A stretch of DNA of 64,000 bases, from assembly GCA_014654035.1 (NCBI GenBank), contig JACWDQ010000004.1, forward strand, positions 1-64,000. The letters run 5' to 3'. Under the pieces are notes generated by a model. It had not been told where the DNA came from. It saw nothing but the letters and a program-made list of their open reading frames with translations, and did not search any database. This document shows, piece after piece, positions 1-64,000 of this stretch. The number at the start of each line of letters is the position of its first letter. Within the stretch, counting starts at the first letter, position 1. Origin of the DNA: Pelagibacterales bacterium SAG-MED19 (GTDB taxonomy: Bacteria; Pseudomonadota; Alphaproteobacteria; Pelagibacterales; Pelagibacteraceae). Both the position numbers and the translations under genes were made by a program.

Positions 1-925
1 GATAAAATATTCAAAACTTATTAAAGTTATAAAAGGAGGTAAAGAAAGGTCAGACTCGTCTTTAAAAGCCTTAAATTATATTAAAAGATACAAACCACAT
101 AATGTATTTATTCATGATGCGGCAAGACCAAATTTTTCTATTAAACTTCTTAAAAAAATCTATAAAAGTTTAAGAAATAATAAAGCCATTGTTCCTGTCG
201 TATCATCAAGAGACTCCATAAAATATAAAGTTAAAAAACAAATTTTTAATCTTGATAGAAATAAAACAATGTTAACTCAAACCCCTCAAGCTTTTAGATT
301 CAAAGAATTATATGATTTTTCGACACAACAAAAAGGTAAAATAACAGATGAAGCAACTTTATTTATAAACAGAAATTATAAAATAAAATTCATACCAGGA
401 GAAAATCTAAATAATAAAATTACATATTTGGATGACATAAAAATTTCTAAAAATTTTTTTGGTATAGGTTTTGATATTCATAGATTAACAAAGAATAAGA
501 AACTTTATCTTGGTGGGGTTAAAATTCCATTTCATTCAGGACTTAAAGGACATTCTGATGGAGATGTTATCTTACATGCAATCATTGATGCAATTTTAGG
601 TGCTACAAGAAAAAAAGATATTGGCACTTATTTTCCTAATTCAAAAAAATTTAAAGATATAAGATCACCTAAAATGCTAGAACCTATTATGAATAATCTT
701 AATAAATCAAATTTTTCTATTAACAATCTTGATATAAATTTAATTTGTGAGCAACCAAAGGTTTCTAAATATCGAGATAAAATAATTTCTTCGATATCAA
801 ATCTAATGGGTTTAAATAAAAACTTTATTAACTTAAAAGGAAAAACTGTTGAAAAATTAGGTCTAATTGGAAAGGAAAAAGCAATAGCTTGTGAGGTAAT
901 AGTTTCTATTTCGAAATATGATTAA
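1..925 (+). CDS. ispDF: Bifunctional IspD/IspF, 5' end outside the window
   Basis: Two consecutive enzymes of the MEP isoprenoid pathway: IspD (CDP-ME cytidylyltransferase) and IspF (MECDP synthase). The frame is open from base 2, so the N-terminal half of the IspD domain lies upstream of the window. The visible IspD part has HDAARP (bases 113-130) and TQTPQAF (just after base 269). IspF follows with GFDIHRL (D-x-H metal ligands), GHSDGDVILHA and the late EKLGLIGKEKAIACE block. Fusion of the two domains is common in Alphaproteobacteria. An internal ATG at 269 is not the true start, because conserved IspD sequence precedes it. The stop overlaps the pgpA start (ATGATTAA), so the two are translationally coupled. 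Confidence 0.95.
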   Translation, partial: IKYSKLIKVIKGGKERSDSSLKALNYIKRYKPHNVFIHDAARPNFSIKLLKKIYKSLRNNKAIVPVVSSRDSIKYKVKKQIFNLDRNKTMLTQTPQAFRFKELYDFSTQQKGKITDEATLFINRNYKIKFIPGENLNNKITYLDDIKISKNFFGIGFDIHRLTKNKKLYLGGVKIPFHSGLKGHSDGDVILHAIIDAILGATRKKDIGTYFPNSKKFKDIRSPKMLEPIMNNLNKSNFSINNLDINLICEQPKVSKYRDKIISSISNLMGLNKNFINLKGKTVEKLGLIGKEKAIACEVIVSISKYD

Positions 926-1421
926 AACTTTAAATACATTATTTGTTACAATGTTTGGTTTAGGGAAAATTCCAAAAATTCCTGGAACTTTTGGATCATT
1001 AGCAACAGTTATTATACTTTATGCTCTTTTCCATATTTTGAATTTATCCTCACATTTAATATTGATAGGTTTGATAATTATTTTTATTTATTCTTTTTTG
1101 GCAGTTGCAGCACATATTAAAGATAAAGACAACAAAGATCCTAAAGAAGTAATTATTGACGAATTTATTGGTCAATCTATTCCAATTTATTTATATGAAA
1201 TTTCACATGGAACAGTAAAATCACCTGATGAGGCTATAATTTTTTACGCAGTTTGTTTTGTATTATTTAGATTTTTTGACATAGCTAAACCATTTCCAGT
1301 AAGTTTTTTTGATAAAAATTTTAAAAATAGTTTTGGTGTAATTATGGACGATGTTTGCGCTGGATTTTATGTAGTTTTATCTTTAATTTGTTTTATGATT
1401 TTAAGTAGTTATCTCTTATGA
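918..1421 (+). CDS. pgpA: Phosphatidylglycerophosphatase A
   Basis: Membrane enzyme that dephosphorylates phosphatidylglycerophosphate to phosphatidylglycerol. 167 residues, the normal family length. It has the N-terminal family signature GLGKIPKIPGTFGS, the acidic motif VIIDEFIGQ, and FRFFDIAKPFPV in the second half. Hydrophobic segments lie around residues 27-65 and 105-125 and at the C-terminus. It overlaps the end of ispDF by 8 bases and the start of the next gene by 4 bases, so the three genes form one unit. Confidence 0.93.
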   Translation: MIKTLNTLFVTMFGLGKIPKIPGTFGSLATVIILYALFHILNLSSHLILIGLIIIFIYSFLAVAAHIKDKDNKDPKEVIIDEFIGQSIPIYLYEISHGTVKSPDEAIIFYAVCFVLFRFFDIAKPFPVSFFDKNFKNSFGVIMDDVCAGFYVVLSLICFMILSSYLL

Positions 1422-1882
1422 TAAAAACTCTAGTTAAAAAATTAATCAAAAAAAAACTTAAAATTTCGTTAGCAGAATCTTGCACCGGTGGATTACTTGC
1501 TAGCAAAATAACTTCTATAAGTGGAGCATCAAAAATATTTAATTTAGGATTAGTTACTTACTCCAATCAAGCAAAAATCAAAATTTTAAAAATAAATAAG
1601 AATGTTATTAAAAAATATGGAGCTGTAAGTCATGAATGTTGTTTAGCAATGGTTAATAATTTATCCAAAATCTCAAAAGCTAATATTAATGTTTCAATTA
1701 CAGGTATTGCAGGGCCAAATGGTGGTACAAAACAAAAGCCTGTTGGTCTAGTTTATATTGGAATCAAAAAAGGTAATAAAACTCAGATAAACAAGTGTTT
1801 ATTTAAAAATAAAAAAAGATCATTAATTCAAAAGGGAACGGTTAGAAAAGCTTTAAATTTGATTATTAGAGCTACCAAATAA
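1418..1882 (+). CDS. pncC: CinA C-terminal-type nicotinamide-nucleotide amidohydrolase
   Basis: Stand-alone CinA C-terminal domain (154 residues). This family deamidates nicotinamide mononucleotide to nicotinate mononucleotide in pyridine nucleotide recycling. Family motifs are SLAESCTGGLLASKIT near the N-terminus, VTYSNQAK, and ITGIAGPNGGTKQKPVGLVY in the second half. The N-terminal competence-damage domain of full-length CinA is absent, as in E. coli PncC. The function is taken from the family. The last 30 bases run into the end of the convergent coq10/ratA gene. Confidence 0.88.
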   Translation: MIKTLVKKLIKKKLKISLAESCTGGLLASKITSISGASKIFNLGLVTYSNQAKIKILKINKNVIKKYGAVSHECCLAMVNNLSKISKANINVSITGIAGPNGGTKQKPVGLVYIGIKKGNKTQINKCLFKNKKRSLIQKGTVRKALNLIIRATK

Positions 1883-2314
1883 CACTTCTGCTCTATTTTG
1901 AAAAGCATCTGCTATTTTATCTAAACCAAATTGAAAAGATTTTGTCATTACGATATTTAAAAATTTATTTTCAATCTCAAAATCAATGTCAAAAGAAATT
2001 TCTGTTCCACTTTCAAGTTCTTTAAAATGCCAAATATTTTCAAGATGATTTAATGGTCCACCAATATTAGTAACTTTAATTGTATCGTCTTTTTTATTAA
2101 ATTTAACATCACTTTTATAAGTGTCTTTAAAGGGACCTTTACCTATAGTCAGATCTGCAATAATTAAAATTAAATCTCCTCTGCTATTTCTTTCATAAAC
2201 ATGAGCATCTAAACAAAAAGGGACAAACTCTGGATATTTTTCTATATCAAGCACTAAATCAATTAATTGATTTTTGCTGCATTCAATTAATCTCTTAACT
2301 GAAGCTTTTGGCAT
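1853..2314 (-). CDS. COQ10/RatA-type START-domain protein
   Basis: 153-residue single-domain protein of the polyketide cyclase/START superfamily, COQ10/RatA group. Homologues bind ubiquinone and assist respiration (COQ10), and the E. coli homologue RatA was described as affecting ribosome subunit association. Family pattern: VLDIEKYPEFVPFC near the N-terminus, followed by a beta-rich body with LTIGKGPFKDTY and a C-terminal helix. In many Alphaproteobacteria this gene sits beside lipA, as here, where its start overlaps the lipA stop by one base. In a complex I-dependent organism a quinone role is the more likely reading, but this is inference. Confidence 0.85.
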   Translation of the reverse strand: MPKASVKRLIECSKNQLIDLVLDIEKYPEFVPFCLDAHVYERNSRGDLILIIADLTIGKGPFKDTYKSDVKFNKKDDTIKVTNIGGPLNHLENIWHFKELESGTEISFDIDFEIENKFLNIVMTKSFQFGLDKIADAFQNRAEVLFGSSNNQI

Positions 2315-3246
2315 TAATGAAAATTATTTCTGTTTTGTTGAAGTTTAGCAAAATCTTCATCTGCATGATAAGACGATCTTGTAAGTGGTGATGAAGAAAC
2401 TAATAAAAATCCTTTTGATTTAGCAATACTACCAAGTTCTTCAAATTCTTGAGGTGTATAATATCTGTCTAATGGAAAATGTTTTACGGAAGGTTGTAAA
2501 TATTGTCCAATAGTTAAAAAGTCAACATCAGCTGCTTTAAGATCATCCATAACTTGCAAAATTTCATCTTTTTGTTCACCTAGTCCAACCATTATTCCAG
2601 ATTTAGTAAAAACTTTTTTATTAATTTTTTTAGCATTTTTTAAAAGCTCTAAAGAAGAAAAATATCTTGAACCTGGTCTTACTTTTAAGTAAAGACTAGG
2701 TACAGTTTCAATGTTGTGGTTAAAAACATCAGGATTAGCCTCTAAAACTTTTTTATAAGCCTCTCCTTTTCTCAAAAAATCGGGTGTTAAAACTTCAATT
2801 GTAGTGTTAGGATTTATTTTTCTAGTCTGATTAATAACATCAAAAAAATGTTTCGACCCACCATCTTCTAAATCATCTCTATCAACCGATGTAATTACAA
2901 CATGTTTTAAATTCAATTTTTTTACTGCTTGAGAAATCTTTATAGGCTCAAACTCATCCAGCTTACTAGGTTTGCCAGTTTTGACATCACAGAAAGCACA
3001 TGCTCTTGTACAAGTATCTCCCATAATCATAAATGTTGCGTGCCTCTTACTCCAGCACTCGGTGATATTTGGACAATTAGCCTCCTGACAAACAGTAACC
3101 AAATTATTTTTATTAACAATTGTTTTAGTTAAAAAAAATTCTTTACTATTAGTAAGTTTAGACCTAATCCATTCAGGTTTTTTTTTGATAGGACTTATAG
3201 GATTTTTTACTTTTTCTGGATGTCGTGGTCTAGTTTTTTTAATCAT
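2314..3246 (-). CDS. lipA: Lipoyl synthase (radical SAM)
   Basis: Inserts two sulfurs into protein-bound octanoyl groups to make lipoyl cofactor. 310 residues. The auxiliary 4Fe-4S ligands are C53, C58 and C64 (CxxxxCxxxxxC, in [12 protein letters not shown]), the radical SAM ligands C79, C83 and C86 (CTRACAFC), and the conserved C-terminal Arg-Ser-Ser-Tyr ([16 protein letters not shown]) is present. It is in an operon with the ftsB-like gene upstream (8-base overlap) and coq10/ratA downstream. The pdh genes that often neighbour lipA in Alphaproteobacteria are not here. Confidence 0.97.
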
Positions 3247-3538
3247 TTTCTTGAATTATATAAATTTGTTCATTTTTTTTACCAAATAAAAACCTTTCTC
3301 TAATCATACTTTCAATATAATCAAGATCAAGATTGTCACTTAATAATGAATTTTTAAAATCCAAGTCTTTAATTTGACTTATAAGTAGGGATTCTTGATT
3401 ATTTAAATCATTTAGAATATCTTTTTTTTCAAAATAGGAAATAAGTCCTCTTTGTCCTGATAAAAGATTAAAGAAAAAATACAAAATTAAGAATGTAGAT
3501 ATTAATAAAAAGTAACTTTTTTTTAATCTTTTTAACAT
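3239..3538 (-). CDS. FtsB/DivIC-type septum formation initiator
   Basis: Small bitopic membrane protein (99 residues) with a short cytoplasmic N-terminus, one membrane helix at about residues 9-26, then a predicted periplasmic coiled coil (roughly 35-70) with leucine spacing and a C-terminal [15 protein letters not shown] segment. This architecture and the position directly after enolase match the FtsB/septum-formation-initiator family, which bridges FtsL and FtsQ in the divisome. The sequence is divergent, so the assignment depends on both topology and the eno neighbour. It overlaps lipA by 8 bases and abuts eno. Confidence 0.8.
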
Positions 3539-4794
3539 TAATGAATTTTATTCATTCTGGCTTTTTTTCCAAGTTCTTCTTCAATACGTATTAATTGGTT
3601 ATATTTAGCAACCCTTTCAGATCTAGCTAAAGATCCAGTTTTTATTTGATTTGAGTTAGTTCCTACAGCTAAATCAGCGATAAATGTATCTTCACTGTCA
3701 CCTGATCTATGTGAAATAATAGTTTTAAAACCGATTATTTGAGCAAATTTAATTACATCTAAAGTTTCTGAAACAGTGCCTATTTGGTTGAGTTTAATTA
3801 AGATGGCATTAGATGATAAATTTAAAAAACCTTTTTTTAATCTCTCAAGATTGGTTACATACAGGTCATCACCTACTATTTGAACTTTTTTAATTGATTT
3901 CATTAATTTATTCCAAGCTGACCAATCATTTTCTGCAAAAGGATCTTCTATTGATTTAATATTATATTTTTTTATTATCTTTTTGTATTCAACAATTGAT
4001 TTTTCAACAGATATATAGCTTTTTGAGTGAATGGAATATTTGTTTTTTTTATATAATTCATTAGCTGCTACATCTAAACAGATCGATACTTCCCTACCAT
4101 TTACAAAACCAGATTTTTTAATAGCTAAAACTATTAAATCTAATGCTTGGTTATTATTACTTATCATTGGTGCAAATCCTCCTTCATCTCCGACTGAAGT
4201 TGACAGACCTCTTGATTTAATAATCTTACTCAAATTTTTAATTACTAAAAAACAAATTCTCATTGCCTCAGAAAAACTTTTAGCTCGATCAGGTCTGATC
4301 ATAAATTCTTGGATTCTCAAACCATTATTAGCATGTGCACCTCCATTGATGATGTTCATTAATGGATATGGTAACTGAAAATTATTTTTAATTAAAAAAG
4401 TTTTATATAAAGGTATTTTTTTAACTTTTGCTGAAAGTTTCTTTGTGGCCATTGATACAGCTAAAATTGCATTTGCCCCTAGTTTTAATTTTTGTCTCGT
4501 ACCATCCAAATTAATCATAAGAGCATCGATTCTTTCTTGATTGTGAATATTTTGACCTTTTAATTTTTTTGAAATTTTTTTATTAACTAAATTAATTGCA
4601 CCTAAAACACTTTTTCCTAAATATCTTTTGTTATTTTTATCTCTTTTTTCAAAAGCTTCATAAGTACCAGTTGAAGCACCTGAAGGACATATTGCGCTAG
4701 CACTTTTATTTTTTGTAAAAACCTCTGCTTCAACAGTTGGATTTCCTCTACTGTCAAAAACTTGACGTGCTTTTACTTTTAAAATTTTACTCAC
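3538..4794 (-). CDS. eno: Enolase
   Basis: Glycolytic 2-phosphoglycerate dehydratase, also part of RNA degradosomes in some bacteria. 418 residues, slightly short of the usual 425-430. Motifs in order: FDSRGNPTVEAEV at the N-terminus, SGASTGTYEA (substrate loop), GDEGGFAP, SIEDPFAENDW and VGDDLYVTN (magnesium ligands), LIKLNQIGT (catalytic Lys) and HRSGDSEDTFIADLAV. The frame begins with GTG at 4792-4794, which aligns with the family N-terminus (SKILKVKARQ). Its stop and the next start share one base. Confidence 0.97.
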   Translation of the reverse strand: MSKILKVKARQVFDSRGNPTVEAEVFTKNKSASAICPSGASTGTYEAFEKRDKNNKRYLGKSVLGAINLVNKKISKKLKGQNIHNQERIDALMINLDGTRQKLKLGANAILAVSMATKKLSAKVKKIPLYKTFLIKNNFQLPYPLMNIINGGAHANNGLRIQEFMIRPDRAKSFSEAMRICFLVIKNLSKIIKSRGLSTSVGDEGGFAPMISNNNQALDLIVLAIKKSGFVNGREVSICLDVAANELYKKNKYSIHSKSYISVEKSIVEYKKIIKKYNIKSIEDPFAENDWSAWNKLMKSIKKVQIVGDDLYVTNLERLKKGFLNLSSNAILIKLNQIGTVSETLDVIKFAQIIGFKTIISHRSGDSEDTFIADLAVGTNSNQIKTGSLARSERVAKYNQLIRIEEELGKKARMNKIH

Positions 4795-5618
4795 TAATTT
4801 TTTATTAAATTATCAATATCTGTAAGTTGTTTTAATAAATCTTCTAATTTATCTAGTGGTACCATGTTTGGTCCATCTGATGGTGCATTATCTGGATCTT
4901 GATGTGTTTCAATAAATACTCCTGCAACTCCTACAGCAACAGCGGCTCTTGCTAAATATTCTACAAATTCTCTTTGACCACCACTTTTTTCTCCAAGACC
5001 TCCTGGCTGTTGAACTGAATGGGTGGCATCAAATATTACCGGATAACCATTCTTTGCCATTATTGGTAATGATCTCATATCTGAAACTAGAGTGTTATAA
5101 CCAAAACTAGCACCTCTTTCAGTAACTAGTATATTTTTATTTCCAGAGTCTGAAATTTTTTTTGTTACATTAACCATGTCCCAAGGAGCTAAAAATTGAC
5201 CTTTTTTTACATTTATAATTTTATTTGTTTTAGCAGCAGCGATTAATAAATCTGTTTGTCTACAAAGAAAGGCTGGTATTTGAAGTACATCAGCGTGTTT
5301 ACTTATAATAGAACATTGTTCAATGTTATGAATATCAGTCAAAATTGGAACGTTAAGTTCTTTTTTAATTTTATCGAATATAGGTAATGAGGCTTCTAAG
5401 CCAGCTCCTCTTTCACCTTTAAGACTTGTTCTATTAGCTTTATCAAATGATGTTTTGTATATAAATCCAAGATTAAATTTCTTTGTAATTTCTTGTATTT
5501 TTCCGGCCATATCCATTGCATGTTGTTCTGTTTCTAATTGACAAGGACCTGCAATAATACAAATCTTATTATCATTTGAGATTTCTATATTTCCACAATT
5601 TACTTTAATGCTATTCAT
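4794..5618 (-). CDS. kdsA: KDO 8-phosphate synthase, metal-dependent-type active site
   Basis: Condenses arabinose 5-phosphate with phosphoenolpyruvate to KDO-8-phosphate for the lipopolysaccharide inner core. 274 residues with [46 protein letters not shown] and [16 protein letters not shown]. The N-terminal loop reads IIAGPCQLE. Cys26 occupies the position that is Cys in metal-dependent KdsA (such as Aquifex) and Asn in metal-independent E. coli KdsA, and the other ligands (His in DATHS, Glu and Asp in [13 protein letters not shown]) are present. The 4-base overlap with pyrG and the lpx operon elsewhere in the window fit a lipid A/KDO outer membrane. Confidence 0.96.
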
Positions 5619-7231
5619 TTATGATTTTTTGATGCCTTGATAAAAGATGAGAATAAAGGATGAGGAGCCAAAGGTCTAGATTTAAATTCAGGATGAAATT
5701 GAACACCTATAAACCAAGGGTGATTTCTAAGCTCAATTATTTCAGGTAACTGGCCATCAGGAGATAAACCAGAAAAAATCATGCCATTTTTCTCAAATTT
5801 TTCTTTAAAAGCTATATTAACTTCATATCTATGTCGATGTCTTTCTTTAATGAGATTCTTTTTGTAAATTTTTTTAATCATTGAACTTTCTTTTAATTTT
5901 GCATCGTAAGATCCTAGTCTCATGGTACCACCTAAATCTTTATCAGTGCCTTTAATTTTTTTTCCATCTTTAGTCCATTCATTAATTAAACCAATAATAT
6001 GTAAACCTTTTTTATCAAATTCACTTGAAGTGGCTTTTTTTAAATTGAGTTTATTTCTTGCAAACTCTATAATAGCCATCTGCATTCCATAACAAATTCC
6101 AAGAAAAGGAATTTTATTATTTCGAACAAATTTAATAGCTTCAATTTTTCCATCTGTTCCTCTTTTGCCAAATCCACCTGGAATTAATACTCCTGAAATA
6201 TCTTTGAGTTTAGATTTGATTTCAGATACTTTAAGTTTTTCAGAGTCTATTCTTACTAAATTTACTTTTACATTATTTTCAATACCTCCGTGTGTAAGAG
6301 CTTCATCCAGAGATTTATATGCATCTTTCAATTCTACATACTTACCAATTATTGCAATATTTACTTGTTTTTTCTTTTGTAGAATTGTCTTGGTGATTTT
6401 TTTCCATGGGTTAAGATTTACTGGTTTTTTTGATTTTAATTTAAAGTAATTTAAAACTTGAATATCTAATTTTTCTTTTGAAAAACTTATTGGAGCTTCA
6501 TAAATAGTTCTTACATCTACTGTCTCGATCACATTTTTGATATCTACATTACAAAATAACGATATTTTTTTTCGGTGCCCTAAGGGTATTGGTCTTTCCG
6601 ATCTACAAATAATTATATCTGGTTGAATCCCAATGCTTCTTAATTCTTTGACTGAGTGTTGTGTTGGTTTAGTTTTAATTTCATCTGAAGATTTTAAATA
6701 AGGAACAAGAGTTAAATGAATAAATAAAGCATTTTGTTTTCCAATATCATTTGCAAATTGTCTTATAGCTTCAACAAAAGGAAGACTCTCAATATCACCA
6801 ACTATTCCACCAATTTCACAAATAACAAAATCTTCTTTAGATGAGTCATTTTTTATAAATTCTTTTATTCGATCTGTTATATGAGGTATTACTTGAACAG
6901 TTTTTCCTAAATATTTTCCTTTACGCTCCTTTTTAAGAACATCACTGTAAATCTTTCCTGTAGTAATATTGTCTGATTTTTTTGCTGATACTCCTGAGAA
7001 TCTTTCATAATGTCCTAAATCTAAATCAGTTTCTGCACCATCATCTGTAACAAAAACTTCTCCGTGTTGAAATGGACTCATTGTTCCTGGATCAACATTT
7101 AAATAAGGATCTAATTTTCTGAGTCTTACTTTGTATCCTCTTGATTGGAGTAAATATGCTAACGAAGCTGAAGAGAGTCCTTTACCTAAAGATGAAACCA
7201 CGCCGCCCGTGACAAAAATATATCGCGCCAT
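5615..7231 (-). CDS. pyrG: CTP synthase
   Basis: Makes CTP from UTP, ATP and glutamine. 538 residues, the standard length. The N-terminal amidoligase domain has [13 protein letters not shown] (P-loop type) and [20 protein letters not shown], plus [11 protein letters not shown]. The C-terminal glutamine amidotransferase domain has [10 protein letters not shown], the nucleophile elbow [11 protein letters not shown] (Cys; Tyr replaces the more usual Leu after it), and the [12 protein letters not shown] His-Glu pair. It is followed at 4-base overlap by kdsA. CTP is also needed for CMP-KDO, which may explain the pairing. Confidence 0.98.
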
Positions 7232-7271
7232 GGAAGTATCTTATAGCGAAAAAAATTGAAATTGAAAAGTA

Positions 7272-7574
7272 TTAATTATTATTTTCTGGTATTTCTGGTG
7301 TGTCCTCTGTTTCTTGTTCAACTGTATCTAAAACTGAGGAAGTTGGAGCTAAATCTGCTCTTGAAATAATTGTTAAACCTAAACTACATACTATAAATAA
7401 AGTTGCTATAATTGCAGTAGCTTTAGTCATAAAATTACCAGCAGTTCTTGAAAACATAAAATTTTCTTGAGATACACCAATACCCAAAGCTCCACCCTCT
7501 GATTTTTGCATCAAAACCAGTAAAACTAAAATAATTGCTAGGATGATGTTTAGTACTAATAATATATTTTCCAT
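7272..7574 (-). CDS. secG: Preprotein translocase subunit SecG
   Basis: Small accessory subunit of the SecYEG channel. 100 residues with two membrane helices (about 3-22 and 54-74). Between them is the conserved loop LMQKSEGGALGIGVSQ, followed by an acidic Pro/Thr/Glu-rich tail (residues ~76-100) of the sort seen in alphaproteobacterial SecG. It lies 5 bases from tpiA, the usual tpiA-secG-pyrG order. Confidence 0.93.
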   Translation of the reverse strand: MENILLVLNIILAIILVLLVLMQKSEGGALGIGVSQENFMFSRTAGNFMTKATAIIATLFIVCSLGLTIISRADLAPTSSVLDTVEQETEDTPEIPENNN

Positions 7575-7579
7575 GGTGG

Positions 7580-8299
7580 TTAATTATATGTTTTTTTAAT
7601 TATATCAATAAATTTATTTGGATCTTGGGAAGCACCACCTATCAAAAAACCATCAATATTATTAATAGACTTTAATTCATTAATATTTTTTGGATTTACA
7701 GATCCACCGTATAAAACTTTAAAATTTCTTTTAATACTTTTAATAGAAGTTATCGTTTGAAGCAATTCATTCCGTTTTGGTATTAAACCTGTGCCAATTG
7801 ACCAAACTGGTTCGTAAGCTATTAAAATCTTTTTATGATTATTGATTTTATTTAACCCTAATTTAATTTGCTTATTTAAAACTTGTTTAGTTCTTTTTTT
7901 TCTTTTTTGTTTAAGAGTTTCACCAATGCAAAAAATAACTTTGAGTCCCGATTTTAAAGCGCTTTTAACTTTAAGATTAATTAATTTGTCGGTTTCGCCA
8001 GCCTGTCTATTTTCTGAATGACCAATTATTACATATTTTGCTCCAACATTTTTAAGCATGATAGAGTTAATCGATCCAGTAAAAGCACCATAAGACTCAT
8101 GTTCATGGCAATTTTGGGCACCAACTTCTATTTTTGATTTTTTCAATTTTTTAGACATTGGACGAATTAATGTGCTCGGTGGACAATAAATTATTTTTGC
8201 AGATTTTTTTTTTAAGAATTTCAAAAATTTATTTACTTTATGTAGTGAATTTAATGAATTTAAACCACCAAACATTTTCCAATTTGCGATAAAATACAT
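7580..8299 (-). CDS. tpiA: Triosephosphate isomerase
   Basis: Interconverts dihydroxyacetone phosphate and glyceraldehyde 3-phosphate. 239 residues. The active-site Lys is in FIANWKMFGG at the N-terminus, the catalytic His in VIIGHSENRQ, the catalytic Glu at the start of loop 6 in YEPVWSIGTGLIP, and the phosphate loops are YGGSVNPKN and FLIGGAS. It is the first gene of the leftward unit tpiA-secG-pyrG-kdsA-eno-ftsB-lipA-coq10 and diverges from the chaperone gene at 8371. Confidence 0.97.
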   Translation of the reverse strand: MYFIANWKMFGGLNSLNSLHKVNKFLKFLKKKSAKIIYCPPSTLIRPMSKKLKKSKIEVGAQNCHEHESYGAFTGSINSIMLKNVGAKYVIIGHSENRQAGETDKLINLKVKSALKSGLKVIFCIGETLKQKRKKRTKQVLNKQIKLGLNKINNHKKILIAYEPVWSIGTGLIPKRNELLQTITSIKSIKRNFKVLYGGSVNPKNINELKSINNIDGFLIGGASQDPNKFIDIIKKTYN

Positions 8300-8370
8300 A
8301 TATTTATTTGTTATTTGCTATAATTTAATCTATAGGTTTGCTTTTTATAGTTCAATAAATTTATAGAGTA
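8300..8370. promoter_or_regulatory. Divergent intergenic region tpiA / SurA-like gene, possible -10
   Basis: 71 bases separate the two divergent starts, so both leftward and rightward promoters should lie here. On the + strand a TATAAT hexamer stands at 8319-8324, about 47 bases before the ATG at 8371. No convincing -35 is placed 16-18 bases upstream of it. On the - strand only weak AT-rich -10-like matches are seen. The region is so AT-rich that the hexamer alone is weak evidence. Confidence 0.3.
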
Positions 8371-9783
8371 ATGATAAGTAGTTTTAGAAATTTTGCCAAA
8401 ACTAAATTCGCAGGATTATTAGTTTTTATAATGATTATCCCATTTGTTTTTTGGGGGATGGGAAGTATGTTCAGTAGTGGTAATACAAATACCATCGCTA
8501 AAATTAATAAAGAAAATATTTCAACTCAGGAATTTATTGATTATCTTAATAAATCTGGAATTCCACAAGCAACAATTAAAGAAAATTTAGATAAAAATAT
8601 TATTGAGGAACTGCTTTCAGGTTTAGTATCAACAACTTTATTAGAACTTGAGGTCAAAGATTATAATATATCAATTTCAGAAAATACTTTATTAAAAAAG
8701 ATAAAAACCAATAAAAATTTTCTTGATGAAAATGGAAATTTTCAAAGAATAAAATATGAAAAATTTTTACTTGAAAATAATCAATCTGCACCACAGTTTG
8801 AACTAAGATTAAAAGGACGAGAATTACAAAAAAATTTATTTGATTACATTGGTGCTGGGTCAATTTCACCTAGTTTCCTAGTAAATAAACTTTATGAAGA
8901 AGAAAATAAAAAGCTTGAAATTGATTATATAAATTTAAAAAATTTTTATAAACAAAAAGAAAAAATTACAGAACAAAATTTAAAAGACTTTTTAATCGAA
9001 AATAAAGATCAATTAAAAGTCGAATATGTGGATTTTGATTATGCTGTGATTAATCCAAAAAATTTAATTGGTATTGATGAATTTAATCAAACTTTTTTTG
9101 ATAAAATAGATCAAATAGAAATAGATATATCAAATGAGGTAAATTTTGAGACCATTGTATCTGACTTAAAAATTAAATCAGTTAATATAAAAGATTTTAA
9201 ATTTTCAGCAAAAAAAAATGAAATTGAAAAAAAGATATTTGAATTAAGAAAAAATAATTTTGATATTTTTGAGAGTGGTGACAATTATGTTCTTTATAAA
9301 ATTGGTGATATTAAACAAAAAGAACCAGATTTAAAAGATAGCGAAACAAAAAAAGAAATTGTCGAATTAGTAAATAAAAAAAATCAATTCGATTATAATA
9401 AAAACTTGTTGAATAAAATTAATAAAAAAGAGTTTAATAATAATGAATTTTTGAAAATGGGTAAAGACAAAATTGAAAGTGCAAAATTAAATTCAGTAAA
9501 AGATAATAAAAAATTCGATATTAATGCTGTTGAATTATTATATTCGTTACCGATTAATTCTTTTACATTAATAAATGATGATCAAAATAACATTTATATT
9601 GCAAAAGTAAAAAAATTTCAGAATGAATCTAAAAATAATGAAAAATTTAAAGAATATGCAAATAAACAAAATTCTAATTTAAAAAATACTATGTTAAAAT
9701 CTTATGATTTATTTCTAAATGATAAATACAATGTAATTTTAAACCAAAAGACAATAGAACGAGTTAAAAATTTCTTCCAATGA
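8371..9783 (+). CDS. SurA N-terminal/PpiD-type membrane-anchored periplasmic chaperone
   Basis: 470-residue protein with a short basic N-terminus, one membrane anchor (about residues 13-36, including GLLVFIMIIPFVFWGMG) and a long, highly charged, helix-rich periplasmic part. The region after the anchor (INKENISTQEFIDYLN...) matches the SurA-N/PpiD chaperone domain. I cannot see a clear parvulin active-site signature, so peptidyl-prolyl isomerase activity is uncertain. PpiD-type proteins help folding of exported proteins at the Sec exit. In many Alphaproteobacteria this gene directly precedes trpE, and here its stop overlaps the trpE start by 4 bases (ATGA). Confidence 0.8.
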   Translation: MISSFRNFAKTKFAGLLVFIMIIPFVFWGMGSMFSSGNTNTIAKINKENISTQEFIDYLNKSGIPQATIKENLDKNIIEELLSGLVSTTLLELEVKDYNISISENTLLKKIKTNKNFLDENGNFQRIKYEKFLLENNQSAPQFELRLKGRELQKNLFDYIGAGSISPSFLVNKLYEEENKKLEIDYINLKNFYKQKEKITEQNLKDFLIENKDQLKVEYVDFDYAVINPKNLIGIDEFNQTFFDKIDQIEIDISNEVNFETIVSDLKIKSVNIKDFKFSAKKNEIEKKIFELRKNNFDIFESGDNYVLYKIGDIKQKEPDLKDSETKKEIVELVNKKNQFDYNKNLLNKINKKEFNNNEFLKMGKDKIESAKLNSVKDNKKFDINAVELLYSLPINSFTLINDDQNNIYIAKVKKFQNESKNNEKFKEYANKQNSNLKNTMLKSYDLFLNDKYNVILNQKTIERVKNFFQ

Positions 9784-11240
9784 TAATTAATCGAAGCTTC
9801 AAGGAATTCAAGTTTCGACATAGAAGCAAAAAAAATCAAATTATTTATACGTCAAAAAAAATAAAAAATGACGAAGACATATTGAATTTGATTAATAACT
9901 TTTTAATTGAAAAAAATAGTTTTGTTTTTGAGTCTGTTGAGAAAGGAAAAATCAAAGGTCGATATACTATATTTGGTAAAAATCCTGACAAAATATGGGA
10001 ATTTAATAATAATAATTCATACTTAATTAAGAATAAAAAGAAACTGAAGTTAAAACAAAAACCTCAAAAACTAATTGAAAATATAATTGAAGAATTTAGA
10101 TTTAAAATTCCCCCAAGTTTACCTCCAATATCTTCTTTAATTTCTGGTTATTTTTCATATGACTCAATCAGATACATAGAAAATATTCCAAATACCTGTA
10201 AAGATGATATGAAAGTACCTGATGTAAGACTTTTAAGACCAAGAACACTGGTAATACATGATAATTTAAAAAAAAAGATTTTCTATATAGTTAATGTATT
10301 TGGTGATGAAAACATAAAAAATTATTCTAAAAAATATTTAGAAATTAAATCTGACTTAACAAATCTATTAAATCAATCTTTAAATAAAAAAACTTCTACG
10401 CCCTCGATCAATAACCTAAATAAGATTACAATCAAATCAAACACCTCAAGAAATAAGTTCATAAGTATGGTTAACAAAGCAAAAAAATACATTGCTCTTG
10501 GAGATATTTTTCAAGTAGTTTTAAGTCAAAGATTTGAGGCAAAATTATCCAAAGAACCTATAGAAATATATAAAAAACTAAGAGTAACAAATCCCTCACC
10601 TTTCATGTATTTTTTTAATTTTAATGATTTTCAGATAATAGGTGCAAGTCCTGAAATTTTAGTCCGACTAAGAAATAATAAAATTACAGTCAGACCAATA
10701 GCTGGGACAAGACCTCGAGGTAAAAATACTAAGCAAGATAAATTTTATGAAAAGGATTTACTTAAAGATAAAAAAGAACTATCTGAACATTTAATGTTGC
10801 TTGATCTAGGGAGAAACGATGCTGGAAAAGTATCAAAAATAAATACAGTTAAAGTTACTGAAAGTTTTGTAATTGAAAGATATTCCCACGTGATGCATAT
10901 AGTTTCAAATGTAGTTGGCGTATATAACAAAATGTACTCAAAATTTAAATCTTTACTAGCTGGATTCCCTGCTGGTACAGTTTCTGGTGCTCCAAAAATA
11001 AGAGCAATGGAAATTATAGATGAATTAGAAAATTCAAAAAGAAAAGTATATGCAGGTGGAATTGGATATTTTTCTGCTAATGGAGAATTTGATACTTGTA
11101 TAGCCCTAAGAACTGCCATAGCAAAAAATAATAAATTTTATGTTCAAGCTGGGGCAGGAATTGTTGCTGACAGTATACCGAAAAAAGAATATGAAGAAAC
11201 GGTAAATAAAGCTAAAGCTTTAATAAATGCATTAAGATAA
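9780..11240 (+). CDS. trpE: Anthranilate synthase component I
   Basis: First committed step of tryptophan synthesis, chorismate to anthranilate. 486 residues. N-terminal regulatory half with GYFSYDSIRYIE; C-terminal chorismate-binding half with IIGASPEILVRL, RPIAGTRPRGKNTKQD, EHLMLLDLGRNDAGKVSK, AGFPAGTVSGAPKIRAMEII and GGIGYFSANGEFDTCIALRT. Gene order trpE-trpG-trpD-trpC with 1-8 base overlaps suggests a single mRNA that also carries the upstream chaperone gene. No leader peptide or attenuator fits before trpE, because its start lies inside the preceding gene. Confidence 0.96.
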   Translation: MIINRSFKEFKFRHRSKKNQIIYTSKKIKNDEDILNLINNFLIEKNSFVFESVEKGKIKGRYTIFGKNPDKIWEFNNNNSYLIKNKKKLKLKQKPQKLIENIIEEFRFKIPPSLPPISSLISGYFSYDSIRYIENIPNTCKDDMKVPDVRLLRPRTLVIHDNLKKKIFYIVNVFGDENIKNYSKKYLEIKSDLTNLLNQSLNKKTSTPSINNLNKITIKSNTSRNKFISMVNKAKKYIALGDIFQVVLSQRFEAKLSKEPIEIYKKLRVTNPSPFMYFFNFNDFQIIGASPEILVRLRNNKITVRPIAGTRPRGKNTKQDKFYEKDLLKDKKELSEHLMLLDLGRNDAGKVSKINTVKVTESFVIERYSHVMHIVSNVVGVYNKMYSKFKSLLAGFPAGTVSGAPKIRAMEIIDELENSKRKVYAGGIGYFSANGEFDTCIALRTAIAKNNKFYVQAGAGIVADSIPKKEYEETVNKAKALINALR

Positions 11241-11812
11241 TGAAAATAATACTAATAGATAACTATGATAGTTTTACATTCAACTTGTTTCATTATTTAT
11301 CATCTTTAAAAGTAAACGTGGATGTTATTAGAAATGATAAAATTTCCTCAAAAGAAATTGTAAAAAAAAAATATAATAAAATTGTAATTTCACCAGGTCC
11401 AGGCAACCCAAACCAGTCTGGAAATTGTTTAAAAATAGTAAAATCTCTTTATAAAACAATGCCTATTTTAGGTGTTTGTTTAGGTCATCAAATAATTGGG
11501 CAGATTTTTGGTTCTAAAATAATACAAGCTAAGAAATTAATGCATGGTAAAACAAGTAAAATTATATCAAAAAGGACTGGGATTTTAAAAGGTTTGCCTA
11601 AAAATTTTGAGGCAACCAGATACCATAGTTTGATTATTGATAAAAAAACTTTGTCAAGAGACATCGAAATTACTGCAGAAACTAAAGATGGAATTATTAT
11701 GGGTATTAAACATAAAAAATACAATGTACATGGTGTGCAATTCCATCCTGAAAGTATTAAAACTAAGTTAGGATTAAAAATTTTAAAAAATTTTATTAAA
11801 TATAAGAATTAA
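11240..11812 (+). CDS. trpG: Anthranilate synthase component II (glutamine amidotransferase)
   Basis: Supplies ammonia from glutamine to TrpE. 190 residues, class I amidotransferase. The N-terminus is IDNYDSFTFNL, the oxyanion loop ISPGPGNPNQSG, the nucleophile Cys80 in LGVCLGHQIIGQIFG, and the His-Glu of the triad in HGVQFHPESI. It shares one base with trpE (TAATG) and with trpD. As no separate pabA is seen here, it may also serve PabB for folate, as amphibolic TrpG does elsewhere (inference). Confidence 0.95.
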   Translation: MKIILIDNYDSFTFNLFHYLSSLKVNVDVIRNDKISSKEIVKKKYNKIVISPGPGNPNQSGNCLKIVKSLYKTMPILGVCLGHQIIGQIFGSKIIQAKKLMHGKTSKIISKRTGILKGLPKNFEATRYHSLIIDKKTLSRDIEITAETKDGIIMGIKHKKYNVHGVQFHPESIKTKLGLKILKNFIKYKN

Positions 11813-12804
11813 TGAAACAATACATTGATAAAATTAAAGAAAAACAAAACCTTACATTTGAAGAAAGTAAAGCAGCTTTTGAATTATTAATGGAAGGCAA
11901 AGCTGAAGATCAAGAAATATTTGATTTTTTGACAAGTTTATCAGCGAAAGGTGAAACTTCCGATGAAATAGCTGGTGGAGTTTTTGTACTTAGAAATAAG
12001 TCCAAAAGAGTAAATGTTGAAAATTGTGTTGACACATGTGGTACTGGTGGAGACGGTATGAACACACTTAATATATCAACAGCCTCTGCATTGTTGCTTG
12101 CAAGTATGGGTGTTAAAGTGGCTAAACATGGTAATAAAGCAGTTTCATCTAAATGTGGATCTGGTGATGTATTAGAGGCTTTAAATATAAAAATTGATTT
12201 AGAACCAAATGACATAGAAACTCAAATTAATAAGAATAATTTTGGTTTTATGTTTGCACCTAATTATCATAGTGCTATGAAGTTTGTTGGACCAACTAGG
12301 AAAAAAATTGGAAAAAGAACTATATTTAACATGATTGGACCGTTAAGTAGCCCTGCTCTAGTAAAAAGACAAGTAGTTGGTGTCTTTGATCAAAAACTAT
12401 TAAAAATATTTGTGAATGCATTGAATAATTTGGATATTAAGTTCGCATGGATTGTAAATAGTGAAGATGGTTTAGATGAGATTTCACCTTATGCTAAAAC
12501 AAATGTAATGCAATTAAAAGATAATAAGATCTCTAAAATTATTATTGATCCAAAAGAATTAAATATTAATGCAGAAAGATTTAATAATCTTGTTGGTGAT
12601 GATGCTAAATTTAATGCAGATAAAATGATTAATATATTTAAAGGTGAGGATAATGATTTTTCAAAAGCTGTCTGCTTAAACGCTGCTGCAGGGTTAATAG
12701 TAAATGAAACTCATCAAAATTTTACCGATGCATATAATAATGCAAGAGAACATATTTTATCAAATAAAGTTGTTAAACATTTAGAAAAAATTCAAAATGG
12801 CTGA
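11812..12804 (+). CDS. trpD: Anthranilate phosphoribosyltransferase
   Basis: Transfers the phosphoribosyl group from PRPP to anthranilate. 330 residues. The PRPP/substrate loop reads DTCGTGGDGMNTLNISTA (around residue 80), followed by VAKHGNKAVSSKCGSGDVLE and later GPTRKKIGKRTIFNMIGPLS. It overlaps trpC by 8 bases. Confidence 0.96.
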   Translation: MKQYIDKIKEKQNLTFEESKAAFELLMEGKAEDQEIFDFLTSLSAKGETSDEIAGGVFVLRNKSKRVNVENCVDTCGTGGDGMNTLNISTASALLLASMGVKVAKHGNKAVSSKCGSGDVLEALNIKIDLEPNDIETQINKNNFGFMFAPNYHSAMKFVGPTRKKIGKRTIFNMIGPLSSPALVKRQVVGVFDQKLLKIFVNALNNLDIKFAWIVNSEDGLDEISPYAKTNVMQLKDNKISKIIIDPKELNINAERFNNLVGDDAKFNADKMINIFKGEDNDFSKAVCLNAAAGLIVNETHQNFTDAYNNAREHILSNKVVKHLEKIQNG

Positions 12805-13588
12805 AAATGTTCTTGAAAAAATAATTAATAAGAAAATTGAAAAAATAGTAAATATAAAAAAAACTATTTCGCTTGAGTCATTAGATGAATTAATTAATAC
12901 AAATAAAACATTTATAAATTTTAAAGAAAAAATCGAAAATAATATAAAAGAAGATAAATATTCAGTTATTGCTGAAATTAAAAAAGCAAGTCCCTCGGCT
13001 GGTGTAATTATAAAAGATTATGATCCTGTTAATATAGCAAACATATATAATAATAATAAAGCAACTTGTTTATCAGTTTTGACTGAAGAAGATTTTTTTT
13101 TAGGAAACCTGATACATATAAGCAAGATTAAACAAAAAGTTAATTTACCAATTTTATGTAAGGACTTTTTTGTAGATAAATTTCAAGTACCCTTAGCAAA
13201 AAGTTACGGAGCTGATGCAATATTAATTATATTAGCTGGTGTTAGTAATGAAGTTGCTGATGATTTATATAACGAAGCACTTAACTTAAACATGTCGGTA
13301 ATTGTTGAAGTTCATACTGCTGAAGAAGCAAAGAGTGCCTTAAGATTTAAAGATGCTTTAATTGGAATAAATAATAGAAATTTAAAAACTTTAAAAACTG
13401 ACATAAATACAACTTTTGATATTCATGATGTTTTAATTGATCATCCTGGTCCATTAATTTCTGAAAGTGGAATAAAAACAAAAGATGAACTGTTAGAACT
13501 CTCAAACAAAACCTCTATTAAAACTTTTTTAATTGGTGAATCACTTTTGAAAAATTTAGATAATAATTCTATTTTTTCAGTTCTTTAG
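12797..13588 (+). CDS. trpC: Indole-3-glycerol phosphate synthase
   Basis: Ring-closing step of tryptophan synthesis. 263 residues, TIM barrel. Motifs: VIAEIKKASPSAGVI (catalytic Lys and phosphate contact), ILCKDFFVDKFQV, ADAILIILAGV, LIGINNRNLKTL and LISESGI. It is monofunctional, with no TrpF domain. trpF, trpB and trpA are not in the window. It is the last gene of the unit and is followed directly by a hairpin plus T-run. Confidence 0.96.
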   Translation: MAENVLEKIINKKIEKIVNIKKTISLESLDELINTNKTFINFKEKIENNIKEDKYSVIAEIKKASPSAGVIIKDYDPVNIANIYNNNKATCLSVLTEEDFFLGNLIHISKIKQKVNLPILCKDFFVDKFQVPLAKSYGADAILIILAGVSNEVADDLYNEALNLNMSVIVEVHTAEEAKSALRFKDALIGINNRNLKTLKTDINTTFDIHDVLIDHPGPLISESGIKTKDELLELSNKTSIKTFLIGESLLKNLDNNSIFSVL

Positions 13589-13620
13589 CCAAATAATCCC
13601 CTATTTTATTGGCTTTTTTT
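13587..13620 (+). terminator. Rho-independent terminator after trpC
   Basis: Starting inside the trpC stop codon, GCCAAATAA and TTATTGGC can pair (one bulged A) around a short loop and are followed by seven T residues (13614-13620). This closes the trp unit just before the SOS box of lexA. Confidence 0.7.
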
Positions 13621-13638
13621 ACTATTGTGAATTGTGGA

Positions 13639-13653
13639 GAACTTTTGTAGAAC
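13639..13653 (+). promoter_or_regulatory. SOS (LexA) box upstream of lexA
   Basis: GAAC, seven bases, GAAC (GAAC at 13639-13642 and 13650-13653). This direct repeat is the established LexA operator form in Alphaproteobacteria (GTTC-N7-GTTC and equivalents). It ends 24 bases before the lexA ATG, as expected for autorepression. A second, imperfect copy (GTAC-N7-GTTC, 13661-13675) follows and ends 2 bases before the start codon. Confidence 0.8.
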
Positions 13654-13677
13654 AGATTTTGTACGATATTTGTTCTT

Positions 13678-14355
13678 ATGCTAACAAAAAAACAAAAAAA
13701 CCTGCTTTTATTTATCAACAAGAAGTTGAGAAGCTCTGGCGTATCTCCTTCTTATGAAGAAATGAAAGAGTCGCTAAATTTAAAGTCTAAGTCAGGAATT
13801 CATAGATTAATCAGTGCATTAGAAGAAAGAGGATTTATTAAAAGACTTGCTCATAAAGCAAGAGCATTAGAAGTGATTAAATTGCCAGAAACAGCTTCAG
13901 CAAACGATATTTACAACAGTTTTTCACCGAGTGTTATTAAGGGTGGTTTAGACGAAGATAAACCTATGTCTGATGACATAGAAGTGCCTGTTTTAGGAAA
14001 AATAGCCGCTGGAACTCCTGTGGAAGCTATTCAAAATGAGGTTTCAAGAATTCCATTGCCTAGTAACTTAGAAAAAAATGGTGATTATTTTGGTCTTAAA
14101 GTCCAAGGTGACTCGATGATTGAAGCTGGGATTAACGAAGGTGATACTGTTATAATTAAACGAACAGACACTGCTGACAATGGAAAAATAGTTGTTGCTC
14201 TAATTGATGAGCATGAGGCTATGCTCAAAAGAATTAGAAAAAAAGGTAAAGTGGTAGCACTTGAAAGTGCAAATAAAAACTACGAAACTAAAATATTTGG
14301 CCCAGATAGAGTTAAAGTGCAGGGCGTATTGGTATCTTTATATAGAAACTTCTAG
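13678..14355 (+). CDS. lexA: LexA repressor
   Basis: SOS repressor and self-cleaving protease. 225 residues. The N-terminal winged helix-turn-helix spans about residues 1-65 (SGVSPSYEEMKESLNLKSKS). The linker carries the Ala111-Gly112 cleavage bond (IAAGTPVEA). The S24 peptidase domain has Ser146 (GDSMIEAGI) and the general base Lys184 (AMLKRIRKKG). The start follows two LexA-type operator sequences. The downstream gene gltX starts 22 bases away and may share the transcript. Confidence 0.96.
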   Translation: MLTKKQKNLLLFINKKLRSSGVSPSYEEMKESLNLKSKSGIHRLISALEERGFIKRLAHKARALEVIKLPETASANDIYNSFSPSVIKGGLDEDKPMSDDIEVPVLGKIAAGTPVEAIQNEVSRIPLPSNLEKNGDYFGLKVQGDSMIEAGINEGDTVIIKRTDTADNGKIVVALIDEHEAMLKRIRKKGKVVALESANKNYETKIFGPDRVKVQGVLVSLYRNF

Positions 14356-14377
14356 TAAAATAGTCTAAACATTTTCA

Positions 14378-15778
14378 ATGAAAAAAGTAGCAACAAGATT
14401 TGCTCCATCCCCTACTGGACCTTTGCATATTGGAGGTGTAAGAACAGCTTTGTTTAATTGGTTATATTCTAAAAATCAAAAAGGTGATTTTTATCTAAGA
14501 GTTGAAGATACTGATAAAGAAAGATCAAAAGACAAATATAAAGATCAAATAGTTAAATCCCTTAAATGGATTGGTATTAACTATGATGGAGAAGAGTATA
14601 TACAATCAAAAAAAATTGAAGATCACATAAAAGTTGCAAGTGAATTACTTAAAAATGGTCATGCATACAAATGTTATTGCTCAAGTGAAGAAGTAGAGGA
14701 ACAAAAAAAAAGAGCAAGACAGAAAAAAATTCCTTATATCTATGATAGAAAATGGAGAGATAAGAAAGAAACTGATGCCCCAAAAGATATTAAACCAGTT
14801 ATAAGGTTTAAAAGTAAAATAGATGGAACATCAGTGTTAAAAGATTTGGTCCAAGGTGATGTTGAAATAGATAATAATACTATAGAAGATTTTATTATTT
14901 TAAGAAATGATGGAACTCCAACATACAACTTATCCGCATCTGTGGATGACCATCAAATGAATATGACGCACATAATTAGAGGTGATGACCATAAGATAAA
15001 TACCTTCAAACAAATACAAATTTATCAAGCTATGAAATGGGAATTACCATCTTTTGCGCATATACCTTTAATACATACAATTGAAGGAAAGAAATTATCA
15101 AAGAGAGATAAGGCATCTACGTTAGATGATTACTCTAAAATTGGTATTATGCCAGATGCTCTAAGGAATTATCTTCTTAGATTAGGATGGTCTTATAAAG
15201 ATAAAGAAATTTTCACTCTTGATGAAAGTATTAAGCATTTTAATCTCGAAGGAATTGGAAAATCTCCATCTAAGTTAGATATGAGTAGAATTTTATCAAT
15301 GAATGAACACTATATTAAGAATATTGATGAAAACGATTTATTCAATCAACTAACCGGGTATTGTAAATTGTATAAAAGTGAAATTAAATCACATAAAAAA
15401 GATAGGATTAAAAAATCCCTTACTTTCCTAAAAAATAAAGCTAAAACCTTGGAAGATATATTTAATAATGGTCAATATATAATGGTGGATGAGGTTAACT
15501 TTGATCAAAATGACATTAAATTAATAGATAATAAAGCTAAAAAAGTCATTTCTGATTTCAATAATCAATTTGGTAGTGTTGATAAACTAAGTAAAGAAAC
15601 ATTAGAACCTATAGTAAACGAATTAATTAAGTCAAATGACACTAATTTTAAAGGAGTTGGACAACCTTTGAGAATAGCTTTAACAGGCTCAAAATTTGGA
15701 CCTGGAATATATGATATAATTATTTCACTTGGAAAAGAAGAAGTAGCAAAAAGATTAACCAATAAGAAACTTAGTTAA
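14378..15778 (+). CDS. gltX: Glutamyl-tRNA synthetase
   Basis: Charges tRNA-Glu (possibly also tRNA-Gln where GlnRS is absent). 466 residues, class I synthetase. The N-terminal nucleotide-binding motif is FAPSPTGPLHIGG (HIGH box), then GDFYLRVEDTDKERS, a zinc-region remnant around CYCSSEE, IRGDDH, and KLSKRDKAST as the KMSKS loop. The C-terminal anticodon-binding part is helical. Its last 24 bases overlap the end of the convergent lpxB. Confidence 0.96.
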   Translation: MKKVATRFAPSPTGPLHIGGVRTALFNWLYSKNQKGDFYLRVEDTDKERSKDKYKDQIVKSLKWIGINYDGEEYIQSKKIEDHIKVASELLKNGHAYKCYCSSEEVEEQKKRARQKKIPYIYDRKWRDKKETDAPKDIKPVIRFKSKIDGTSVLKDLVQGDVEIDNNTIEDFIILRNDGTPTYNLSASVDDHQMNMTHIIRGDDHKINTFKQIQIYQAMKWELPSFAHIPLIHTIEGKKLSKRDKASTLDDYSKIGIMPDALRNYLLRLGWSYKDKEIFTLDESIKHFNLEGIGKSPSKLDMSRILSMNEHYIKNIDENDLFNQLTGYCKLYKSEIKSHKKDRIKKSLTFLKNKAKTLEDIFNNGQYIMVDEVNFDQNDIKLIDNKAKKVISDFNNQFGSVDKLSKETLEPIVNELIKSNDTNFKGVGQPLRIALTGSKFGPGIYDIIISLGKEEVAKRLTNKKLS

Positions 15779-16891
15779 TACTGAGGAAGCTTCATCAGAA
15801 GATGAGGTTTTTGATCTGATTTTAGTTAAAGTTTCCTCACAATCATTAATTTGTTTTTTCATTAATTCTGGATTTTTTAAAAAATAGACAACTGAATTGT
15901 AAATTTCTTTAGCATTGCATTCTTCTTGTATTAATTCTGGAATTATTTCTTTGTTATTAATTATATTAATGATGTTAGCAAATTTTATTTTGACCAACAT
16001 TTTAACAATTAAAAAATTTAAAAAATTCATTTTATAGATAATTATAGAAGGAACTTTAGCATTACAGATTTCAAGAGAAACTGTGCCAGATTTAGAAATT
16101 GCAAAAGTAGATTTATTTAGTATTTGTTTTTTTATATTTTCATCAGAAATAACTTCGACATTTTTAAATTTTATATTATTAATTTTTTCAACAATTAAAT
16201 TCTTATTTTCATCAGTTGCATGAAATACAAAAGTTAAATTATCAAATTTTGTATTTATCATATTTATAAAATCTATTAATATAGGTAAAAGTATATTTAC
16301 TTCAGATGATCTACTACCAGAAAAAAGAGAAATAATTTTTTTATCATTTGATATAATGGTAGATAGATCTATCTTATCTTTAGTTTCATACTCCAATAAT
16401 GGATGTCCCACAAAAGTATTTGGAATATTTTCTTTATCAAAATATTTTTTTTCAAAATCAAATAATAATAAAATATGATCTAAGAATTTTTTAAACTTTT
16501 TTATTCTACCCTCTCGCCAAACCCATACTTGTGGAGCCACATAATGAACTGTTTTGATCTCATTATTTAATTTTTTTACTTTTTCAGCAACTCTTAATGT
16601 AAAATCAGGACTATCTACACTAAATAAAATATCTGGATTAAATTTTATTATCTCCTCTACAGTTTTATTTATTTTATTCTTTATTTTAAAAATATTTAAT
16701 AAAACACTAGTGAATCCAATGTAAGTAATTTCTTTAAGGTTAAAAATAGATTTTATTCCTAATGAATTTAAATGTGTTCCACCGACGCATGAATACTCAA
16801 TATTAGGATTGTTCTTTTGAAGTTTAGATATAACTTTAGAAGCAAGTTTATCTCCAGAAGGTTCGCCGGTTAATATAAAAATTTTTTTCAT
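15755..16891 (-). CDS. lpxB: Lipid-A-disaccharide synthase
   Basis: GT19 glycosyltransferase joining UDP-2,3-diacylglucosamine and lipid X. 378 residues. Motifs: GEPSGDKLASKVISKL at the N-terminus, SVDSPDFTLRVA, HYVAPQVWVWREGRIKKF, FVGHPLLE, LFSGSRSSEV and SKSGTVSLEICNAKVP. It is the last gene of the leftward rpsB-lpxB unit and overlaps lpxI by 4 bases. Confidence 0.95.
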   Translation of the reverse strand: MKKIFILTGEPSGDKLASKVISKLQKNNPNIEYSCVGGTHLNSLGIKSIFNLKEITYIGFTSVLLNIFKIKNKINKTVEEIIKFNPDILFSVDSPDFTLRVAEKVKKLNNEIKTVHYVAPQVWVWREGRIKKFKKFLDHILLLFDFEKKYFDKENIPNTFVGHPLLEYETKDKIDLSTIISNDKKIISLFSGSRSSEVNILLPILIDFINMINTKFDNLTFVFHATDENKNLIVEKINNIKFKNVEVISDENIKKQILNKSTFAISKSGTVSLEICNAKVPSIIIYKMNFLNFLIVKMLVKIKFANIINIINNKEIIPELIQEECNAKEIYNSVVYFLKNPELMKKQINDCEETLTKIRSKTSSSDEASSVLTKFLIG

Positions 16892-17682
16892 TTTACTGAG
16901 ATAAACATTTTATTTTTATTGGCAAATTTAATGCATTTATTTTTATCCAAAAAAACATGTTGTTTGTTTTTAATTACAATGCCTTTCAATCCAGCAGTCT
17001 TACTTTGTTTTATAGTTTTCAATCCAATTGTTGGAAGATCTACTCTTAGGTCTTGTTTTTTTTTTGGAAATTTAACTAAAACTCCAAGATTTCTAAATTT
17101 TTTACTTCTGCTTTTTTCAAGCATTTTTTTTGTTCCACCTTTTCCTTCTATAGAAACTACTTTATTATTTCTAACTACAACTCCTTGGCTAAAATTATAT
17201 TGTCTTAAATTATTTAGAGTATTTATTGCTTTTTTAATATCTAATTGATCTAGTTTGTTTGGTTTAAATTTTGAATAATTGCCTTTTTTTAATGAAAGTT
17301 CAGGATTAAATTTAAGTGAATTTTCAGTTTTGATATTGTTTTGAGCTAATATCTTAATGATTTCTTTAAGAATTGCTGCATCACCAAGTTTAGATGCTTT
17401 AATTATTCTGGGAATATAATAAATACCTTTAAAATCTAGTTTTAATTTAGAAAAGTTTGGTTTGTTAACTTTTCCAGCAAATAATATTTTTTTACATTTG
17501 TTTTCTTTTAGAATATTAATAATTTTACCGAATTGACCCATAGAAACTGGATAAGACTTTCTATCTGATTTAAATTTCTTTGACTTTGACAAATCAATTA
17601 TCAAATATTTAATTTTTCTTTTTTTAACCGTTTTAAGAATTTCCTTTGGAAAATCAGTGTCACCAAAAATTAATCCTATCAT
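16888..17682 (-). CDS. lpxI: UDP-2,3-diacylglucosamine hydrolase, LpxI type
   Basis: 264 residues, the LpxI (former DUF1009) family that replaces LpxH in Alphaproteobacteria and yields lipid X plus UMP. Family features are the N-terminal IGLIFGDTDFPKEI segment, LGDAAILKEI in the middle, and the C-terminal domain with QGVVVRNNKVVSIEGKGGT and DLRVDLPTIGLKTI. It is placed between lpxA and lpxB with 1-4 base junctions, the standard alphaproteobacterial position. Confidence 0.93.
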   Translation of the reverse strand: MIGLIFGDTDFPKEILKTVKKRKIKYLIIDLSKSKKFKSDRKSYPVSMGQFGKIINILKENKCKKILFAGKVNKPNFSKLKLDFKGIYYIPRIIKASKLGDAAILKEIIKILAQNNIKTENSLKFNPELSLKKGNYSKFKPNKLDQLDIKKAINTLNNLRQYNFSQGVVVRNNKVVSIEGKGGTKKMLEKSRSKKFRNLGVLVKFPKKKQDLRVDLPTIGLKTIKQSKTAGLKGIVIKNKQHVFLDKNKCIKFANKNKMFISVK

Positions 17683-17683
17683 T

Positions 17684-18460
17684 TTACGAAAATGGTGTGC
17701 AAATAGATCTTTTTTTATCTTTTGTTATAAAGTCAATTACATTCTTAACTAATGAATTTTCTTGAAAAGAACCATTCAATTTACTTATATTTTCGTTGAT
17801 ATTTTTTGTGGCAAAAATCTCCTTATAAGCTTCACTTAAACCTAATATGTCCTTATTTTCAAACTTTGCTCTTCTTAAGCCTATTAGGTTTAATCCTTGT
17901 AATGAATTTCTATTTCCTGTTGATAATCCATAAGGAATTACGTCATGCAGTACACCTGTCATCCCACCGATCATTGCCATTTTTCCAATCCTTGTGAATT
18001 GTTGAACTGCAGAGTTTCCCCCTATCACAACATTATCTTCAATAATTGCGTGGCCACCTAAAGGTACATTATTTGCAATAATTACATTATTTCCAACCTG
18101 ACAATCATGAGCAATATGGGATGAAATCATAAACAAACAATTATTTCCTATAACTGTTTTACCACCTCCACCAACTGTTCCTGGATTTATTGTAACATAT
18201 TCTCTGATCTTATTATTATCTCCAATTATCAGATTAGTTGGCTCTCCTGCATATTTTAAATCTTGTGGTTCGTTAATAGAGACAAAGGGATATATCTTAT
18301 TCCCTTTACCAATCTTAACATTTCCAGAAATATTTACATGTGATTGGATATCAGTATTTTCTCCAATCTCGACATTAGGGCCTATTACACAATATGGACC
18401 TACTTTAACATTTTTTTCTAATTTTGCTTTTGGGTCTATGATTGCAGTTCTGTCTATCAT
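17684..18460 (-). CDS. lpxA: UDP-N-acetylglucosamine acyltransferase
   Basis: First step of lipid A synthesis. 258 residues. A left-handed beta-helix of hexapeptide repeats fills residues ~1-185 (many I-G-x-N repeats). The catalytic His is His118 in SSHIAHDCQVGNN. The C-terminal helical domain begins at LNLIGLRRAKFENKDI. It overlaps lpxD by 4 bases. Confidence 0.96.
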   Translation of the reverse strand: MIDRTAIIDPKAKLEKNVKVGPYCVIGPNVEIGENTDIQSHVNISGNVKIGKGNKIYPFVSINEPQDLKYAGEPTNLIIGDNNKIREYVTINPGTVGGGGKTVIGNNCLFMISSHIAHDCQVGNNVIIANNVPLGGHAIIEDNVVIGGNSAVQQFTRIGKMAMIGGMTGVLHDVIPYGLSTGNRNSLQGLNLIGLRRAKFENKDILGLSEAYKEIFATKNINENISKLNGSFQENSLVKNVIDFITKDKKRSICTPFS

Positions 18461-19437
18461 CTATTGTCTTTTATAAATTCTCTTAAATTTTTTGCTGGGT
18501 ATCCCATAACTTTAGTGTTGTCAGGTATATCTTTTATAACACCACTACCACCTCCAATTTGAACATTGTTTCCAACTTTTAAATGACCTGAAACACCAGC
18601 CTGTCCACCAATCATAACATTGTTACCTAAAGTGGAACTTCCAGCAAAACCAACTTGACCAGCAATAATACAATTATCACCAATTTTATTATTGTGGGCA
18701 ATATGAACTTGATTGTCCAAGTATGTATTTTTACCAATTATTGTATTTGATAATGAACCTCTATCAATAGTAGAACCACAACCTATTTCACAATTATCAT
18801 TTATTACTACAATGCCAATATGAGGATATCTTATATTTTTATCTTTATTAGGAAAAAAACCAAAACCCTTTTTACCTATAACACATCCATCTAAAATACT
18901 CACATTGTCTCTAATAATTGTATTTCTAATAATAACATTTGAACCAATTGAACAATTTGAACCTATAATAACATTCTTTTCAATGATTGTATTATGACCA
19001 ATTAAACAATTTTTTCCTATTTTAACATTTTTACCTATTAAAACATTATTTCCACACTTAACTTTTTTCTTAAAAGATGTTTTAGAAATATCTTTTGCAG
19101 TTTCGTCAAATTCATCAACAATTGATTTGGGATAAAATTCTTTCGTAATTTTTGCCATTGTCAAAAGAACATTTTTAACAATAATTTTATTACATGTTTT
19201 TGGTAAGAAATGTGAAAGATTTTCTAATGTTACACAATAAGACGCTTCTGTTTTAGAAGCTAAAGATGAATAATTTTTAGAATGAAAAAAAGTGAGATCT
19301 TTTTTAGTAGCTGATACTAAATCGGTAACGTTATTAATTTTATCTTTTTTAAAATTTTCTTTATTTTCGATATTAGTTTTCTTTAGTAATTTTTCTATAT
19401 TGAATGGACCAGCATTTTTAAAAAAAGGATTCGGCAT
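18457..19437 (-). CDS. lpxD: UDP-3-O-(3-hydroxyacyl)glucosamine N-acyltransferase
   Basis: Third acylation step of lipid A. 326 residues. The N-terminal domain (~1-115) recognises the uridine part. A long hexapeptide-repeat beta-helix follows, with the catalytic His region QVHIAHNNKIGDN and GQAGVSGHLKVGNN, and a C-terminal VMGYPAKNLREFIK typical of LpxD. Unusually for this tightly packed unit, a 54-base gap with a hairpin separates it from fabZ. Here fabZ precedes lpxD, whereas the common proteobacterial order is lpxD then fabZ. Confidence 0.95.
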   Translation of the reverse strand: MPNPFFKNAGPFNIEKLLKKTNIENKENFKKDKINNVTDLVSATKKDLTFFHSKNYSSLASKTEASYCVTLENLSHFLPKTCNKIIVKNVLLTMAKITKEFYPKSIVDEFDETAKDISKTSFKKKVKCGNNVLIGKNVKIGKNCLIGHNTIIEKNVIIGSNCSIGSNVIIRNTIIRDNVSILDGCVIGKKGFGFFPNKDKNIRYPHIGIVVINDNCEIGCGSTIDRGSLSNTIIGKNTYLDNQVHIAHNNKIGDNCIIAGQVGFAGSSTLGNNVMIGGQAGVSGHLKVGNNVQIGGGSGVIKDIPDNTKVMGYPAKNLREFIKDNR

Positions 19438-19442
19438 TAAAG

Positions 19443-19467
19443 AATATCTATCAAAATTTTAGATATT
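19443..19467 (-). repeat. 8-bp inverted repeat just upstream of lpxD
   Basis: AATATCTA at 19443-19450 and TAGATATT at 19460-19467 are perfect inverted copies with a 9-base loop, lying 6 bases before the lpxD start codon in the 54-base fabZ-lpxD gap. In the leftward transcript the hairpin has no following U-run, so a terminator is unlikely. A processing or translation-control element is possible. AT-rich context raises the chance level. Confidence 0.4.
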
Positions 19468-19491
19468 TTTTGTATCAACTATTGTTACTAA

Positions 19492-19935
19492 TTATTTTCT
19501 ATCTACTATGGTAGCTGACCATTGAGCATCAGCCATTTTTTTACCCTCTACAAAAGCTTCACCTTTATATTTCCATACTCTTCCATGTGATCTTATAGCT
19601 TCAATTTTTAGTTCTAGTACACAATCAGGTATTACTGGGTTTCTAAACCTTGCTTTTTCAACACTCATTAAAAAAACTAATTTGTTTTCATATGTTTCTT
19701 TGTCTATACCGTGAGCTGTAAGTGCAGCAGCAGCTTGACCAAATGCCTCAACAATTAAAACTCCAGGCAAAACTGGTTCGTCAGGAAAATGGCCTTGAAC
19801 ATAAAACCCATCTTTTTTAACATTCATTATTGCTGTTGCTGAATGAAGTTTCTTAATATCTTTTAATTCGTCAATTAATAACATTGGTTCTCTGTGAGGT
19901 AATAAATCAATTATTTGTGATTTTGTTAAATTCAT
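19492..19935 (-). CDS. fabZ: (3R)-hydroxyacyl-ACP dehydratase FabZ
   Basis: Dehydrates 3-hydroxyacyl-ACP in fatty acid synthesis, competing with LpxA/LpxD for the same substrate. 147 residues, hot-dog fold. LLPHREPMLLIDEL lies at the N-terminus. The active-site pair is His49 (VQGHFPDEPVLPGVL) and Glu63 (IVEAFGQAAA). It lies between skp and lpxD. Confidence 0.96.
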   Translation of the reverse strand: MNLTKSQIIDLLPHREPMLLIDELKDIKKLHSATAIMNVKKDGFYVQGHFPDEPVLPGVLIVEAFGQAAAALTAHGIDKETYENKLVFLMSVEKARFRNPVIPDCVLELKIEAIRSHGRVWKYKGEAFVEGKKMADAQWSATIVDRK

Positions 19936-19937
19936 AA

Positions 19938-20438
19938 TTAGCTTTTATTAAATAAATCAAGAATATCTTTTGTTATATCTAAATTACTTTTTCCAATTAG
20001 TAAGTTTTCTTTTCTCAAAATCATAGATATAGAATTTTCTTTTGAATAAGTCTCTAGAGTACTTTTTAGAGTATTTGCAAATTCATTTTTGTTTTTTTTT
20101 TGAAATTCTATAAGATTTTGATTTTTTTTTGCAATTATTTGATTATAATTTTGAAGATTTGTCTCAAGTTCTTTCAATTTATTCTTAAACTCTTCTTCTG
20201 ATAAAACATTTTTTTGAGCTAATAAATTTTCTTTTTCTTTATCTAATTTTTTTTGAAAATCCTTAAATTCTTTACTAATGATTTTTTGTTTTGCCTGAGT
20301 TTCTTTTATTATTTTTTTACCAATTTTTGAGTTTGCATAAACATAATTTAAATCGATGAATGCAATTTTATCCTCAGCAGATACATTAACAATAACAAAA
20401 AATACCAAAACAAATGTAATAAAAAAATTTTTATACAT
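19938..20438 (-). CDS. skp: Skp/OmpH-type periplasmic chaperone
   Basis: 166 residues: N-terminal signal peptide (about 1-21, ending near SAEDK), then IAFIDLNYVYANSKIGK, a long charged coiled coil (~45-110), and a C-terminal segment that closes the trimerisation domain (ENSISMILRKENLLIGK). The order bamA-skp is conserved in Proteobacteria and fits the job of holding unfolded outer membrane proteins for BamA. Start and bamA stop share one base. Confidence 0.9.
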   Translation of the reverse strand: MYKNFFITFVLVFFVIVNVSAEDKIAFIDLNYVYANSKIGKKIIKETQAKQKIISKEFKDFQKKLDKEKENLLAQKNVLSEEEFKNKLKELETNLQNYNQIIAKKNQNLIEFQKKNKNEFANTLKSTLETYSKENSISMILRKENLLIGKSNLDITKDILDLFNKS

Positions 20439-22693
20439 TAAAAAGTTGTTCCTAAATTAAATCTAAATTTTTCAGTTTTATCAGTTGATTTTTTTTCAAG
20501 GGGTTGAGTAAGTGAGAAACTTAACGGCCCAACTGCTGTCAAAATATCAAGAGCTACACCTGTAGAACTTCGTAATGCAGACGAGTCATTAATTGATTTG
20601 TCGTAATCAACGCCCCACACATTGCCAAAGTCTATAAAATAGGAAAAATCAATATTTTCAACTGTACTTAAGATTGTAGGAATATTGGTAGATAAATTTA
20701 ATGTAGTTATATAATTACCACCTATATAATCATCATTACTATCGACTGGTCCGACCTTACCTTTTTCAAATCCTCTTAATCGTTGATATGGAACATATGC
20801 TCTTTTTGAAATTCTTACATCTGAATCACCTAGAGTGTTAATTGCTTTTAAATATAAACTAGCCTTACCAATCATATCATTTGTTTTGCTTAACTTTTTA
20901 TATTGTGTAAAAATAAATGTATTTGATATCTCATTGTTACCAGAAACAATCGGAACTTCTTGAAAAAAAGTCGTTTTGTTACCTTTAGAAGGTCTAAAAG
21001 AAGAATTTCTTAAATCATAATTTAGTCCATAATTGAAATAAAAATCTTCATAAGTACCTTCTTGTTTTTTTAAATTCGATGAAGCGTTTGTGTTTGTTTT
21101 TAAATCCTCAATACTTAAGTTAACTTCAGGGCTAAAATATAAATTTTCAAATTGTTCAAAAGTTGTACCAAATGAAAAACCTACATTAGAAACTTTATAT
21201 CCAAAATCTGATAAATTATCAGTTGTGGTTGATTCAACAGAGGTAAATAAAGTGTTGTCAGTATAGTTAAAGTTAGGTTTTGCATAAACAAATCTTCCTT
21301 TAACACTCTCCTCAGAAACTTCTAAATTTGTACTTAAATTAATCCCTTTACCTAAAAAATTTTTTTCTTTTATTCCACCACCAATTGTTGAACCAGATGA
21401 ACCTACTCCTGCTCCAAGGGAGATTTCACCAGTTGGTTTTTCCACAACATTTAAATCAATTACTTTAAGATTTTTATCAGAACCATTTTTGATTTCTGTT
21501 TTTACAGATTTGAAGATACCTAAAGATTTTACTCGATCAATAGATTTATTGAAAAGTAACTCATTTAATGGATCACCTTCATCAACGATAAGTTTGTTTC
21601 TTATAACTTCTTCAATAGTTTGAAAATTACCCAAAATATTAATTCTCTCAACGTAAAACTTCTCTGAGTCTACAATTTTAAAATTAAAATTAATCTTATT
21701 TTTTTCTACAACTTTTTCTTCAACTTCAGCTGTTATAAAATCATATAATCTTAAAGATGCTATATTATCAATTTCGTCTAAGATTAAATTTACTTTATCT
21801 AATGAAAATTCTTTTTTACTTATTTTTGAAAAAATTTTTTCTACTTTATCAAAATCATTAATATTATAGTCATCTGGTAAATCTAAGGTAAGTTTATTAA
21901 AGAAATATTTTGAACCAGCATCGATATTAAAAACAAGTTTAAATGAACTTTCATCGTCATTTAATTCAGCAAATGAATTTTTAACTTGAGCTTTGTAATA
22001 TCCTTGGTTTCTATAATAATTTTCAAGTAATCTTTTATCTAGATCAATTAATGATTTATTCAAATAAACTTTATTTGAAACAAATTTCCAAAACTTATGT
22101 TCCTCTGATGCAATAACTTCTAATAATTTTTTGTCTTTAATTTTTTTATTACCTAAAAAAACAATTTCTTTTATTTTAGCTTTACTACCCTGTTCAATAT
22201 TAATTTTTAATCTTACTGAATTAAGATCATCATTTTTATTAATTGAAGAATTTACTTTAGCAAAATAGAAACCATTAACTTTTAAAATATTTTTAATCTT
22301 GTCAATATCCTTATTTAATTGATTTTCTGTAAATGACATTCTATCTTTTAATGTAATTTCATTAGAAATATCTTCGATAAAACTTTTACTTTTTATGCCT
22401 GTAATTTCAATATCCTCAATTATAGGATTTTCTATTACACTAATGGCTAATACTCCATTTTCAAAAGAGATATTAATATCTTTAAAAAAGTTTGTTTCAT
22501 AAAGTTTTTTTAAAGTATTATTTAAATCTGTTGATTCATAATTTTTTGAAATTGAAGTTTCTCCTAAAACTAAAATAGTTTCATTTGAAATTCTTTTATT
22601 CCCTGAAATCTTTATATCTTTAATAACTTCAGCATAACTATAAGAAAATGAAAAACAAACAATTACAATATACTGAATAATTTTTTTAATCAT
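20438..22693 (-). CDS. bamA: Outer membrane assembly factor BamA
   Basis: Omp85 protein that inserts beta-barrels in the outer membrane. About 751 residues from the ATG at 22693. A signal peptide (MIKKIIQYIVIVCFSFSYSYA) is followed by five POTRA repeats (~22-355) and a C-terminal 16-strand barrel with the RLRGFEKGK loop 6 motif and a terminal Phe (LGTTF). An in-frame start 30 bases upstream at 22723 would place ten residues before the signal peptide and overlap dxr, so the downstream ATG is preferred. No rseP gene is found between dxr and bamA, where Alphaproteobacteria usually have it. Confidence 0.96.
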   Translation of the reverse strand: MIKKIIQYIVIVCFSFSYSYAEVIKDIKISGNKRISNETILVLGETSISKNYESTDLNNTLKKLYETNFFKDINISFENGVLAISVIENPIIEDIEITGIKSKSFIEDISNEITLKDRMSFTENQLNKDIDKIKNILKVNGFYFAKVNSSINKNDDLNSVRLKINIEQGSKAKIKEIVFLGNKKIKDKKLLEVIASEEHKFWKFVSNKVYLNKSLIDLDKRLLENYYRNQGYYKAQVKNSFAELNDDESSFKLVFNIDAGSKYFFNKLTLDLPDDYNINDFDKVEKIFSKISKKEFSLDKVNLILDEIDNIASLRLYDFITAEVEEKVVEKNKINFNFKIVDSEKFYVERINILGNFQTIEEVIRNKLIVDEGDPLNELLFNKSIDRVKSLGIFKSVKTEIKNGSDKNLKVIDLNVVEKPTGEISLGAGVGSSGSTIGGGIKEKNFLGKGINLSTNLEVSEESVKGRFVYAKPNFNYTDNTLFTSVESTTTDNLSDFGYKVSNVGFSFGTTFEQFENLYFSPEVNLSIEDLKTNTNASSNLKKQEGTYEDFYFNYGLNYDLRNSSFRPSKGNKTTFFQEVPIVSGNNEISNTFIFTQYKKLSKTNDMIGKASLYLKAINTLGDSDVRISKRAYVPYQRLRGFEKGKVGPVDSNDDYIGGNYITTLNLSTNIPTILSTVENIDFSYFIDFGNVWGVDYDKSINDSSALRSSTGVALDILTAVGPLSFSLTQPLEKKSTDKTEKFRFNLGTTF

Positions 22694-22703
22694 AAAAGAT
22701 GTC

Positions 22704-23867
22704 TTATATACTGAATGAGCCAATTTTTAAACTTACATAATCTCTTAAACGATAAATATCTGCAATGTTTTTAGGCTTTATTTTCTTAAATTTTTGAAAT
22801 TCCTTAAATTTAGAAAAATTATTGATTGCTCTTATAAGTTTTACAAAACTAATCTCTTTTCTTAAAAACTTGTAAACAAAATAATCATTTATAGTAATTA
22901 GTATGGTTTCAAATAAAGAATTTTTTTCAGGTAAATTTGATAATATTTTTACAAGAGGAAATTTTTTTTTATCAACTTCTTTTAATCTTAAATCATTCAA
23001 AATTTTTAAATTTAATGACTCCGTTTTAAGATTTTTAAGGCTTTTAGAATACAAAGAATTATAAATAGGTATTTTCATATTTGGTTCGTGCACAAGGATT
23101 TTACTTAATCCATTTTTAAATCTAATGATTGCATGAACGTATGATTTTGGATGAGTAAGAATTGAAATTTTCTTATAATTTATGTCGAATATTTTTTTTG
23201 CTTCAATTACTTCGAATACTTTATTCATCAATGTAGCTGAATCAATTGTAATTTTTTTTCCCATAGACCAATTTGGATGTTTAAGTGCATCTGTAGGTGT
23301 AACTGTTTTAATTTTACTAGCTGATAAATTCAAAAAAGGACCGCCAGAAGCTGTAATATAAATTTTATCTATCTCATCATTATTTTGATCTTTTATTAAA
23401 GACCAAATAGAAAAGTGTTCTGAGTCCACTGGTATAAAATTTGTTTTATATTTTTTTAACTTTTTTTGAATTATATACCATGCACATATTATTGATTCTT
23501 TATTGGCAATAGCTATTGTTTTTGTTTTTCCAATCATTTCAATTGTTGGTTTTAATCCATCTAAACCTGAAATTGAACTCATTGTATAATCTACTTTTTT
23601 TTTAATAATTTTGTTTAAAGCTGTAAAATTATTGAATATTTTAATATTAGTATTTTTAGTTTTGATTTTCAAATTATTATAACTTTTCTTATCAGTAATT
23701 ATTAAATTTTTTACATTTAATAACTTTGCTTGTTTAAATAGTTCATTACTTTTTTTTTCAGCAGTTAATAAAACTACCTCAAAATTTTTTTTATCTTTAT
23801 TAATTATATTGACTAATGTTTTTCCTATTGAACCTGTTGAACCTAAAATAGCAATTTTTTTTTTCAT
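22704..23867 (-). CDS. dxr: 1-deoxy-D-xylulose 5-phosphate reductoisomerase
   Basis: Second step of the MEP pathway, completing a link with ispDF at the window start. 387 residues. NADPH site ILGSTGSIGKTLVNII at the N-terminus, IANKESIICAW, metal site PVDSEHFSIW, ASGGPFLN, and HPNWSMGKKITIDSATLMNK with the flexible loop. The C-terminal helical domain is Lys-rich, as in neighbouring genes. It shares one base with cdsA. Confidence 0.96.
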   Translation of the reverse strand: MKKKIAILGSTGSIGKTLVNIINKDKKNFEVVLLTAEKKSNELFKQAKLLNVKNLIITDKKSYNNLKIKTKNTNIKIFNNFTALNKIIKKKVDYTMSSISGLDGLKPTIEMIGKTKTIAIANKESIICAWYIIQKKLKKYKTNFIPVDSEHFSIWSLIKDQNNDEIDKIYITASGGPFLNLSASKIKTVTPTDALKHPNWSMGKKITIDSATLMNKVFEVIEAKKIFDINYKKISILTHPKSYVHAIIRFKNGLSKILVHEPNMKIPIYNSLYSKSLKNLKTESLNLKILNDLRLKEVDKKKFPLVKILSNLPEKNSLFETILITINDYFVYKFLRKEISFVKLIRAINNFSKFKEFQKFKKIKPKNIADIYRLRDYVSLKIGSFSI

Positions 23868-24490
23868 TATGATAATTGACCTGTCAAATTAATTAAATAG
23901 AAAATTGGAAAAGCAAAAATCATACCATCTATTCTATCTAACAACCCTCCATGACCAGGTATAATTTTTCCGGTATCTTTAACTTTTGAAAGTCTCTTAA
24001 AATAAGAAATAATTATATCTCCAATTTGACTGACAGTTGAAATTATAATGGTAACTATAAACCACTTTATATCTACTGTATGATTTATAAAGTTCATAAA
24101 AAATGATAAAAAAATTAAACATAGAAGATACCCTCCAATCATTCCTGAATAAGTTTTATTTGGACTTATTTTAGTTAATCTAGGACCTTTAAATAACTTT
24201 CCAAAAACATAACCACCAATATCAGTTGATACACAAACTAAAAGAACAAAAATCCAAAGATGTGCAATAGAAATTTCATAAAAAGTATAAAATGAAAAAA
24301 TTAAAAATAAAGTTCCTAAAAATTTAAACTCAATCTTCTTAACCATTTTGTTCCATTCATAAATAGAAACAAAAAAACAAATTATCGTGAAAAATATTAG
24401 ATAAAAAGAACCTGTCATTATAAAATATAATGCTAGAGGTAATAATATTATTGAACTTAGTATTCTTTTTTGTAATTCTTTATTAATCAT
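23867..24490 (-). CDS. cdsA: Phosphatidate cytidylyltransferase, short form
   Basis: Makes CDP-diacylglycerol from phosphatidate and CTP. 207 residues with about six membrane helices. The CDS signature is intact near the C-terminus: SYFKRLSKVKDTGKIIPGHG, then GGLLDRIDGM. The protein is clearly shorter than common CdsA proteins (about 260-285). The missing part is N-terminal helices, and the start lies at the overlap with uppS, so a longer form is not available in frame. Still probably active, since the catalytic block is complete. Confidence 0.92.
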   Translation of the reverse strand: MINKELQKRILSSIILLPLALYFIMTGSFYLIFFTIICFFVSIYEWNKMVKKIEFKFLGTLFLIFSFYTFYEISIAHLWIFVLLVCVSTDIGGYVFGKLFKGPRLTKISPNKTYSGMIGGYLLCLIFLSFFMNFINHTVDIKWFIVTIIISTVSQIGDIIISYFKRLSKVKDTGKIIPGHGGLLDRIDGMIFAFPIFYLINLTGQLS

Positions 24491-25161
24491 ATTTTACCGA
24501 AATTTCTTTTAATATTTTTAAATTTTTTAATAATCTTATTGTAATCTTTTTCATTAAATTCTGGCCATAATTTATTTTCAAAAAAAATCTCTGCATATGC
24601 CAATTGCCATAGTAAAAAATTACTTAATCTTCTTGTATTTCCTGTTCTTATTAACAAGTCAGGATCTGGAATATTTTTTGTTAATAAATACTTTGATAAA
24701 TTTTTTTCATTAATTTTTTCTTTACTTTTTTGTAAATTTTTAAAAGCATTTATTAATTCAAATTTTGAACCATAATTAAGCGCCAAGTTAATTTGTAATC
24801 TTTTATTTTTTAATGTTTTTTTTTCAGATAAATTTAAAAGTTTATTTAATTTTGGTGAAAAATTCTTTAGACCAATAATCTTTAATTTGATATTTTGTTT
24901 GTGAAGTTCATTTATTCTTTCTTTTAAAAAATTTTCTAATAAATCAAATAAAAAATTAATTTCTTTTTTTGGTCTTTTCCAATTTTCAGTAGAAAACGCA
25001 TATAACGTAAGAAATTTAATTTTGTTTTTTATTGTTTCTTTGATGATTTTTTCGACTGTATTTAAACCTGCTTTGTGACCTGCGTTACGAGATTTTTTGT
25101 ATTTCAAGCCCCATCTTCCATTACCATCCATGATAATGGCTACATGATTTAATGGGTTCAT
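24487..25161 (-). CDS. uppS: Undecaprenyl diphosphate synthase
   Basis: cis-Prenyltransferase making the C55 lipid carrier for peptidoglycan and O-antigen. 224 residues. HVAIIMDGNGRWG (catalytic Asp), GHKAGLNTV, TLYAFSTENWKRP, INLALNYGSKFEL, and DPDLLIRTGNTRRLSNFLLW, in which GNTRR replaces the common SGE-x-R. 4-base overlaps with frr and cdsA. Confidence 0.95.
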   Translation of the reverse strand: MNPLNHVAIIMDGNGRWGLKYKKSRNAGHKAGLNTVEKIIKETIKNKIKFLTLYAFSTENWKRPKKEINFLFDLLENFLKERINELHKQNIKLKIIGLKNFSPKLNKLLNLSEKKTLKNKRLQINLALNYGSKFELINAFKNLQKSKEKINEKNLSKYLLTKNIPDPDLLIRTGNTRRLSNFLLWQLAYAEIFFENKLWPEFNEKDYNKIIKKFKNIKRNFGKI

Positions 25162-25709
25162 ATAGTCATTATTTCTTTTTCTTTTGATGAAACTTTATCA
25201 TCAACAATTTTAATATGATCATCGGTTATTGTTTGAACATTTTTTTCGAAAGATTTTTCTTCATCTTCTCCAATTTCTTTAGATTTTAATAATTTTTTTA
25301 ATTCTTCATTTGCATCTCTTCTAATATTTCTAATTGAAATTTTGCATTTCTCACCCATAGATTTAATTAATTTTTTTAATTCAGTTCTTCTCTCTTCATT
25401 TAATTCAGGTATTGGTAATCTAATTAATTGTCCATCGATTTGTGGATTTAATCCTAATTCTGATTTTTTTATAGCTGCATCAACTAAAGGTACATTATTT
25501 TGATCCCAAACTTGAATATTAATTGTCCTTGGTTCTGGAGTCGTAATACTTCCTATTTGATTGATAGGCATTTGTTGTCCATAAACATCGACTCTCACGA
25601 TATCTAACATTGATGCGTTGGCTCTTCCTGTTCTAAGTGATGAAAGTTCTTTAGAAAATACTTCAATGGCTTTGTCCATTTTAAGGCTATGCGATTTTTC
25701 ATCAAACAT
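25158..25709 (-). CDS. frr: Ribosome recycling factor
   Basis: Splits post-termination ribosomes with EF-G. 183 residues, the standard length. Typical blocks are SLRTGRANASMLDIVRVDVY, GSITTPEPRTINIQVWD, and the C-terminal RRDANEELKKLLKSKEIGED. It directly abuts tsf. The uridylate kinase gene pyrH that normally stands between tsf and frr is absent. Confidence 0.97.
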   Translation of the reverse strand: MFDEKSHSLKMDKAIEVFSKELSSLRTGRANASMLDIVRVDVYGQQMPINQIGSITTPEPRTINIQVWDQNNVPLVDAAIKKSELGLNPQIDGQLIRLPIPELNEERRTELKKLIKSMGEKCKISIRNIRRDANEELKKLLKSKEIGEDEEKSFEKNVQTITDDHIKIVDDKVSSKEKEIMTI

Positions 25710-26561
25710 TTATTCACCTATTTTAATTCTGCTAAACTCCTTGATTTTTAAATCATTAATAGCAAGTTCTTTTAATATATCCTGAACTTTTTTTTTTGGT
25801 TCCATAACCCACGCTTGTGTTAGTAAAGCATTTTCTTCTTTAAACTTATTCATCTTACCTAAACTTATCTTTTTAGCAATATCTTCTGGTTTTCCTGAAT
25901 TTTTAAGTTCTTCAGTAACTAATTCCTGTTCTTTATCAATAATTGCTTTATCAATTGAACTTGAGTCTAGTGCCAATGGATTTGAAGCAGCTATATGCAT
26001 TGACAATTGTTTGCCAAAAGTTTTTATTTTATCTGAGCTTTCTTTAGTTTCCAAAGATACTACTACAGCTAATTTTGCTAAATTATCTTTTACAACAGTA
26101 TGTAAATATTGATAATTTAAACTTGAAGAATTTATAATAGTTTTTGTTTTACCAATTGTAATTTTTTCACCAATCTTTGCAATTAATGATACAAGAGTTT
26201 CTTCAACTGTATCTCCATTTTTCATCTTAGATTTTTTTAAATTTTCGACATTTGAATCATTTTGATTATTCAACTCACTTAATTCTTTTACAAATTTTAT
26301 AAAATCATCATTTTTTGCTACAAAGTCTGTTTCACAATTTACTTCAATAATAGATGTTTTTTTTTCATCACCGCTAATTGCAACAACACCCTCTTTTGCA
26401 TCTCTAGACATTTTTTTAGAAGCTTTAGAAATTCCTTTAACCCTCAAAATTTCAACTGCTTTATCTAAATCTCCATTAGATTCTTTTATTGCTAGATTAC
26501 AATCTTTAAAACCAGCTCCTGTTGCTTCACGAAGTTTTTTAACTTTTTCTATATCACTCAT
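25710..26561 (-). CDS. tsf: Elongation factor Ts
   Basis: Nucleotide exchange factor for EF-Tu. 283 residues. The N-terminal UBA-like domain reads [15 protein letters not shown]. The EF-Tu contact motif is [15 protein letters not shown], and the core subdomains follow with [12 protein letters not shown]. It directly follows rpsB with no spacer, so the two are almost certainly co-transcribed. Confidence 0.97.
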
Positions 26562-27377
26562 TTAATTTAACTTTTCATCTTTTTTATTTGAAAATTTATT
26601 TTCTAATTTATTTCTATCAATTTCAGCTATTGTTTTTGTCTTATCTGTTTTTGTTTTTTTTTCTACAACTTTTTTAGTTTCAATTGATGGTGCAGCTTTT
26701 TTTGCAGTAACAATAGTTTCTTTAATTAAGTTACAATATAAATCTATAGATCTTCTAGCATCATCATTTCCAGGTATCGGAAAATCAATACCGTCTGGGT
26801 TGGAATTACTGTCTAGAATTGCAATAATTGGTATTCCTAGTTTTACAGACTCTTGAATGGCTAATGATTCATAGTTAGTATCTATTATAAAAACTAAATC
26901 TGGAACTTTTTTCATTTCAGAAATTCCTCCAAGAGATCTTTGTAATTTATCTTTTTTTACACTCATTTTTAAAAGTTCTTTTTTGGTAAAACCTCTGTTT
27001 TCAGATACTAAGTCAGTTTGTAATTTTTTAAGTTTTTTAATTGAATTTGAAATCGTTCCCCAATTGGTAAGCATTCCACCTAACCATCTATAATTTACAA
27101 AATATTGATCTGTTTCTTTTGCAACTTCTGCAATTGCTTCGGAAGCTTGTTTTTTTGTTGATACAAATAAAATTTTTCCATTATTAGCTATTGTTTCATA
27201 AACTTTTTCTAGAGCAATCTTGGTTAGCTCAAGAGTCTGGGTAAGATCAATTATATGAATGGAGTCTCTTTTCCCAAAAATATATTTTTTCATTTTTGGA
27301 TTCCATCTTAAAGTCTTATGACCTAGATGAACGCCTGCTTCTAATAATTGTTGTATTGTAACGTTAGGTATCTTCAT
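26562..27377 (-). CDS. rpsB: Ribosomal protein S2
   Basis: 30S subunit protein uS2. 271 residues. N-terminus [20 protein letters not shown], then [19 protein letters not shown], the coiled-coil hairpin, and [18 protein letters not shown]. The C-terminal ~45 residues form a Lys-rich extension ([15 protein letters not shown]). The first gene of the unit that runs to lpxB, preceded by a 129-base leader with potential structure. Confidence 0.97.
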
Positions 27378-27506
27378 ATTTTTTCCCGGTTAAGCCACCA
27401 CAGTAATTTCCAATAAAGGACCGGAGGTATAAAACCAACAACTGTGTGCGTGTTAATTTAATTTGTGAAATACTTACAAAAAATTTATTTAATAAACAAG
27501 TAAAAA
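27378..27506 (-). promoter_or_regulatory. rpsB leader with interlocking inverted repeats (candidate pseudoknot)
   Basis: This 129-base spacer between rpsB and the preceding dnaE stop holds no gene. In the leftward RNA, CACAGU (27446-27441) can pair with ACUGUG (27404-27399), and CCGGU (27424-27420) with ACCGG (27390-27386). The two stems interleave, which is the geometry of a pseudoknot, and the second ends 8 bases before the AUG. In E. coli S2 is known to repress its own rpsB-tsf mRNA through the 5' leader, so an S2-binding element is a reasonable hypothesis. The rpsB promoter should lie in the AT-rich distal half. Confidence 0.5.
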
Positions 27507-30500
27507 TTAACTTATAATTGCTGAAATTTCTTTATTTCTGAGCAAATTTACAGTTTTTCTGTCGATATTTCTCTTATTTTTTAATTGAAATTTAAGATCA
27601 TTATTTTTATCACTCAATTTAATCTTAATTATTGTGTCTCCTTTTTCATTCTCAGGCAAAAAATTAGAAACCTCATTTAATTCTTTAAGAGATTTAAGAT
27701 TAAAGGTTACTTCATTAATAGGTTTATTTAATAAATCTTTTAAGGATGCAATTTTTTGAACATTTATTCTTTTTAACCTATTATCTTCATTAGAAATTGA
27801 TTTAACCAGAGTTAAAATTAAAGAACTTCCTTCTTTTAGAATCTCACGATTTAACTCCAGAATATCTGAAAAAATAAATAGTTCAAAAACTCCTGAAAGA
27901 TCAGTCAATTTTAAAACAGCATATGCATTGCCTTTAGCAGTTTTTCTTTCTTGAACTTTTAATAATGTAGCAGCAATATTTGCATCTTTAAATTCATCGT
28001 TGTTATTAAATGATTGATAATCAGTAATCTTATAATCATTAAAAATTTCTTTATATTGATTTAGAGGATGGTCAGATATAAAAAAACCTATAGCTTCAAA
28101 TTCTTTTGATAGTCTTTCTTCAAATTTCCAGTCATCCATTGTTGATATTATTTCATTTTCTTCATTTTCATTTTCACCAAATAAATCGATTTGATTAATA
28201 GATTTATTCTCAAAAATATTTTTAGATTTAGTAATAAAATTGGGTATTGAATTAAACAAAGATTGTCTGTTCTGATTTAGTTTATCAAAAGCTCCGGCTT
28301 TTACCAATCCTTCTAATTGTAATTTGTTAATATCTTTTGGATTTACTCGTTTTAAAAAATCACTTATAGATTTAAAGTTTCCATTTTTAGTTCTTTCAGA
28401 AACAATATTAGAAACAGCTTCGTATCCTACAGCTTTAATCCCACCCAAAGCATAATAAAATTTATCATCTTTTGTTTTAAAATCTGCAAAACATTGATTT
28501 ATATCAGGTCTAGCGACTTCTACATTTAGCCTTTTGAGTTCCTCATAAAATTCACTAAGTTTATTTTGATTAGAAATATCCATTGACATAGAAGCAGCAA
28601 TAAATTCTTTTGGAAAATATGTTTTCAAGTAGGCAGTTTGATAAGAAATTATTGCATATGCAGCAGCATGGCTTTTATTAAAACCATATTCTGCAAAAGG
28701 CTCAATTTTTAAAAATATTCCAGCAGCAACATCTTTACTTATTCCTTTGTTGACAGCTCCATTAATAAAATTTTGTTTTTGTTTTTCTAATTCTGATCTT
28801 TTTTTCTTACCCATCGCACGTCTTAAAATATCAGCTTGACCTGCTGTAAAGCCTGATAGTTTTTGAGCAATTTGCATTACTTGTTCTTGATAAATAATAA
28901 CACCATATGTAGGTTTTAAAATATCTTCTAAAAGTGGATGTAAATAATCTGGCGTTTGTTTGCCATGTTTACAATCATTATATGTTGGAATATTACTCAT
29001 TGGTCCCGGTCTATATAATGCAACCAGTGCAATAATATCCTCAATATGATTAGGTTTCATTTGAATAAGAGCTTCTCTCATTCCAGCACTTTCAACTTGA
29101 AATAAGCCTACAGTTTTTCCAGATGACAATAAGTCAAAAACTTTATTATCTTCAAAACTAATATTTTCAATTTTAAAATCTTCATCTTTTTTTCTAATTA
29201 GTTTTTGGGTATTATTAATTACTGTTAATGTTTTTAGTCCTAAGAAGTCAAATTTGATCAATCCAGCATTTTCTGAAGAATACATATCAAATTGAGTTGA
29301 TGGTAATAATAAATTCGCAGAAGAGTCTTTATATAATGGCACAACTTCAGTTAGTTTTCGATCAGCAATAACAACACCGGCCGCATGGGTTGCAACATTA
29401 CGATTTAAACCTTCTAGTTTAAGTGAAAGATCAATTAGTTTTTTTACTTTAGGATCTTCATTTATTAATTTCTGAAGTCTAGGTTCACCAGCTATACACT
29501 CCAATAAACTTTGTGGTCTTGATGGATCAAATGGTATCATTTTCGATATACTATCAACAAAACCATAAGCTAAACCCAAAACTCTTCCAACATCTCTAAT
29601 TACCATTCTTGCTTTCAATTTTCCAAATGTGATAATATGAGCTACACTTTCTTTATATTTTTTTGTTAAATATTGAAAAACTAAATCTCTTTTTTCCTCA
29701 CAAAAATCTATATCAAAATCAGGCATTGAAATACGGTCAGGGTTTAAAAATCTTTCAAATATTAAATTGAATTTAATCGGATCTACATCTGTAATTGAAA
29801 GACACCAGGCTACTAATGAACCGGCGCCAGATCCTCTTCCAGGTCCAACTGGTATGTCATTTTTTTTTGCCCATTTTATATAATCAGATACAATTAAAAA
29901 ATAACTGGCATATTTCATTTCAATTATAATATCTAATTCATGATCCATTCTATCTTTGTATTCTAAAAATTTACTATTAGATGAAAGATCGCTATTTTCA
30001 ATTTTTAGAACATTTTTAAATTTTTCCTTTAATCCCTCCATAGATTCTTTCTTTAAAATTTCATCAGCATTACCACCTTTTTCTGAACTAATATTTGGCA
30101 AAATAGGTTTTGAAAACAATGGCCTAAAACTACATCTGAATGGAAAATGATAGTTATTTTCTAAAGCCTCAGGTAAATCAGCGAACAATTCAGACATTTC
30201 AGAGCTATTTTTCAAATAATGTTGCTCACTAAATTTTATTCTATTTTTTTCATTTATGTAATTTTTGTTCTTAATACAAATTAAAGCGTCATGAGCTTCA
30301 TACATATCTTTGTTAATATAAAAAACCTCATGGGTTGCTATTAATGGAATTTCTAACTCAAGAGATTTTGTTAAATTAAATTTTTCAAACCCAGACTCGT
30401 TTTGATCTTCATGGCGCTGAATTTCAATATAAAATCTGTCATCATATTTAGACTTGAGCTTCAGATAGAGTTGATTAATTTCTGCAAATTTACCTTTGTT

Positions 30501-30929
30501 ATATAATTGACCAAATAAACCGTAAATAGTGCCAGAAAATAAAGAAACACCTTCACATTTTTCCAATAATACCTCTAAATCTAAATGGGGATCTGAAAGT
30601 TCATCATTTGTTAGGTATGACAATGATGAGAGTTCAATTATTCTCTTATAGCCATCTTCATTCAGGGCATACAAAGGCAGCAATCCTATTGAGTCACCAT
30701 ACTTAAAATTTATTTGCGTCCCGATAATTGGTTGTGTTCCTACTTTTGATATTTTTTCAGCAAACTCTAAAGCTCCACATAAATTTGAAGTATCACATAA
30801 ACCTAATGATTTTATCTTATTTTCTTTGGAGAAGTCTTTTAAGTCATCTAGCTTTATTGCACCTTCACATATTGAATATTGTGAATGAATTTTTAAGTGA
30901 TTAAATTTATAAATTTCAGACTCAGCCAT
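27507..30929 (-). CDS. dnaE: DNA polymerase III alpha subunit
   Basis: Replicative polymerase, 1140 residues, DnaE1 size. The N-terminal PHP domain begins FNHLKIHSQYSI. The catalytic palm has VGPGRGSGAGSLVAW and PDFDIDFCEEKRD (two of the three catalytic aspartates). Then come the fingers (GLFQVESAGMREAL, ALYRPGPM), helix-hairpin-helix, and a C-terminal OB fold (~residues 990-1060). It starts inside lolD (8-base overlap), the conserved alphaproteobacterial order proS-lolC-lolD-dnaE, and is last in the long nuo-dnaE run. Confidence 0.97.
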   Translation of the reverse strand: MAESEIYKFNHLKIHSQYSICEGAIKLDDLKDFSKENKIKSLGLCDTSNLCGALEFAEKISKVGTQPIIGTQINFKYGDSIGLLPLYALNEDGYKRIIELSSLSYLTNDELSDPHLDLEVLLEKCEGVSLFSGTIYGLFGQLYNKGKFAEINQLYLKLKSKYDDRFYIEIQRHEDQNESGFEKFNLTKSLELEIPLIATHEVFYINKDMYEAHDALICIKNKNYINEKNRIKFSEQHYLKNSSEMSELFADLPEALENNYHFPFRCSFRPLFSKPILPNISSEKGGNADEILKKESMEGLKEKFKNVLKIENSDLSSNSKFLEYKDRMDHELDIIIEMKYASYFLIVSDYIKWAKKNDIPVGPGRGSGAGSLVAWCLSITDVDPIKFNLIFERFLNPDRISMPDFDIDFCEEKRDLVFQYLTKKYKESVAHIITFGKLKARMVIRDVGRVLGLAYGFVDSISKMIPFDPSRPQSLLECIAGEPRLQKLINEDPKVKKLIDLSLKLEGLNRNVATHAAGVVIADRKLTEVVPLYKDSSANLLLPSTQFDMYSSENAGLIKFDFLGLKTLTVINNTQKLIRKKDEDFKIENISFEDNKVFDLLSSGKTVGLFQVESAGMREALIQMKPNHIEDIIALVALYRPGPMSNIPTYNDCKHGKQTPDYLHPLLEDILKPTYGVIIYQEQVMQIAQKLSGFTAGQADILRRAMGKKKRSELEKQKQNFINGAVNKGISKDVAAGIFLKIEPFAEYGFNKSHAAAYAIISYQTAYLKTYFPKEFIAASMSMDISNQNKLSEFYEELKRLNVEVARPDINQCFADFKTKDDKFYYALGGIKAVGYEAVSNIVSERTKNGNFKSISDFLKRVNPKDINKLQLEGLVKAGAFDKLNQNRQSLFNSIPNFITKSKNIFENKSINQIDLFGENENEENEIISTMDDWKFEERLSKEFEAIGFFISDHPLNQYKEIFNDYKITDYQSFNNNDEFKDANIAATLLKVQERKTAKGNAYAVLKLTDLSGVFELFIFSDILELNREILKEGSSLILTLVKSISNEDNRLKRINVQKIASLKDLLNKPINEVTFNLKSLKELNEVSNFLPENEKGDTIIKIKLSDKNNDLKFQLKNKRNIDRKTVNLLRNKEISAIIS

Positions 30930-31599
30930 TAATGGATTTTATACTACCATCAACAATTTCCAATTTGAAATCTGACTTATTTGCAAAATATCTATTGTGG
31001 GTTGCAAATATTATTAGTCGATTTGAATTTATCTGTTTTTTAATGATATCAAAAATTTGTTTAGCTGTTTCTAAATCAAGACTCCCTGTTGGTTCATCTG
31101 CTAAGATAATTTCTGGATCATTAATTAATGCTCTAGCAATAGAAACTCTCTGTTTTTCTCCACCAGATAATTGTGAAGGATAATGATCGGACCTATTTAA
31201 AAGTCCCACTTTTTTTAATAGTTTTTGAGCTTTTAACATAGATTCTTCTTTATTTTTTTCAGCTGCAAGACTTGCTAAATAGATATTTTCAAAAGCTGTA
31301 AAATCAGGAAGTAAATTATCTTGTTGATAAATAATTCCAATCTTTTTTGCTCTTAGTATATCATTTTCATTAGAGTCTTTAAAATTTATTAGTTTATTTT
31401 CTATTGTAATTGAACCAGAGTTTGGTCTATCTATCAATGAAAGCAAATTCAAAAGAGTAGATTTTCCTGACCCTGAAGGACCTATCAAAGAATAAATTTT
31501 CCCTTTTTTAAATTTAAATGAAACCTTTTTAAAAACTTTAATCTTTTTTAAAGATTCAAATGATTTATTTATATTTGAAAGTTGTATTAGATTATTCAT
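30922..31599 (-). CDS. lolD: Lipoprotein-releasing ABC transporter ATPase LolD
   Basis: Cytoplasmic ATPase of the LolCDE system that releases lipoproteins from the inner membrane. 225 residues. Walker A GPSGSGKSTLLNLL, Q-loop YQQDNLLP, signature LSGGEKQRVSIARAL, Walker B IILADEPTGSLD and H-loop FATHNRYF. It overlaps lolC/E by 8 bases. MacB-like ATPases are similar, but the FtsX partner next to it decides. Confidence 0.94.
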   Translation of the reverse strand: MNNLIQLSNINKSFESLKKIKVFKKVSFKFKKGKIYSLIGPSGSGKSTLLNLLSLIDRPNSGSITIENKLINFKDSNENDILRAKKIGIIYQQDNLLPDFTAFENIYLASLAAEKNKEESMLKAQKLLKKVGLLNRSDHYPSQLSGGEKQRVSIARALINDPEIILADEPTGSLDLETAKQIFDIIKKQINSNRLIIFATHNRYFANKSDFKLEIVDGSIKSING

Positions 31600-32824
31600 A
31601 TTTTAATGCTTTGATTGGATCAAGTTTTGCAGCTTTTAATGCTGGAAATATTGAAACAAATATAGTTATTAATATTGAACACAATGAAATGATAAATATT
31701 GCGGATGGATTAATTTCCGATGGCATTGTACTTAAAAAATAAATTTCTTCAGGAAATAAACTTATATTAAACAAAGTACTTATAAATTGCCTTAAATTTT
31801 CAACATATATTGAAAAAGTTACTCCAAGGATTATTCCAAAAATTGTTGCTGATGATCCAATTATTACTCCAACTAAAAAGAATATTTTAATAATTGATCT
31901 ATTTAGAACACCGATTGATTTTAAAATTGCTATATCGCGTGTTTTATTTTTAACTAAAATTGTCAATCCTGAAATAATATTAAAAGCTGCGACTACTATT
32001 ATTAGAGATAGGATAATAAACATTACATTTCTTTCAACTTTTAAGGCTGAAAATAATGAACTATTCATGTCTGACCAACTATAAACAAATTCATTTGGAA
32101 ACATTTTTTGCACTATTAGCTTTTGATTTTCAATATTTTGAGGATTTTTAAGGTAAATTTCCAAATTTCTATCATTATCATCTAAATTAAAGAATTCTTC
32201 TAACGTATTTAAATTAACAAAAACAATATTGTTGTCAAAGTCTGCTAAACCACTTTCAAAAAGGGAAAAAACAGTAAAAGTTTTTTGTTTTGGTAAACTT
32301 CCAATAATTGTCTCAATACTAGATGATGACATAATTGTTATATTGTCACCTATTTTTAAATTTAATGTGAAACTGAGTTCTTTACCAATTGATATATAGT
32401 TTTTTCTTAGATTATTTTTTTCACCAATAAAAGTTTGGTCTTTTATTATTTTTAATTTTGGGAAATCTTTTCTTGTATATCCTCTTAAAACTACACCTTT
32501 TGAAGTATCACTCTTTATCATAATAGCTTCACCAGAGTTACTTAAGATTAGGTCATTTGAAATTAACTGTACGTTTGTTTTTTTTAAATTATCAATTTCT
32601 ATCTTTTTTTCATAAGGTTTAACTGTAATGTGGGCATTAAAACCAACAATTTTATTAATCAATTCTGAACGAAATCCATTCATTACTGACATCACAATTA
32701 TTAAAACAGCAACGCCAAGACTTATTCCAATAAATGAAAATATCGAGATTATATTTAAAAAACCATCTTTTTTTCTAGCCTTTAAAAATCTAAATGTAAT
32801 TTCTTTTTCTAATGTGGAAATCAA
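31592..32824 (-). CDS. lolC: LolC/LolE-type permease of the lipoprotein release system
   Basis: FtsX-family inner membrane protein, 410 residues. The N-terminal membrane helix is at ~24-46 (ISIFSFIGISLGVAVLIIV), a large periplasmic domain spans ~47-270, and three C-terminal helices follow (FtsX domain). One permease gene only, as in other Alphaproteobacteria where it presumably forms a homodimer. The frame starts with TTG, overlapping the proS stop (TTGA), and no better ATG precedes the conserved N-terminus. Confidence 0.92.
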   Translation of the reverse strand: MISTLEKEITFRFLKARKKDGFLNIISIFSFIGISLGVAVLIIVMSVMNGFRSELINKIVGFNAHITVKPYEKKIEIDNLKKTNVQLISNDLILSNSGEAIMIKSDTSKGVVLRGYTRKDFPKLKIIKDQTFIGEKNNLRKNYISIGKELSFTLNLKIGDNITIMSSSSIETIIGSLPKQKTFTVFSLFESGLADFDNNIVFVNLNTLEEFFNLDDNDRNLEIYLKNPQNIENQKLIVQKMFPNEFVYSWSDMNSSLFSALKVERNVMFIILSLIIVVAAFNIISGLTILVKNKTRDIAILKSIGVLNRSIIKIFFLVGVIIGSSATIFGIILGVTFSIYVENLRQFISTLFNISLFPEEIYFLSTMPSEINPSAIFIISLCSILITIFVSIFPALKAAKLDPIKALKYE

Positions 32825-34155
32825 TTTTTTTCTTTTTGTTCTTTGATGATTTTAATAATTTCTTCTAAATTAATTTTTTTTGTTTCTTTTCCAAGTTCTT
32901 TAAATTCCAATAAATCACCATCAGTTTGTTTGCCGATAATGATTTGAAAAGGTGCACCTATAAGATTCATTTTTTTTATTTTTGAAGAAAAATTTTCATC
33001 AGTATCATCAATTATTGTCTCAATATTATTTTTTTTGAATTCTAAATTAATTTTATTTGCTTTTTCTAGGGCTGAAGTGTCATTTTTATTAATCATAGGT
33101 ATTATAGAAATATCATATGGAGCAACAGAAATTGGCCATTTCATGACTTCATTTTTTTCATCATATTTAGCCTCAATAATAGCACCAACTAATCTTGATA
33201 CGCCTATTCCGTAAGATCCCATTTTAACAAAATCTTTTTTACCTCCAGGTAAATCAACTGATCCTCCCATTGGTTTAGAATATTTGTCTCCAAAATAAAA
33301 AATATGTCCAACTTCTATACCTTTTGTTTTTAATCTGTTTTGTTCTGAAACTTTTTTTTCAAATTCATCTTTATTAAACTTTTCATCTGTAACAGAATAA
33401 AACTGCTCATATTTTTTTCTTAAATCCTCGAGGGATTTTTTTTCAAGTTTTGTACCATCACTATTTAAATCAAAAATTCTTTTATCTGTAAAAATTTTAC
33501 TTTCCCCTGTTTCAGCAAGTATGATAAATTCATGTGATAGATTCCCTCCTATTGGTCCAGTATCAGCAGCCATTGGAATAGCTGTTAAATCCAATCTTTT
33601 AAATGCGTTTAAATAAGATAAAAAAAATTTATTATAAGAAAATAAAGCTTCTTCATCATTAATATCAAAAGAATAAGCGTCTTTCATATAAAACTCCCTA
33701 CATCTCATAATTCCAAATCTTGGTCTTATTTCATCTCTAAACTTCCATTGAATATGATATAGAAGTTGTGGTAATGATTTATAAGATTTAATTGATGATC
33801 TAAAAATGTCTGTAACAAGTTCTTCGTTAGTTGGTCCATAAAGCATCTCACGATCTTGACGATCTTTAATTCTAAGCATTTCTTCACCATAATCTTCGTA
33901 TCGTCCACTTTCTTTCCATATTTCGCTAGATTGAATTGTTGGCATTAAAATTTCTTGAGCACCGATTTTATTTTGTTCTTCTCTAACAATTTGTTCAATT
34001 TTTTTCATTACTTTGAAGCCTAATGGTAACCAAGAGTAAATACCAGCTGAAGACTGTTTTATCATTCCTACTCTCAACATTAGCTGATGAGATTTTATTT
34101 TAGCTTCGGATGGATTATTTTTTAAAATTGGGATGAATGATTTGGAAATAAACAT
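32821..34155 (-). CDS. proS: Prolyl-tRNA synthetase, alphaproteobacterial type without editing domain
   Basis: Class II synthetase, 444 residues. Motif 1 region KQSSAGIYSWLPLGFKVMKK, motif 2 FRDEIRPRFGIMRCREFYMK and motif 3 GSYGIGVSRLVGAI. The anticodon-binding domain is at the C-terminus. The ~180-residue editing insertion of E. coli ProS is missing, which is the known short form in Alphaproteobacteria. DUF1467 precedes by one base and lolC overlaps by 4. Confidence 0.95.
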   Translation of the reverse strand: MFISKSFIPILKNNPSEAKIKSHQLMLRVGMIKQSSAGIYSWLPLGFKVMKKIEQIVREEQNKIGAQEILMPTIQSSEIWKESGRYEDYGEEMLRIKDRQDREMLYGPTNEELVTDIFRSSIKSYKSLPQLLYHIQWKFRDEIRPRFGIMRCREFYMKDAYSFDINDEEALFSYNKFFLSYLNAFKRLDLTAIPMAADTGPIGGNLSHEFIILAETGESKIFTDKRIFDLNSDGTKLEKKSLEDLRKKYEQFYSVTDEKFNKDEFEKKVSEQNRLKTKGIEVGHIFYFGDKYSKPMGGSVDLPGGKKDFVKMGSYGIGVSRLVGAIIEAKYDEKNEVMKWPISVAPYDISIIPMINKNDTSALEKANKINLEFKKNNIETIIDDTDENFSSKIKKMNLIGAPFQIIIGKQTDGDLLEFKELGKETKKINLEEIIKIIKEQKEKN

Positions 34156-34156
34156 G

Positions 34157-34402
34157 CTAGATGATTATATTTCTTAAATTCAAATATTCAAATTTCATTA
34201 ATAAGTAAATTATAACGAATAAAATCGTTGTTATACCTGTACAATAAATGAATTTCTTCAACATTTTTGGATTTTCAGGTGATCCAGGATCCTCACCGTC
34301 TATTTTAATAGTTTTTTTTCTCTCTACATCAATGGGTAAAATAGCAAAAAAAACTATCCACCAGATAATAATATAAATTATAGCTAATCCTGTAATGCTC
34401 AT
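34157..34402 (-). CDS. DUF1467 family small membrane protein
   Basis: 81 residues with two membrane helices (about 3-22 and 55-73) joined by a short loop (KKTIKIDGEDPGSPENPKML). The first helix pattern YIIIWWIVFFAILPI and Pro-rich loop fit DUF1467, a family of unknown function commonly found between rnj and proS in Alphaproteobacteria. It shares one base with the rnj stop. Confidence 0.82.
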   Translation of the reverse strand: MSITGLAIIYIIIWWIVFFAILPIDVERKKTIKIDGEDPGSPENPKMLKKFIYCTGITTILFVIIYLLMKFEYLNLRNIII

Positions 34403-36060
34403 TAAATCTTAACTAAATTTATATTAGTAAATGGCTTTTTACCTGTTTTTTCTTTAGTGAATTTTCTACAAGAAATTTTAAGAGCATCTATTAAATTATG
34501 TTCCTGTTGTTTATTGCCGAGCTTAAACGATCTAACAGTTTTTTCTATCTCATCTTCTAAACCATAAATAAATTCTTCTTTTTCATAAATTGGCAAACCT
34601 CTAAATGTTGTTATCGGACTGTTGTGAATATTTCCTTTGGGTGTTATTAAAATTGTTACTTCTAAGTATCCATTTGTACTTAAATTTTTTCTATCTTTGA
34701 TTGATTGAGAGTCTTCTTCAACACTTACATTTCCATCTAAATATAATCTTCCACTAGGTGCTTTATCGTAAACTTCAGGTGCATTTCCTGGATAAAGTTT
34801 TACTATATCACCGTTTTCAACTTGAACTGGGAAAGGTACTTGCATTTCTTTTGCAAAATTAATGTGTTCAATCATATGTCTATGTTCACCATGAACAGGT
34901 ATAACACATTTTGGTTTGACCCATTGATACATGTCTTTAAGATCTTCTCTGTTAGGATGTCCTGAAACATGAATAAATTCGGTTTCTTCTGATATTACTT
35001 CAATTCCATCTTTCACTAATTGATTATGGAGTTTATAAAGTTTTTTCTCATTACCAGGGATTATCTTTGAAGAGAAAATAACTGCATCATCTTTTTCAAT
35101 AAATACATCCGGATGAATATAACTAGATATTCTCATCATTGCCCCCATGGGCTCACCTTGGCTACCAGTACATAAATAAACAATTTTGTCTCTCGAAAAG
35201 TTTTTGGCATCTCTTGAGTCAATAGGTTCAATTGTATTTTTTAAATATCCACATTGTCTAGCAGCTTTGTAAATCCTATGCATTGATCTACCAACTAACG
35301 ATATTTGTCTTCCAGTTTTTTCAGCACAATAAAAGGCTGTTTCCATTCTCGCTACATTAGAAGCAAAAGAAGTGATTATAATTCTTTTTTTTAAACGACT
35401 CATTATATTTAGCATATTTTTTCTTACATCAAGTTCTGAGCCAGATCTCCCAGCGCTAAATACATTTGTTGAGTCACAAATCATTGCAAGAACACCTTCT
35501 TCACCAATTTCTTTTAATCTTTTTGTATTAATTTCGCCTCCAATTAAAGGATTTGGGTCAACCTTCCAGTCACCAGTATGTAATATTACGCCTGCTGGTG
35601 TTTTAATTCGCAAACCATTTGGTTCTAAAATAGAATGGGTTAAAGTAATATATTCTATATCAAATGGGTCCAATGAGACTTTACCATTTAGTTCAACAAT
35701 CTTTAAATCATTAGTGATATCTATATGCTTTTCCTTAAATTTTTCTCTAATTAGTACTGCCGTAAAAGGAGTTGCATAAATTTTACATTTAAGTTTTGGC
35801 CATAAGTGTGCAATAGCTCCTATATGATCTTCATGAGCATGAGTTAAAACAATTCCTAATAAATTATCTTTTCTTTCAACAATAAATCCTGGATCAGGAT
35901 AAATAAGATCCACACCTGGAATAGTATCATCAGCAAATGTTACACCAATATCTACCATTAACCATTTGTGGTCTCCTGGTTGACCATAACCAAACAGGTT
36001 CATATTCATTCCAATTTCTCCAGAGCCTCCAAGAGGACAAAATAACAATTCGTCTTTCAT
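34402..36060 (-). CDS. rnj: Ribonuclease J
   Basis: Metallo-beta-lactamase/beta-CASP RNase with endo- and 5'-3' exonuclease activity in mRNA and rRNA maturation. 552 residues. Zinc ligands in LTHAHEDHIGA (HxHxDH). Beta-CASP region with ITSFASNVARMETA and CTGSQGEPMGAMMR, then HVSGHPNREDLKDM and IPVHGEHRHM. A C-terminal dimerisation domain follows. Abuts coaX with no spacer. Confidence 0.95.
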   Translation of the reverse strand: MKDELLFCPLGGSGEIGMNMNLFGYGQPGDHKWLMVDIGVTFADDTIPGVDLIYPDPGFIVERKDNLLGIVLTHAHEDHIGAIAHLWPKLKCKIYATPFTAVLIREKFKEKHIDITNDLKIVELNGKVSLDPFDIEYITLTHSILEPNGLRIKTPAGVILHTGDWKVDPNPLIGGEINTKRLKEIGEEGVLAMICDSTNVFSAGRSGSELDVRKNMLNIMSRLKKRIIITSFASNVARMETAFYCAEKTGRQISLVGRSMHRIYKAARQCGYLKNTIEPIDSRDAKNFSRDKIVYLCTGSQGEPMGAMMRISSYIHPDVFIEKDDAVIFSSKIIPGNEKKLYKLHNQLVKDGIEVISEETEFIHVSGHPNREDLKDMYQWVKPKCVIPVHGEHRHMIEHINFAKEMQVPFPVQVENGDIVKLYPGNAPEVYDKAPSGRLYLDGNVSVEEDSQSIKDRKNLSTNGYLEVTILITPKGNIHNSPITTFRGLPIYEKEEFIYGLEDEIEKTVRSFKLGNKQQEHNLIDALKISCRKFTKEKTGKKPFTNINLVKI

Positions 36061-36807
36061 TTATTTTATTAGTTTAGAAATTTTAATTAGACCTTTTATA
36101 GTGATATCTTTATTTTGTTTAAATTTAATTTTAATTGAATTTTTAAATAAATCAGAAAATCCTCCTGTAATTACTAATTTAAAAGATTTTCTTGTTTCTC
36201 TCTTAATCAAATTAACAATATTGTCAATTAAACCAGCATATCCCCAAAAAAAACCAGACCTTACTGCACTAATTGTATCAATACCTATCACTTTATTAAT
36301 CTTTTTAAGATTTATTTTAGGTATCAAGGTAGCTTTATCAGATAAAGTATTAAGAGAAATCTTTATACCAGGGGCAATAATGCCTCCTCTATAAGTTTTT
36401 TGAGTTATGACATCAAAAGTTGTAGCTGTACCAAAATCTAAGATAATAAAATTATCTTTATTATTCAGTAAGCTTATTGCATTAGTTAATCTGTCTGAAC
36501 CAACTTGTTTAAAATTAACTCTAATATTAATCAACGATCGTAGTTTCAATTCTTTAACCTCATAACACTTTTTTTTTAGATTTTTTGACAAAAAATTTTT
36601 AATTAGATTAAAAGATTCTGGAACGACACTACAAAATAAAACTTTCTTAATAGAATTAAAATCTCTGACTAAATATCTAAATTTTTTATTTAGAATTTTA
36701 TTAGATATTTTCTTTGATGGAAAAATAATATTTCTTATAATTCTATTTTTTGAATTAACTAAATAAACTTTAGTTTCAGAATTTCCAATATCACCTAAAA
36801 TGTACAT
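36061..36807 (-). CDS. coaX: Type III pantothenate kinase
   Basis: First step of coenzyme A synthesis. 248 residues, ASKHA fold. Phosphate-1 motif ILGDIGNSETKVYL (Asp6), the substrate motif GSDRLTNAISLL, the phosphate-2 motif DFGTATTFDVIT, and GGIIAPGIKIS. The order birA-coaX-rnj is typical for Alphaproteobacteria. Two bases separate it from birA. Confidence 0.93.
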   Translation of the reverse strand: MYILGDIGNSETKVYLVNSKNRIIRNIIFPSKKISNKILNKKFRYLVRDFNSIKKVLFCSVVPESFNLIKNFLSKNLKKKCYEVKELKLRSLINIRVNFKQVGSDRLTNAISLLNNKDNFIILDFGTATTFDVITQKTYRGGIIAPGIKISLNTLSDKATLIPKINLKKINKVIGIDTISAVRSGFFWGYAGLIDNIVNLIKRETRKSFKLVITGGFSDLFKNSIKIKFKQNKDITIKGLIKISKLIK

Positions 36808-36809
36808 AA

Positions 36810-37340
36810 TTATTTATATAATTTAGTTAGTTTTGCCTCAAAAATTTTTTTAATTTGTTTCTCAATTTTATTTTTAGATACTTTTTTATTCAATAATTCA
36901 CTTAAATTAGTTGTAGGATAATTTTTTAAATTTGGATTTTTTATCAAATTAATGCCAATACCTACAATTAAATATTTTTTATTAATCTTACTAATCTTTT
37001 CTTGTAATATCCCACAAATTTTTTTTTTATTTATTAATAAATCATTAGGTTTTTTAAAGATAATCTTTTTTTTATAATAGATAGAAAGTAATTTTTTTAC
37101 TAATAAACAATTAATTTTAGTAATTTGTTTTAAAGAAACTGTTAAATTTTCTAATTTATAAAAAAAACTTACAAATAAATTTCCATCATAAGAGATCCAT
37201 TTTTTTCCATATTGACCTCTCCCATTTGTTTGTTTATTAGCGACAATCATTCCATATTCAGTCTTTGAATTTTTAATTATCCTAATTGCTGAATTATTTG
37301 TACTTTTTACTTTTTTGAGCCTAAAAATTTTAAATTTCAT
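36810..37340 (-). CDS. birA: Biotin-protein ligase, catalytic domain only
   Basis: Attaches biotin to acetyl-CoA and other carboxylases. 176 residues. STNNSAIRI, the biotinyl-AMP loop NGRGQYGKKWISYDGNLF, FKKPNDLLINKKKICGIL (catalytic Lys) and VGIGINLIKNP. It lacks the DNA-binding N-terminal domain of E. coli BirA and most of the C-terminal SH3-like domain, so it should be an enzyme only, not a repressor. It shares one base with nuoN. Confidence 0.92.
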   Translation of the reverse strand: MKFKIFRLKKVKSTNNSAIRIIKNSKTEYGMIVANKQTNGRGQYGKKWISYDGNLFVSFFYKLENLTVSLKQITKINCLLVKKLLSIYYKKKIIFKKPNDLLINKKKICGILQEKISKINKKYLIVGIGINLIKNPNLKNYPTTNLSELLNKKVSKNKIEKQIKKIFEAKLTKLYK

Positions 37341-38758
37341 TAAATTATATTAATTCTGGAAACTACCTCAATTAATTGACTTGGGAAAACGAAGTATATT
37401 AGAATTAATAATGTAGATGCAGTTAAAGAGAACTTAAGCCATAAACTATGATCGGTATCATATTTTTCTTTTTCTTTATCAAAATACATAATTTTTATTA
37501 TTCTTAAGTAATAAAACGCTGCGACAACAGTTGATAACAAACCAACAATTGCTAAAAAATACATTGATTGTTGTAAAACAGACTTGAAAATATAAAATTT
37601 TGCAAAAAATCCTGCTAAAGGTGGAATCCCAGCTAAAGAAAATAAAATTATTAAAAGTGACAGAGATAAAAGTGGATGGTTTTTGGATAGACCTGATAAA
37701 TCATCAATATCTTCATAATATTCATTATTTCTTTTCATCATTAGCAGACATGAAAATAAACCTAAATTCATTATTATGTAGATAGTTATATAAATAACAG
37801 AACTTTGAATTCCATCGTTAGATCCAGTGGCTAAACCAGCTAGAGCGTAGCCAACATGGCCAATTGAACTATAAGCTACTAGTCTCTTTAAATTATTTTG
37901 ACCTATTGCAGCTATAGCACCAAATAGCATTGATGCGATTGATAAAAAAATTAAAATCATTTGCCACTGGTCAATTAAATTTAAAAACGGGACATATAAA
38001 AATCTTATAAATACAGTTAGAGCTGCAATTTTTGGAACCATTGTAAAAAATAAAGTTACTGAGGTCGGGGAACCTTCATAAACATCTGGAGCCCACATAT
38101 GGAATGGTACAGCTGAAATTTTAAATGCTAAGCCGACTAAAATAAAAACAATACCAAAAGTTAGAGCATATTCATCTGAACTTAATTGATTAGCTATAAA
38201 ATTAAAGTTTGTTGATCCTGTAAAACCATAAATTAAAGAACATCCATAAAGTAATAACCCTGAAGATAATGCGCTCAAAACAAAATATTTCAATCCAGCT
38301 TCAGAAGATTTAAGCTGATCTCTATTAAATGTTGCAAGAACATACAGGGCTAATGATTGCAGTTCCAACCCCATATAAAAAACAATTAAATCGTTGGAGC
38401 TTATCATCACCATCATACCTAAAACAGAGCTTAAAATTAAAATTGGATACTCAATTTTAAAGATTTTGAAAATTCGTAAATAATTCGATGACATTGCAAG
38501 GGCTAAAAAAGCAGCTAATAAAGTAATGATCTTCATAAATGAGGATAAATAATCAATGATAATACTTTCATTAAATAAAAGAGTTTCATTTTTACCTAAA
38601 GTTTCATTAAATGTGATTACAGCAGTGATGAGTAAAACAATTAACGAAATATTTTGAATTAATTTTGAACTTTCTTTTTTAAAAACTCCCAAAATCAATA
38701 AAAACATTATTGATAATGAAAGAAAAATTTCCGGTAAAACAAGTTCTAAATTTATCAT
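37340..38758 (-). CDS. nuoN: NADH-quinone oxidoreductase subunit N
   Basis: Antiporter-like proton-pumping subunit of complex I. 472 residues, about 14 membrane helices. Characteristic HMWAPDVYEGSPTSVTLFF loop (half-channel Lys/Glu region) and AYSSIGHVGYALAGLATG. Last of the 14 nuo genes in the standard order. The start lies one base after the nuoM stop. Confidence 0.96.
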   Translation of the reverse strand: MINLELVLPEIFLSLSIMFLLILGVFKKESSKLIQNISLIVLLITAVITFNETLGKNETLLFNESIIIDYLSSFMKIITLLAAFLALAMSSNYLRIFKIFKIEYPILILSSVLGMMVMISSNDLIVFYMGLELQSLALYVLATFNRDQLKSSEAGLKYFVLSALSSGLLLYGCSLIYGFTGSTNFNFIANQLSSDEYALTFGIVFILVGLAFKISAVPFHMWAPDVYEGSPTSVTLFFTMVPKIAALTVFIRFLYVPFLNLIDQWQMILIFLSIASMLFGAIAAIGQNNLKRLVAYSSIGHVGYALAGLATGSNDGIQSSVIYITIYIIMNLGLFSCLLMMKRNNEYYEDIDDLSGLSKNHPLLSLSLLIILFSLAGIPPLAGFFAKFYIFKSVLQQSMYFLAIVGLLSTVVAAFYYLRIIKIMYFDKEKEKYDTDHSLWLKFSLTASTLLILIYFVFPSQLIEVVSRINII

Positions 38759-38759
38759 T

Positions 38760-40241
38760 TTAATATCCTGTTAAATTCATATTATATACTTTAATTAAAT
38801 CGCTTATAGAAACTTCTATAGTACTGATTAATGGTTCTGGATAAAATCCAAAAAGCAGAGTTGGTATTGCTAAACAAGTTAGAATAAATAATTCTGACTT
38901 GTTTAAATCAATCATTTGTTTCAAGTCTTGATTAATTAATTTTCCGAAAATAACTCTTTTATATAACCAAAGCATATAAGCAGCACCTATTATCACTCCA
39001 AAACTGGCAATAACCGCTACTAAAAAGTTATCTTTAAACGCCCCCATAAGAATTAAAAATTCACCTACGAAACCACTTGTTCCTGGTAAACCAAGCGCTG
39101 CCAAAGTAAATAACATAAATAGGACCGAGTATTTCGGAATAATACTTACTAAGCCACCATAGGTGGATATTAATCTTGAATGCATTCTATCATATACAAC
39201 ACCAACACATAAAAATAGTGCTGCAGACACAAGTCCATGACTTATCATTTGAATAATACTTCCCTCAATTCCTTGTTGTTGTATTGTGAATATACCTAAA
39301 GTTACAAAACCCATATGAGCAACTGAAGAATATGCAATTAATTTTTTCATATCTTCCTGCATTAAAGCTATAAAAGATGTAAAAATAATCGCAATTACAC
39401 TTAAAGTATAAATGAATGGAGTAAAAATTTCTGAAGCAATTGGAAATAATCCTAAAGAAAATCTTATAAATCCGTAACCTGCCATTTTTAATAAAATCGC
39501 AGCTAATAGTACAGATCCTGCAGTCGGTGCTTCCACATGAGCATCAGGTAACCAAGTATGAACTGGCCACATAGGAGTCTTGACCGCAAATGAACTAAAG
39601 AAAGCTAACCATAAAAGATTTTGATATTTAGCATCGATTCCTAATTCGTAAAGCTTTACAACATCTGTTGTTCCAGATATCCAGTAAATCGAAATTATAG
39701 CAACTAACATTAAAACTGAACCCAGCAAAGTGTATAGAAAAAACTTAAAAGCCGAATAAACTCTTCTGGATCCGCCCCAAATACCTATAATTAAAAACAT
39801 TGGGATTAAGCCAGCTTCAAAAAATAAATAAAAAACAACAAGATCTAAAGAACAAAAAACACCAATCATAAAAGACTCCATGATTAAAATAGCTATTAAA
39901 AACTCACTAAGTCGTTTTTGAATTGAATTATTTACTGAAATTATACAAAGAGGAGTAATAAAAGTTGTTAAAATGATAAATAGTATTGAAATCCCATCAA
40001 TACCAACTTTATAATTTATTAGTCCTTCAATCCAAACTCTATCTTCAATAAACTGAAATTCAGAAGTAGATTGATCAAATAATATCCATAAATATATTGA
40101 TAAAAAAAATGTTACAAGGCTTGTGAATAAAGCAACATATTTGACTGTTTTATTATCTTCTTTTTTACTTTTAGTAAAAAATAAAAAAAAAGCACCTATT
40201 GATGGTAGTAAAATTAGAGATGAAAGAATAGGAAAATTCAT
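38760..40241 (-). CDS. nuoM: NADH-quinone oxidoreductase subunit M
   Basis: Antiporter-like proton-pumping subunit. 493 residues, about 14 helices. Conserved blocks are FYLFFEAGLIPMFLIIGIWG (channel Glu), HTWLPDAHVEAPTAGSVLLA and AYSSVAHMGFVTLGIF. It shares one base with nuoL. Confidence 0.97.
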   Translation of the reverse strand: MNFPILSSLILLPSIGAFFLFFTKSKKEDNKTVKYVALFTSLVTFFLSIYLWILFDQSTSEFQFIEDRVWIEGLINYKVGIDGISILFIILTTFITPLCIISVNNSIQKRLSEFLIAILIMESFMIGVFCSLDLVVFYLFFEAGLIPMFLIIGIWGGSRRVYSAFKFFLYTLLGSVLMLVAIISIYWISGTTDVVKLYELGIDAKYQNLLWLAFFSSFAVKTPMWPVHTWLPDAHVEAPTAGSVLLAAILLKMAGYGFIRFSLGLFPIASEIFTPFIYTLSVIAIIFTSFIALMQEDMKKLIAYSSVAHMGFVTLGIFTIQQQGIEGSIIQMISHGLVSAALFLCVGVVYDRMHSRLISTYGGLVSIIPKYSVLFMLFTLAALGLPGTSGFVGEFLILMGAFKDNFLVAVIASFGVIIGAAYMLWLYKRVIFGKLINQDLKQMIDLNKSELFILTCLAIPTLLFGFYPEPLISTIEVSISDLIKVYNMNLTGY

Positions 40242-42151
40242 TATTTAACAATTAAGAAGGTTAATAATGCAGAAAAACCAAGTAACATTATAAATGCATA
40301 TTGATAAATATATCCACTTTGAAATTTATTTGCTTTTAAAGAACATTTTTTGATAAACGCTGATAAGCCATCAGGGCCAAATCCATCAATTAATTTGATA
40401 TCAAAAAATTTCCACAAAAATATACCTAATTTTTTTGATGGTTTTACTATTGTCGCGTCATAGAATTCATCAAAATACCATTTATTTAATAAAAAATTGT
40501 ATAATGGTTTATTAACACTTGCTATTCGTTCTGGTAAATTTTTGTTTTTAACAAATAAATAATAAGCAATAGGAATAGATAAAATTACTAAAATTGGAGT
40601 TAATACTAAGAACCAAAATGGAGGGTGTTCAATACTTAAAGGTTTTAAAAAGAAAATTGAGTCTTGCCAAAAATTATTTACACCATGACCAATAAATAAT
40701 TCTTTAAAAGTATATCCAGCAAATATTGCACCTAATGATAGAAAAACTAAAGGTATTAACATAATAAGTGGTGACTCATGTGTTTCTTCAATCTTGATAT
40801 CTTTATTATTATAATCTCCGTGAAAAGTTTTAAACATCAATCTCCAAGAATAAATTGAAGTTAGAAAAGCTGTAATGATACCAATGCCGGCTGCATAATA
40901 ACCAGATGTATTACCTCTCAAATAAGCAAATTCAATTATTGCATCTTTTGAATAAAAACCAGATAAGAAAGGGAAGCCAGTTAAGGCCAAAGTACCTATT
41001 ATCATTAAAGCATATGTGTACGGTAGTTTTTTCCACACACCACCCATATTATTTATATTTTGTTCATCTTTAAAAGCATGAATAACAGATCCAGATCCTA
41101 AGAAAAGTAAGGCTTTGAAAAATGCGTGTGTAAATAAATGAAACATTGCTACATTATACGCGCCTACACCAGTTGCAAAAAACATATATCCTAATTGACT
41201 GCAAGTTGAATACGCAATAATCTTTTTAATGTCTGTTTGAACAATTGCTACTGTTGCAGCAAAAAAAGCTGTACTCATACCAACAATAGTTATGACATTT
41301 AATGCTAATTCAGAATATTCATATATAGGTGAACATCTCACAACTAAAAAAACTCCAGCTGTAACCATTGTTGCTGCATGAATAAGTGCTGAAACTGGTG
41401 TCGGCCCCTCCATGGCATCAGGTAACCATGTATGAAGTAATATTTGAGCTGATTTTCCCATAGCTCCGATAAACAAAAGTAAACAAATGGAATCTATAGC
41501 GTTTATTTCTATTCCTAAAAAAGAAATATTTTTATCAATTATCGATGGTATTAGTTTAAAGACTTCTGAGTAATTTACAGTTCCAAATAAATAAAAAATT
41601 AAAAAAATTCCTAAAGCAAATCCAAAATCACCTACTCTATTTACTACAAAAGCTTTTATTGCAGCAGTATTTGCTGAGTCTTTTTTGAACCAAAATCCAA
41701 TTAAAAAATACGAACAAAGCCCAACACCTTCCCAGCCAAAAAATAATTGGACGAAATTATCTGAAGTTACCAACATCAACATTGCAAAAGTAAAAAGCGA
41801 TAAATAAGCCATAAATCTGGGTTTATGTGGATCGTGAGACATGTAACCGATTGAATAAATATGAACCAAGGATGAAACTGACGTTACAACAACTAACATA
41901 ATTGCTGATAAAGAGTCTATTTTCATAGACCAGTTCACGTCTAATGCACCAGAACTTATCCAAGTAGCAATAACAATATTATCTTGATAATTATTTATAA
42001 TAACTTGATACAATACTAAGGCAGACAAAATTGCAGATATTGATACTAATAAGCTTGTTATAATTTCTGAATTTCTATCACCGATTAATTTACCAAAAAA
42101 ACCTGAAATTATTGAAGCGATTAAGGGTAATGCTATAATTGAAATTTCCAT
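40241..42151 (-). CDS. nuoL: NADH-quinone oxidoreductase subunit L
   Basis: Distal antiporter-like subunit with the long lateral helix. 636 residues. LFFGWEGVGLCSYFLIGFW, HTWLPDAMEGPTPVSALIHA, AYSTCSQLGYMFFATGVG. The C-terminal part (~520-636) holds the lateral helix and final anchor. One base after nuoK. Confidence 0.97.
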   Translation of the reverse strand: MEISIIALPLIASIISGFFGKLIGDRNSEIITSLLVSISAILSALVLYQVIINNYQDNIVIATWISSGALDVNWSMKIDSLSAIMLVVVTSVSSLVHIYSIGYMSHDPHKPRFMAYLSLFTFAMLMLVTSDNFVQLFFGWEGVGLCSYFLIGFWFKKDSANTAAIKAFVVNRVGDFGFALGIFLIFYLFGTVNYSEVFKLIPSIIDKNISFLGIEINAIDSICLLLFIGAMGKSAQILLHTWLPDAMEGPTPVSALIHAATMVTAGVFLVVRCSPIYEYSELALNVITIVGMSTAFFAATVAIVQTDIKKIIAYSTCSQLGYMFFATGVGAYNVAMFHLFTHAFFKALLFLGSGSVIHAFKDEQNINNMGGVWKKLPYTYALMIIGTLALTGFPFLSGFYSKDAIIEFAYLRGNTSGYYAAGIGIITAFLTSIYSWRLMFKTFHGDYNNKDIKIEETHESPLIMLIPLVFLSLGAIFAGYTFKELFIGHGVNNFWQDSIFFLKPLSIEHPPFWFLVLTPILVILSIPIAYYLFVKNKNLPERIASVNKPLYNFLLNKWYFDEFYDATIVKPSKKLGIFLWKFFDIKLIDGFGPDGLSAFIKKCSLKANKFQSGYIYQYAFIMLLGFSALLTFLIVK

Positions 42152-42152
42152 T

Positions 42153-42464
42153 CTATCCTTTTAATTTATCTATATCTTCAACCCGAATAGTTCCTGAATT
42201 TCGATAGTAAACGACTATAATTGCCAAACCTATAGCGGCCTCAGCTGCCGCAACAGTCAGAATAAATAAAGTGAAAACTTGACCTGATAAATCGTTCAGA
42301 AAAATTGAAAATGATACCAAATTTATATTAACTGCTAATAATATAAGCTCAATACTCATTAAAATTACAATTATATTTTTTCTATTTAAAAATATTCCAA
42401 TCACACCAATTGAAAAAATTACCGCTCCTAATGTTAAATAATGCCCCAAACCTATCTCAGTCAT
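42153..42464 (-). CDS. nuoK: NADH-quinone oxidoreductase subunit K
   Basis: Small membrane subunit, 103 residues from the ATG at 42464 (an in-frame TTG one codon earlier is less likely). Three helices. The conserved membrane glutamates lie in [16 protein letters not shown] and [15 protein letters not shown]. Its start lies inside the end of nuoJ. Confidence 0.96.
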
Positions 42465-43089
42465 CAATTTTAACTCCTTTATTAGAAGCTACTTCCAAAA
42501 CTTCAACACCTTCAGATCTTTCTCTTGAGATTTGTTTAATATAACTTTGTTTTTTTACTCCTTCTCTTTGTCTAAATGTAAGAACAATAGCACCAATCAT
42601 TGCAACTAATAAAATCAACCCACTAATTTGAAATATATGAATGTAATCTGTATACAAAACTTGTCCCAATGAATGTGTATTACTGATTTCATTATTTTGA
42701 AGTAAATTATTTGAGCTTATTAACTCTGGTTTATATTTCCATCCACCTACAACAATTATTAATTCAAAAAAAATAATTGCACTAATAATTAAACCCACAG
42801 GTATATGACCTGAGCTAGATTTAGATAAAAACCATTGATTTTTTTGTTGAGCTACATTTAACATCATAACAACAAATAAAAACAAAACTGCTACAGCACC
42901 TACATATACTATTAGCATTATCATTCCCAAAAATTCTGCCCCTATCATTATAAAAAGACATGAAATACTTATAAAATCCAAAATAAGAAAAAAAACTGAA
43001 TGAACTGTATTTTTTGAGGCTGTAACCATGATTGCTGAAATAACTGCAATTATTGAAAATACATAAAAAAAAATTGTGTGAGCTATCAT
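42457..43089 (-). CDS. nuoJ: NADH-quinone oxidoreductase subunit J
   Basis: Membrane subunit with five helices. 210 residues from the ATG at 43089, which fits the family N-terminus ([11 protein letters not shown]). A GTG eight codons upstream (43113) would lengthen it and overlap nuoI. The family block [20 protein letters not shown] is present, including the pi-bulge helix. The charged C-terminal tail is hydrophilic ([20 protein letters not shown]). Confidence 0.94.
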
Positions 43090-43093
43090 AAAA

Positions 43094-43579
43094 TTATCTG
43101 TATGGGTTATCACTTCTGATATTCGCAGCTAAAACATTTTCCCATCTATCCCCATTATCAAGAAGTTTTTCTTTAGTGTAGTAAAGTTCTTCTCTTGTTT
43201 CTGTAGAAAATTCAAAATTTGGACCTTGTACAATTGCATCTACAGGACAAGACTCTTCACATAATCCACAATAGATACATTTCATCATATCAATATCATA
43301 TCTTGTAGTTTTTCTACTACCATCCTCTCTTTCAGCAGACTCTATTGTTATTGCTTGAGCAGGGCAAACAGCTTCACATAATTTACATGCAATACATCTT
43401 TCTTCTCCATTTGGATATCTTCTTAATGCGTGTTCACCTCTATATCTTGGACTTATTTTACCTTTTTCAAAAGGATAATTGATAGTTTTTTTTGATTTAA
43501 AAATTTCTTTAATTGCAATGAACAACCCTCCTATAAAGTCAATCATTAAAACAGTTTTAAAAAATCTTATAATTTTCAT
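43094..43579 (-). CDS. nuoI: NADH-quinone oxidoreductase subunit I
   Basis: Ferredoxin-like subunit carrying clusters N6a and N6b. 161 residues. Two CxxCxxCxxxCP motifs, [18 protein letters not shown] and [17 protein letters not shown], after an amphipathic N-terminal helix. [13 protein letters not shown] is typical. Its start directly follows the nuoH stop. Confidence 0.97.
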
Positions 43580-44578
43580 TTAGTTTACAGGTAATAGATT
43601 AAAATAAAAAAGATAACTTGCAGTTAGTACAACGTATGTTAGCGACAATGGTAAAAATATTTTCCAGCCAAGTCTCATTAATTGATCATAACGATATCTT
43701 GGAACAATCGCTTTTACTAAAGCAAAAAGAATAAATAATAATAAAATTTTTAAAATTAACCAAATTGCACCAGGTATTAGATTAAATGGATACAAATCAA
43801 TTGGTGACAACCATCCACCTAAAAACAAAATTGATCCTAAGGCGCACATTAATAATATGTTTGCATATTCTCCTAACCAAAACATAGCATACATCATTCC
43901 AGAATATTCAGTTTGATATCCAGCCACTAATTCAGCCTCAGCTTCAGGTAAATCAAAAGGTGGTCTATTTGTTTCTGCTAAAGCAGAAATAAAGAATATT
44001 ACAAACATTGGAAATAGTGGAATTATAAACCACATATTTTGCTGAGCTAAAACAATATCGCTTAGATTTAATGAGCCTACGCACAATAAGACATTTATAA
44101 TAATAATACCGATTGATACTTCATAAGAAACCATCTGTGCTGCTGATCTTATTGCTCCTAGAAAAGGATATTTTGAATTTGATGCCCAACCACCCATAAT
44201 AATTCCATAAACACCAAGAGAGGAAACTGCAAAAATGTATAAAATTCCAACATTAATATTAGACAAAACTTGATTTTCACTAAAAGGTATTACAGCCCAT
44301 GCAATAAGAGCTAAAGTCATTGTTATAATTGGAGCAAGAATAAAAATTATCTTATTTGAACTAGCAGGAATAATTATCTCTTTAAAAATATATTTCAACG
44401 CATCAGCTAATGATTGTAATAATCCAAATGGACCAACGACGTTAGGACCTTGCCTTTTTTGAACAAAGGCCCAAACTCTTCTATCTAGCCACACAATCAT
44501 AGCTACTGAAACCAAAACAGGTACTAATAAAAATAAAATTTTATAAACTTCTTGAAAAATAATATTGATGGATTCCAT
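43580..44578 (-). CDS. nuoH: NADH-quinone oxidoreductase subunit H
   Basis: Membrane subunit forming the quinone chamber. 332 residues, eight helices. Conserved [40 protein letters not shown], and [20 protein letters not shown], then [13 protein letters not shown]. Three bases after nuoG. Confidence 0.97.
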
Positions 44579-44581
44579 TAG

Positions 44582-46615
44582 TTAACCTTCAGTACCTGTA
44601 CGTTTAATGTTTATTTTTGAGTTGTTACAATCCAACATTGTCTTTGATGATCGCGCAATAACATTTGAAAAATAATAATCTTTAAATTGAACTTTTAAAT
44701 ATTCATTTTCAAAATTACTTTCAAAGTTTTCTTTAACTATACCAGAATTTTGTTTTTCTTTTTTTAAGTTTAGATAATTCAACATACTACTTTCAAGTTC
44801 ATCTTTATCATTAAATAGCTTTCTATTATTCATTAACTCTGCTAGCTCATTAATAATTAACCAATCTTCTTTAGCTTCCCCTGGGGGATATGAAGCTTTA
44901 TACGCTTTTTGAATTTTTCCCTCTAAATTTGTAAAATATCCAGATTGTTCAGTATATGCTGAACCTGGTAGAATGATATCAGCTATTTCAGCTCCTCTAT
45001 CTCCATGACTACCTTGGTAAATAACAAATTCATTTTTTTTATTAAATTTTAAATTGTCTTGGCCTAAAAGATAAACTAATTCAAATTTATTTTGGCTAAG
45101 TTCTGTTACTAAATCATTATCATTGTTTAGAATATCTAAGTCAAAATTTCCAACTGTAGCAGCATCAGATGATAAAATATTCAAAGGATTCCAATGATCA
45201 GTAAATTTATTATTTTTAATCAAAAAATTTTTTAATGAATGAAATAGATAATTTGCAGATTTAGATTTAAGAAATGACTCACCTAAAATTATCATTGGTT
45301 TGATTGATTCTAAAATTTTTTTAGAAATATCATTTTTATTTTCAAATATATTTTTAATATTTTGTGTTTTTCCATCTAAACTTTCATATGGATAAGTTAA
45401 ATCACCCAAATCATTTAATGAAATAATTTTAGTATTATTGTTTAAATAAGCTTTTCTAATTCTTGCATTGAGAATTGTTGCCTCAAATCTTGGGTTTGTT
45501 CCTATTAAAAGTATAAAGTCAGTTTCTTCTACCCCATTAATTGTAGAATTGAACAAATAATTTTCTCTAGAAGAATTATCTATAAAACTTTGTGAAGATC
45601 TAGAATCAAAATTTTTATTATCTAACGTTCTTTCAAAAAATTCCTTAAAAATAAAACTTGTTTCCATGTTTGTTAAATCTCCAACAAAACCACATATCTT
45701 ATTTTTATCAGTGTTATCTATTTTTGATTTAATGATTTTAAACACCTCTTCCCATGAAGCTTTTTCAAATTTATTGTTATATTTTATGTATGGCGTATCA
45801 AGTCTTTGATTAAGTAGACCATCACAGGCATATCTTGTTTTATCAGATATCCATTCTTCATTTATATCCTCATTAATTATCGGTAAAACTCTTTTTACCT
45901 CCCAATCGTATGTGTCAACTCTTATGTTTGAACCAACTGCATCCATAACATCAATACTTTCTGTTTTTTTTAGTTCCCATGGTCTTGCTTCGAACACATA
46001 GGGCTTTGAAGTTAATGCTCCAACTGGGCATAGGTCTATGACATTTCCTGATAATTCAGATTGAACTGACTGTTCCAGATATGTTGTAATTTGCATATCT
46101 TCACCTCTGCCAATAGCACCTAATTCTGGAACTCCAGCAATCTCTGTCGCAAATCGAACACATCTTGTGCAGTGGATGCATCTCGTCATTTGCGTTTTAA
46201 TTAAAGGCCCCATATTTTTATCTGGCACTGCTCTTTTATTTTCTTTAAATCTGGATTTATCTATTCCATAAAACATTGATTGATCTTGTAAATCACATTC
46301 TCCACCCTGATCACAAACTGGACAATCTAAAGGATGGTTTGCTAGTAAAAATTCCATTACACCTTTTCTTGATTTTTCTATTTTTGGAGTATTTGTTTTT
46401 ATTACCATTCCCTCTGCAGCAGGCATTGCACATGAAGCTATTGGTTTAGGAGATTTTTCCATTTCTACTAAACACATTCTACAATTACCAGCTATTGATA
46501 ATTTTTCGTGATAGCAAAATCTAGGAATTTCAACTCCTACTTTTTCACAGGCTTGAAGAACAGTTAAGCCCTCTTCAACTTCTACTTCTGTACCATTAAC
46601 TTTTAATTTAAGCAT
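44582..46615 (-). CDS. nuoG: NADH-quinone oxidoreductase subunit G
   Basis: Peripheral-arm subunit, 677 residues. The N-terminal ferredoxin domain has the N1b cysteines ([11 protein letters not shown]). The N5 His/Cys set is [14 protein letters not shown], and the N4 set is [15 protein letters not shown]. The rest is the molybdopterin-oxidoreductase-like domain (~220-600), catalytically dead in this family. It overlaps nuoF by 8 bases. Confidence 0.96.
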
Positions 46616-47936
46616 TTTTATCCAATAAGTGTTGATCCACTAAATATGGAATATTTTTATTCTCTTTAACAATTGGATCAAATTTATTTCTTTTTTTAAT
46701 TTCATCCTTAAAGTGTCTCAATAAACCTTGCACTGGCCAAGAAGATCCTTCCCCAAAAGCACAAATAGTATGTCCTTCTATTTGTTTTGTAACATCACCT
46801 AACATATCCACTTCATCTTTTGATGCTTCTCCCTTAGCCATTCTTTCGAGCATTCTCCACATCCAACCAGATCCTTCTCTACAAGGTGTACATTGTCCAC
46901 AACTTTCATGTTTATAAAATCTTGCAATTCTAGCCATACATTTAATAATATCTTGATCTTTATTAATTACGACTATTCCAGCTGTACCTAGTCCACTTTT
47001 CTCAGCAACTAAAGAGTCAAAATCCATAGTTAATGTCTCACATTTTTCTTTTGGAATTAATGGCATTGATGATCCACCTGGAATTACAGCTTGCAAATTA
47101 TCCCAACCACCAATTACACCTCCAGCATGAACTTCAATTAATTCTTTAAGTGGTATGTTCATTTCTTCTTCGACATTACATGGATTATTTACATTTCCAG
47201 ATATACAAAAAATTTTAGTGCCTGTATTTTTTTCTCTACCCAAGGAAGCAAACCATTTACCACCTCTTCTAAGAATTGTTGGAACGACTGCTATTGTCTC
47301 AACATTGTTTATAATTGTAGGACATCCATAAAGCCCTATTAATGCAGGAAAAGGTGGTTTCAATCTTGGTTGACCTTTTTTACCCTCTATACTTTCAAGT
47401 AATGCCGTTTCTTCTCCACAAATATAAGCACCTGCACCATAATGAATATAAATATCTAAATCCCATCCTGTACCAGCAGCATTTTTTCCAATTAAATTTT
47501 TTTCATATGCTTCATCGATTGCTGCCTGAAGTTTTTGTCCATCTACAAAATATTCACCTCTTATATAAATGTAGCAAACATGAGCTTGTACCGCATATGA
47601 AGCTAATAGACATCCTTCAATTAATTTATGAGGTTCAAATCTTAATATATCTCTATCTTTGCAAGTTCCTGGTTCAGACTCATCACCATTTATTACTAAA
47701 TAATGAGGTCTGGATTTAACTTCTTTTGGTGCAAATGACCATTTTAATCCTGTTGGAAAGCCAGCGCCTCCTCTTCCTCTTAGTTGAGAGTCTTTAATTT
47801 CATTTATTATCCAGTCTCTACCTTTATCAGTAAGTTCTTTTGTATTAATCCAATCACCTCTTTTTTGTGACGAGGTAACATCTGATCCCAAATTATTATA
47901 TAAATTTTGAAAAATTCTATCTTGATCTTTAAGCAT
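46608..47936 (-). CDS. nuoF: NADH-quinone oxidoreductase subunit F
   Basis: NADH- and FMN-binding subunit with cluster N3. 442 residues. NADH site [18 protein letters not shown]/Gly-rich [20 protein letters not shown], and N3 ligands [17 protein letters not shown] with a further Cys in [13 protein letters not shown]. Overlaps nuoE by 8 bases. Confidence 0.97.
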
Positions 47937-48537
47937 TTTTTAAATCCATAAGTGTTTTCCGGTTATTTTCAGGCTCATTACTAATTCTTCCTCTGTAAGA
48001 ACCTGGCTTAGGTGTTTCACCTGTTAAAATTTTATCTAAAATCTTTAATGTTTTTTCTTTATCAAGATCTTCATAATAGTCATCATTAATTTGCATCATG
48101 GGTGCATTAACACAGGCACCTAAACATTCAACTTCTATCCAAGAACATTTTTTTTCTGCTGATAATTCAGACTCATTTTTTGAAATTTTTTCTTTACATG
48201 CTTCGACCAACTTATTAGCACCTCTAATCATACAAGGTGTTGTGGTACAAACTTGAATAAAATATTTTCCAACAGGTGATAAATTATACATTGAATAAAA
48301 AGTAGCTACTTCGTAAACTTTTATGTAAGGCATATCTAAAAATTTTGCTATATATTTCATAGCAGCTAAAGGTATCCAATTATTGTTTTGTCTTTGTGCG
48401 ATATATAATAATGCCATTACAGCACTTTGTTGTTTACCTTCAGGATATTTTGCAACAATAGTATTTGCTGCCTCCAGTGAAGAAGAGTTAAATTCAAAAG
48501 CTTCAGGTTGGTCTTTAGCAGGTCTTTTTAAACTCAT
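47929..48537 (-). CDS. nuoE: NADH-quinone oxidoreductase subunit E
   Basis: 24-kDa thioredoxin-like subunit with the 2Fe-2S cluster N1a. 202 residues. Ligands are CTTTPC and CLGAC in the second half ([28 protein letters not shown]). The N-terminal helical part has [19 protein letters not shown]. The C-terminal tail contains [10 protein letters not shown], typical in Alphaproteobacteria. Overlaps nuoD by 4 bases. Confidence 0.97.
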
Positions 48538-49709
48538 CTGTCTACCTCACCAAAAACAATATCTAAAGATCCTAATACTGCTGGAACATCTGCTAACATA
48601 TGACCTTTAATTAAATAATCCATTGACTGTAAATGAGAAAATCCAGGAGCTCTAATTTTACATTTATATGGTTTACTTGAACCATCAGAAATTAAATATA
48701 CTCCAAACTCTCCTTTTGGTGCCTCGACTGCTGTGTAAATCTCATCTTTAGGAACCCGGTATCCTTCTGTAAATAATTTAAAATGATGAATCAATGCTTC
48801 CATTGATTGTTTAATTTCTTTTTTAGATGGGGGTGATATTTTTCCATCAAAAGTTTTTATAGGACCTTTTTCCATTTGTGCTAAGCATTGTTTTATAATC
48901 GACACACTTTCTTTCATTTCTTCAATTCTACATAAATATCTATCGTAACAATCACCGTTTTTTCCAACAGGTATTTTGAAATCTAATTTTTCATAACAAT
49001 CATAAGGTTGTGATTTTCTAAGATCCCAAGGAACACCCGAACCTCTTATCATTACCCCGGAAAATGAATAATCAAGGGCGTCCTCTTTTGATACTATGCC
49101 AATATCTACATTCCTTTGCTTAAATATTCTATTATCAGTTAAAAGACTTTCTAAATCATTTATAATTTTTGGAAAATTATCACAAAATTTACTTATATCA
49201 TTTTCTAATCCTGCAGGTAAGTCTTGATGTACACCACCAGCTCTAAAATAATTCGCATGAAGCCTAGAACCTGAGGCTCTTTCGTAGAATGTCATTAAAG
49301 TTTCTCTTTCTTCAAAGCCCCACAATGAAGGTGTTAATGCTCCCACGTCTAGTGCTTGTGTAGTAACATTAAGTATATGACTCAGTATTCTTCCTATTTC
49401 ACAAAACATTACTCTTATATATTGAGCTCTAATTGGAACATCGATTTTAAGAATTTTTTCAATAGCTAATGCAAAAGCATGCTCTTGGTTCATTGGGGCC
49501 ACATAGTCAAGACGATCAAAATATGGTACAGCTTGCATGTATGTTTTATTTTCAATTAATTTTTCAGTTCCTCTGTGTAATAAACCTATATGTGGATCAG
49601 CTTTCTCTACTACCTCACCATCTAACTCAAGAATAAGTCTTAGTACGCCGTGTGCTGCAGGATGTTGTGGACCAAAATTTAAATTTAGGTTTTTAATTTT
49701 TTTTGTCAT
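48534..49709 (-). CDS. nuoD: NADH-quinone oxidoreductase subunit D
   Basis: 49-kDa subunit lining the quinone site. 391 residues. [15 protein letters not shown] (quinone-site loop with His), [25 protein letters not shown] (Tyr that contacts quinone), and [20 protein letters not shown]. The start lies 17 bases within the nuoC end. Confidence 0.97.
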
Positions 49710-50298
49710 TATTTTCGCTTAAATCTTTAATATATTTCGTACCTTCCCAAGGACTTTCATAATCAAAATTTCTATAATTTTGCTCTAGTTTAACGGGCTC
49801 ATTGATAACTTTTTTTTTTTCTTCACTGTATCTAACTTCAGTGTGACCAGTTAATGGGAAATCTTTTCTCAAAGGATGTCCTTCAAAACCATAATCTGTG
49901 AGTATTCTTCTTAAGTCAGGGTGATCTTTAAAATTTACACCATACATATCAAAAACTTCTCTTTCCATCCAATTTGCAGCAGGAAAAATTGATGTCATTG
50001 ATGGAATAACTTCATTTTCATTTATAAAATAACTTAAAACTATCCTCTGATTAAATTCATGACTTAAAAATAGATACACAACTTTAAATCTCTGTGTTTG
50101 TTCAGGATAATCAACAACTGTAATATCAATTAATTGTCTAAACTTAGTATCTTTATTAGTTTTGATAAACAAAGTTACATCAATCAAATCATCTTTATCA
50201 ATTTCTAAAAATAATTGATTATGTTTAATTTCAGATTGATTAATTTTGGTTGCTAACTCTGAATTAATTTTCTTTTCTAAATCTGTTAAATTTATCAT
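49693..50298 (-). CDS. nuoC: NADH-quinone oxidoreductase subunit C
   Basis: 30-kDa peripheral subunit. 201 residues. The signature [10 protein letters not shown] lies within [20 protein letters not shown], followed by [19 protein letters not shown]. Separate from NuoD, as in other Alphaproteobacteria and unlike the E. coli NuoCD fusion. No spacer to nuoB. Confidence 0.97.
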
Positions 50299-50814
50299 TT
50301 ATCTATTTATCGAACCTTTATTTCTAATTTTTTTTTGAAGTTGCATAATTCCATACAATAAGGCTTCTGCTGAAGGTGGACAGCCTGGAACATAAATATC
50401 AACTGGAACTATTCGATCACATCCTCTAACGACAGAATATGAATAATGGTAATAACCACCACCATTAGCACAACTTCCCATCGATATAACATATCTTGGT
50501 TCAGGCATTTGATCATAAACTTTTCTAAGAGCTGGAGCCATTTTGTTTGTAAGAGTTCCCGCAACAATCATCACATCAGATTGTCTAGGTGATCCTCTGG
50601 GTGCAGCACCAAATCTTTCTAAATCATACCTTGGCATTGCTGTTTGCATCATTTCAACAGCGCAACAAGCAAGACCAAATGTCATCCAATGTAAGGACCC
50701 AGATCTAGACCAGTTTATTAAATTATCAAATGAAGTTGTGATAAAACCATTCTTACTAAAATCTTCAGCAAGTTTTTTAAATTCTTCAGGAACTTGTTCA
50801 AGCTTATTGTTCAT
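50299..50814 (-). CDS. nuoB: NADH-quinone oxidoreductase subunit B
   Basis: Carries the terminal cluster N2. 171 residues. Ligands in [11 protein letters not shown] (adjacent Cys pair), [13 protein letters not shown] and VYVPGCPPS-like [20 protein letters not shown]. 12 bases after nuoA, the largest gap in the whole nuoA-dnaE run. Confidence 0.97.
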
Positions 50815-50826
50815 TAAAATTTTTAA

Positions 50827-51195
50827 TTATTCCCAGTCTAACGCGCCTTTTTTCCATTCATAAATAAAACCAATCGTAAGTATAAATAAAAAAATCATCA
50901 TTGATGAAAAACCTAAAATTCCAATATTTCCTAAGGATATTGCCCATGGAAATAAAAATGCAATTTCAAGATCAAAAATTATAAAAAGAATTGCAACTAA
51001 GTAAAATCTTACATCAAATTCCATCCTTGAGTCTTCAAAAGGTTCAAATCCACATTCGTATGCTGAAAGTTTTTCTGGATCAGGATTTTTAGGAGATAAG
51101 ATGAAATTTAACACAATGAAAGCACAACTTAGTCCTAAAGCAATTACTAAAAATAAAATTATAGGTAAATAATCTTTTAAAAATTCCGCAGTCAT
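50827..51195 (-). CDS. nuoA: NADH-quinone oxidoreductase subunit A
   Basis: Small membrane subunit, 122 residues, three helices (about 8-30, 63-83, 88-110). Conserved loop [20 protein letters not shown], important at the quinone entry, and [15 protein letters not shown]. The first gene of the complex I unit. The 126-base space before it holds a Fur-type palindrome and a -10-like element. Confidence 0.97.
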
Positions 51196-51261
51196 GTGGG
51201 AATATATATCATTTTTTATAGCTAGATGAAGTGGTGTTAGGTCACATTATTCGAAATATAC

Positions 51262-51284
51262 ACTATAATTGATAACGATTATCA
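51262..51284 (-). promoter_or_regulatory. Fur-type 7-1-7 palindrome with adjacent -10-like element upstream of nuoA
   Basis: TGATAACGATTATCA at 51270-51284 (read on the + strand) matches the well known 7-1-7 Fur consensus TGATAATNATTATCA at 13 of 14 fixed positions, and it also satisfies TGA-N9-TCA of the rhizobial RirA box. On the leftward strand TATAGT (51267-51262) lies two bases downstream of it, so the box would sit in the -35/-10 region. The nuoA start is about 67 bases further. A repressor bound here would block this promoter. Which regulator uses it cannot be told from the window. Confidence 0.5.
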
Positions 51285-51321
51285 GGATTAAAAGTCATTT
51301 ATTATTAATAATTAAAAAAAG

Positions 51322-51398
51322 TGGCGGGAGTGAAGGGACTCGAACCCTCGACCTATCGCGTGACAGGCGATCGCTCTAACCAACTGAGCTACACCCCC
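51322..51398 (-). tRNA. tRNA-Asp (GTC)
   Basis: 77 bases including an encoded CCA end. Acceptor GGGGGTG pairs with CACTCCC (one G-U), D arm GCTC/GAGC, anticodon stem ATCGC/GCGAT with loop CTGTCAC (anticodon GTC), and T arm GAGGG-TTCGAGT-CCCTT. A T-run follows directly in the leftward transcript. 15 bases separate it from tRNA-Val, so the two are probably co-transcribed. Confidence 0.96.
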
Positions 51399-51413
51399 AC
51401 TTTTGACACATTT

Positions 51414-51489
51414 TGGTGGGCAGTAAAGGACTCGAACCTTTGACCCCCTCGGTGTAAACGAGATGCTCTACCAACTGAGCTAACCGCCC
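51414..51489 (-). tRNA. tRNA-Val (TAC)
   Basis: 76 bases including encoded CCA. Acceptor GGGCGGT with ACTGCCC, D arm GCTC/GAGC, anticodon loop TTTACAC (anticodon TAC), and T arm AAAGG-TTCGAGT-CCTTT. Lies between lon and tRNA-Asp. Confidence 0.96.
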
Positions 51490-51538
51490 AAAATGATGCA
51501 TACTAATACATCAAGGTTCAGATAATGTAAATTAATTA

Positions 51539-53917
51539 TTATTGAATACTAGCTTGAGATTTGTCATCTTTTTTAGACATATCAACCTCTACCCATTCTG
51601 TCTTTTTAAGTTCTTTAGTTAGAGCAATTTTTAAAACTTCATCAGCAAACTCAACAGGAGTTATCTTAATCTCATCAATAATTTTTTTAGGCATATCAAC
51701 TAAATCTTTTTCATTTTCTTTTGGGATTAAAACTTCTTTAATTCCTGCTCTGTGAGCAGCTAATAATTTTTCTTTTAAACCACCAATTGGTAAAACTTGT
51801 CCAGTTAAAGTCACTTCACCAGTCATAGCTATATCCCTTCTTACAGGAATGTTTGTTATAGATGATACAATAGATGTAACCATTCCTATACCAGCAGAAG
51901 GGCCATCTTTAGGAGTTGCACCCTCAGGAACATGAATATGAAAATCTTTTTTTTCAAATAATGGTGGGATAATACCATATTCCAAACATTTAGATCTCAC
52001 AAAAGATTTAGCTGCTTTAACGGACTCTTGCATAACATCACCTAGTTTTCCTGTTATTTGCATTCTTCCCTTACCTGGCATAGTAACAGTCTCAATTTTT
52101 AAAATTTCTCCACCATATTCTGTCCACGCTAATCCTGTTACAATTCCAATTCTGTCTTCACTTTCAAGTTCTCCGAACTTATACTTTGGAACACCTAAAA
52201 AATCTGATAAATTTTTCACATCAACATCAACTTCTTTTTTTTCACCTGAAACAACTAATTTAACAACTTTTCTAGCTACTTTAGAAATTTCTCTTTCAAG
52301 ATTTCTTACACCCGACTCTTTTGTGTAACTTCTTATTATTTCTTTAATTATATCATTACCTAAATTCATTTCTTTTTCTTTAACTCCATTGTCTTTAATT
52401 TGTTTTGGAAGTAAGTATTTATTGGCAATATTTATTTTTTCGTCTTCTGTATATCCAGCTAACCGAATAACTTCCATTCTATCTAATAATGGAGGAAGAA
52501 TATTTAATGTGTTTGCAGTTGTAACAAACATTACATCAGACAAATCGTAATCAACTTCAAGATAATGATCGTTAAAAGTAGTATTTTGTTCAGGGTCTAA
52601 AGCTTCTAATAACGCTGAAGATGGATCTCCTCTATAATCATTACCAATTTTATCAATCTCATCTAAAAGAATAAGAGGATTTTTAGTTCCAGCTTTTTTC
52701 ATCATTTGAATTATTTTTCCAGGTAAAGATCCAATGTAAGTTCTTCTGTGACCTCTTATTTCGGCTTCGTCTCTCATTCCTCCAACTGACATCCTTACAA
52801 ATTCTCTATTGGTAGCTTTAGCAATAGATTTTCCTAAAGAAGTTTTTCCAACACCAGGAGGTCCTACTAAACATAAAATCGGTCCCTTAATTTTTTCCAT
52901 TCTTTTTTGAACTGCTAAAAATTCGATAATTCTTTCTTTAACTTTTTCTAAACCGAAATGATCTTTATCCAAAATGTTAAGTGCTTTAGTTAAGTCAATA
53001 TCTACTTCACTTTTTTTGTGCCATGGTAAATCTGTCATCCAATCTAAATAATTTCTCACAACTGTTGCTTCAGCTGACATTGGACTCATATTTTTAAGTT
53101 TTTTGAGTTCCTGTAAACATTTTTTTTCAACCTCTTTAGGCATCTTTGCCTTTAGAATAGCTTTATTTAGGCTTGTACTTTCATCTTTTCCATCCTCTAT
53201 TTCACCTAATTCTTTTTGAATAGCTTTTAACTGTTCATTCAAATAATATTCTCGTTGAGTTTTTTCCATTTGAGTTTTAACTCTGCCTCGAATTCTTTTC
53301 TCAACACCAATGATACTAGTTTCATTTTCCATGATTTTAATTATTGCATTTAATCTTTTTTTCACATCTACAGTTTCAAAAATTTGTTGTTTCTCTGAGA
53401 TTGTAGCAGTTATATGCGAAGCAATATTATCCGCTATTTGGGAAGGATCTTTCAATTGTTTAATTGTGTTGATTGTTTCACTAGAAATCTTTTTATTTAT
53501 TGACGTAAGTTTTTCTAATCTTCTTAACGCTGTCACCGCCAAAGGATACAGGTCCTCATCTTCATTAATTAAATCGTTGTGAATAGCATAATCACAAATA
53601 ATAAACTTATCGTTATCTTTAAAATCTAAAATTTTTACTCTCTTTAATCCCTCTACTAAAACTTTAACAGTTCCATCTGGAAGTTTAAGAAGCTGAAGAA
53701 TACTTCCTTCACATCCATACATAAAAATGTCTGTTTTTTTTGGATCATCTATCTCTGAATTTTTTTGTGTTACTAAAATAATCTTTTTGTCTTTTTTCAT
53801 AACCTCATTCAGAGCTGAGATAGATTTATCTCTACCTACAAACAAAGGAATAACCATACTCGGAAATACTACAATATCTCTAAGCGGGAGCAATGGTGAT
53901 GAAATTTTTACATCCAT
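51539..53917 (-). CDS. lon: ATP-dependent protease Lon
   Basis: 792 residues, full length. N-terminal LON substrate domain (~1-200), central AAA+ module with Walker [14 protein letters not shown] and Walker B region [18 protein letters not shown], then the protease domain with catalytic Ser in [13 protein letters not shown] and Lys in [13 protein letters not shown]. Follows clpX by 60 bases. In many Proteobacteria hupB comes next, but here the two tRNAs follow directly. Confidence 0.97.
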
Positions 53918-53977
53918 TACCTGAATATGGATATTAAATATTATTTTGCAATACCTTTTTCTGATTTATTAAGGGTA

Positions 53978-55246
53978 TTAAGCCGCTGATGTCTTTCCTG
54001 CCTTAGATTTATTGTCTGTTTTTGAATGAACTATTATTGGTTGAGATTGTCCCTTTACTGCTGTGGCATCTATTATTACCTCTTCAATATTATCTTGACT
54101 AGGTAAATCGTACATAGTTTTTAGTAAAATATTTTCTAATATTGATCGTAAACCTCTAGCACCTGTTTTTTTTCTAATTGCTTTAAGAGCAATTTCTTTT
54201 AATGCATTTTCTTTAAAAATTAGTTTTGCACCATCAAGTTTAAATAATTCTTGATATTGTTTTGTAAGAGAATTTTTAGGTTCTTGAAGAATTTTGATTA
54301 AAGATTTTTCATCTAAATCTTCTAATGTTGCAATCATTGGAAGCCTTCCTATAAATTCAGGAATTAAACCATATTTCAATAAATCTTCTGGTTCTAAACC
54401 TTTCATCCATTCACCAGTTTTCTTTTCTTGGGTATTTTTCACGTCTGCACCAAAACCTATGGAAGTACCCTTATCTCTTTGAGATATAATTTTATCTAAA
54501 CCTGCGAATGCCCCTCCACAAATAAATAAGATATTAGTAGTATCAACTTGTAAAAATTCTTGTTGAGGATGTTTTCTTCCACCTTGAGGAGGAACACTTG
54601 CAACAGTTCCTTCCATAATCTTTAATAAAGCTTGTTGAACTCCTTCACCTGATACATCTCTTGTGATGGAAGGATTTTCTGACTTCCTGCTAATTTTATC
54701 TACCTCGTCAATATACACAATTCCTCGTTGAGCTTTTTCAACATTATAATCAGCTGCTTGTAATAGCTTGAGAATAATGTTTTCTACATCTTCTCCTACA
54801 TAGCCTGCCTCTGTAAGTGTAGTTGCGTCAGCCATAGTAAATGGAACATCTAAAATTCTAGCTAAAGTTTGAGCTAATAAAGTTTTTCCACATCCAGTTG
54901 GACCAACTAAAAGAATATTTGATTTTGCAAGTTCAACATTCTTACTAGTCTTATTTTCATAATTTAATCTTTTATAATGATTATGAACTGCAACAGATAA
55001 AACTTTTTTCGCATGAGTTTGACCAATCACATAATCATCCAAAACTGAACAAATTTCTTTAGGTGAAGGTAAACCATCTTGGTGTTTTACAAATGTATCT
55101 TTGCTCTCTTCTTTTATAATATCCATACAAAGTTCAACACATTCATCACAGATAAATACTGTTGGACCAGCTATAAGTTTTCTAACTTCATGTTGACTCT
55201 TTCCACAGAAAGAGCAGTAAAGAATATTTTTATTATTTGTATTCAT
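53978..55246 (-). CDS. clpX: ClpX, ATPase subunit of the Clp protease
   Basis: Unfoldase that feeds ClpP. 422 residues. N-terminal zinc-binding domain [15 protein letters not shown] and [10 protein letters not shown], Walker [14 protein letters not shown], Walker [12 protein letters not shown], pore loop region [22 protein letters not shown] and ClpP-contact IGF loop ([10 protein letters not shown]). It lies 89 bases after clpP; that spacer holds no recognisable gene. Confidence 0.97.
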
Positions 55247-55335
55247 AAATTTTATAACGAATCAATTAAAATACTTTATTATAGATGACTCCTACTAATC
55301 AAGTTTCGAATATCCTTGTTTCAATATATTGTGTT

Positions 55336-55947
55336 TTAAGATCTTTTCTCTACTACTTCGTCTATTAATCCAAATGACTTTGCTATATCTGCAGTCATAA
55401 AATTATCTCTCTCTAATGCAGTTTTTATTTCATCAACAGTTTTACCAGTATGATTTGAATAAATTTGATTTAGTCTCTCTTTTAAAGATAAGACCTCGTT
55501 TGCATGAATTTCAATATCAGTTGCTTGACCTTGAAAACCCGCAGAAGGTTGATGAACCATAATTCTCGAATTTGGTAATGAAAATCTTTTTCCTTTAGTT
55601 CCTGCTGCAAGCAAAAAAGAACCCATCGATGCCGCTTGACCAATACATAAAGTAGAAATATCAGGTTTGACATATTGCATAGTGTCATAAATACCTAAAC
55701 CTGCTGTAACTAAACCGCCAGGACTGTTAATATAAAGATAAATTTCTTTTTTTGGATCTTCAGCTTCTAAAAATAAAAGTTGTGCTGTTACTAATGATGC
55801 AACATTATCGTTTATCTGGCCTGTTAAAAAAATAATTCTTTCCTTTAGAAGTCTTGAATAAATATCATATGCACGCTCACCCTTACTAGATTGCTCAACA
55901 ACCATAGGTACTAGATTGCTCATATGTTCTGAAATTTTATTTGTCAT
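55336..55947 (-). CDS. clpP: ClpP protease subunit
   Basis: Serine protease subunit, 203 residues. Catalytic triad Ser107 ([11 protein letters not shown]), His132 ([12 protein letters not shown]) and Asp181 (ERDNFM). Family start [18 protein letters not shown]. 32 bases after tig, in a spacer that contains a 6-bp inverted repeat. Confidence 0.97.
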
Positions 55948-55979
55948 AAGTTGATTCGTTTTACTTATACAACTTGAGA

Positions 55980-57413
55980 TTACTTTTTGCTAACTTTTTT
56001 TGATTTTTTGACTATTGATTTAGTTTTTGTCTGTTTTGTCTTAGTTTTGTTCTCCGTAGATTTTTTTACATCAGCCTTTTTTTCTGGTTTCCTCTGCTCT
56101 TTAAGTTCTTGATCAAGTTGTTGTTTTTGAGATTGTTTTAATATTTTTTCAGCCTCTTCTTTTGAAATTTCTTTTTTATTTGATTTACCTTTTTCCTTTA
56201 TTAGATTCATAATTTTTTCTTCATAAACAGTTCCTCTTAAACTGGCTAATGCAGATTGATTTTTTTGATAAAAATCCATGACCATTTTTTCCTGTCCGGG
56301 CATCATTCTTAATTGTTTTTGAACTTCAGCTTGAAGTTCTTGTTCTGTTACTTTAATTTTATTTTGTTCACCAAATTCATTAAGTATTAATCCTACTTTA
56401 ATTCTTTTTTTTGCTATTTCTTCAAAATTTTTTCTGCTTTTTTTTGCATCTTCTTCAGACATACCTTGTGAAAGTATTTTCACTTCCTCTTCGATTAAAT
56501 TTTCAGGAATTTCATTTATTTTAATTTTTTCAAGTTCTTTTAAAATTTGATTTTTAGAGAGTCTATCTAATGAATTTTTATACTCATCATTTATTTGTTT
56601 AGATATTAAAATTTTGAGATCATTTAAATCCTTGGCTCCTAAATTTTTTGCAAATTCATCATTAATTTTAACTTCTTCAGGATTTTTAATTGATAAAATT
56701 TTACATTTAAATTTTGCTTTTTTGTTTACAAAATCTTTTTCAGGAAAGTTTTCAGGTAAGGTTGCTTCTACTGTTCTCTCTTCTCCTTTTTTAACACCGA
56801 TCAATTGATTATCAAAACCTTTTAAAAATAAATCTTTACCTAGAGTTAATTGAGTGTTTTTTCCCTCACTACCTTTAAAAGTTTTTTCATCCACTGTTGC
56901 TGTGTAATCAAAAACTACAAGATCACCATCTTTTGCTTTGCTTTCATCTGAAGCATCTTTAAAATTAGGTTGATTTTTAGCAATCTCTTTTATTCTTTTT
57001 TCAGTTTCTTTTTCCTCAATCTTAACTGAATATTCATCGAATTTTATATTTTCTAATGACTTAACCTCAATTTTTGGTAACTCAGTTACAGATATTACAT
57101 ATTCTAATTCTTTATTTTCTCCATAAGTTTTAAGATCTAATTTTGGTTGACCGGCTGGTTTAATTTTATTTTCTTCTAAAGCTTTTGTTGAAGTATCCTT
57201 TAAAACTTTATCTAACACTTCATTGAATACGGCTTGCCCAAATTGTCTTTTTAATATTTCTCTCGGAACTTTTCCAGGTCTAAACCCTTTTAAGTTTACA
57301 GTGCCTTTAATTTCTTCGTATTTTTCATCAACATAGGAATTCATAGTTTTCTTATCTATGAACACCTTAATATCTTTATTTAGGCCTTTTTTGTTTTCTA
57401 CAGTAACTTTCAT
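55980..57413 (-). CDS. tig: Trigger factor
   Basis: Ribosome-associated chaperone and prolyl isomerase. 477 residues from the ATG at 57413. N-terminal ribosome-binding domain with [20 protein letters not shown] (signature GFRxGKxP), FKBP-like domain (~150-235) with [20 protein letters not shown], then the helical C-terminal arms and a Lys-rich tail (~425-477). A longer frame starts at 57455, but it would run through the tRNA-Leu gene at 57426-57510. The ATG at 57413 fits the family N-terminus ([13 protein letters not shown]). Confidence 0.95.
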
Positions 57414-57425
57414 AAAATTTTTAAG

Positions 57426-57510
57426 TGGTAGGGCGAAAAGGACTCGAACCTTCACAGATTGCTCTATTGGTTCCTAAGACCAACGCGTCTACCAATTCCG
57501 CCATCGCCCC
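57426..57510 (-). tRNA. tRNA-Leu (TAG)
   Basis: 85 bases with encoded CCA. Acceptor GGGGCGA with CGCCCT pairing region, D arm, anticodon stem TTGGT/ACCAA with loop CTTAGGA (anticodon TAG), a long variable arm between anticodon and T arms as expected for Leu, and T arm with TTCGAGT. It stands 12 bases upstream of tig, so tRNA and tig are probably on one transcript. Confidence 0.94.
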
Positions 57511-57554
57511 ACAAATTTAAAGGTTTTATATATGATTGAAACTATTTGTCCAAC

Positions 57555-57592
57555 GACAATTATTGTCAATTATATTAATTTTCCCTTATAAT
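57555..57592 (+). promoter_or_regulatory. Putative promoter of the DUF1289 gene with palindrome at the -35
   Basis: TTGTCA at 57563-57568 (one mismatch from TTGACA), 18 bases, then TATAAT at 57587-57592. The ATG of the gene begins at 57599, where transcription would be expected to start, so the mRNA may be leaderless. The -35 overlaps the perfect palindrome GACAAT-T-ATTGTC (57555-57567), a possible operator. Confidence 0.5.
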
Positions 57593-57598
57593 ATTAAT

Positions 57599-57847
57599 AT
57601 GATTATTTCACCTTGTATAAGTATTTGTAAAACTGATCCAAGCAGTGGATATTGCTATGGTTGTGGTAGAAATAATGAAGAAAAAAAAATTTGGAAACTT
57701 GAGAATACAACTGATGAGTGGAAAAAAGAAAATCTGAAGATAATTAGAGATAGACTGACAGGTTGGCAATTAGAAAGTTTTGAAGAATCCTATACATATA
57801 AAATTGAAAATGGTATCTCTCTATTCAAAAAAAATTTAATTAAATGA
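57599..57847 (+). CDS. DUF1289 family cysteine-rich protein
   Basis: 82 residues. SPCISICKTDPSSGYCYGCG carries four cysteines in the CxxxC...CxxC spacing typical of DUF1289, followed by RNNEEKKIWKL. Probably metal-binding, function unknown. A longer frame from 57536 is in place, but the family starts at this ATG and a -10 TATAAT lies just before it. The stop overlaps the next start (ATGA). Confidence 0.85.
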   Translation: MIISPCISICKTDPSSGYCYGCGRNNEEKKIWKLENTTDEWKKENLKIIRDRLTGWQLESFEESYTYKIENGISLFKKNLIK

Positions 57848-58017
57848 GTAAAACTTCAATAGTTATAGTTATCTATATAATAGGACTTATTTTTGGAGCA
57901 CTATTTCTGAAAATATGGAGTGCTGATACAAGCATTTTTAAAGGTCTTTTAGGTCTGGGCTGGACTGCTTTGCTTCTTATCGGAATATTTTTTGCTGAAA
58001 AAAATGAAAAGAATTAA
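57844..58017 (+). CDS. Small two-helix membrane protein, unknown
   Basis: 57 residues (MSKTSIVIVIYIIGLIFGAL...). Two hydrophobic helices (about 4-24 and 33-51) joined by a short polar stretch (KIWSADTSIF), ending in a charged tail AEKNEKN. Supported by the 4-base ATGA overlap with the DUF1289 gene and by the overlap with the next gene. No family recognised. Confidence 0.6.
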   Translation: MSKTSIVIVIYIIGLIFGALFLKIWSADTSIFKGLLGLGWTALLLIGIFFAEKNEKN

Positions 58018-58426
58018 ATACTTAATTTTTCTTTTCTTTATAATTTTGCCCTATCAGAATTTAAAATCTGAAATAATAATTATGAGTGCCTGTGATGATA
58101 AACAAGATGAATTTTTAAAAAATGAATACATTCTTAATATGAATGAATTAATAATGACTAGAAACTATGTATATAAAGAAAAAACATATAACAAATATAG
58201 ATTAACAGATTTAAGTGTTAAAAAATCAAACTCATATGTAAGAAATATTTATGAGGAGAATGGAAATATTTTAACACACAAACATGGTTATCCTCAATTT
58301 TACACTCAAATTTTATTTAAAAAAGGTAAACAAGAAATCTTTATGAAGACTGTTTTAAACGATGAAGAAGGTATTTCAAAAATTTCGACATGTAAAAAAG
58401 TAGAAAAATTTGCGAATGAAAGCTAA
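58004..58426 (+). CDS. Secreted hypothetical protein
   Basis: 140 residues. A signal peptide (MKRIKYLIFLFFIILPYQNLKS) is followed by a polar, Lys/Asn-rich domain with two cysteines (MSACDDK, STCKKV), perhaps a disulfide pair. The ATG at 58004 is preferred over an in-frame TTG at 57992. It overlaps the 57-residue gene by 14 bases. No family recognised. Confidence 0.65.
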   Translation: MKRIKYLIFLFFIILPYQNLKSEIIIMSACDDKQDEFLKNEYILNMNELIMTRNYVYKEKTYNKYRLTDLSVKKSNSYVRNIYEENGNILTHKHGYPQFYTQILFKKGKQEIFMKTVLNDEEGISKISTCKKVEKFANES

Positions 58427-58548
58427 TTTTTTTTCTTACTTTTTATAAAATTTTTCTTTTTCATTCCAAAACGATTGTTAGTAATATTACTTCTATGCTT
58501 AGCATAGGCTTGTTTTTGTGCTTGTTTCATGGCTCTTTTAGAAGACAT
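58423..58548 (-). CDS. Small basic protein, unknown
   Basis: 41 residues, MSSKRAMKQAQKQAYAKHRS then an Asn/Lys-rich C-terminus, strongly basic, no membrane helix. Six bases after the histidine phosphatase gene on the same strand, suggesting co-transcription. It overlaps the end of the convergent secreted protein by 4 bases. Nucleic-acid or ribosome contact is conceivable from charge only. Confidence 0.45.
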   Translation of the reverse strand: MSSKRAMKQAQKQAYAKHRSNITNNRFGMKKKNFIKSKKKN

Positions 58549-58554
58549 AATATA

Positions 58555-59112
58555 TTAATAATTTATTTCTACAGTTCCTACTATATTAAAATTTTTATCA
58601 GAAACAACTATCTCTCCTGATGAAGGACCGTAATTTAAAGCTTCAGATATTAACACATAATGTGTTACAAAAATTAAATTTTTATTACCTTTAAATTTCT
58701 TAACATAATTGTTTAACTCTTCTAGTTGCTTGTCTTTATTTTTTACATATTTAGAACTATAAAAAGAATTCAAAAAACTAATTGTAGAATAATTGTTGAA
58801 AGCTATATCTGCTGTTTCTTTACATCTACACCACTCACTTGATAAAACTTTATGGATCTTAATTTTATTTACTCTAAAAAATTCTCCTATTTCTTTGGCT
58901 TGTTTTTGTCCAATCGAGTTTAAATTTCTCTGCGTAGAACAATCGTTTAAATTGAAATTATTTGGATCCCCATTACCAGGGGCATATGCATGACGAATAA
59001 ATATTAATTTTCCACCATCCTCAAGTTGATTTATTAAGTTTTTATTTAAATCTGCTTTAATAGATGTGGTTAAAGAGATAAATATTATTATAAAGAATCT
59101 TAAAAGTTTCAT
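58555..59112 (-). CDS. Exported histidine phosphatase family protein
   Basis: 185 residues with an N-terminal signal peptide (about 1-20). The RHG-type motif reads FIRHAYAPGNGDP (Arg40, His41, with Ala for Gly), followed by RNLNSIGQKQAKEIGEFFR, SEWCRCKETA (second Arg), and LIFVTHYVLISEAL (second His). All four catalytic positions are in place. The substrate is unknown. Export suggests phosphate scavenging, but this is inference. Its start codon is two bases from that of the divergent glycosylase. Confidence 0.82.
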   Translation of the reverse strand: MKLLRFFIIIFISLTTSIKADLNKNLINQLEDGGKLIFIRHAYAPGNGDPNNFNLNDCSTQRNLNSIGQKQAKEIGEFFRVNKIKIHKVLSSEWCRCKETADIAFNNYSTISFLNSFYSSKYVKNKDKQLEELNNYVKKFKGNKNLIFVTHYVLISEALNYGPSSGEIVVSDKNFNIVGTVEINY

Positions 59113-59114
59113 TT

Positions 59115-59795
59115 ATGGATATTAGATTAAATAATTTAAACAAAACAATAGTTAACTGTAAAAAATGTCCAAGATTAGTGAAATTTGTTAACAAAGTAAG
59201 TACAATTAAAAGAAAACAGAATATAGACGAAATTTACTGGGGTAAACCTGTCCCAGGATTTGGAAATTTAGATTCAAAATTAGCTATTATTGGACTTGCT
59301 CCTGCCGCTCATGGTGGCACAAGAACTGGAAGAGCTTTTACTGGAGACAAATCAGGGGATTTTTTATTTAAATGCTTACATGAGGTTGGTATTTCAAATT
59401 ATCCATTTTCAAAAAATTTAAATGATAATTTAAGTTTAAAATCTACTTACATTACTAATATTCTTAAGTGTGTACCTCCTGAAGACAAACCTCTTAGTAA
59501 TGAGATTTCAAATTGCTCTATTTTTTTTGATAAAGAAATATTATCTTTAAAAAAACTTAAAGTAATTGTTACTTTAGGGAAAGTTGCTTTTGATAATTGT
59601 TTAAAATTATATAAACAAAAATTTAATATTAAACAAAAGTTTATTTTTAAGCATGGTAAGACATTTACCTTACCAAACGGTTTAATTGTATTATCAAGTT
59701 ATCACCCTAGCCCTAGAAATGTTAATACAAAACTTATTTCTAATAGGATGATGGTTAATTTATTTAAAAAGGCAAAAAAATTAGCTAATTTTTAA
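59115..59795 (+). CDS. Uracil-DNA glycosylase, family 5 (UDGb) type
   Basis: 226 residues. Iron-sulfur Cys15 and Cys18 (IVNCKKCPRL) and later cysteines in NILKCVPPEDKP and SNCSIFF. Motif 1 IIGLAPAAHGGTRTGRAFTG is the family 5 form, which lacks the polar catalytic residue of family 4, and motif 2 is SSYHPSPRNVN. Family 5 enzymes excise uracil and other deaminated bases. No family 1 ung is seen here, so this may be the main uracil repair enzyme of the region. Confidence 0.88.
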   Translation: MDIRLNNLNKTIVNCKKCPRLVKFVNKVSTIKRKQNIDEIYWGKPVPGFGNLDSKLAIIGLAPAAHGGTRTGRAFTGDKSGDFLFKCLHEVGISNYPFSKNLNDNLSLKSTYITNILKCVPPEDKPLSNEISNCSIFFDKEILSLKKLKVIVTLGKVAFDNCLKLYKQKFNIKQKFIFKHGKTFTLPNGLIVLSSYHPSPRNVNTKLISNRMMVNLFKKAKKLANF

Positions 59796-60207
59796 TTGTG
59801 TCACAAAAATAGGGTTTAAATTTAGAGTAGATTTCATCAGGTATTTTAACTGGTTTTCCTTCTTTGTTTATAAAAACTAAATGTACTTGAGCCTCAACAA
59901 TTATCTCATCATCTTTTGTAATTATTTGATTCATGAAAAAGGATGTTTTTGTTATAGATTTTACAAAAGATCTTACTTTCAACTCATCTTCTAAAAAAGC
60001 AGATTTTTTATATTCAATATTACAAGATTTGACTATTATTAATGAATTAAAATTATCTTTAATTTTTTTATTACTAAAACCAATAGAAAATAAAGCTTCG
60101 GTTCTGGCTCTTTCTAAAAACTTTAAATAATTAGCATAATAGACTACCCCACCTGAATCTGTGTCTTCATAATAGACTTTTAGTTTATGGAAAAAATTTT
60201 CATGCAT
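59785..60207 (-). CDS. ybgC: YbgC-type acyl-CoA thioesterase
   Basis: 140 residues, hot-dog fold. The active site YYEDTDSGGVVYYANYLKF (Asp) and ERARTEAL are typical of YbgC. In other Proteobacteria it precedes tolQRAB, but no tol genes are near. The protein acts on short-chain acyl-CoA or acyl-ACP at the membrane. It overlaps the convergent glycosylase by 11 bases. Confidence 0.9.
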   Translation of the reverse strand: MHENFFHKLKVYYEDTDSGGVVYYANYLKFLERARTEALFSIGFSNKKIKDNFNSLIIVKSCNIEYKKSAFLEDELKVRSFVKSITKTSFFMNQIITKDDEIIVEAQVHLVFINKEGKPVKIPDEIYSKFKPYFCDTIKN

Positions 60208-60224
60208 AATAAATTTATATCAAA

Positions 60225-60875
60225 TTACTCTGCTGAAAAATAGATATTCTGAAAATACGCTACAGCCTTCATTTTTGAATTATCTGTGTCTGACATAATT
60301 GCCAATCCATCTAATTCATTTACATCTAAATCATGGAATTTTTTAAAATCTTTTTTTACATTCGATTTTACTGTAACCCATTCATTGAAATTTTTTTTGG
60401 TACTAGATAAAACATTATCTATAGATTTTTTAGTATAAGGACTTGGGGAATTAAATCCAATATCACTATTACTAGAAAAGACATAATTTATTGCTCTATT
60501 TGAGAGTGGTGTAGCACCTGTTTTTTTTATTGCAAAAACTCTAGCTGCAAAATCATGACCTTTTTTTGTATTTTCTTTAATACCTGATAATTTTTTTTCA
60601 ATTTTCCAAGTAATATTGATATACGGTGTTTTATTTAAATCTATTTTAATTTCTTTTCCCAACCCTGAGGCAGCATTATCTGCAACAGCTTTTAAAAAAC
60701 TTCCTTTTTCATTAGACCCAATCGTGTAGATTGTTTTATTTTTAGCACCTCTTACCTTTCTTACCTCTAGTTCTGATAGCTCGGCATTAGTAAAGTCAAA
60801 TATTTTGACTTCATCAGCAAAAATAATTGTATTTGATGTGAACCAAATGATAAAAATTTTAAATAAAAACTTCAT
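60225..60875 (-). CDS. DUF3047 family exported protein
   Basis: 216 residues with a signal peptide (about 1-20). DUF3047 features: ITWKIEKKLSG, GHDFAARVFAIKK, NYVFSSN, EWVTVKSNVKKDF, and LDGLAIMSDTDNSKMKAVAY near the C-terminus. Probably a beta-sandwich periplasmic protein of unknown role. Separated from ybgC by 17 bases on the same strand. Confidence 0.82.
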   Translation of the reverse strand: MKFLFKIFIIWFTSNTIIFADEVKIFDFTNAELSELEVRKVRGAKNKTIYTIGSNEKGSFLKAVADNAASGLGKEIKIDLNKTPYINITWKIEKKLSGIKENTKKGHDFAARVFAIKKTGATPLSNRAINYVFSSNSDIGFNSPSPYTKKSIDNVLSSTKKNFNEWVTVKSNVKKDFKKFHDLDVNELDGLAIMSDTDNSKMKAVAYFQNIYFSAE

Positions 60876-60961
60876 AAATTTATTTTAATAAAAATTGTTA
60901 ATACATTATTTTGACAAGATTTAAACATTCAAAAATCATCATTTGTATATAAATCATAACC

Positions 60962-61099
60962 ATGAAGACAATTTCAATTTTTATACTCCTAATTTACTGG
61001 TCAATAATGATTTTTGCGCCTATTATGTCTAGTGATGTTAAATTGAGCAGAGCTAAAACTAAAAATACCAAGATAATTGAACCAAAACCCCTTACTTAA
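60962..61099 (+). CDS. Small membrane/secreted peptide, unknown
   Basis: 45 residues: MKTISIFILLIYWSIMIFAP followed by a polar tail rich in Lys and Ser. One membrane helix or uncleaved signal. It ends 4 bases into the convergent dehydrogenase. A TTGACA lies about 50 bases upstream, but no -10 is properly spaced. Coding status is uncertain. Confidence 0.4.
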   Translation: MKTISIFILLIYWSIMIFAPIMSSDVKLSRAKTKNTKIIEPKPLT

Positions 61100-61848
61100 T
61101 AAGTAGAGCGTCCACCACTGATATCAAATACTGCAGCCGTGGAAAAGGTGTTTTCTTCTGAAGAAAGCCAACAAATTAATGAAGTAAATTCCTCCACTTC
61201 GAGAAACCTTCCTCTAGGAACTTTAGAAAGCATTCTTTGGACATGTTCTTTGGTCATTTGGTCTAAAATTCTTGTTTTAGCTCCGGCCGGTGTAACTGCA
61301 TTTACAGCAATGTTTTTATCAGCAAGTTCTTTGCCAAGAGATTTTGTTAGTCCAATAGCCCCTGCTTTACCAACACTATATGCGCTTGCATTAGCATTTC
61401 CATCTTTCCCTGCAACTGATGCAACATTTACAATTCTACCATAGTTGTTTTTAATCATATTTGGCACTACAGTTTTACAACAATTAAAAGTTCCCATTAA
61501 GTTTATATCCACAACTTTTTTCCACATATCTACATCATATTCCCACAACGGAGATGTTGGACCAGTAATGCCTGCATTATTAATTAAAATATCAATGTTA
61601 GATTTTTTTGTAATATCATTAATACAACTTTCAACTTCTTTATAATTTGATACATCGATAATATTTGAACTTAAATTTGCATTATCTAATTTTTTAATAG
61701 CTTCTTTAATCATTTTAGAATCAATATCCCAGATTATTACCTTTGCACCTGAATTTAAGAATCTTTTAGCAATATCTAGTCCAAATCCTTGTGCTCCACC
61801 TGTAACTAAAGCAGTTCTATTCTTAAAATCGTAATTAATTTTTTCCAT
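61096..61848 (-). CDS. Short-chain dehydrogenase/reductase (SDR)
   Basis: 250 residues from the ATG at 61848. NAD(P) site ALVTGGAQGFG (near residue 17), NNAG at 90-93, Ser144, and Tyr157/Lys161 in YSVGKAG. FabG-like core, but it is in an operon with transporters rather than fatty acid genes, so a sugar alcohol or other catabolic substrate is possible. A frame start at 61893 would run into the permease gene and is not needed. Confidence 0.85.
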   Translation of the reverse strand: MEKINYDFKNRTALVTGGAQGFGLDIAKRFLNSGAKVIIWDIDSKMIKEAIKKLDNANLSSNIIDVSNYKEVESCINDITKKSNIDILINNAGITGPTSPLWEYDVDMWKKVVDINLMGTFNCCKTVVPNMIKNNYGRIVNVASVAGKDGNANASAYSVGKAGAIGLTKSLGKELADKNIAVNAVTPAGAKTRILDQMTKEHVQRMLSKVPRGRFLEVEEFTSLICWLSSEENTFSTAAVFDISGGRSTY

Positions 61849-61852
61849 AATA

Positions 61853-63310
61853 TTATTTTCTTGCCAACAGGTAATACACAAATCCTGATACAAAGGCGCC
61901 TATAATCCATGAATATGACTGCAAAAACATTAAATTAGAATTCCAAATTGTTGAGCTTGAAAATATAAATCCTAAAATTAATGAATAAACTCCTTTAAGA
62001 TGCCATCCACCTGAATAATAATAGGTTCCATTACTTTCTAAAGAATAGATGTCTTTATTAACTAAGCTTTCTTTTTTAATAAAATAAAAATCAGAAATCA
62101 TTAATCCAAATAACGGCCCAAAAAAAGCTCCAAAAGTATCTACAAAAGATAAAATTCCAATTTGACTTAAATAAGTTAACCAAAAAATACTAATTATGGT
62201 TCCAAAAAAAGCAATTATAACGCTTGAACTTTTAAGAGAAAGAGAAGATGGAATAAGATTAATTAATATATATTGAGAAGGAATAAAATTAGCTATTAAA
62301 TTAGTTGATGCAGAGGCAATAACAATAAAAATCAAAACTAAATTGGTAATAAGTAAGTTGTTTAAAGATCCAATTATATCTGTTGGATTTGTAAGTATTC
62401 TTGATAAGTTTTCAGGATTTTGTTTTAAAAAAGCATCTACTCCAACAACTATAAACAAAGCAAAAAAAGAAAATATAATTAAATTTAATACTAAACTAAG
62501 GTTTCCTTTTTTAAGTTCTTTTTCATTTTTGACGTAACGAGAAAAATCACCATAACACAAAATAATAATTGAAAAATATGCAAAAATTGTTCCTGTTACA
62601 GTTGCTAACGGTCCTAAGTTGTTTATATCAGTAATACTTTCATAATTTAAAGAATTAACAAATGCATTAACTGTAAATTTTACATCGTTTAATAAAACTG
62701 AGAAAAAGAACAAAGCCATACCAAAGTAAACCGCTATTGCTGAAAATTTTATTAATTTCTTATTAAATATCATCCCTAAGCTGAATAAAAATGTTTGCAA
62801 TAGGATTGCTATTAAAATTGATATCCCATCGATGATATTTAATCCTAAAAAAAATATCAAAAAAATATCTTGATCTAATAACGATGGTTCTATTGAAAAT
62901 ATAATTATTCTTATTAGATAACCAAAAGCTTTTGATAGAAAGTATGTTTGTATACCAAACATAAAGATACCAACAAAACCTCTTAATAATCCAAGATATT
63001 TTGCACCTGTAACACCTAAAGAAGATCTTAATAAAACTATAAACGGTAAACCAAACTTTTGTGATGGTTTGCCAATTAAGTTAGAAAAAAAATAAACAAG
63101 TATTGATCCAAGTAAAGTTCCAAAAAAAACAACAAATGTATTTAAATCATAAATAAGATAAAGAGATGTAATCAATGAAAAACCAATAACACTTTGAATA
63201 TTTATACCCCAAAAACAAAATAAATCTTTCCAGTCCCAATTTTTATCATTTGGATTGACTGAGACTAAATCCCAATTGATAAGTGTTTTTTTTGATTTTT
63301 GTTGACTCAC
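61853..63310 (-). CDS. NCS1 family nucleobase/hydantoin-type permease
   Basis: 485 residues, about 12 helices, GTG start at 63310. Features of nucleobase:cation symporter-1: N-terminal NWDWKDLFCFWGINIQS, GKPSQKFGLPFIVLLRSSLG, YGDFSRYVKNEKEL and SASTNLIANFIPSQYILINL. Substrates in this family include cytosine, uracil, allantoin, hydantoin and thiamine, and the specificity cannot be told. Four bases from the SDR gene. Confidence 0.88.
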   Translation of the reverse strand: MSQQKSKKTLINWDLVSVNPNDKNWDWKDLFCFWGINIQSVIGFSLITSLYLIYDLNTFVVFFGTLLGSILVYFFSNLIGKPSQKFGLPFIVLLRSSLGVTGAKYLGLLRGFVGIFMFGIQTYFLSKAFGYLIRIIIFSIEPSLLDQDIFLIFFLGLNIIDGISILIAILLQTFLFSLGMIFNKKLIKFSAIAVYFGMALFFFSVLLNDVKFTVNAFVNSLNYESITDINNLGPLATVTGTIFAYFSIIILCYGDFSRYVKNEKELKKGNLSLVLNLIIFSFFALFIVVGVDAFLKQNPENLSRILTNPTDIIGSLNNLLITNLVLIFIVIASASTNLIANFIPSQYILINLIPSSLSLKSSSVIIAFFGTIISIFWLTYLSQIGILSFVDTFGAFFGPLFGLMISDFYFIKKESLVNKDIYSLESNGTYYYSGGWHLKGVYSLILGFIFSSSTIWNSNLMFLQSYSWIIGAFVSGFVYYLLARK

Positions 63311-63335
63311 TTAAACAATATAAAACTTAAATTTA

Positions 63336-64000
63336 TTACTGTCCATATAAGAGAGTTGGCAACCAAAGAGCTATTTGAGGAAATACAATAATTAATATTA
63401 ATCCAATGACCTGTAAGACCATGAATTGCATCATTCCATAATAAATATCTTTAAGATCCCATTCTGGCACTACACCTTTTAAGAAATATGCTGAAAGAGC
63501 TACAGGAGGAGACAACCAGGCGGTTTGTAAATTTACGGCAACTAATATCGCAAACCATGTCAAGTTAAACCCTAATGCCTCTACTAATGGTAAGATGATT
63601 GGAATGATTATCATTACGATTGGGACCCACTCTAATGGCCAGCCTAATAAAAAAATCATAACCATTATCATTGCAAGTATCAAATATTTATTCATTTCTA
63701 AGCCTAACAAAAACTCTGTTAATAAAGTTGGGGTTCCAAGTCTTGCAAATACAGCACCAAAGAAATTAGATGCTGCAACTAAAACCATGATTAATGCTGT
63801 AATTTCTAAAGTTTTTACTAAAGCTTCTTGAAGTTTTGATAATGTTAATTTTTTATAAGCTAAAGACAATAAAAGAGCGCCCATTGCGCCACAACCTGCT
63901 GCCTCTGTTGGTGTGGCAAAACCAAATAAGATACTTCCAAGTGCAGCAAAAACTAAAGCTGCTGGTGGAACTAGTCCAAGAAAAAATTCTACCCAAACTT
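63336..64000 (-). CDS. TRAP transporter large permease (DctM type), 5' end outside the window
   Basis: Partial. The frame is open to the window edge and gives GFATPTEAAGCGAMGALLLS, the DctM hallmark. An in-frame ATG at 63884 is internal to this block. The visible 3' part has five or six helices, with GWPLEWVPIVMIIIPIILPL and TAWLSPPVALSAYFLKG. The large subunit drives sodium-linked uptake of an acid caught by a DctP protein. dctP and dctQ would be expected to the right of the window. Confidence 0.9.
   Translation of the reverse strand, partial: VWVEFFLGLVPPAALVFAALGSILFGFATPTEAAGCGAMGALLLSLAYKKLTLSKLQEALVKTLEITALIMVLVAASNFFGAVFARLGTPTLLTEFLLGLEMNKYLILAMIMVMIFLLGWPLEWVPIVMIIIPIILPLVEALGFNLTWFAILVAVNLQTAWLSPPVALSAYFLKGVVPEWDLKDIYYGMMQFMVLQVIGLILIIVFPQIALWLPTLLYGQ

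Follow-up and report, generated by a model that had tools for sequence, protein, structure and literature searches.

A probable two-operator autorepression promoter with an imperfect, reverse-oriented second LexA box at lexA in SAR11 bacteria

The lexA promoter region

The stretch of DNA analysed here (the window; 64,000 nt of contig JACWDQ010000004.1 from Pelagibacterales bacterium SAG-MED19) carries a lexA gene, with gltX following on the same strand and two LexA operator-like boxes lying directly upstream (Table 1). The lexA product matches the LexA equivalog model TIGR00498 over its full length (166.6 bits, cut-off 110.95) as well as the domain families PF01726 (LexA_DNA_bind, 52.9 bits) and PF00717 (Peptidase_S24, 104 bits). 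Residues A111-G112, S146 and K184 are invariant when the protein is aligned to LexA of E. coli, and we take them to be the Ala-Gly cleavage pair and the Ser/Lys dyad, respectively.

Table 1. Features of the lexA region, with positions numbered as in the window
Feature	Positions	Strand	Basis or remark
Predicted -35 element, TTGTGA	13625-13630	+	conserved TTG position
Box 1, LexA operator GAAC-N7-GAAC (exact)	13639-13653	+	sequence, conservation
Predicted -10 element, TAGAAC	13648-13653	+	part of box 1 (second half-site); -35/-10 spacer 17 bp
Third register, GAAC-N7-GTAC	13650-13664	+	requires a 22-bp distance between the boxes; matrix score 2.3
Predicted untranslated leader, almost wholly box 2	13660-13677	+	sequence and promoter geometry
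Box 2, putative imperfect reverse-oriented LexA operator	13661-13675	-	sequence, conservation
lexA	13678-14355	+	225 aa; LexA DNA-binding domain and S24 peptidase domain
gltX (glutamate-tRNA ligase)	14378-15778	+	22 bp 3' of lexA, same strand

Re-reading of the sequence placed both boxes exactly where a preliminary description of this DNA had located them. Box 1, GAACTTTTGTAGAAC, is an exact GAAC-N7-GAAC and as such identical to the alphaproteobacterial LexA box GTTC-N7-GTTC of Caulobacter, Rhodobacter and Rhizobium, a kind of motif that, according to the accessible part of the study by Janky and van Helden (PMC2248561), was found in 24 of 26 lexA promoters from Alphaproteobacteria. Box 2, GTACGATATTTGTTC, reads GTAC-N7-GTTC on the plus strand and GAAC-N7-GTAC on the minus strand, hence deviates from the exact motif by one mismatch (GTAC for GTTC), and is separated from the lexA ATG by the two bases (TT) that had been claimed. 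As this mismatch is fixed in SAR11 in the form of either GTAC or GTTT, we refer to box 2 as an imperfect, operator-like variant. The four half-sites begin at 13639, 13650, 13661 and 13672 and thus form an 11-bp grid, absent from the preliminary description, which creates a third, overlapping site with one mismatch (the third register of Table 1) whose half-site pair is the same as that of the recA box.

The mere occurrence of such motifs carries little information. The window holds one exact GAAC-N7-GAAC (0.73 expected) and 27 sites with at most one mismatch (27.0 expected), and the genome of SAG-MED19 (1,012,823 bases in 50 contigs, 84% complete) has 13 exact sites as compared to 17 for the pattern read backwards. 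With site counts at chance level, the case for the boxes rests on their position and conservation, both of which are strong. In a matrix built on 58 alphaproteobacterial box 1 sites, the sites of this genome score 19.9 (umuD), 18.6 (box 1), 16.4 (ribonucleotide reductase), 12.2 (box 2), 6.9 (recA) and 2.3 (the third, middle register). Box 2 thereby ranks fifth among all positions of the window, so that the matrix alone would not suffice to pick it, and the low score of the recA box marks the matrix as a poor guide to half-site variants.

The boxes are framed by promoter-like elements at conserved distances. A TTG starts exactly 14 bp 5' of box 1 in all 109 distinct promoters of the genus, in all 17 of the other genera of the family, in all 19 of a sister family and in 40 of 58 promoters of other Alphaproteobacteria, where 10 more have it at -15; the hexamer TAGAAC at the end of box 1 is present in 109/109, 17/17, 19/19 and 52/58 promoters of the same four groups. 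From this geometry, transcription is predicted to start near 13660, about 7 nt past the -10 element, in which case box 2 would extend across the start site and almost all of the leader. No Shine-Dalgarno sequence is evident in the predicted leader. It was the conserved geometry by which the promoter was placed; a simple promoter scan with a 9-of-12 rule did not pick it up. This rule demands a T as the last base of the -10 element, which TAGAAC lacks. The same simple scan found no terminator 3' of trpC, and an Rfam search of three loci returned no matches.

Conservation of the boxes in SAR11 and other Alphaproteobacteria

The named LexA relatives at 95-99% identity, of which 80 loci were kept, all come from Pelagibacteraceae and Candidatus Pelagibacter records, which places the window in SAR11. 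Since some anonymous genomes and named records probably represent one and the same assembly, distinct sequences were counted as well. In the genus, both boxes are present at 116 of the 117 lexA loci, with 79 distinct last-60 sequences, and in other genera of the family at 17 of 18; the two loci without them are contig ends that lack the upstream DNA. The second, related element is consequently conserved among relatives, and the loss of both boxes in close relatives, which the preliminary description had named as the observation that would speak against its proposal, was not what we found. Within a single genus, part of such conservation merely reflects close kinship. The upstream half of box 2 is GTAC in all 116 two-box loci of the genus, whereas in the other genera it is GTAC in 12 and GTTT in 5 of 17 loci; GTTC never occurs at this place in these loci. 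While the GTAC or GTTT and the TTTGTTC of box 2 stay constant, its four inner bases vary (GATA, TTAA, ACAA, GTAA, GAGG, AGGA and others). Likewise, the linker between the boxes is shortened from 7 to 6 bp in 14 of the 116 loci of the genus and in 13 of the 17 from other genera with both boxes intact, giving centre-to-centre distances of 22 or 21 bp. Box 2 ends 1-2 nt before the ATG in these loci, a single reading of 0 being due to an alignment start that is one base off. In the sister family, the exact box 1 is kept and a second box within one mismatch is found in none of 19 promoters.

Beyond SAR11, 115 genomes were drawn from the class, of which 90 gave a LexA match (the genome of SAG-MED19 and one other SAR11 genome included), and 68 upstream regions of other Alphaproteobacteria were taken from the best-scoring LexA matches. 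Of these 68 regions, 58 contain an exact box 1, and in 46 of the 58 a second box with no more than one mismatch lies within 45 bp of it, as opposed to 1.7 expected from mononucleotide shuffles; under the same rule, the remaining 12 promoters have none. The second box is in reverse orientation in all 46 cases and lies 24-26 bp from box 1, centre to centre, in 34 of them. Its upstream half is GTTT in 30, GTTG in 11, GTTC in 2, ATTC in 2 and TTTC in 1 of the 46 promoters, and the three bases 5' of its GTTC, which played no part in the selection rule, are T in 46, 43 and 42 of the 46. Its distance to the start codon is 12-149 nt (median 35, n=46), compared to the 1-2 nt in SAR11, from which it follows that the SAR11 leader is much shorter, having shrunk to the point where the putative operator adjoins the start codon. 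Across the promoters compared, the second box thus emerges as an ancient feature of lexA promoters in Alphaproteobacteria that is reversed and as a rule imperfect, with GTAC as its SAR11 form. Since it is common to most of the distant relatives, nearly always imperfect and always in the same orientation, box 2 appears to be a genuine component of the lexA switch rather than a chance match.

The candidate SOS regulon

The genome-wide search for the motif that the preliminary description had recommended shows that 3 of the 13 exact sites in the genome of SAG-MED19 are intergenic, namely those at lexA, umuD and a ribonucleotide reductase gene (Pfam Ribonuc_red_lgC), and that the other 10 lie within reading frames. 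A similar picture emerges from one complete genome, in which 14 of 20 GAAC-N7-GWAC sites fall within reading frames that encode 100 aa or more and the other six belong to umuD, recA, the reductase and the three registers at lexA. At recA, the box GAACAAAATGTGTAC is present in 27 of 30 loci and the variant GAACAAAATGAGTAC in one, the remaining two being cut at contig ends; the recA box and box 2 of lexA have the GTAC half-site in common, and the strong half of box 2, GAACAAA, is identical in the recA and umuD boxes. An exact box precedes umuD in all 20 loci examined. In the genus, with 14 loci compared, it directly adjoins the ATG in 8, whereas 4 nt separate the two in the remaining 6. In all 23 loci, the reductase gene is preceded at a distance of 93-111 nt by GTTCTATAAATGTTC or a closely similar site, within an intergenic region common to a divergent 482-aa gene. 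The reductase is a likely further SOS target.

The SOS regulon of these bacteria likely comprises lexA, recA, umuD(C) and a ribonucleotide reductase. In the accessible part of a recent study (PMC12753301), recA, lexA, umuD and umuC are described as a complete SOS response system of Candidatus Pelagibacter communis HTCC1062, and lexA, recA, umuD, umuC and nrdAB are reported to rise together during infection by phage HTVC027P. This induction fits the gene set proposed here, although LexA dependence lies outside what the accessible text demonstrates and the operators are not described in it. The conserved boxes at recA, umuD and the reductase, together with the reported induction, bear out the earlier suggestion that an SOS circuit is retained in this reduced genome, and they provide a concrete and small SOS regulon for one of the most abundant bacterial groups of the ocean, consistent with the published transcriptome of phage-infected cells.

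Several minor observations can be added. In SAG-MED19, the umuD box (G000:C45:7961-7975) is followed by the ATG with zero bases in between and thus represents a second case of a very short leader filled by an operator. The reductase box is exact in this genome (G000:C1:91831-91845), and its distance to the start codon varies among relatives. Most recA promoters of the sister family have an extra exact GAAC-N7-GAAC about 66 bp 5' of the GTAC-type box, which is not found in the genus of the window. Across 10 SAR11 genomes, the pattern GAACAAANNNNGWAC has 28 matches and its reversed form 16; the 28 comprise 10 at recA, 10 at umuD (one of them assigned from its location next to recA on a contig edge), 6 at box 2 of lexA and 2 elsewhere. 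Sites outside the three SOS genes are hence rare (2 versus 16 for the reversed pattern), and it is possible that stray LexA sites are avoided or that this is only an effect of base composition.

The role of the second box

The sequences of the two boxes, their conservation, the orientation bias of the second, their spacing and their framing by promoter elements make it likely that the lexA intergenic region is a two-operator autorepression promoter, with box 2 as a reverse-oriented operator to which LexA would bind with lower affinity. The weaker binding is suggested by the mismatch in combination with the matrix scores (12.2 for box 2 versus 18.6 for box 1). LexA on box 1 would block the -10 element; box 2 sits about two helical turns further downstream, and LexA bound there would cover the predicted start region and the leader. 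At high LexA levels, occupation of both boxes would shut off lexA transcription, which would resume once LexA is removed by RecA-stimulated self-cleavage. We infer that the paired boxes would give the tight autorepression that the preliminary description had envisaged. That description had further considered direct interference with ribosome binding in case of a short transcript. The promoter geometry indeed predicts a leader of about 17-18 nt; LexA, however, binds double-stranded DNA, which makes direct competition with ribosomes unlikely, and as box 2 extends over the region where transcription is predicted to start and over the leader, an effect on transcription initiation is to be expected instead. 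The idea of a direct interference thus found no support.

Three other explanations have to be weighed against a LexA-bound box 2. One could argue that the box is a chance near-match that is conserved only through the short leader as a whole or through the close kinship of the genomes, as one-mismatch sites occur at chance frequency and nearly the entire leader is invariant in the main clade. Across genera, however, inner bases and linker change while the half-sites of both boxes stay, and a second box, always reversed, recurs in 46 of the 58 distant alphaproteobacterial promoters, whose leaders differ, so that we consider this explanation highly unlikely. The box could also be real and serve translation start, an RNA structure or another regulator instead of LexA, which would suit an element that fills the leader beside the ATG where a Shine-Dalgarno sequence is not evident. 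The variable distance to the start codon in other Alphaproteobacteria shows that the box does not follow the ATG, and with its strong half GAACAAA being common to the recA and umuD boxes, a function other than LexA binding appears very improbable to us.

Lastly, the middle register could be the true second site, with one dimer alternating between box 1 and this site; it has the recA-type pair of half-sites and sits on the same 11-bp grid. The 6-bp linker, however, turns its spacing into N6 and the GTTT variant destroys its half-site, both leaving box 2 as it is. Its matrix score is also far below those of box 1 and box 2, with the reservation that the recA box itself reaches only 6.9. We therefore give this possibility very little weight.

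A LexA-bound pair of boxes invites comparison with E. coli, where lexA likewise has two LexA operators, 21 bp apart as measured on NC_000913.3, compared to 21 or 22 bp in SAR11. As far as the accessible part of PMC7440846 goes, the E. coli operators lie near the start site, one of them over the -10 region, and are equal in repression; in SAR11, the start site is a predicted one, the boxes are opposed, and the predicted leader is taken up by the second box, which is imperfect. Both pairs thus consist of two operators about 21 bp apart near a start site, whereas the motifs differ, as E. coli has the CTGT-N8-ACAG type and the CTG-N10-CAG of its double operator is found in neither of the SAR11 boxes (GAAC-N7-GAAC and GTAC-N7-GTTC). 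By analogy, the SAR11 pair would work like the E. coli double operator and is not a member of that type. The two helical turns between the box centres would allow dimer-dimer contact. According to the same accessible text, there is no evidence for cooperativity between the E. coli lexA operators, and their double operator has no measurable effect compared to one strong operator, so that cooperation between the SAR11 boxes cannot be assumed.

Whereas the two-operator arrangement at lexA is known from E. coli and the GAAC-N7-GAAC motif from Alphaproteobacteria, the second, reverse and imperfect box is apparently new: the accessible text of PMC2248561 does not mention a reverse-oriented GTTT, GTTG or GTAC box, and searches of open-access papers brought up no description of a second box in alphaproteobacterial lexA promoters, which is weak evidence of absence since subscription papers may contain one. 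One could speculate, with the arguments for and against being evenly balanced in our view, that alphaproteobacterial lexA promoters have an ancient pair of opposed operators, the second of which is kept imperfect by selection (with GTTT or GTTG as upstream half in most of them and GTAC in most SAR11 genera) as a set-point of autorepression that arose independently of that in E. coli. Genome streamlining in SAR11 would then have made this operator into almost the entire 5' leader of the mRNA. Even for E. coli, what the double operator does at lexA is described as unclear (PMC7440846, accessible part). SAR11 would add a second case that is apparently independent; with its unrelated motif and the conserved asymmetry between a strong and a weak site, it offers a natural comparison for the purpose of the second operator.

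The reach of the promoter could also extend beyond lexA. With a gap of only 22 bp between lexA and gltX (14356-14377) and one orientation for both genes, a common transcript is possible, and gltX may hence be damage-inducible.
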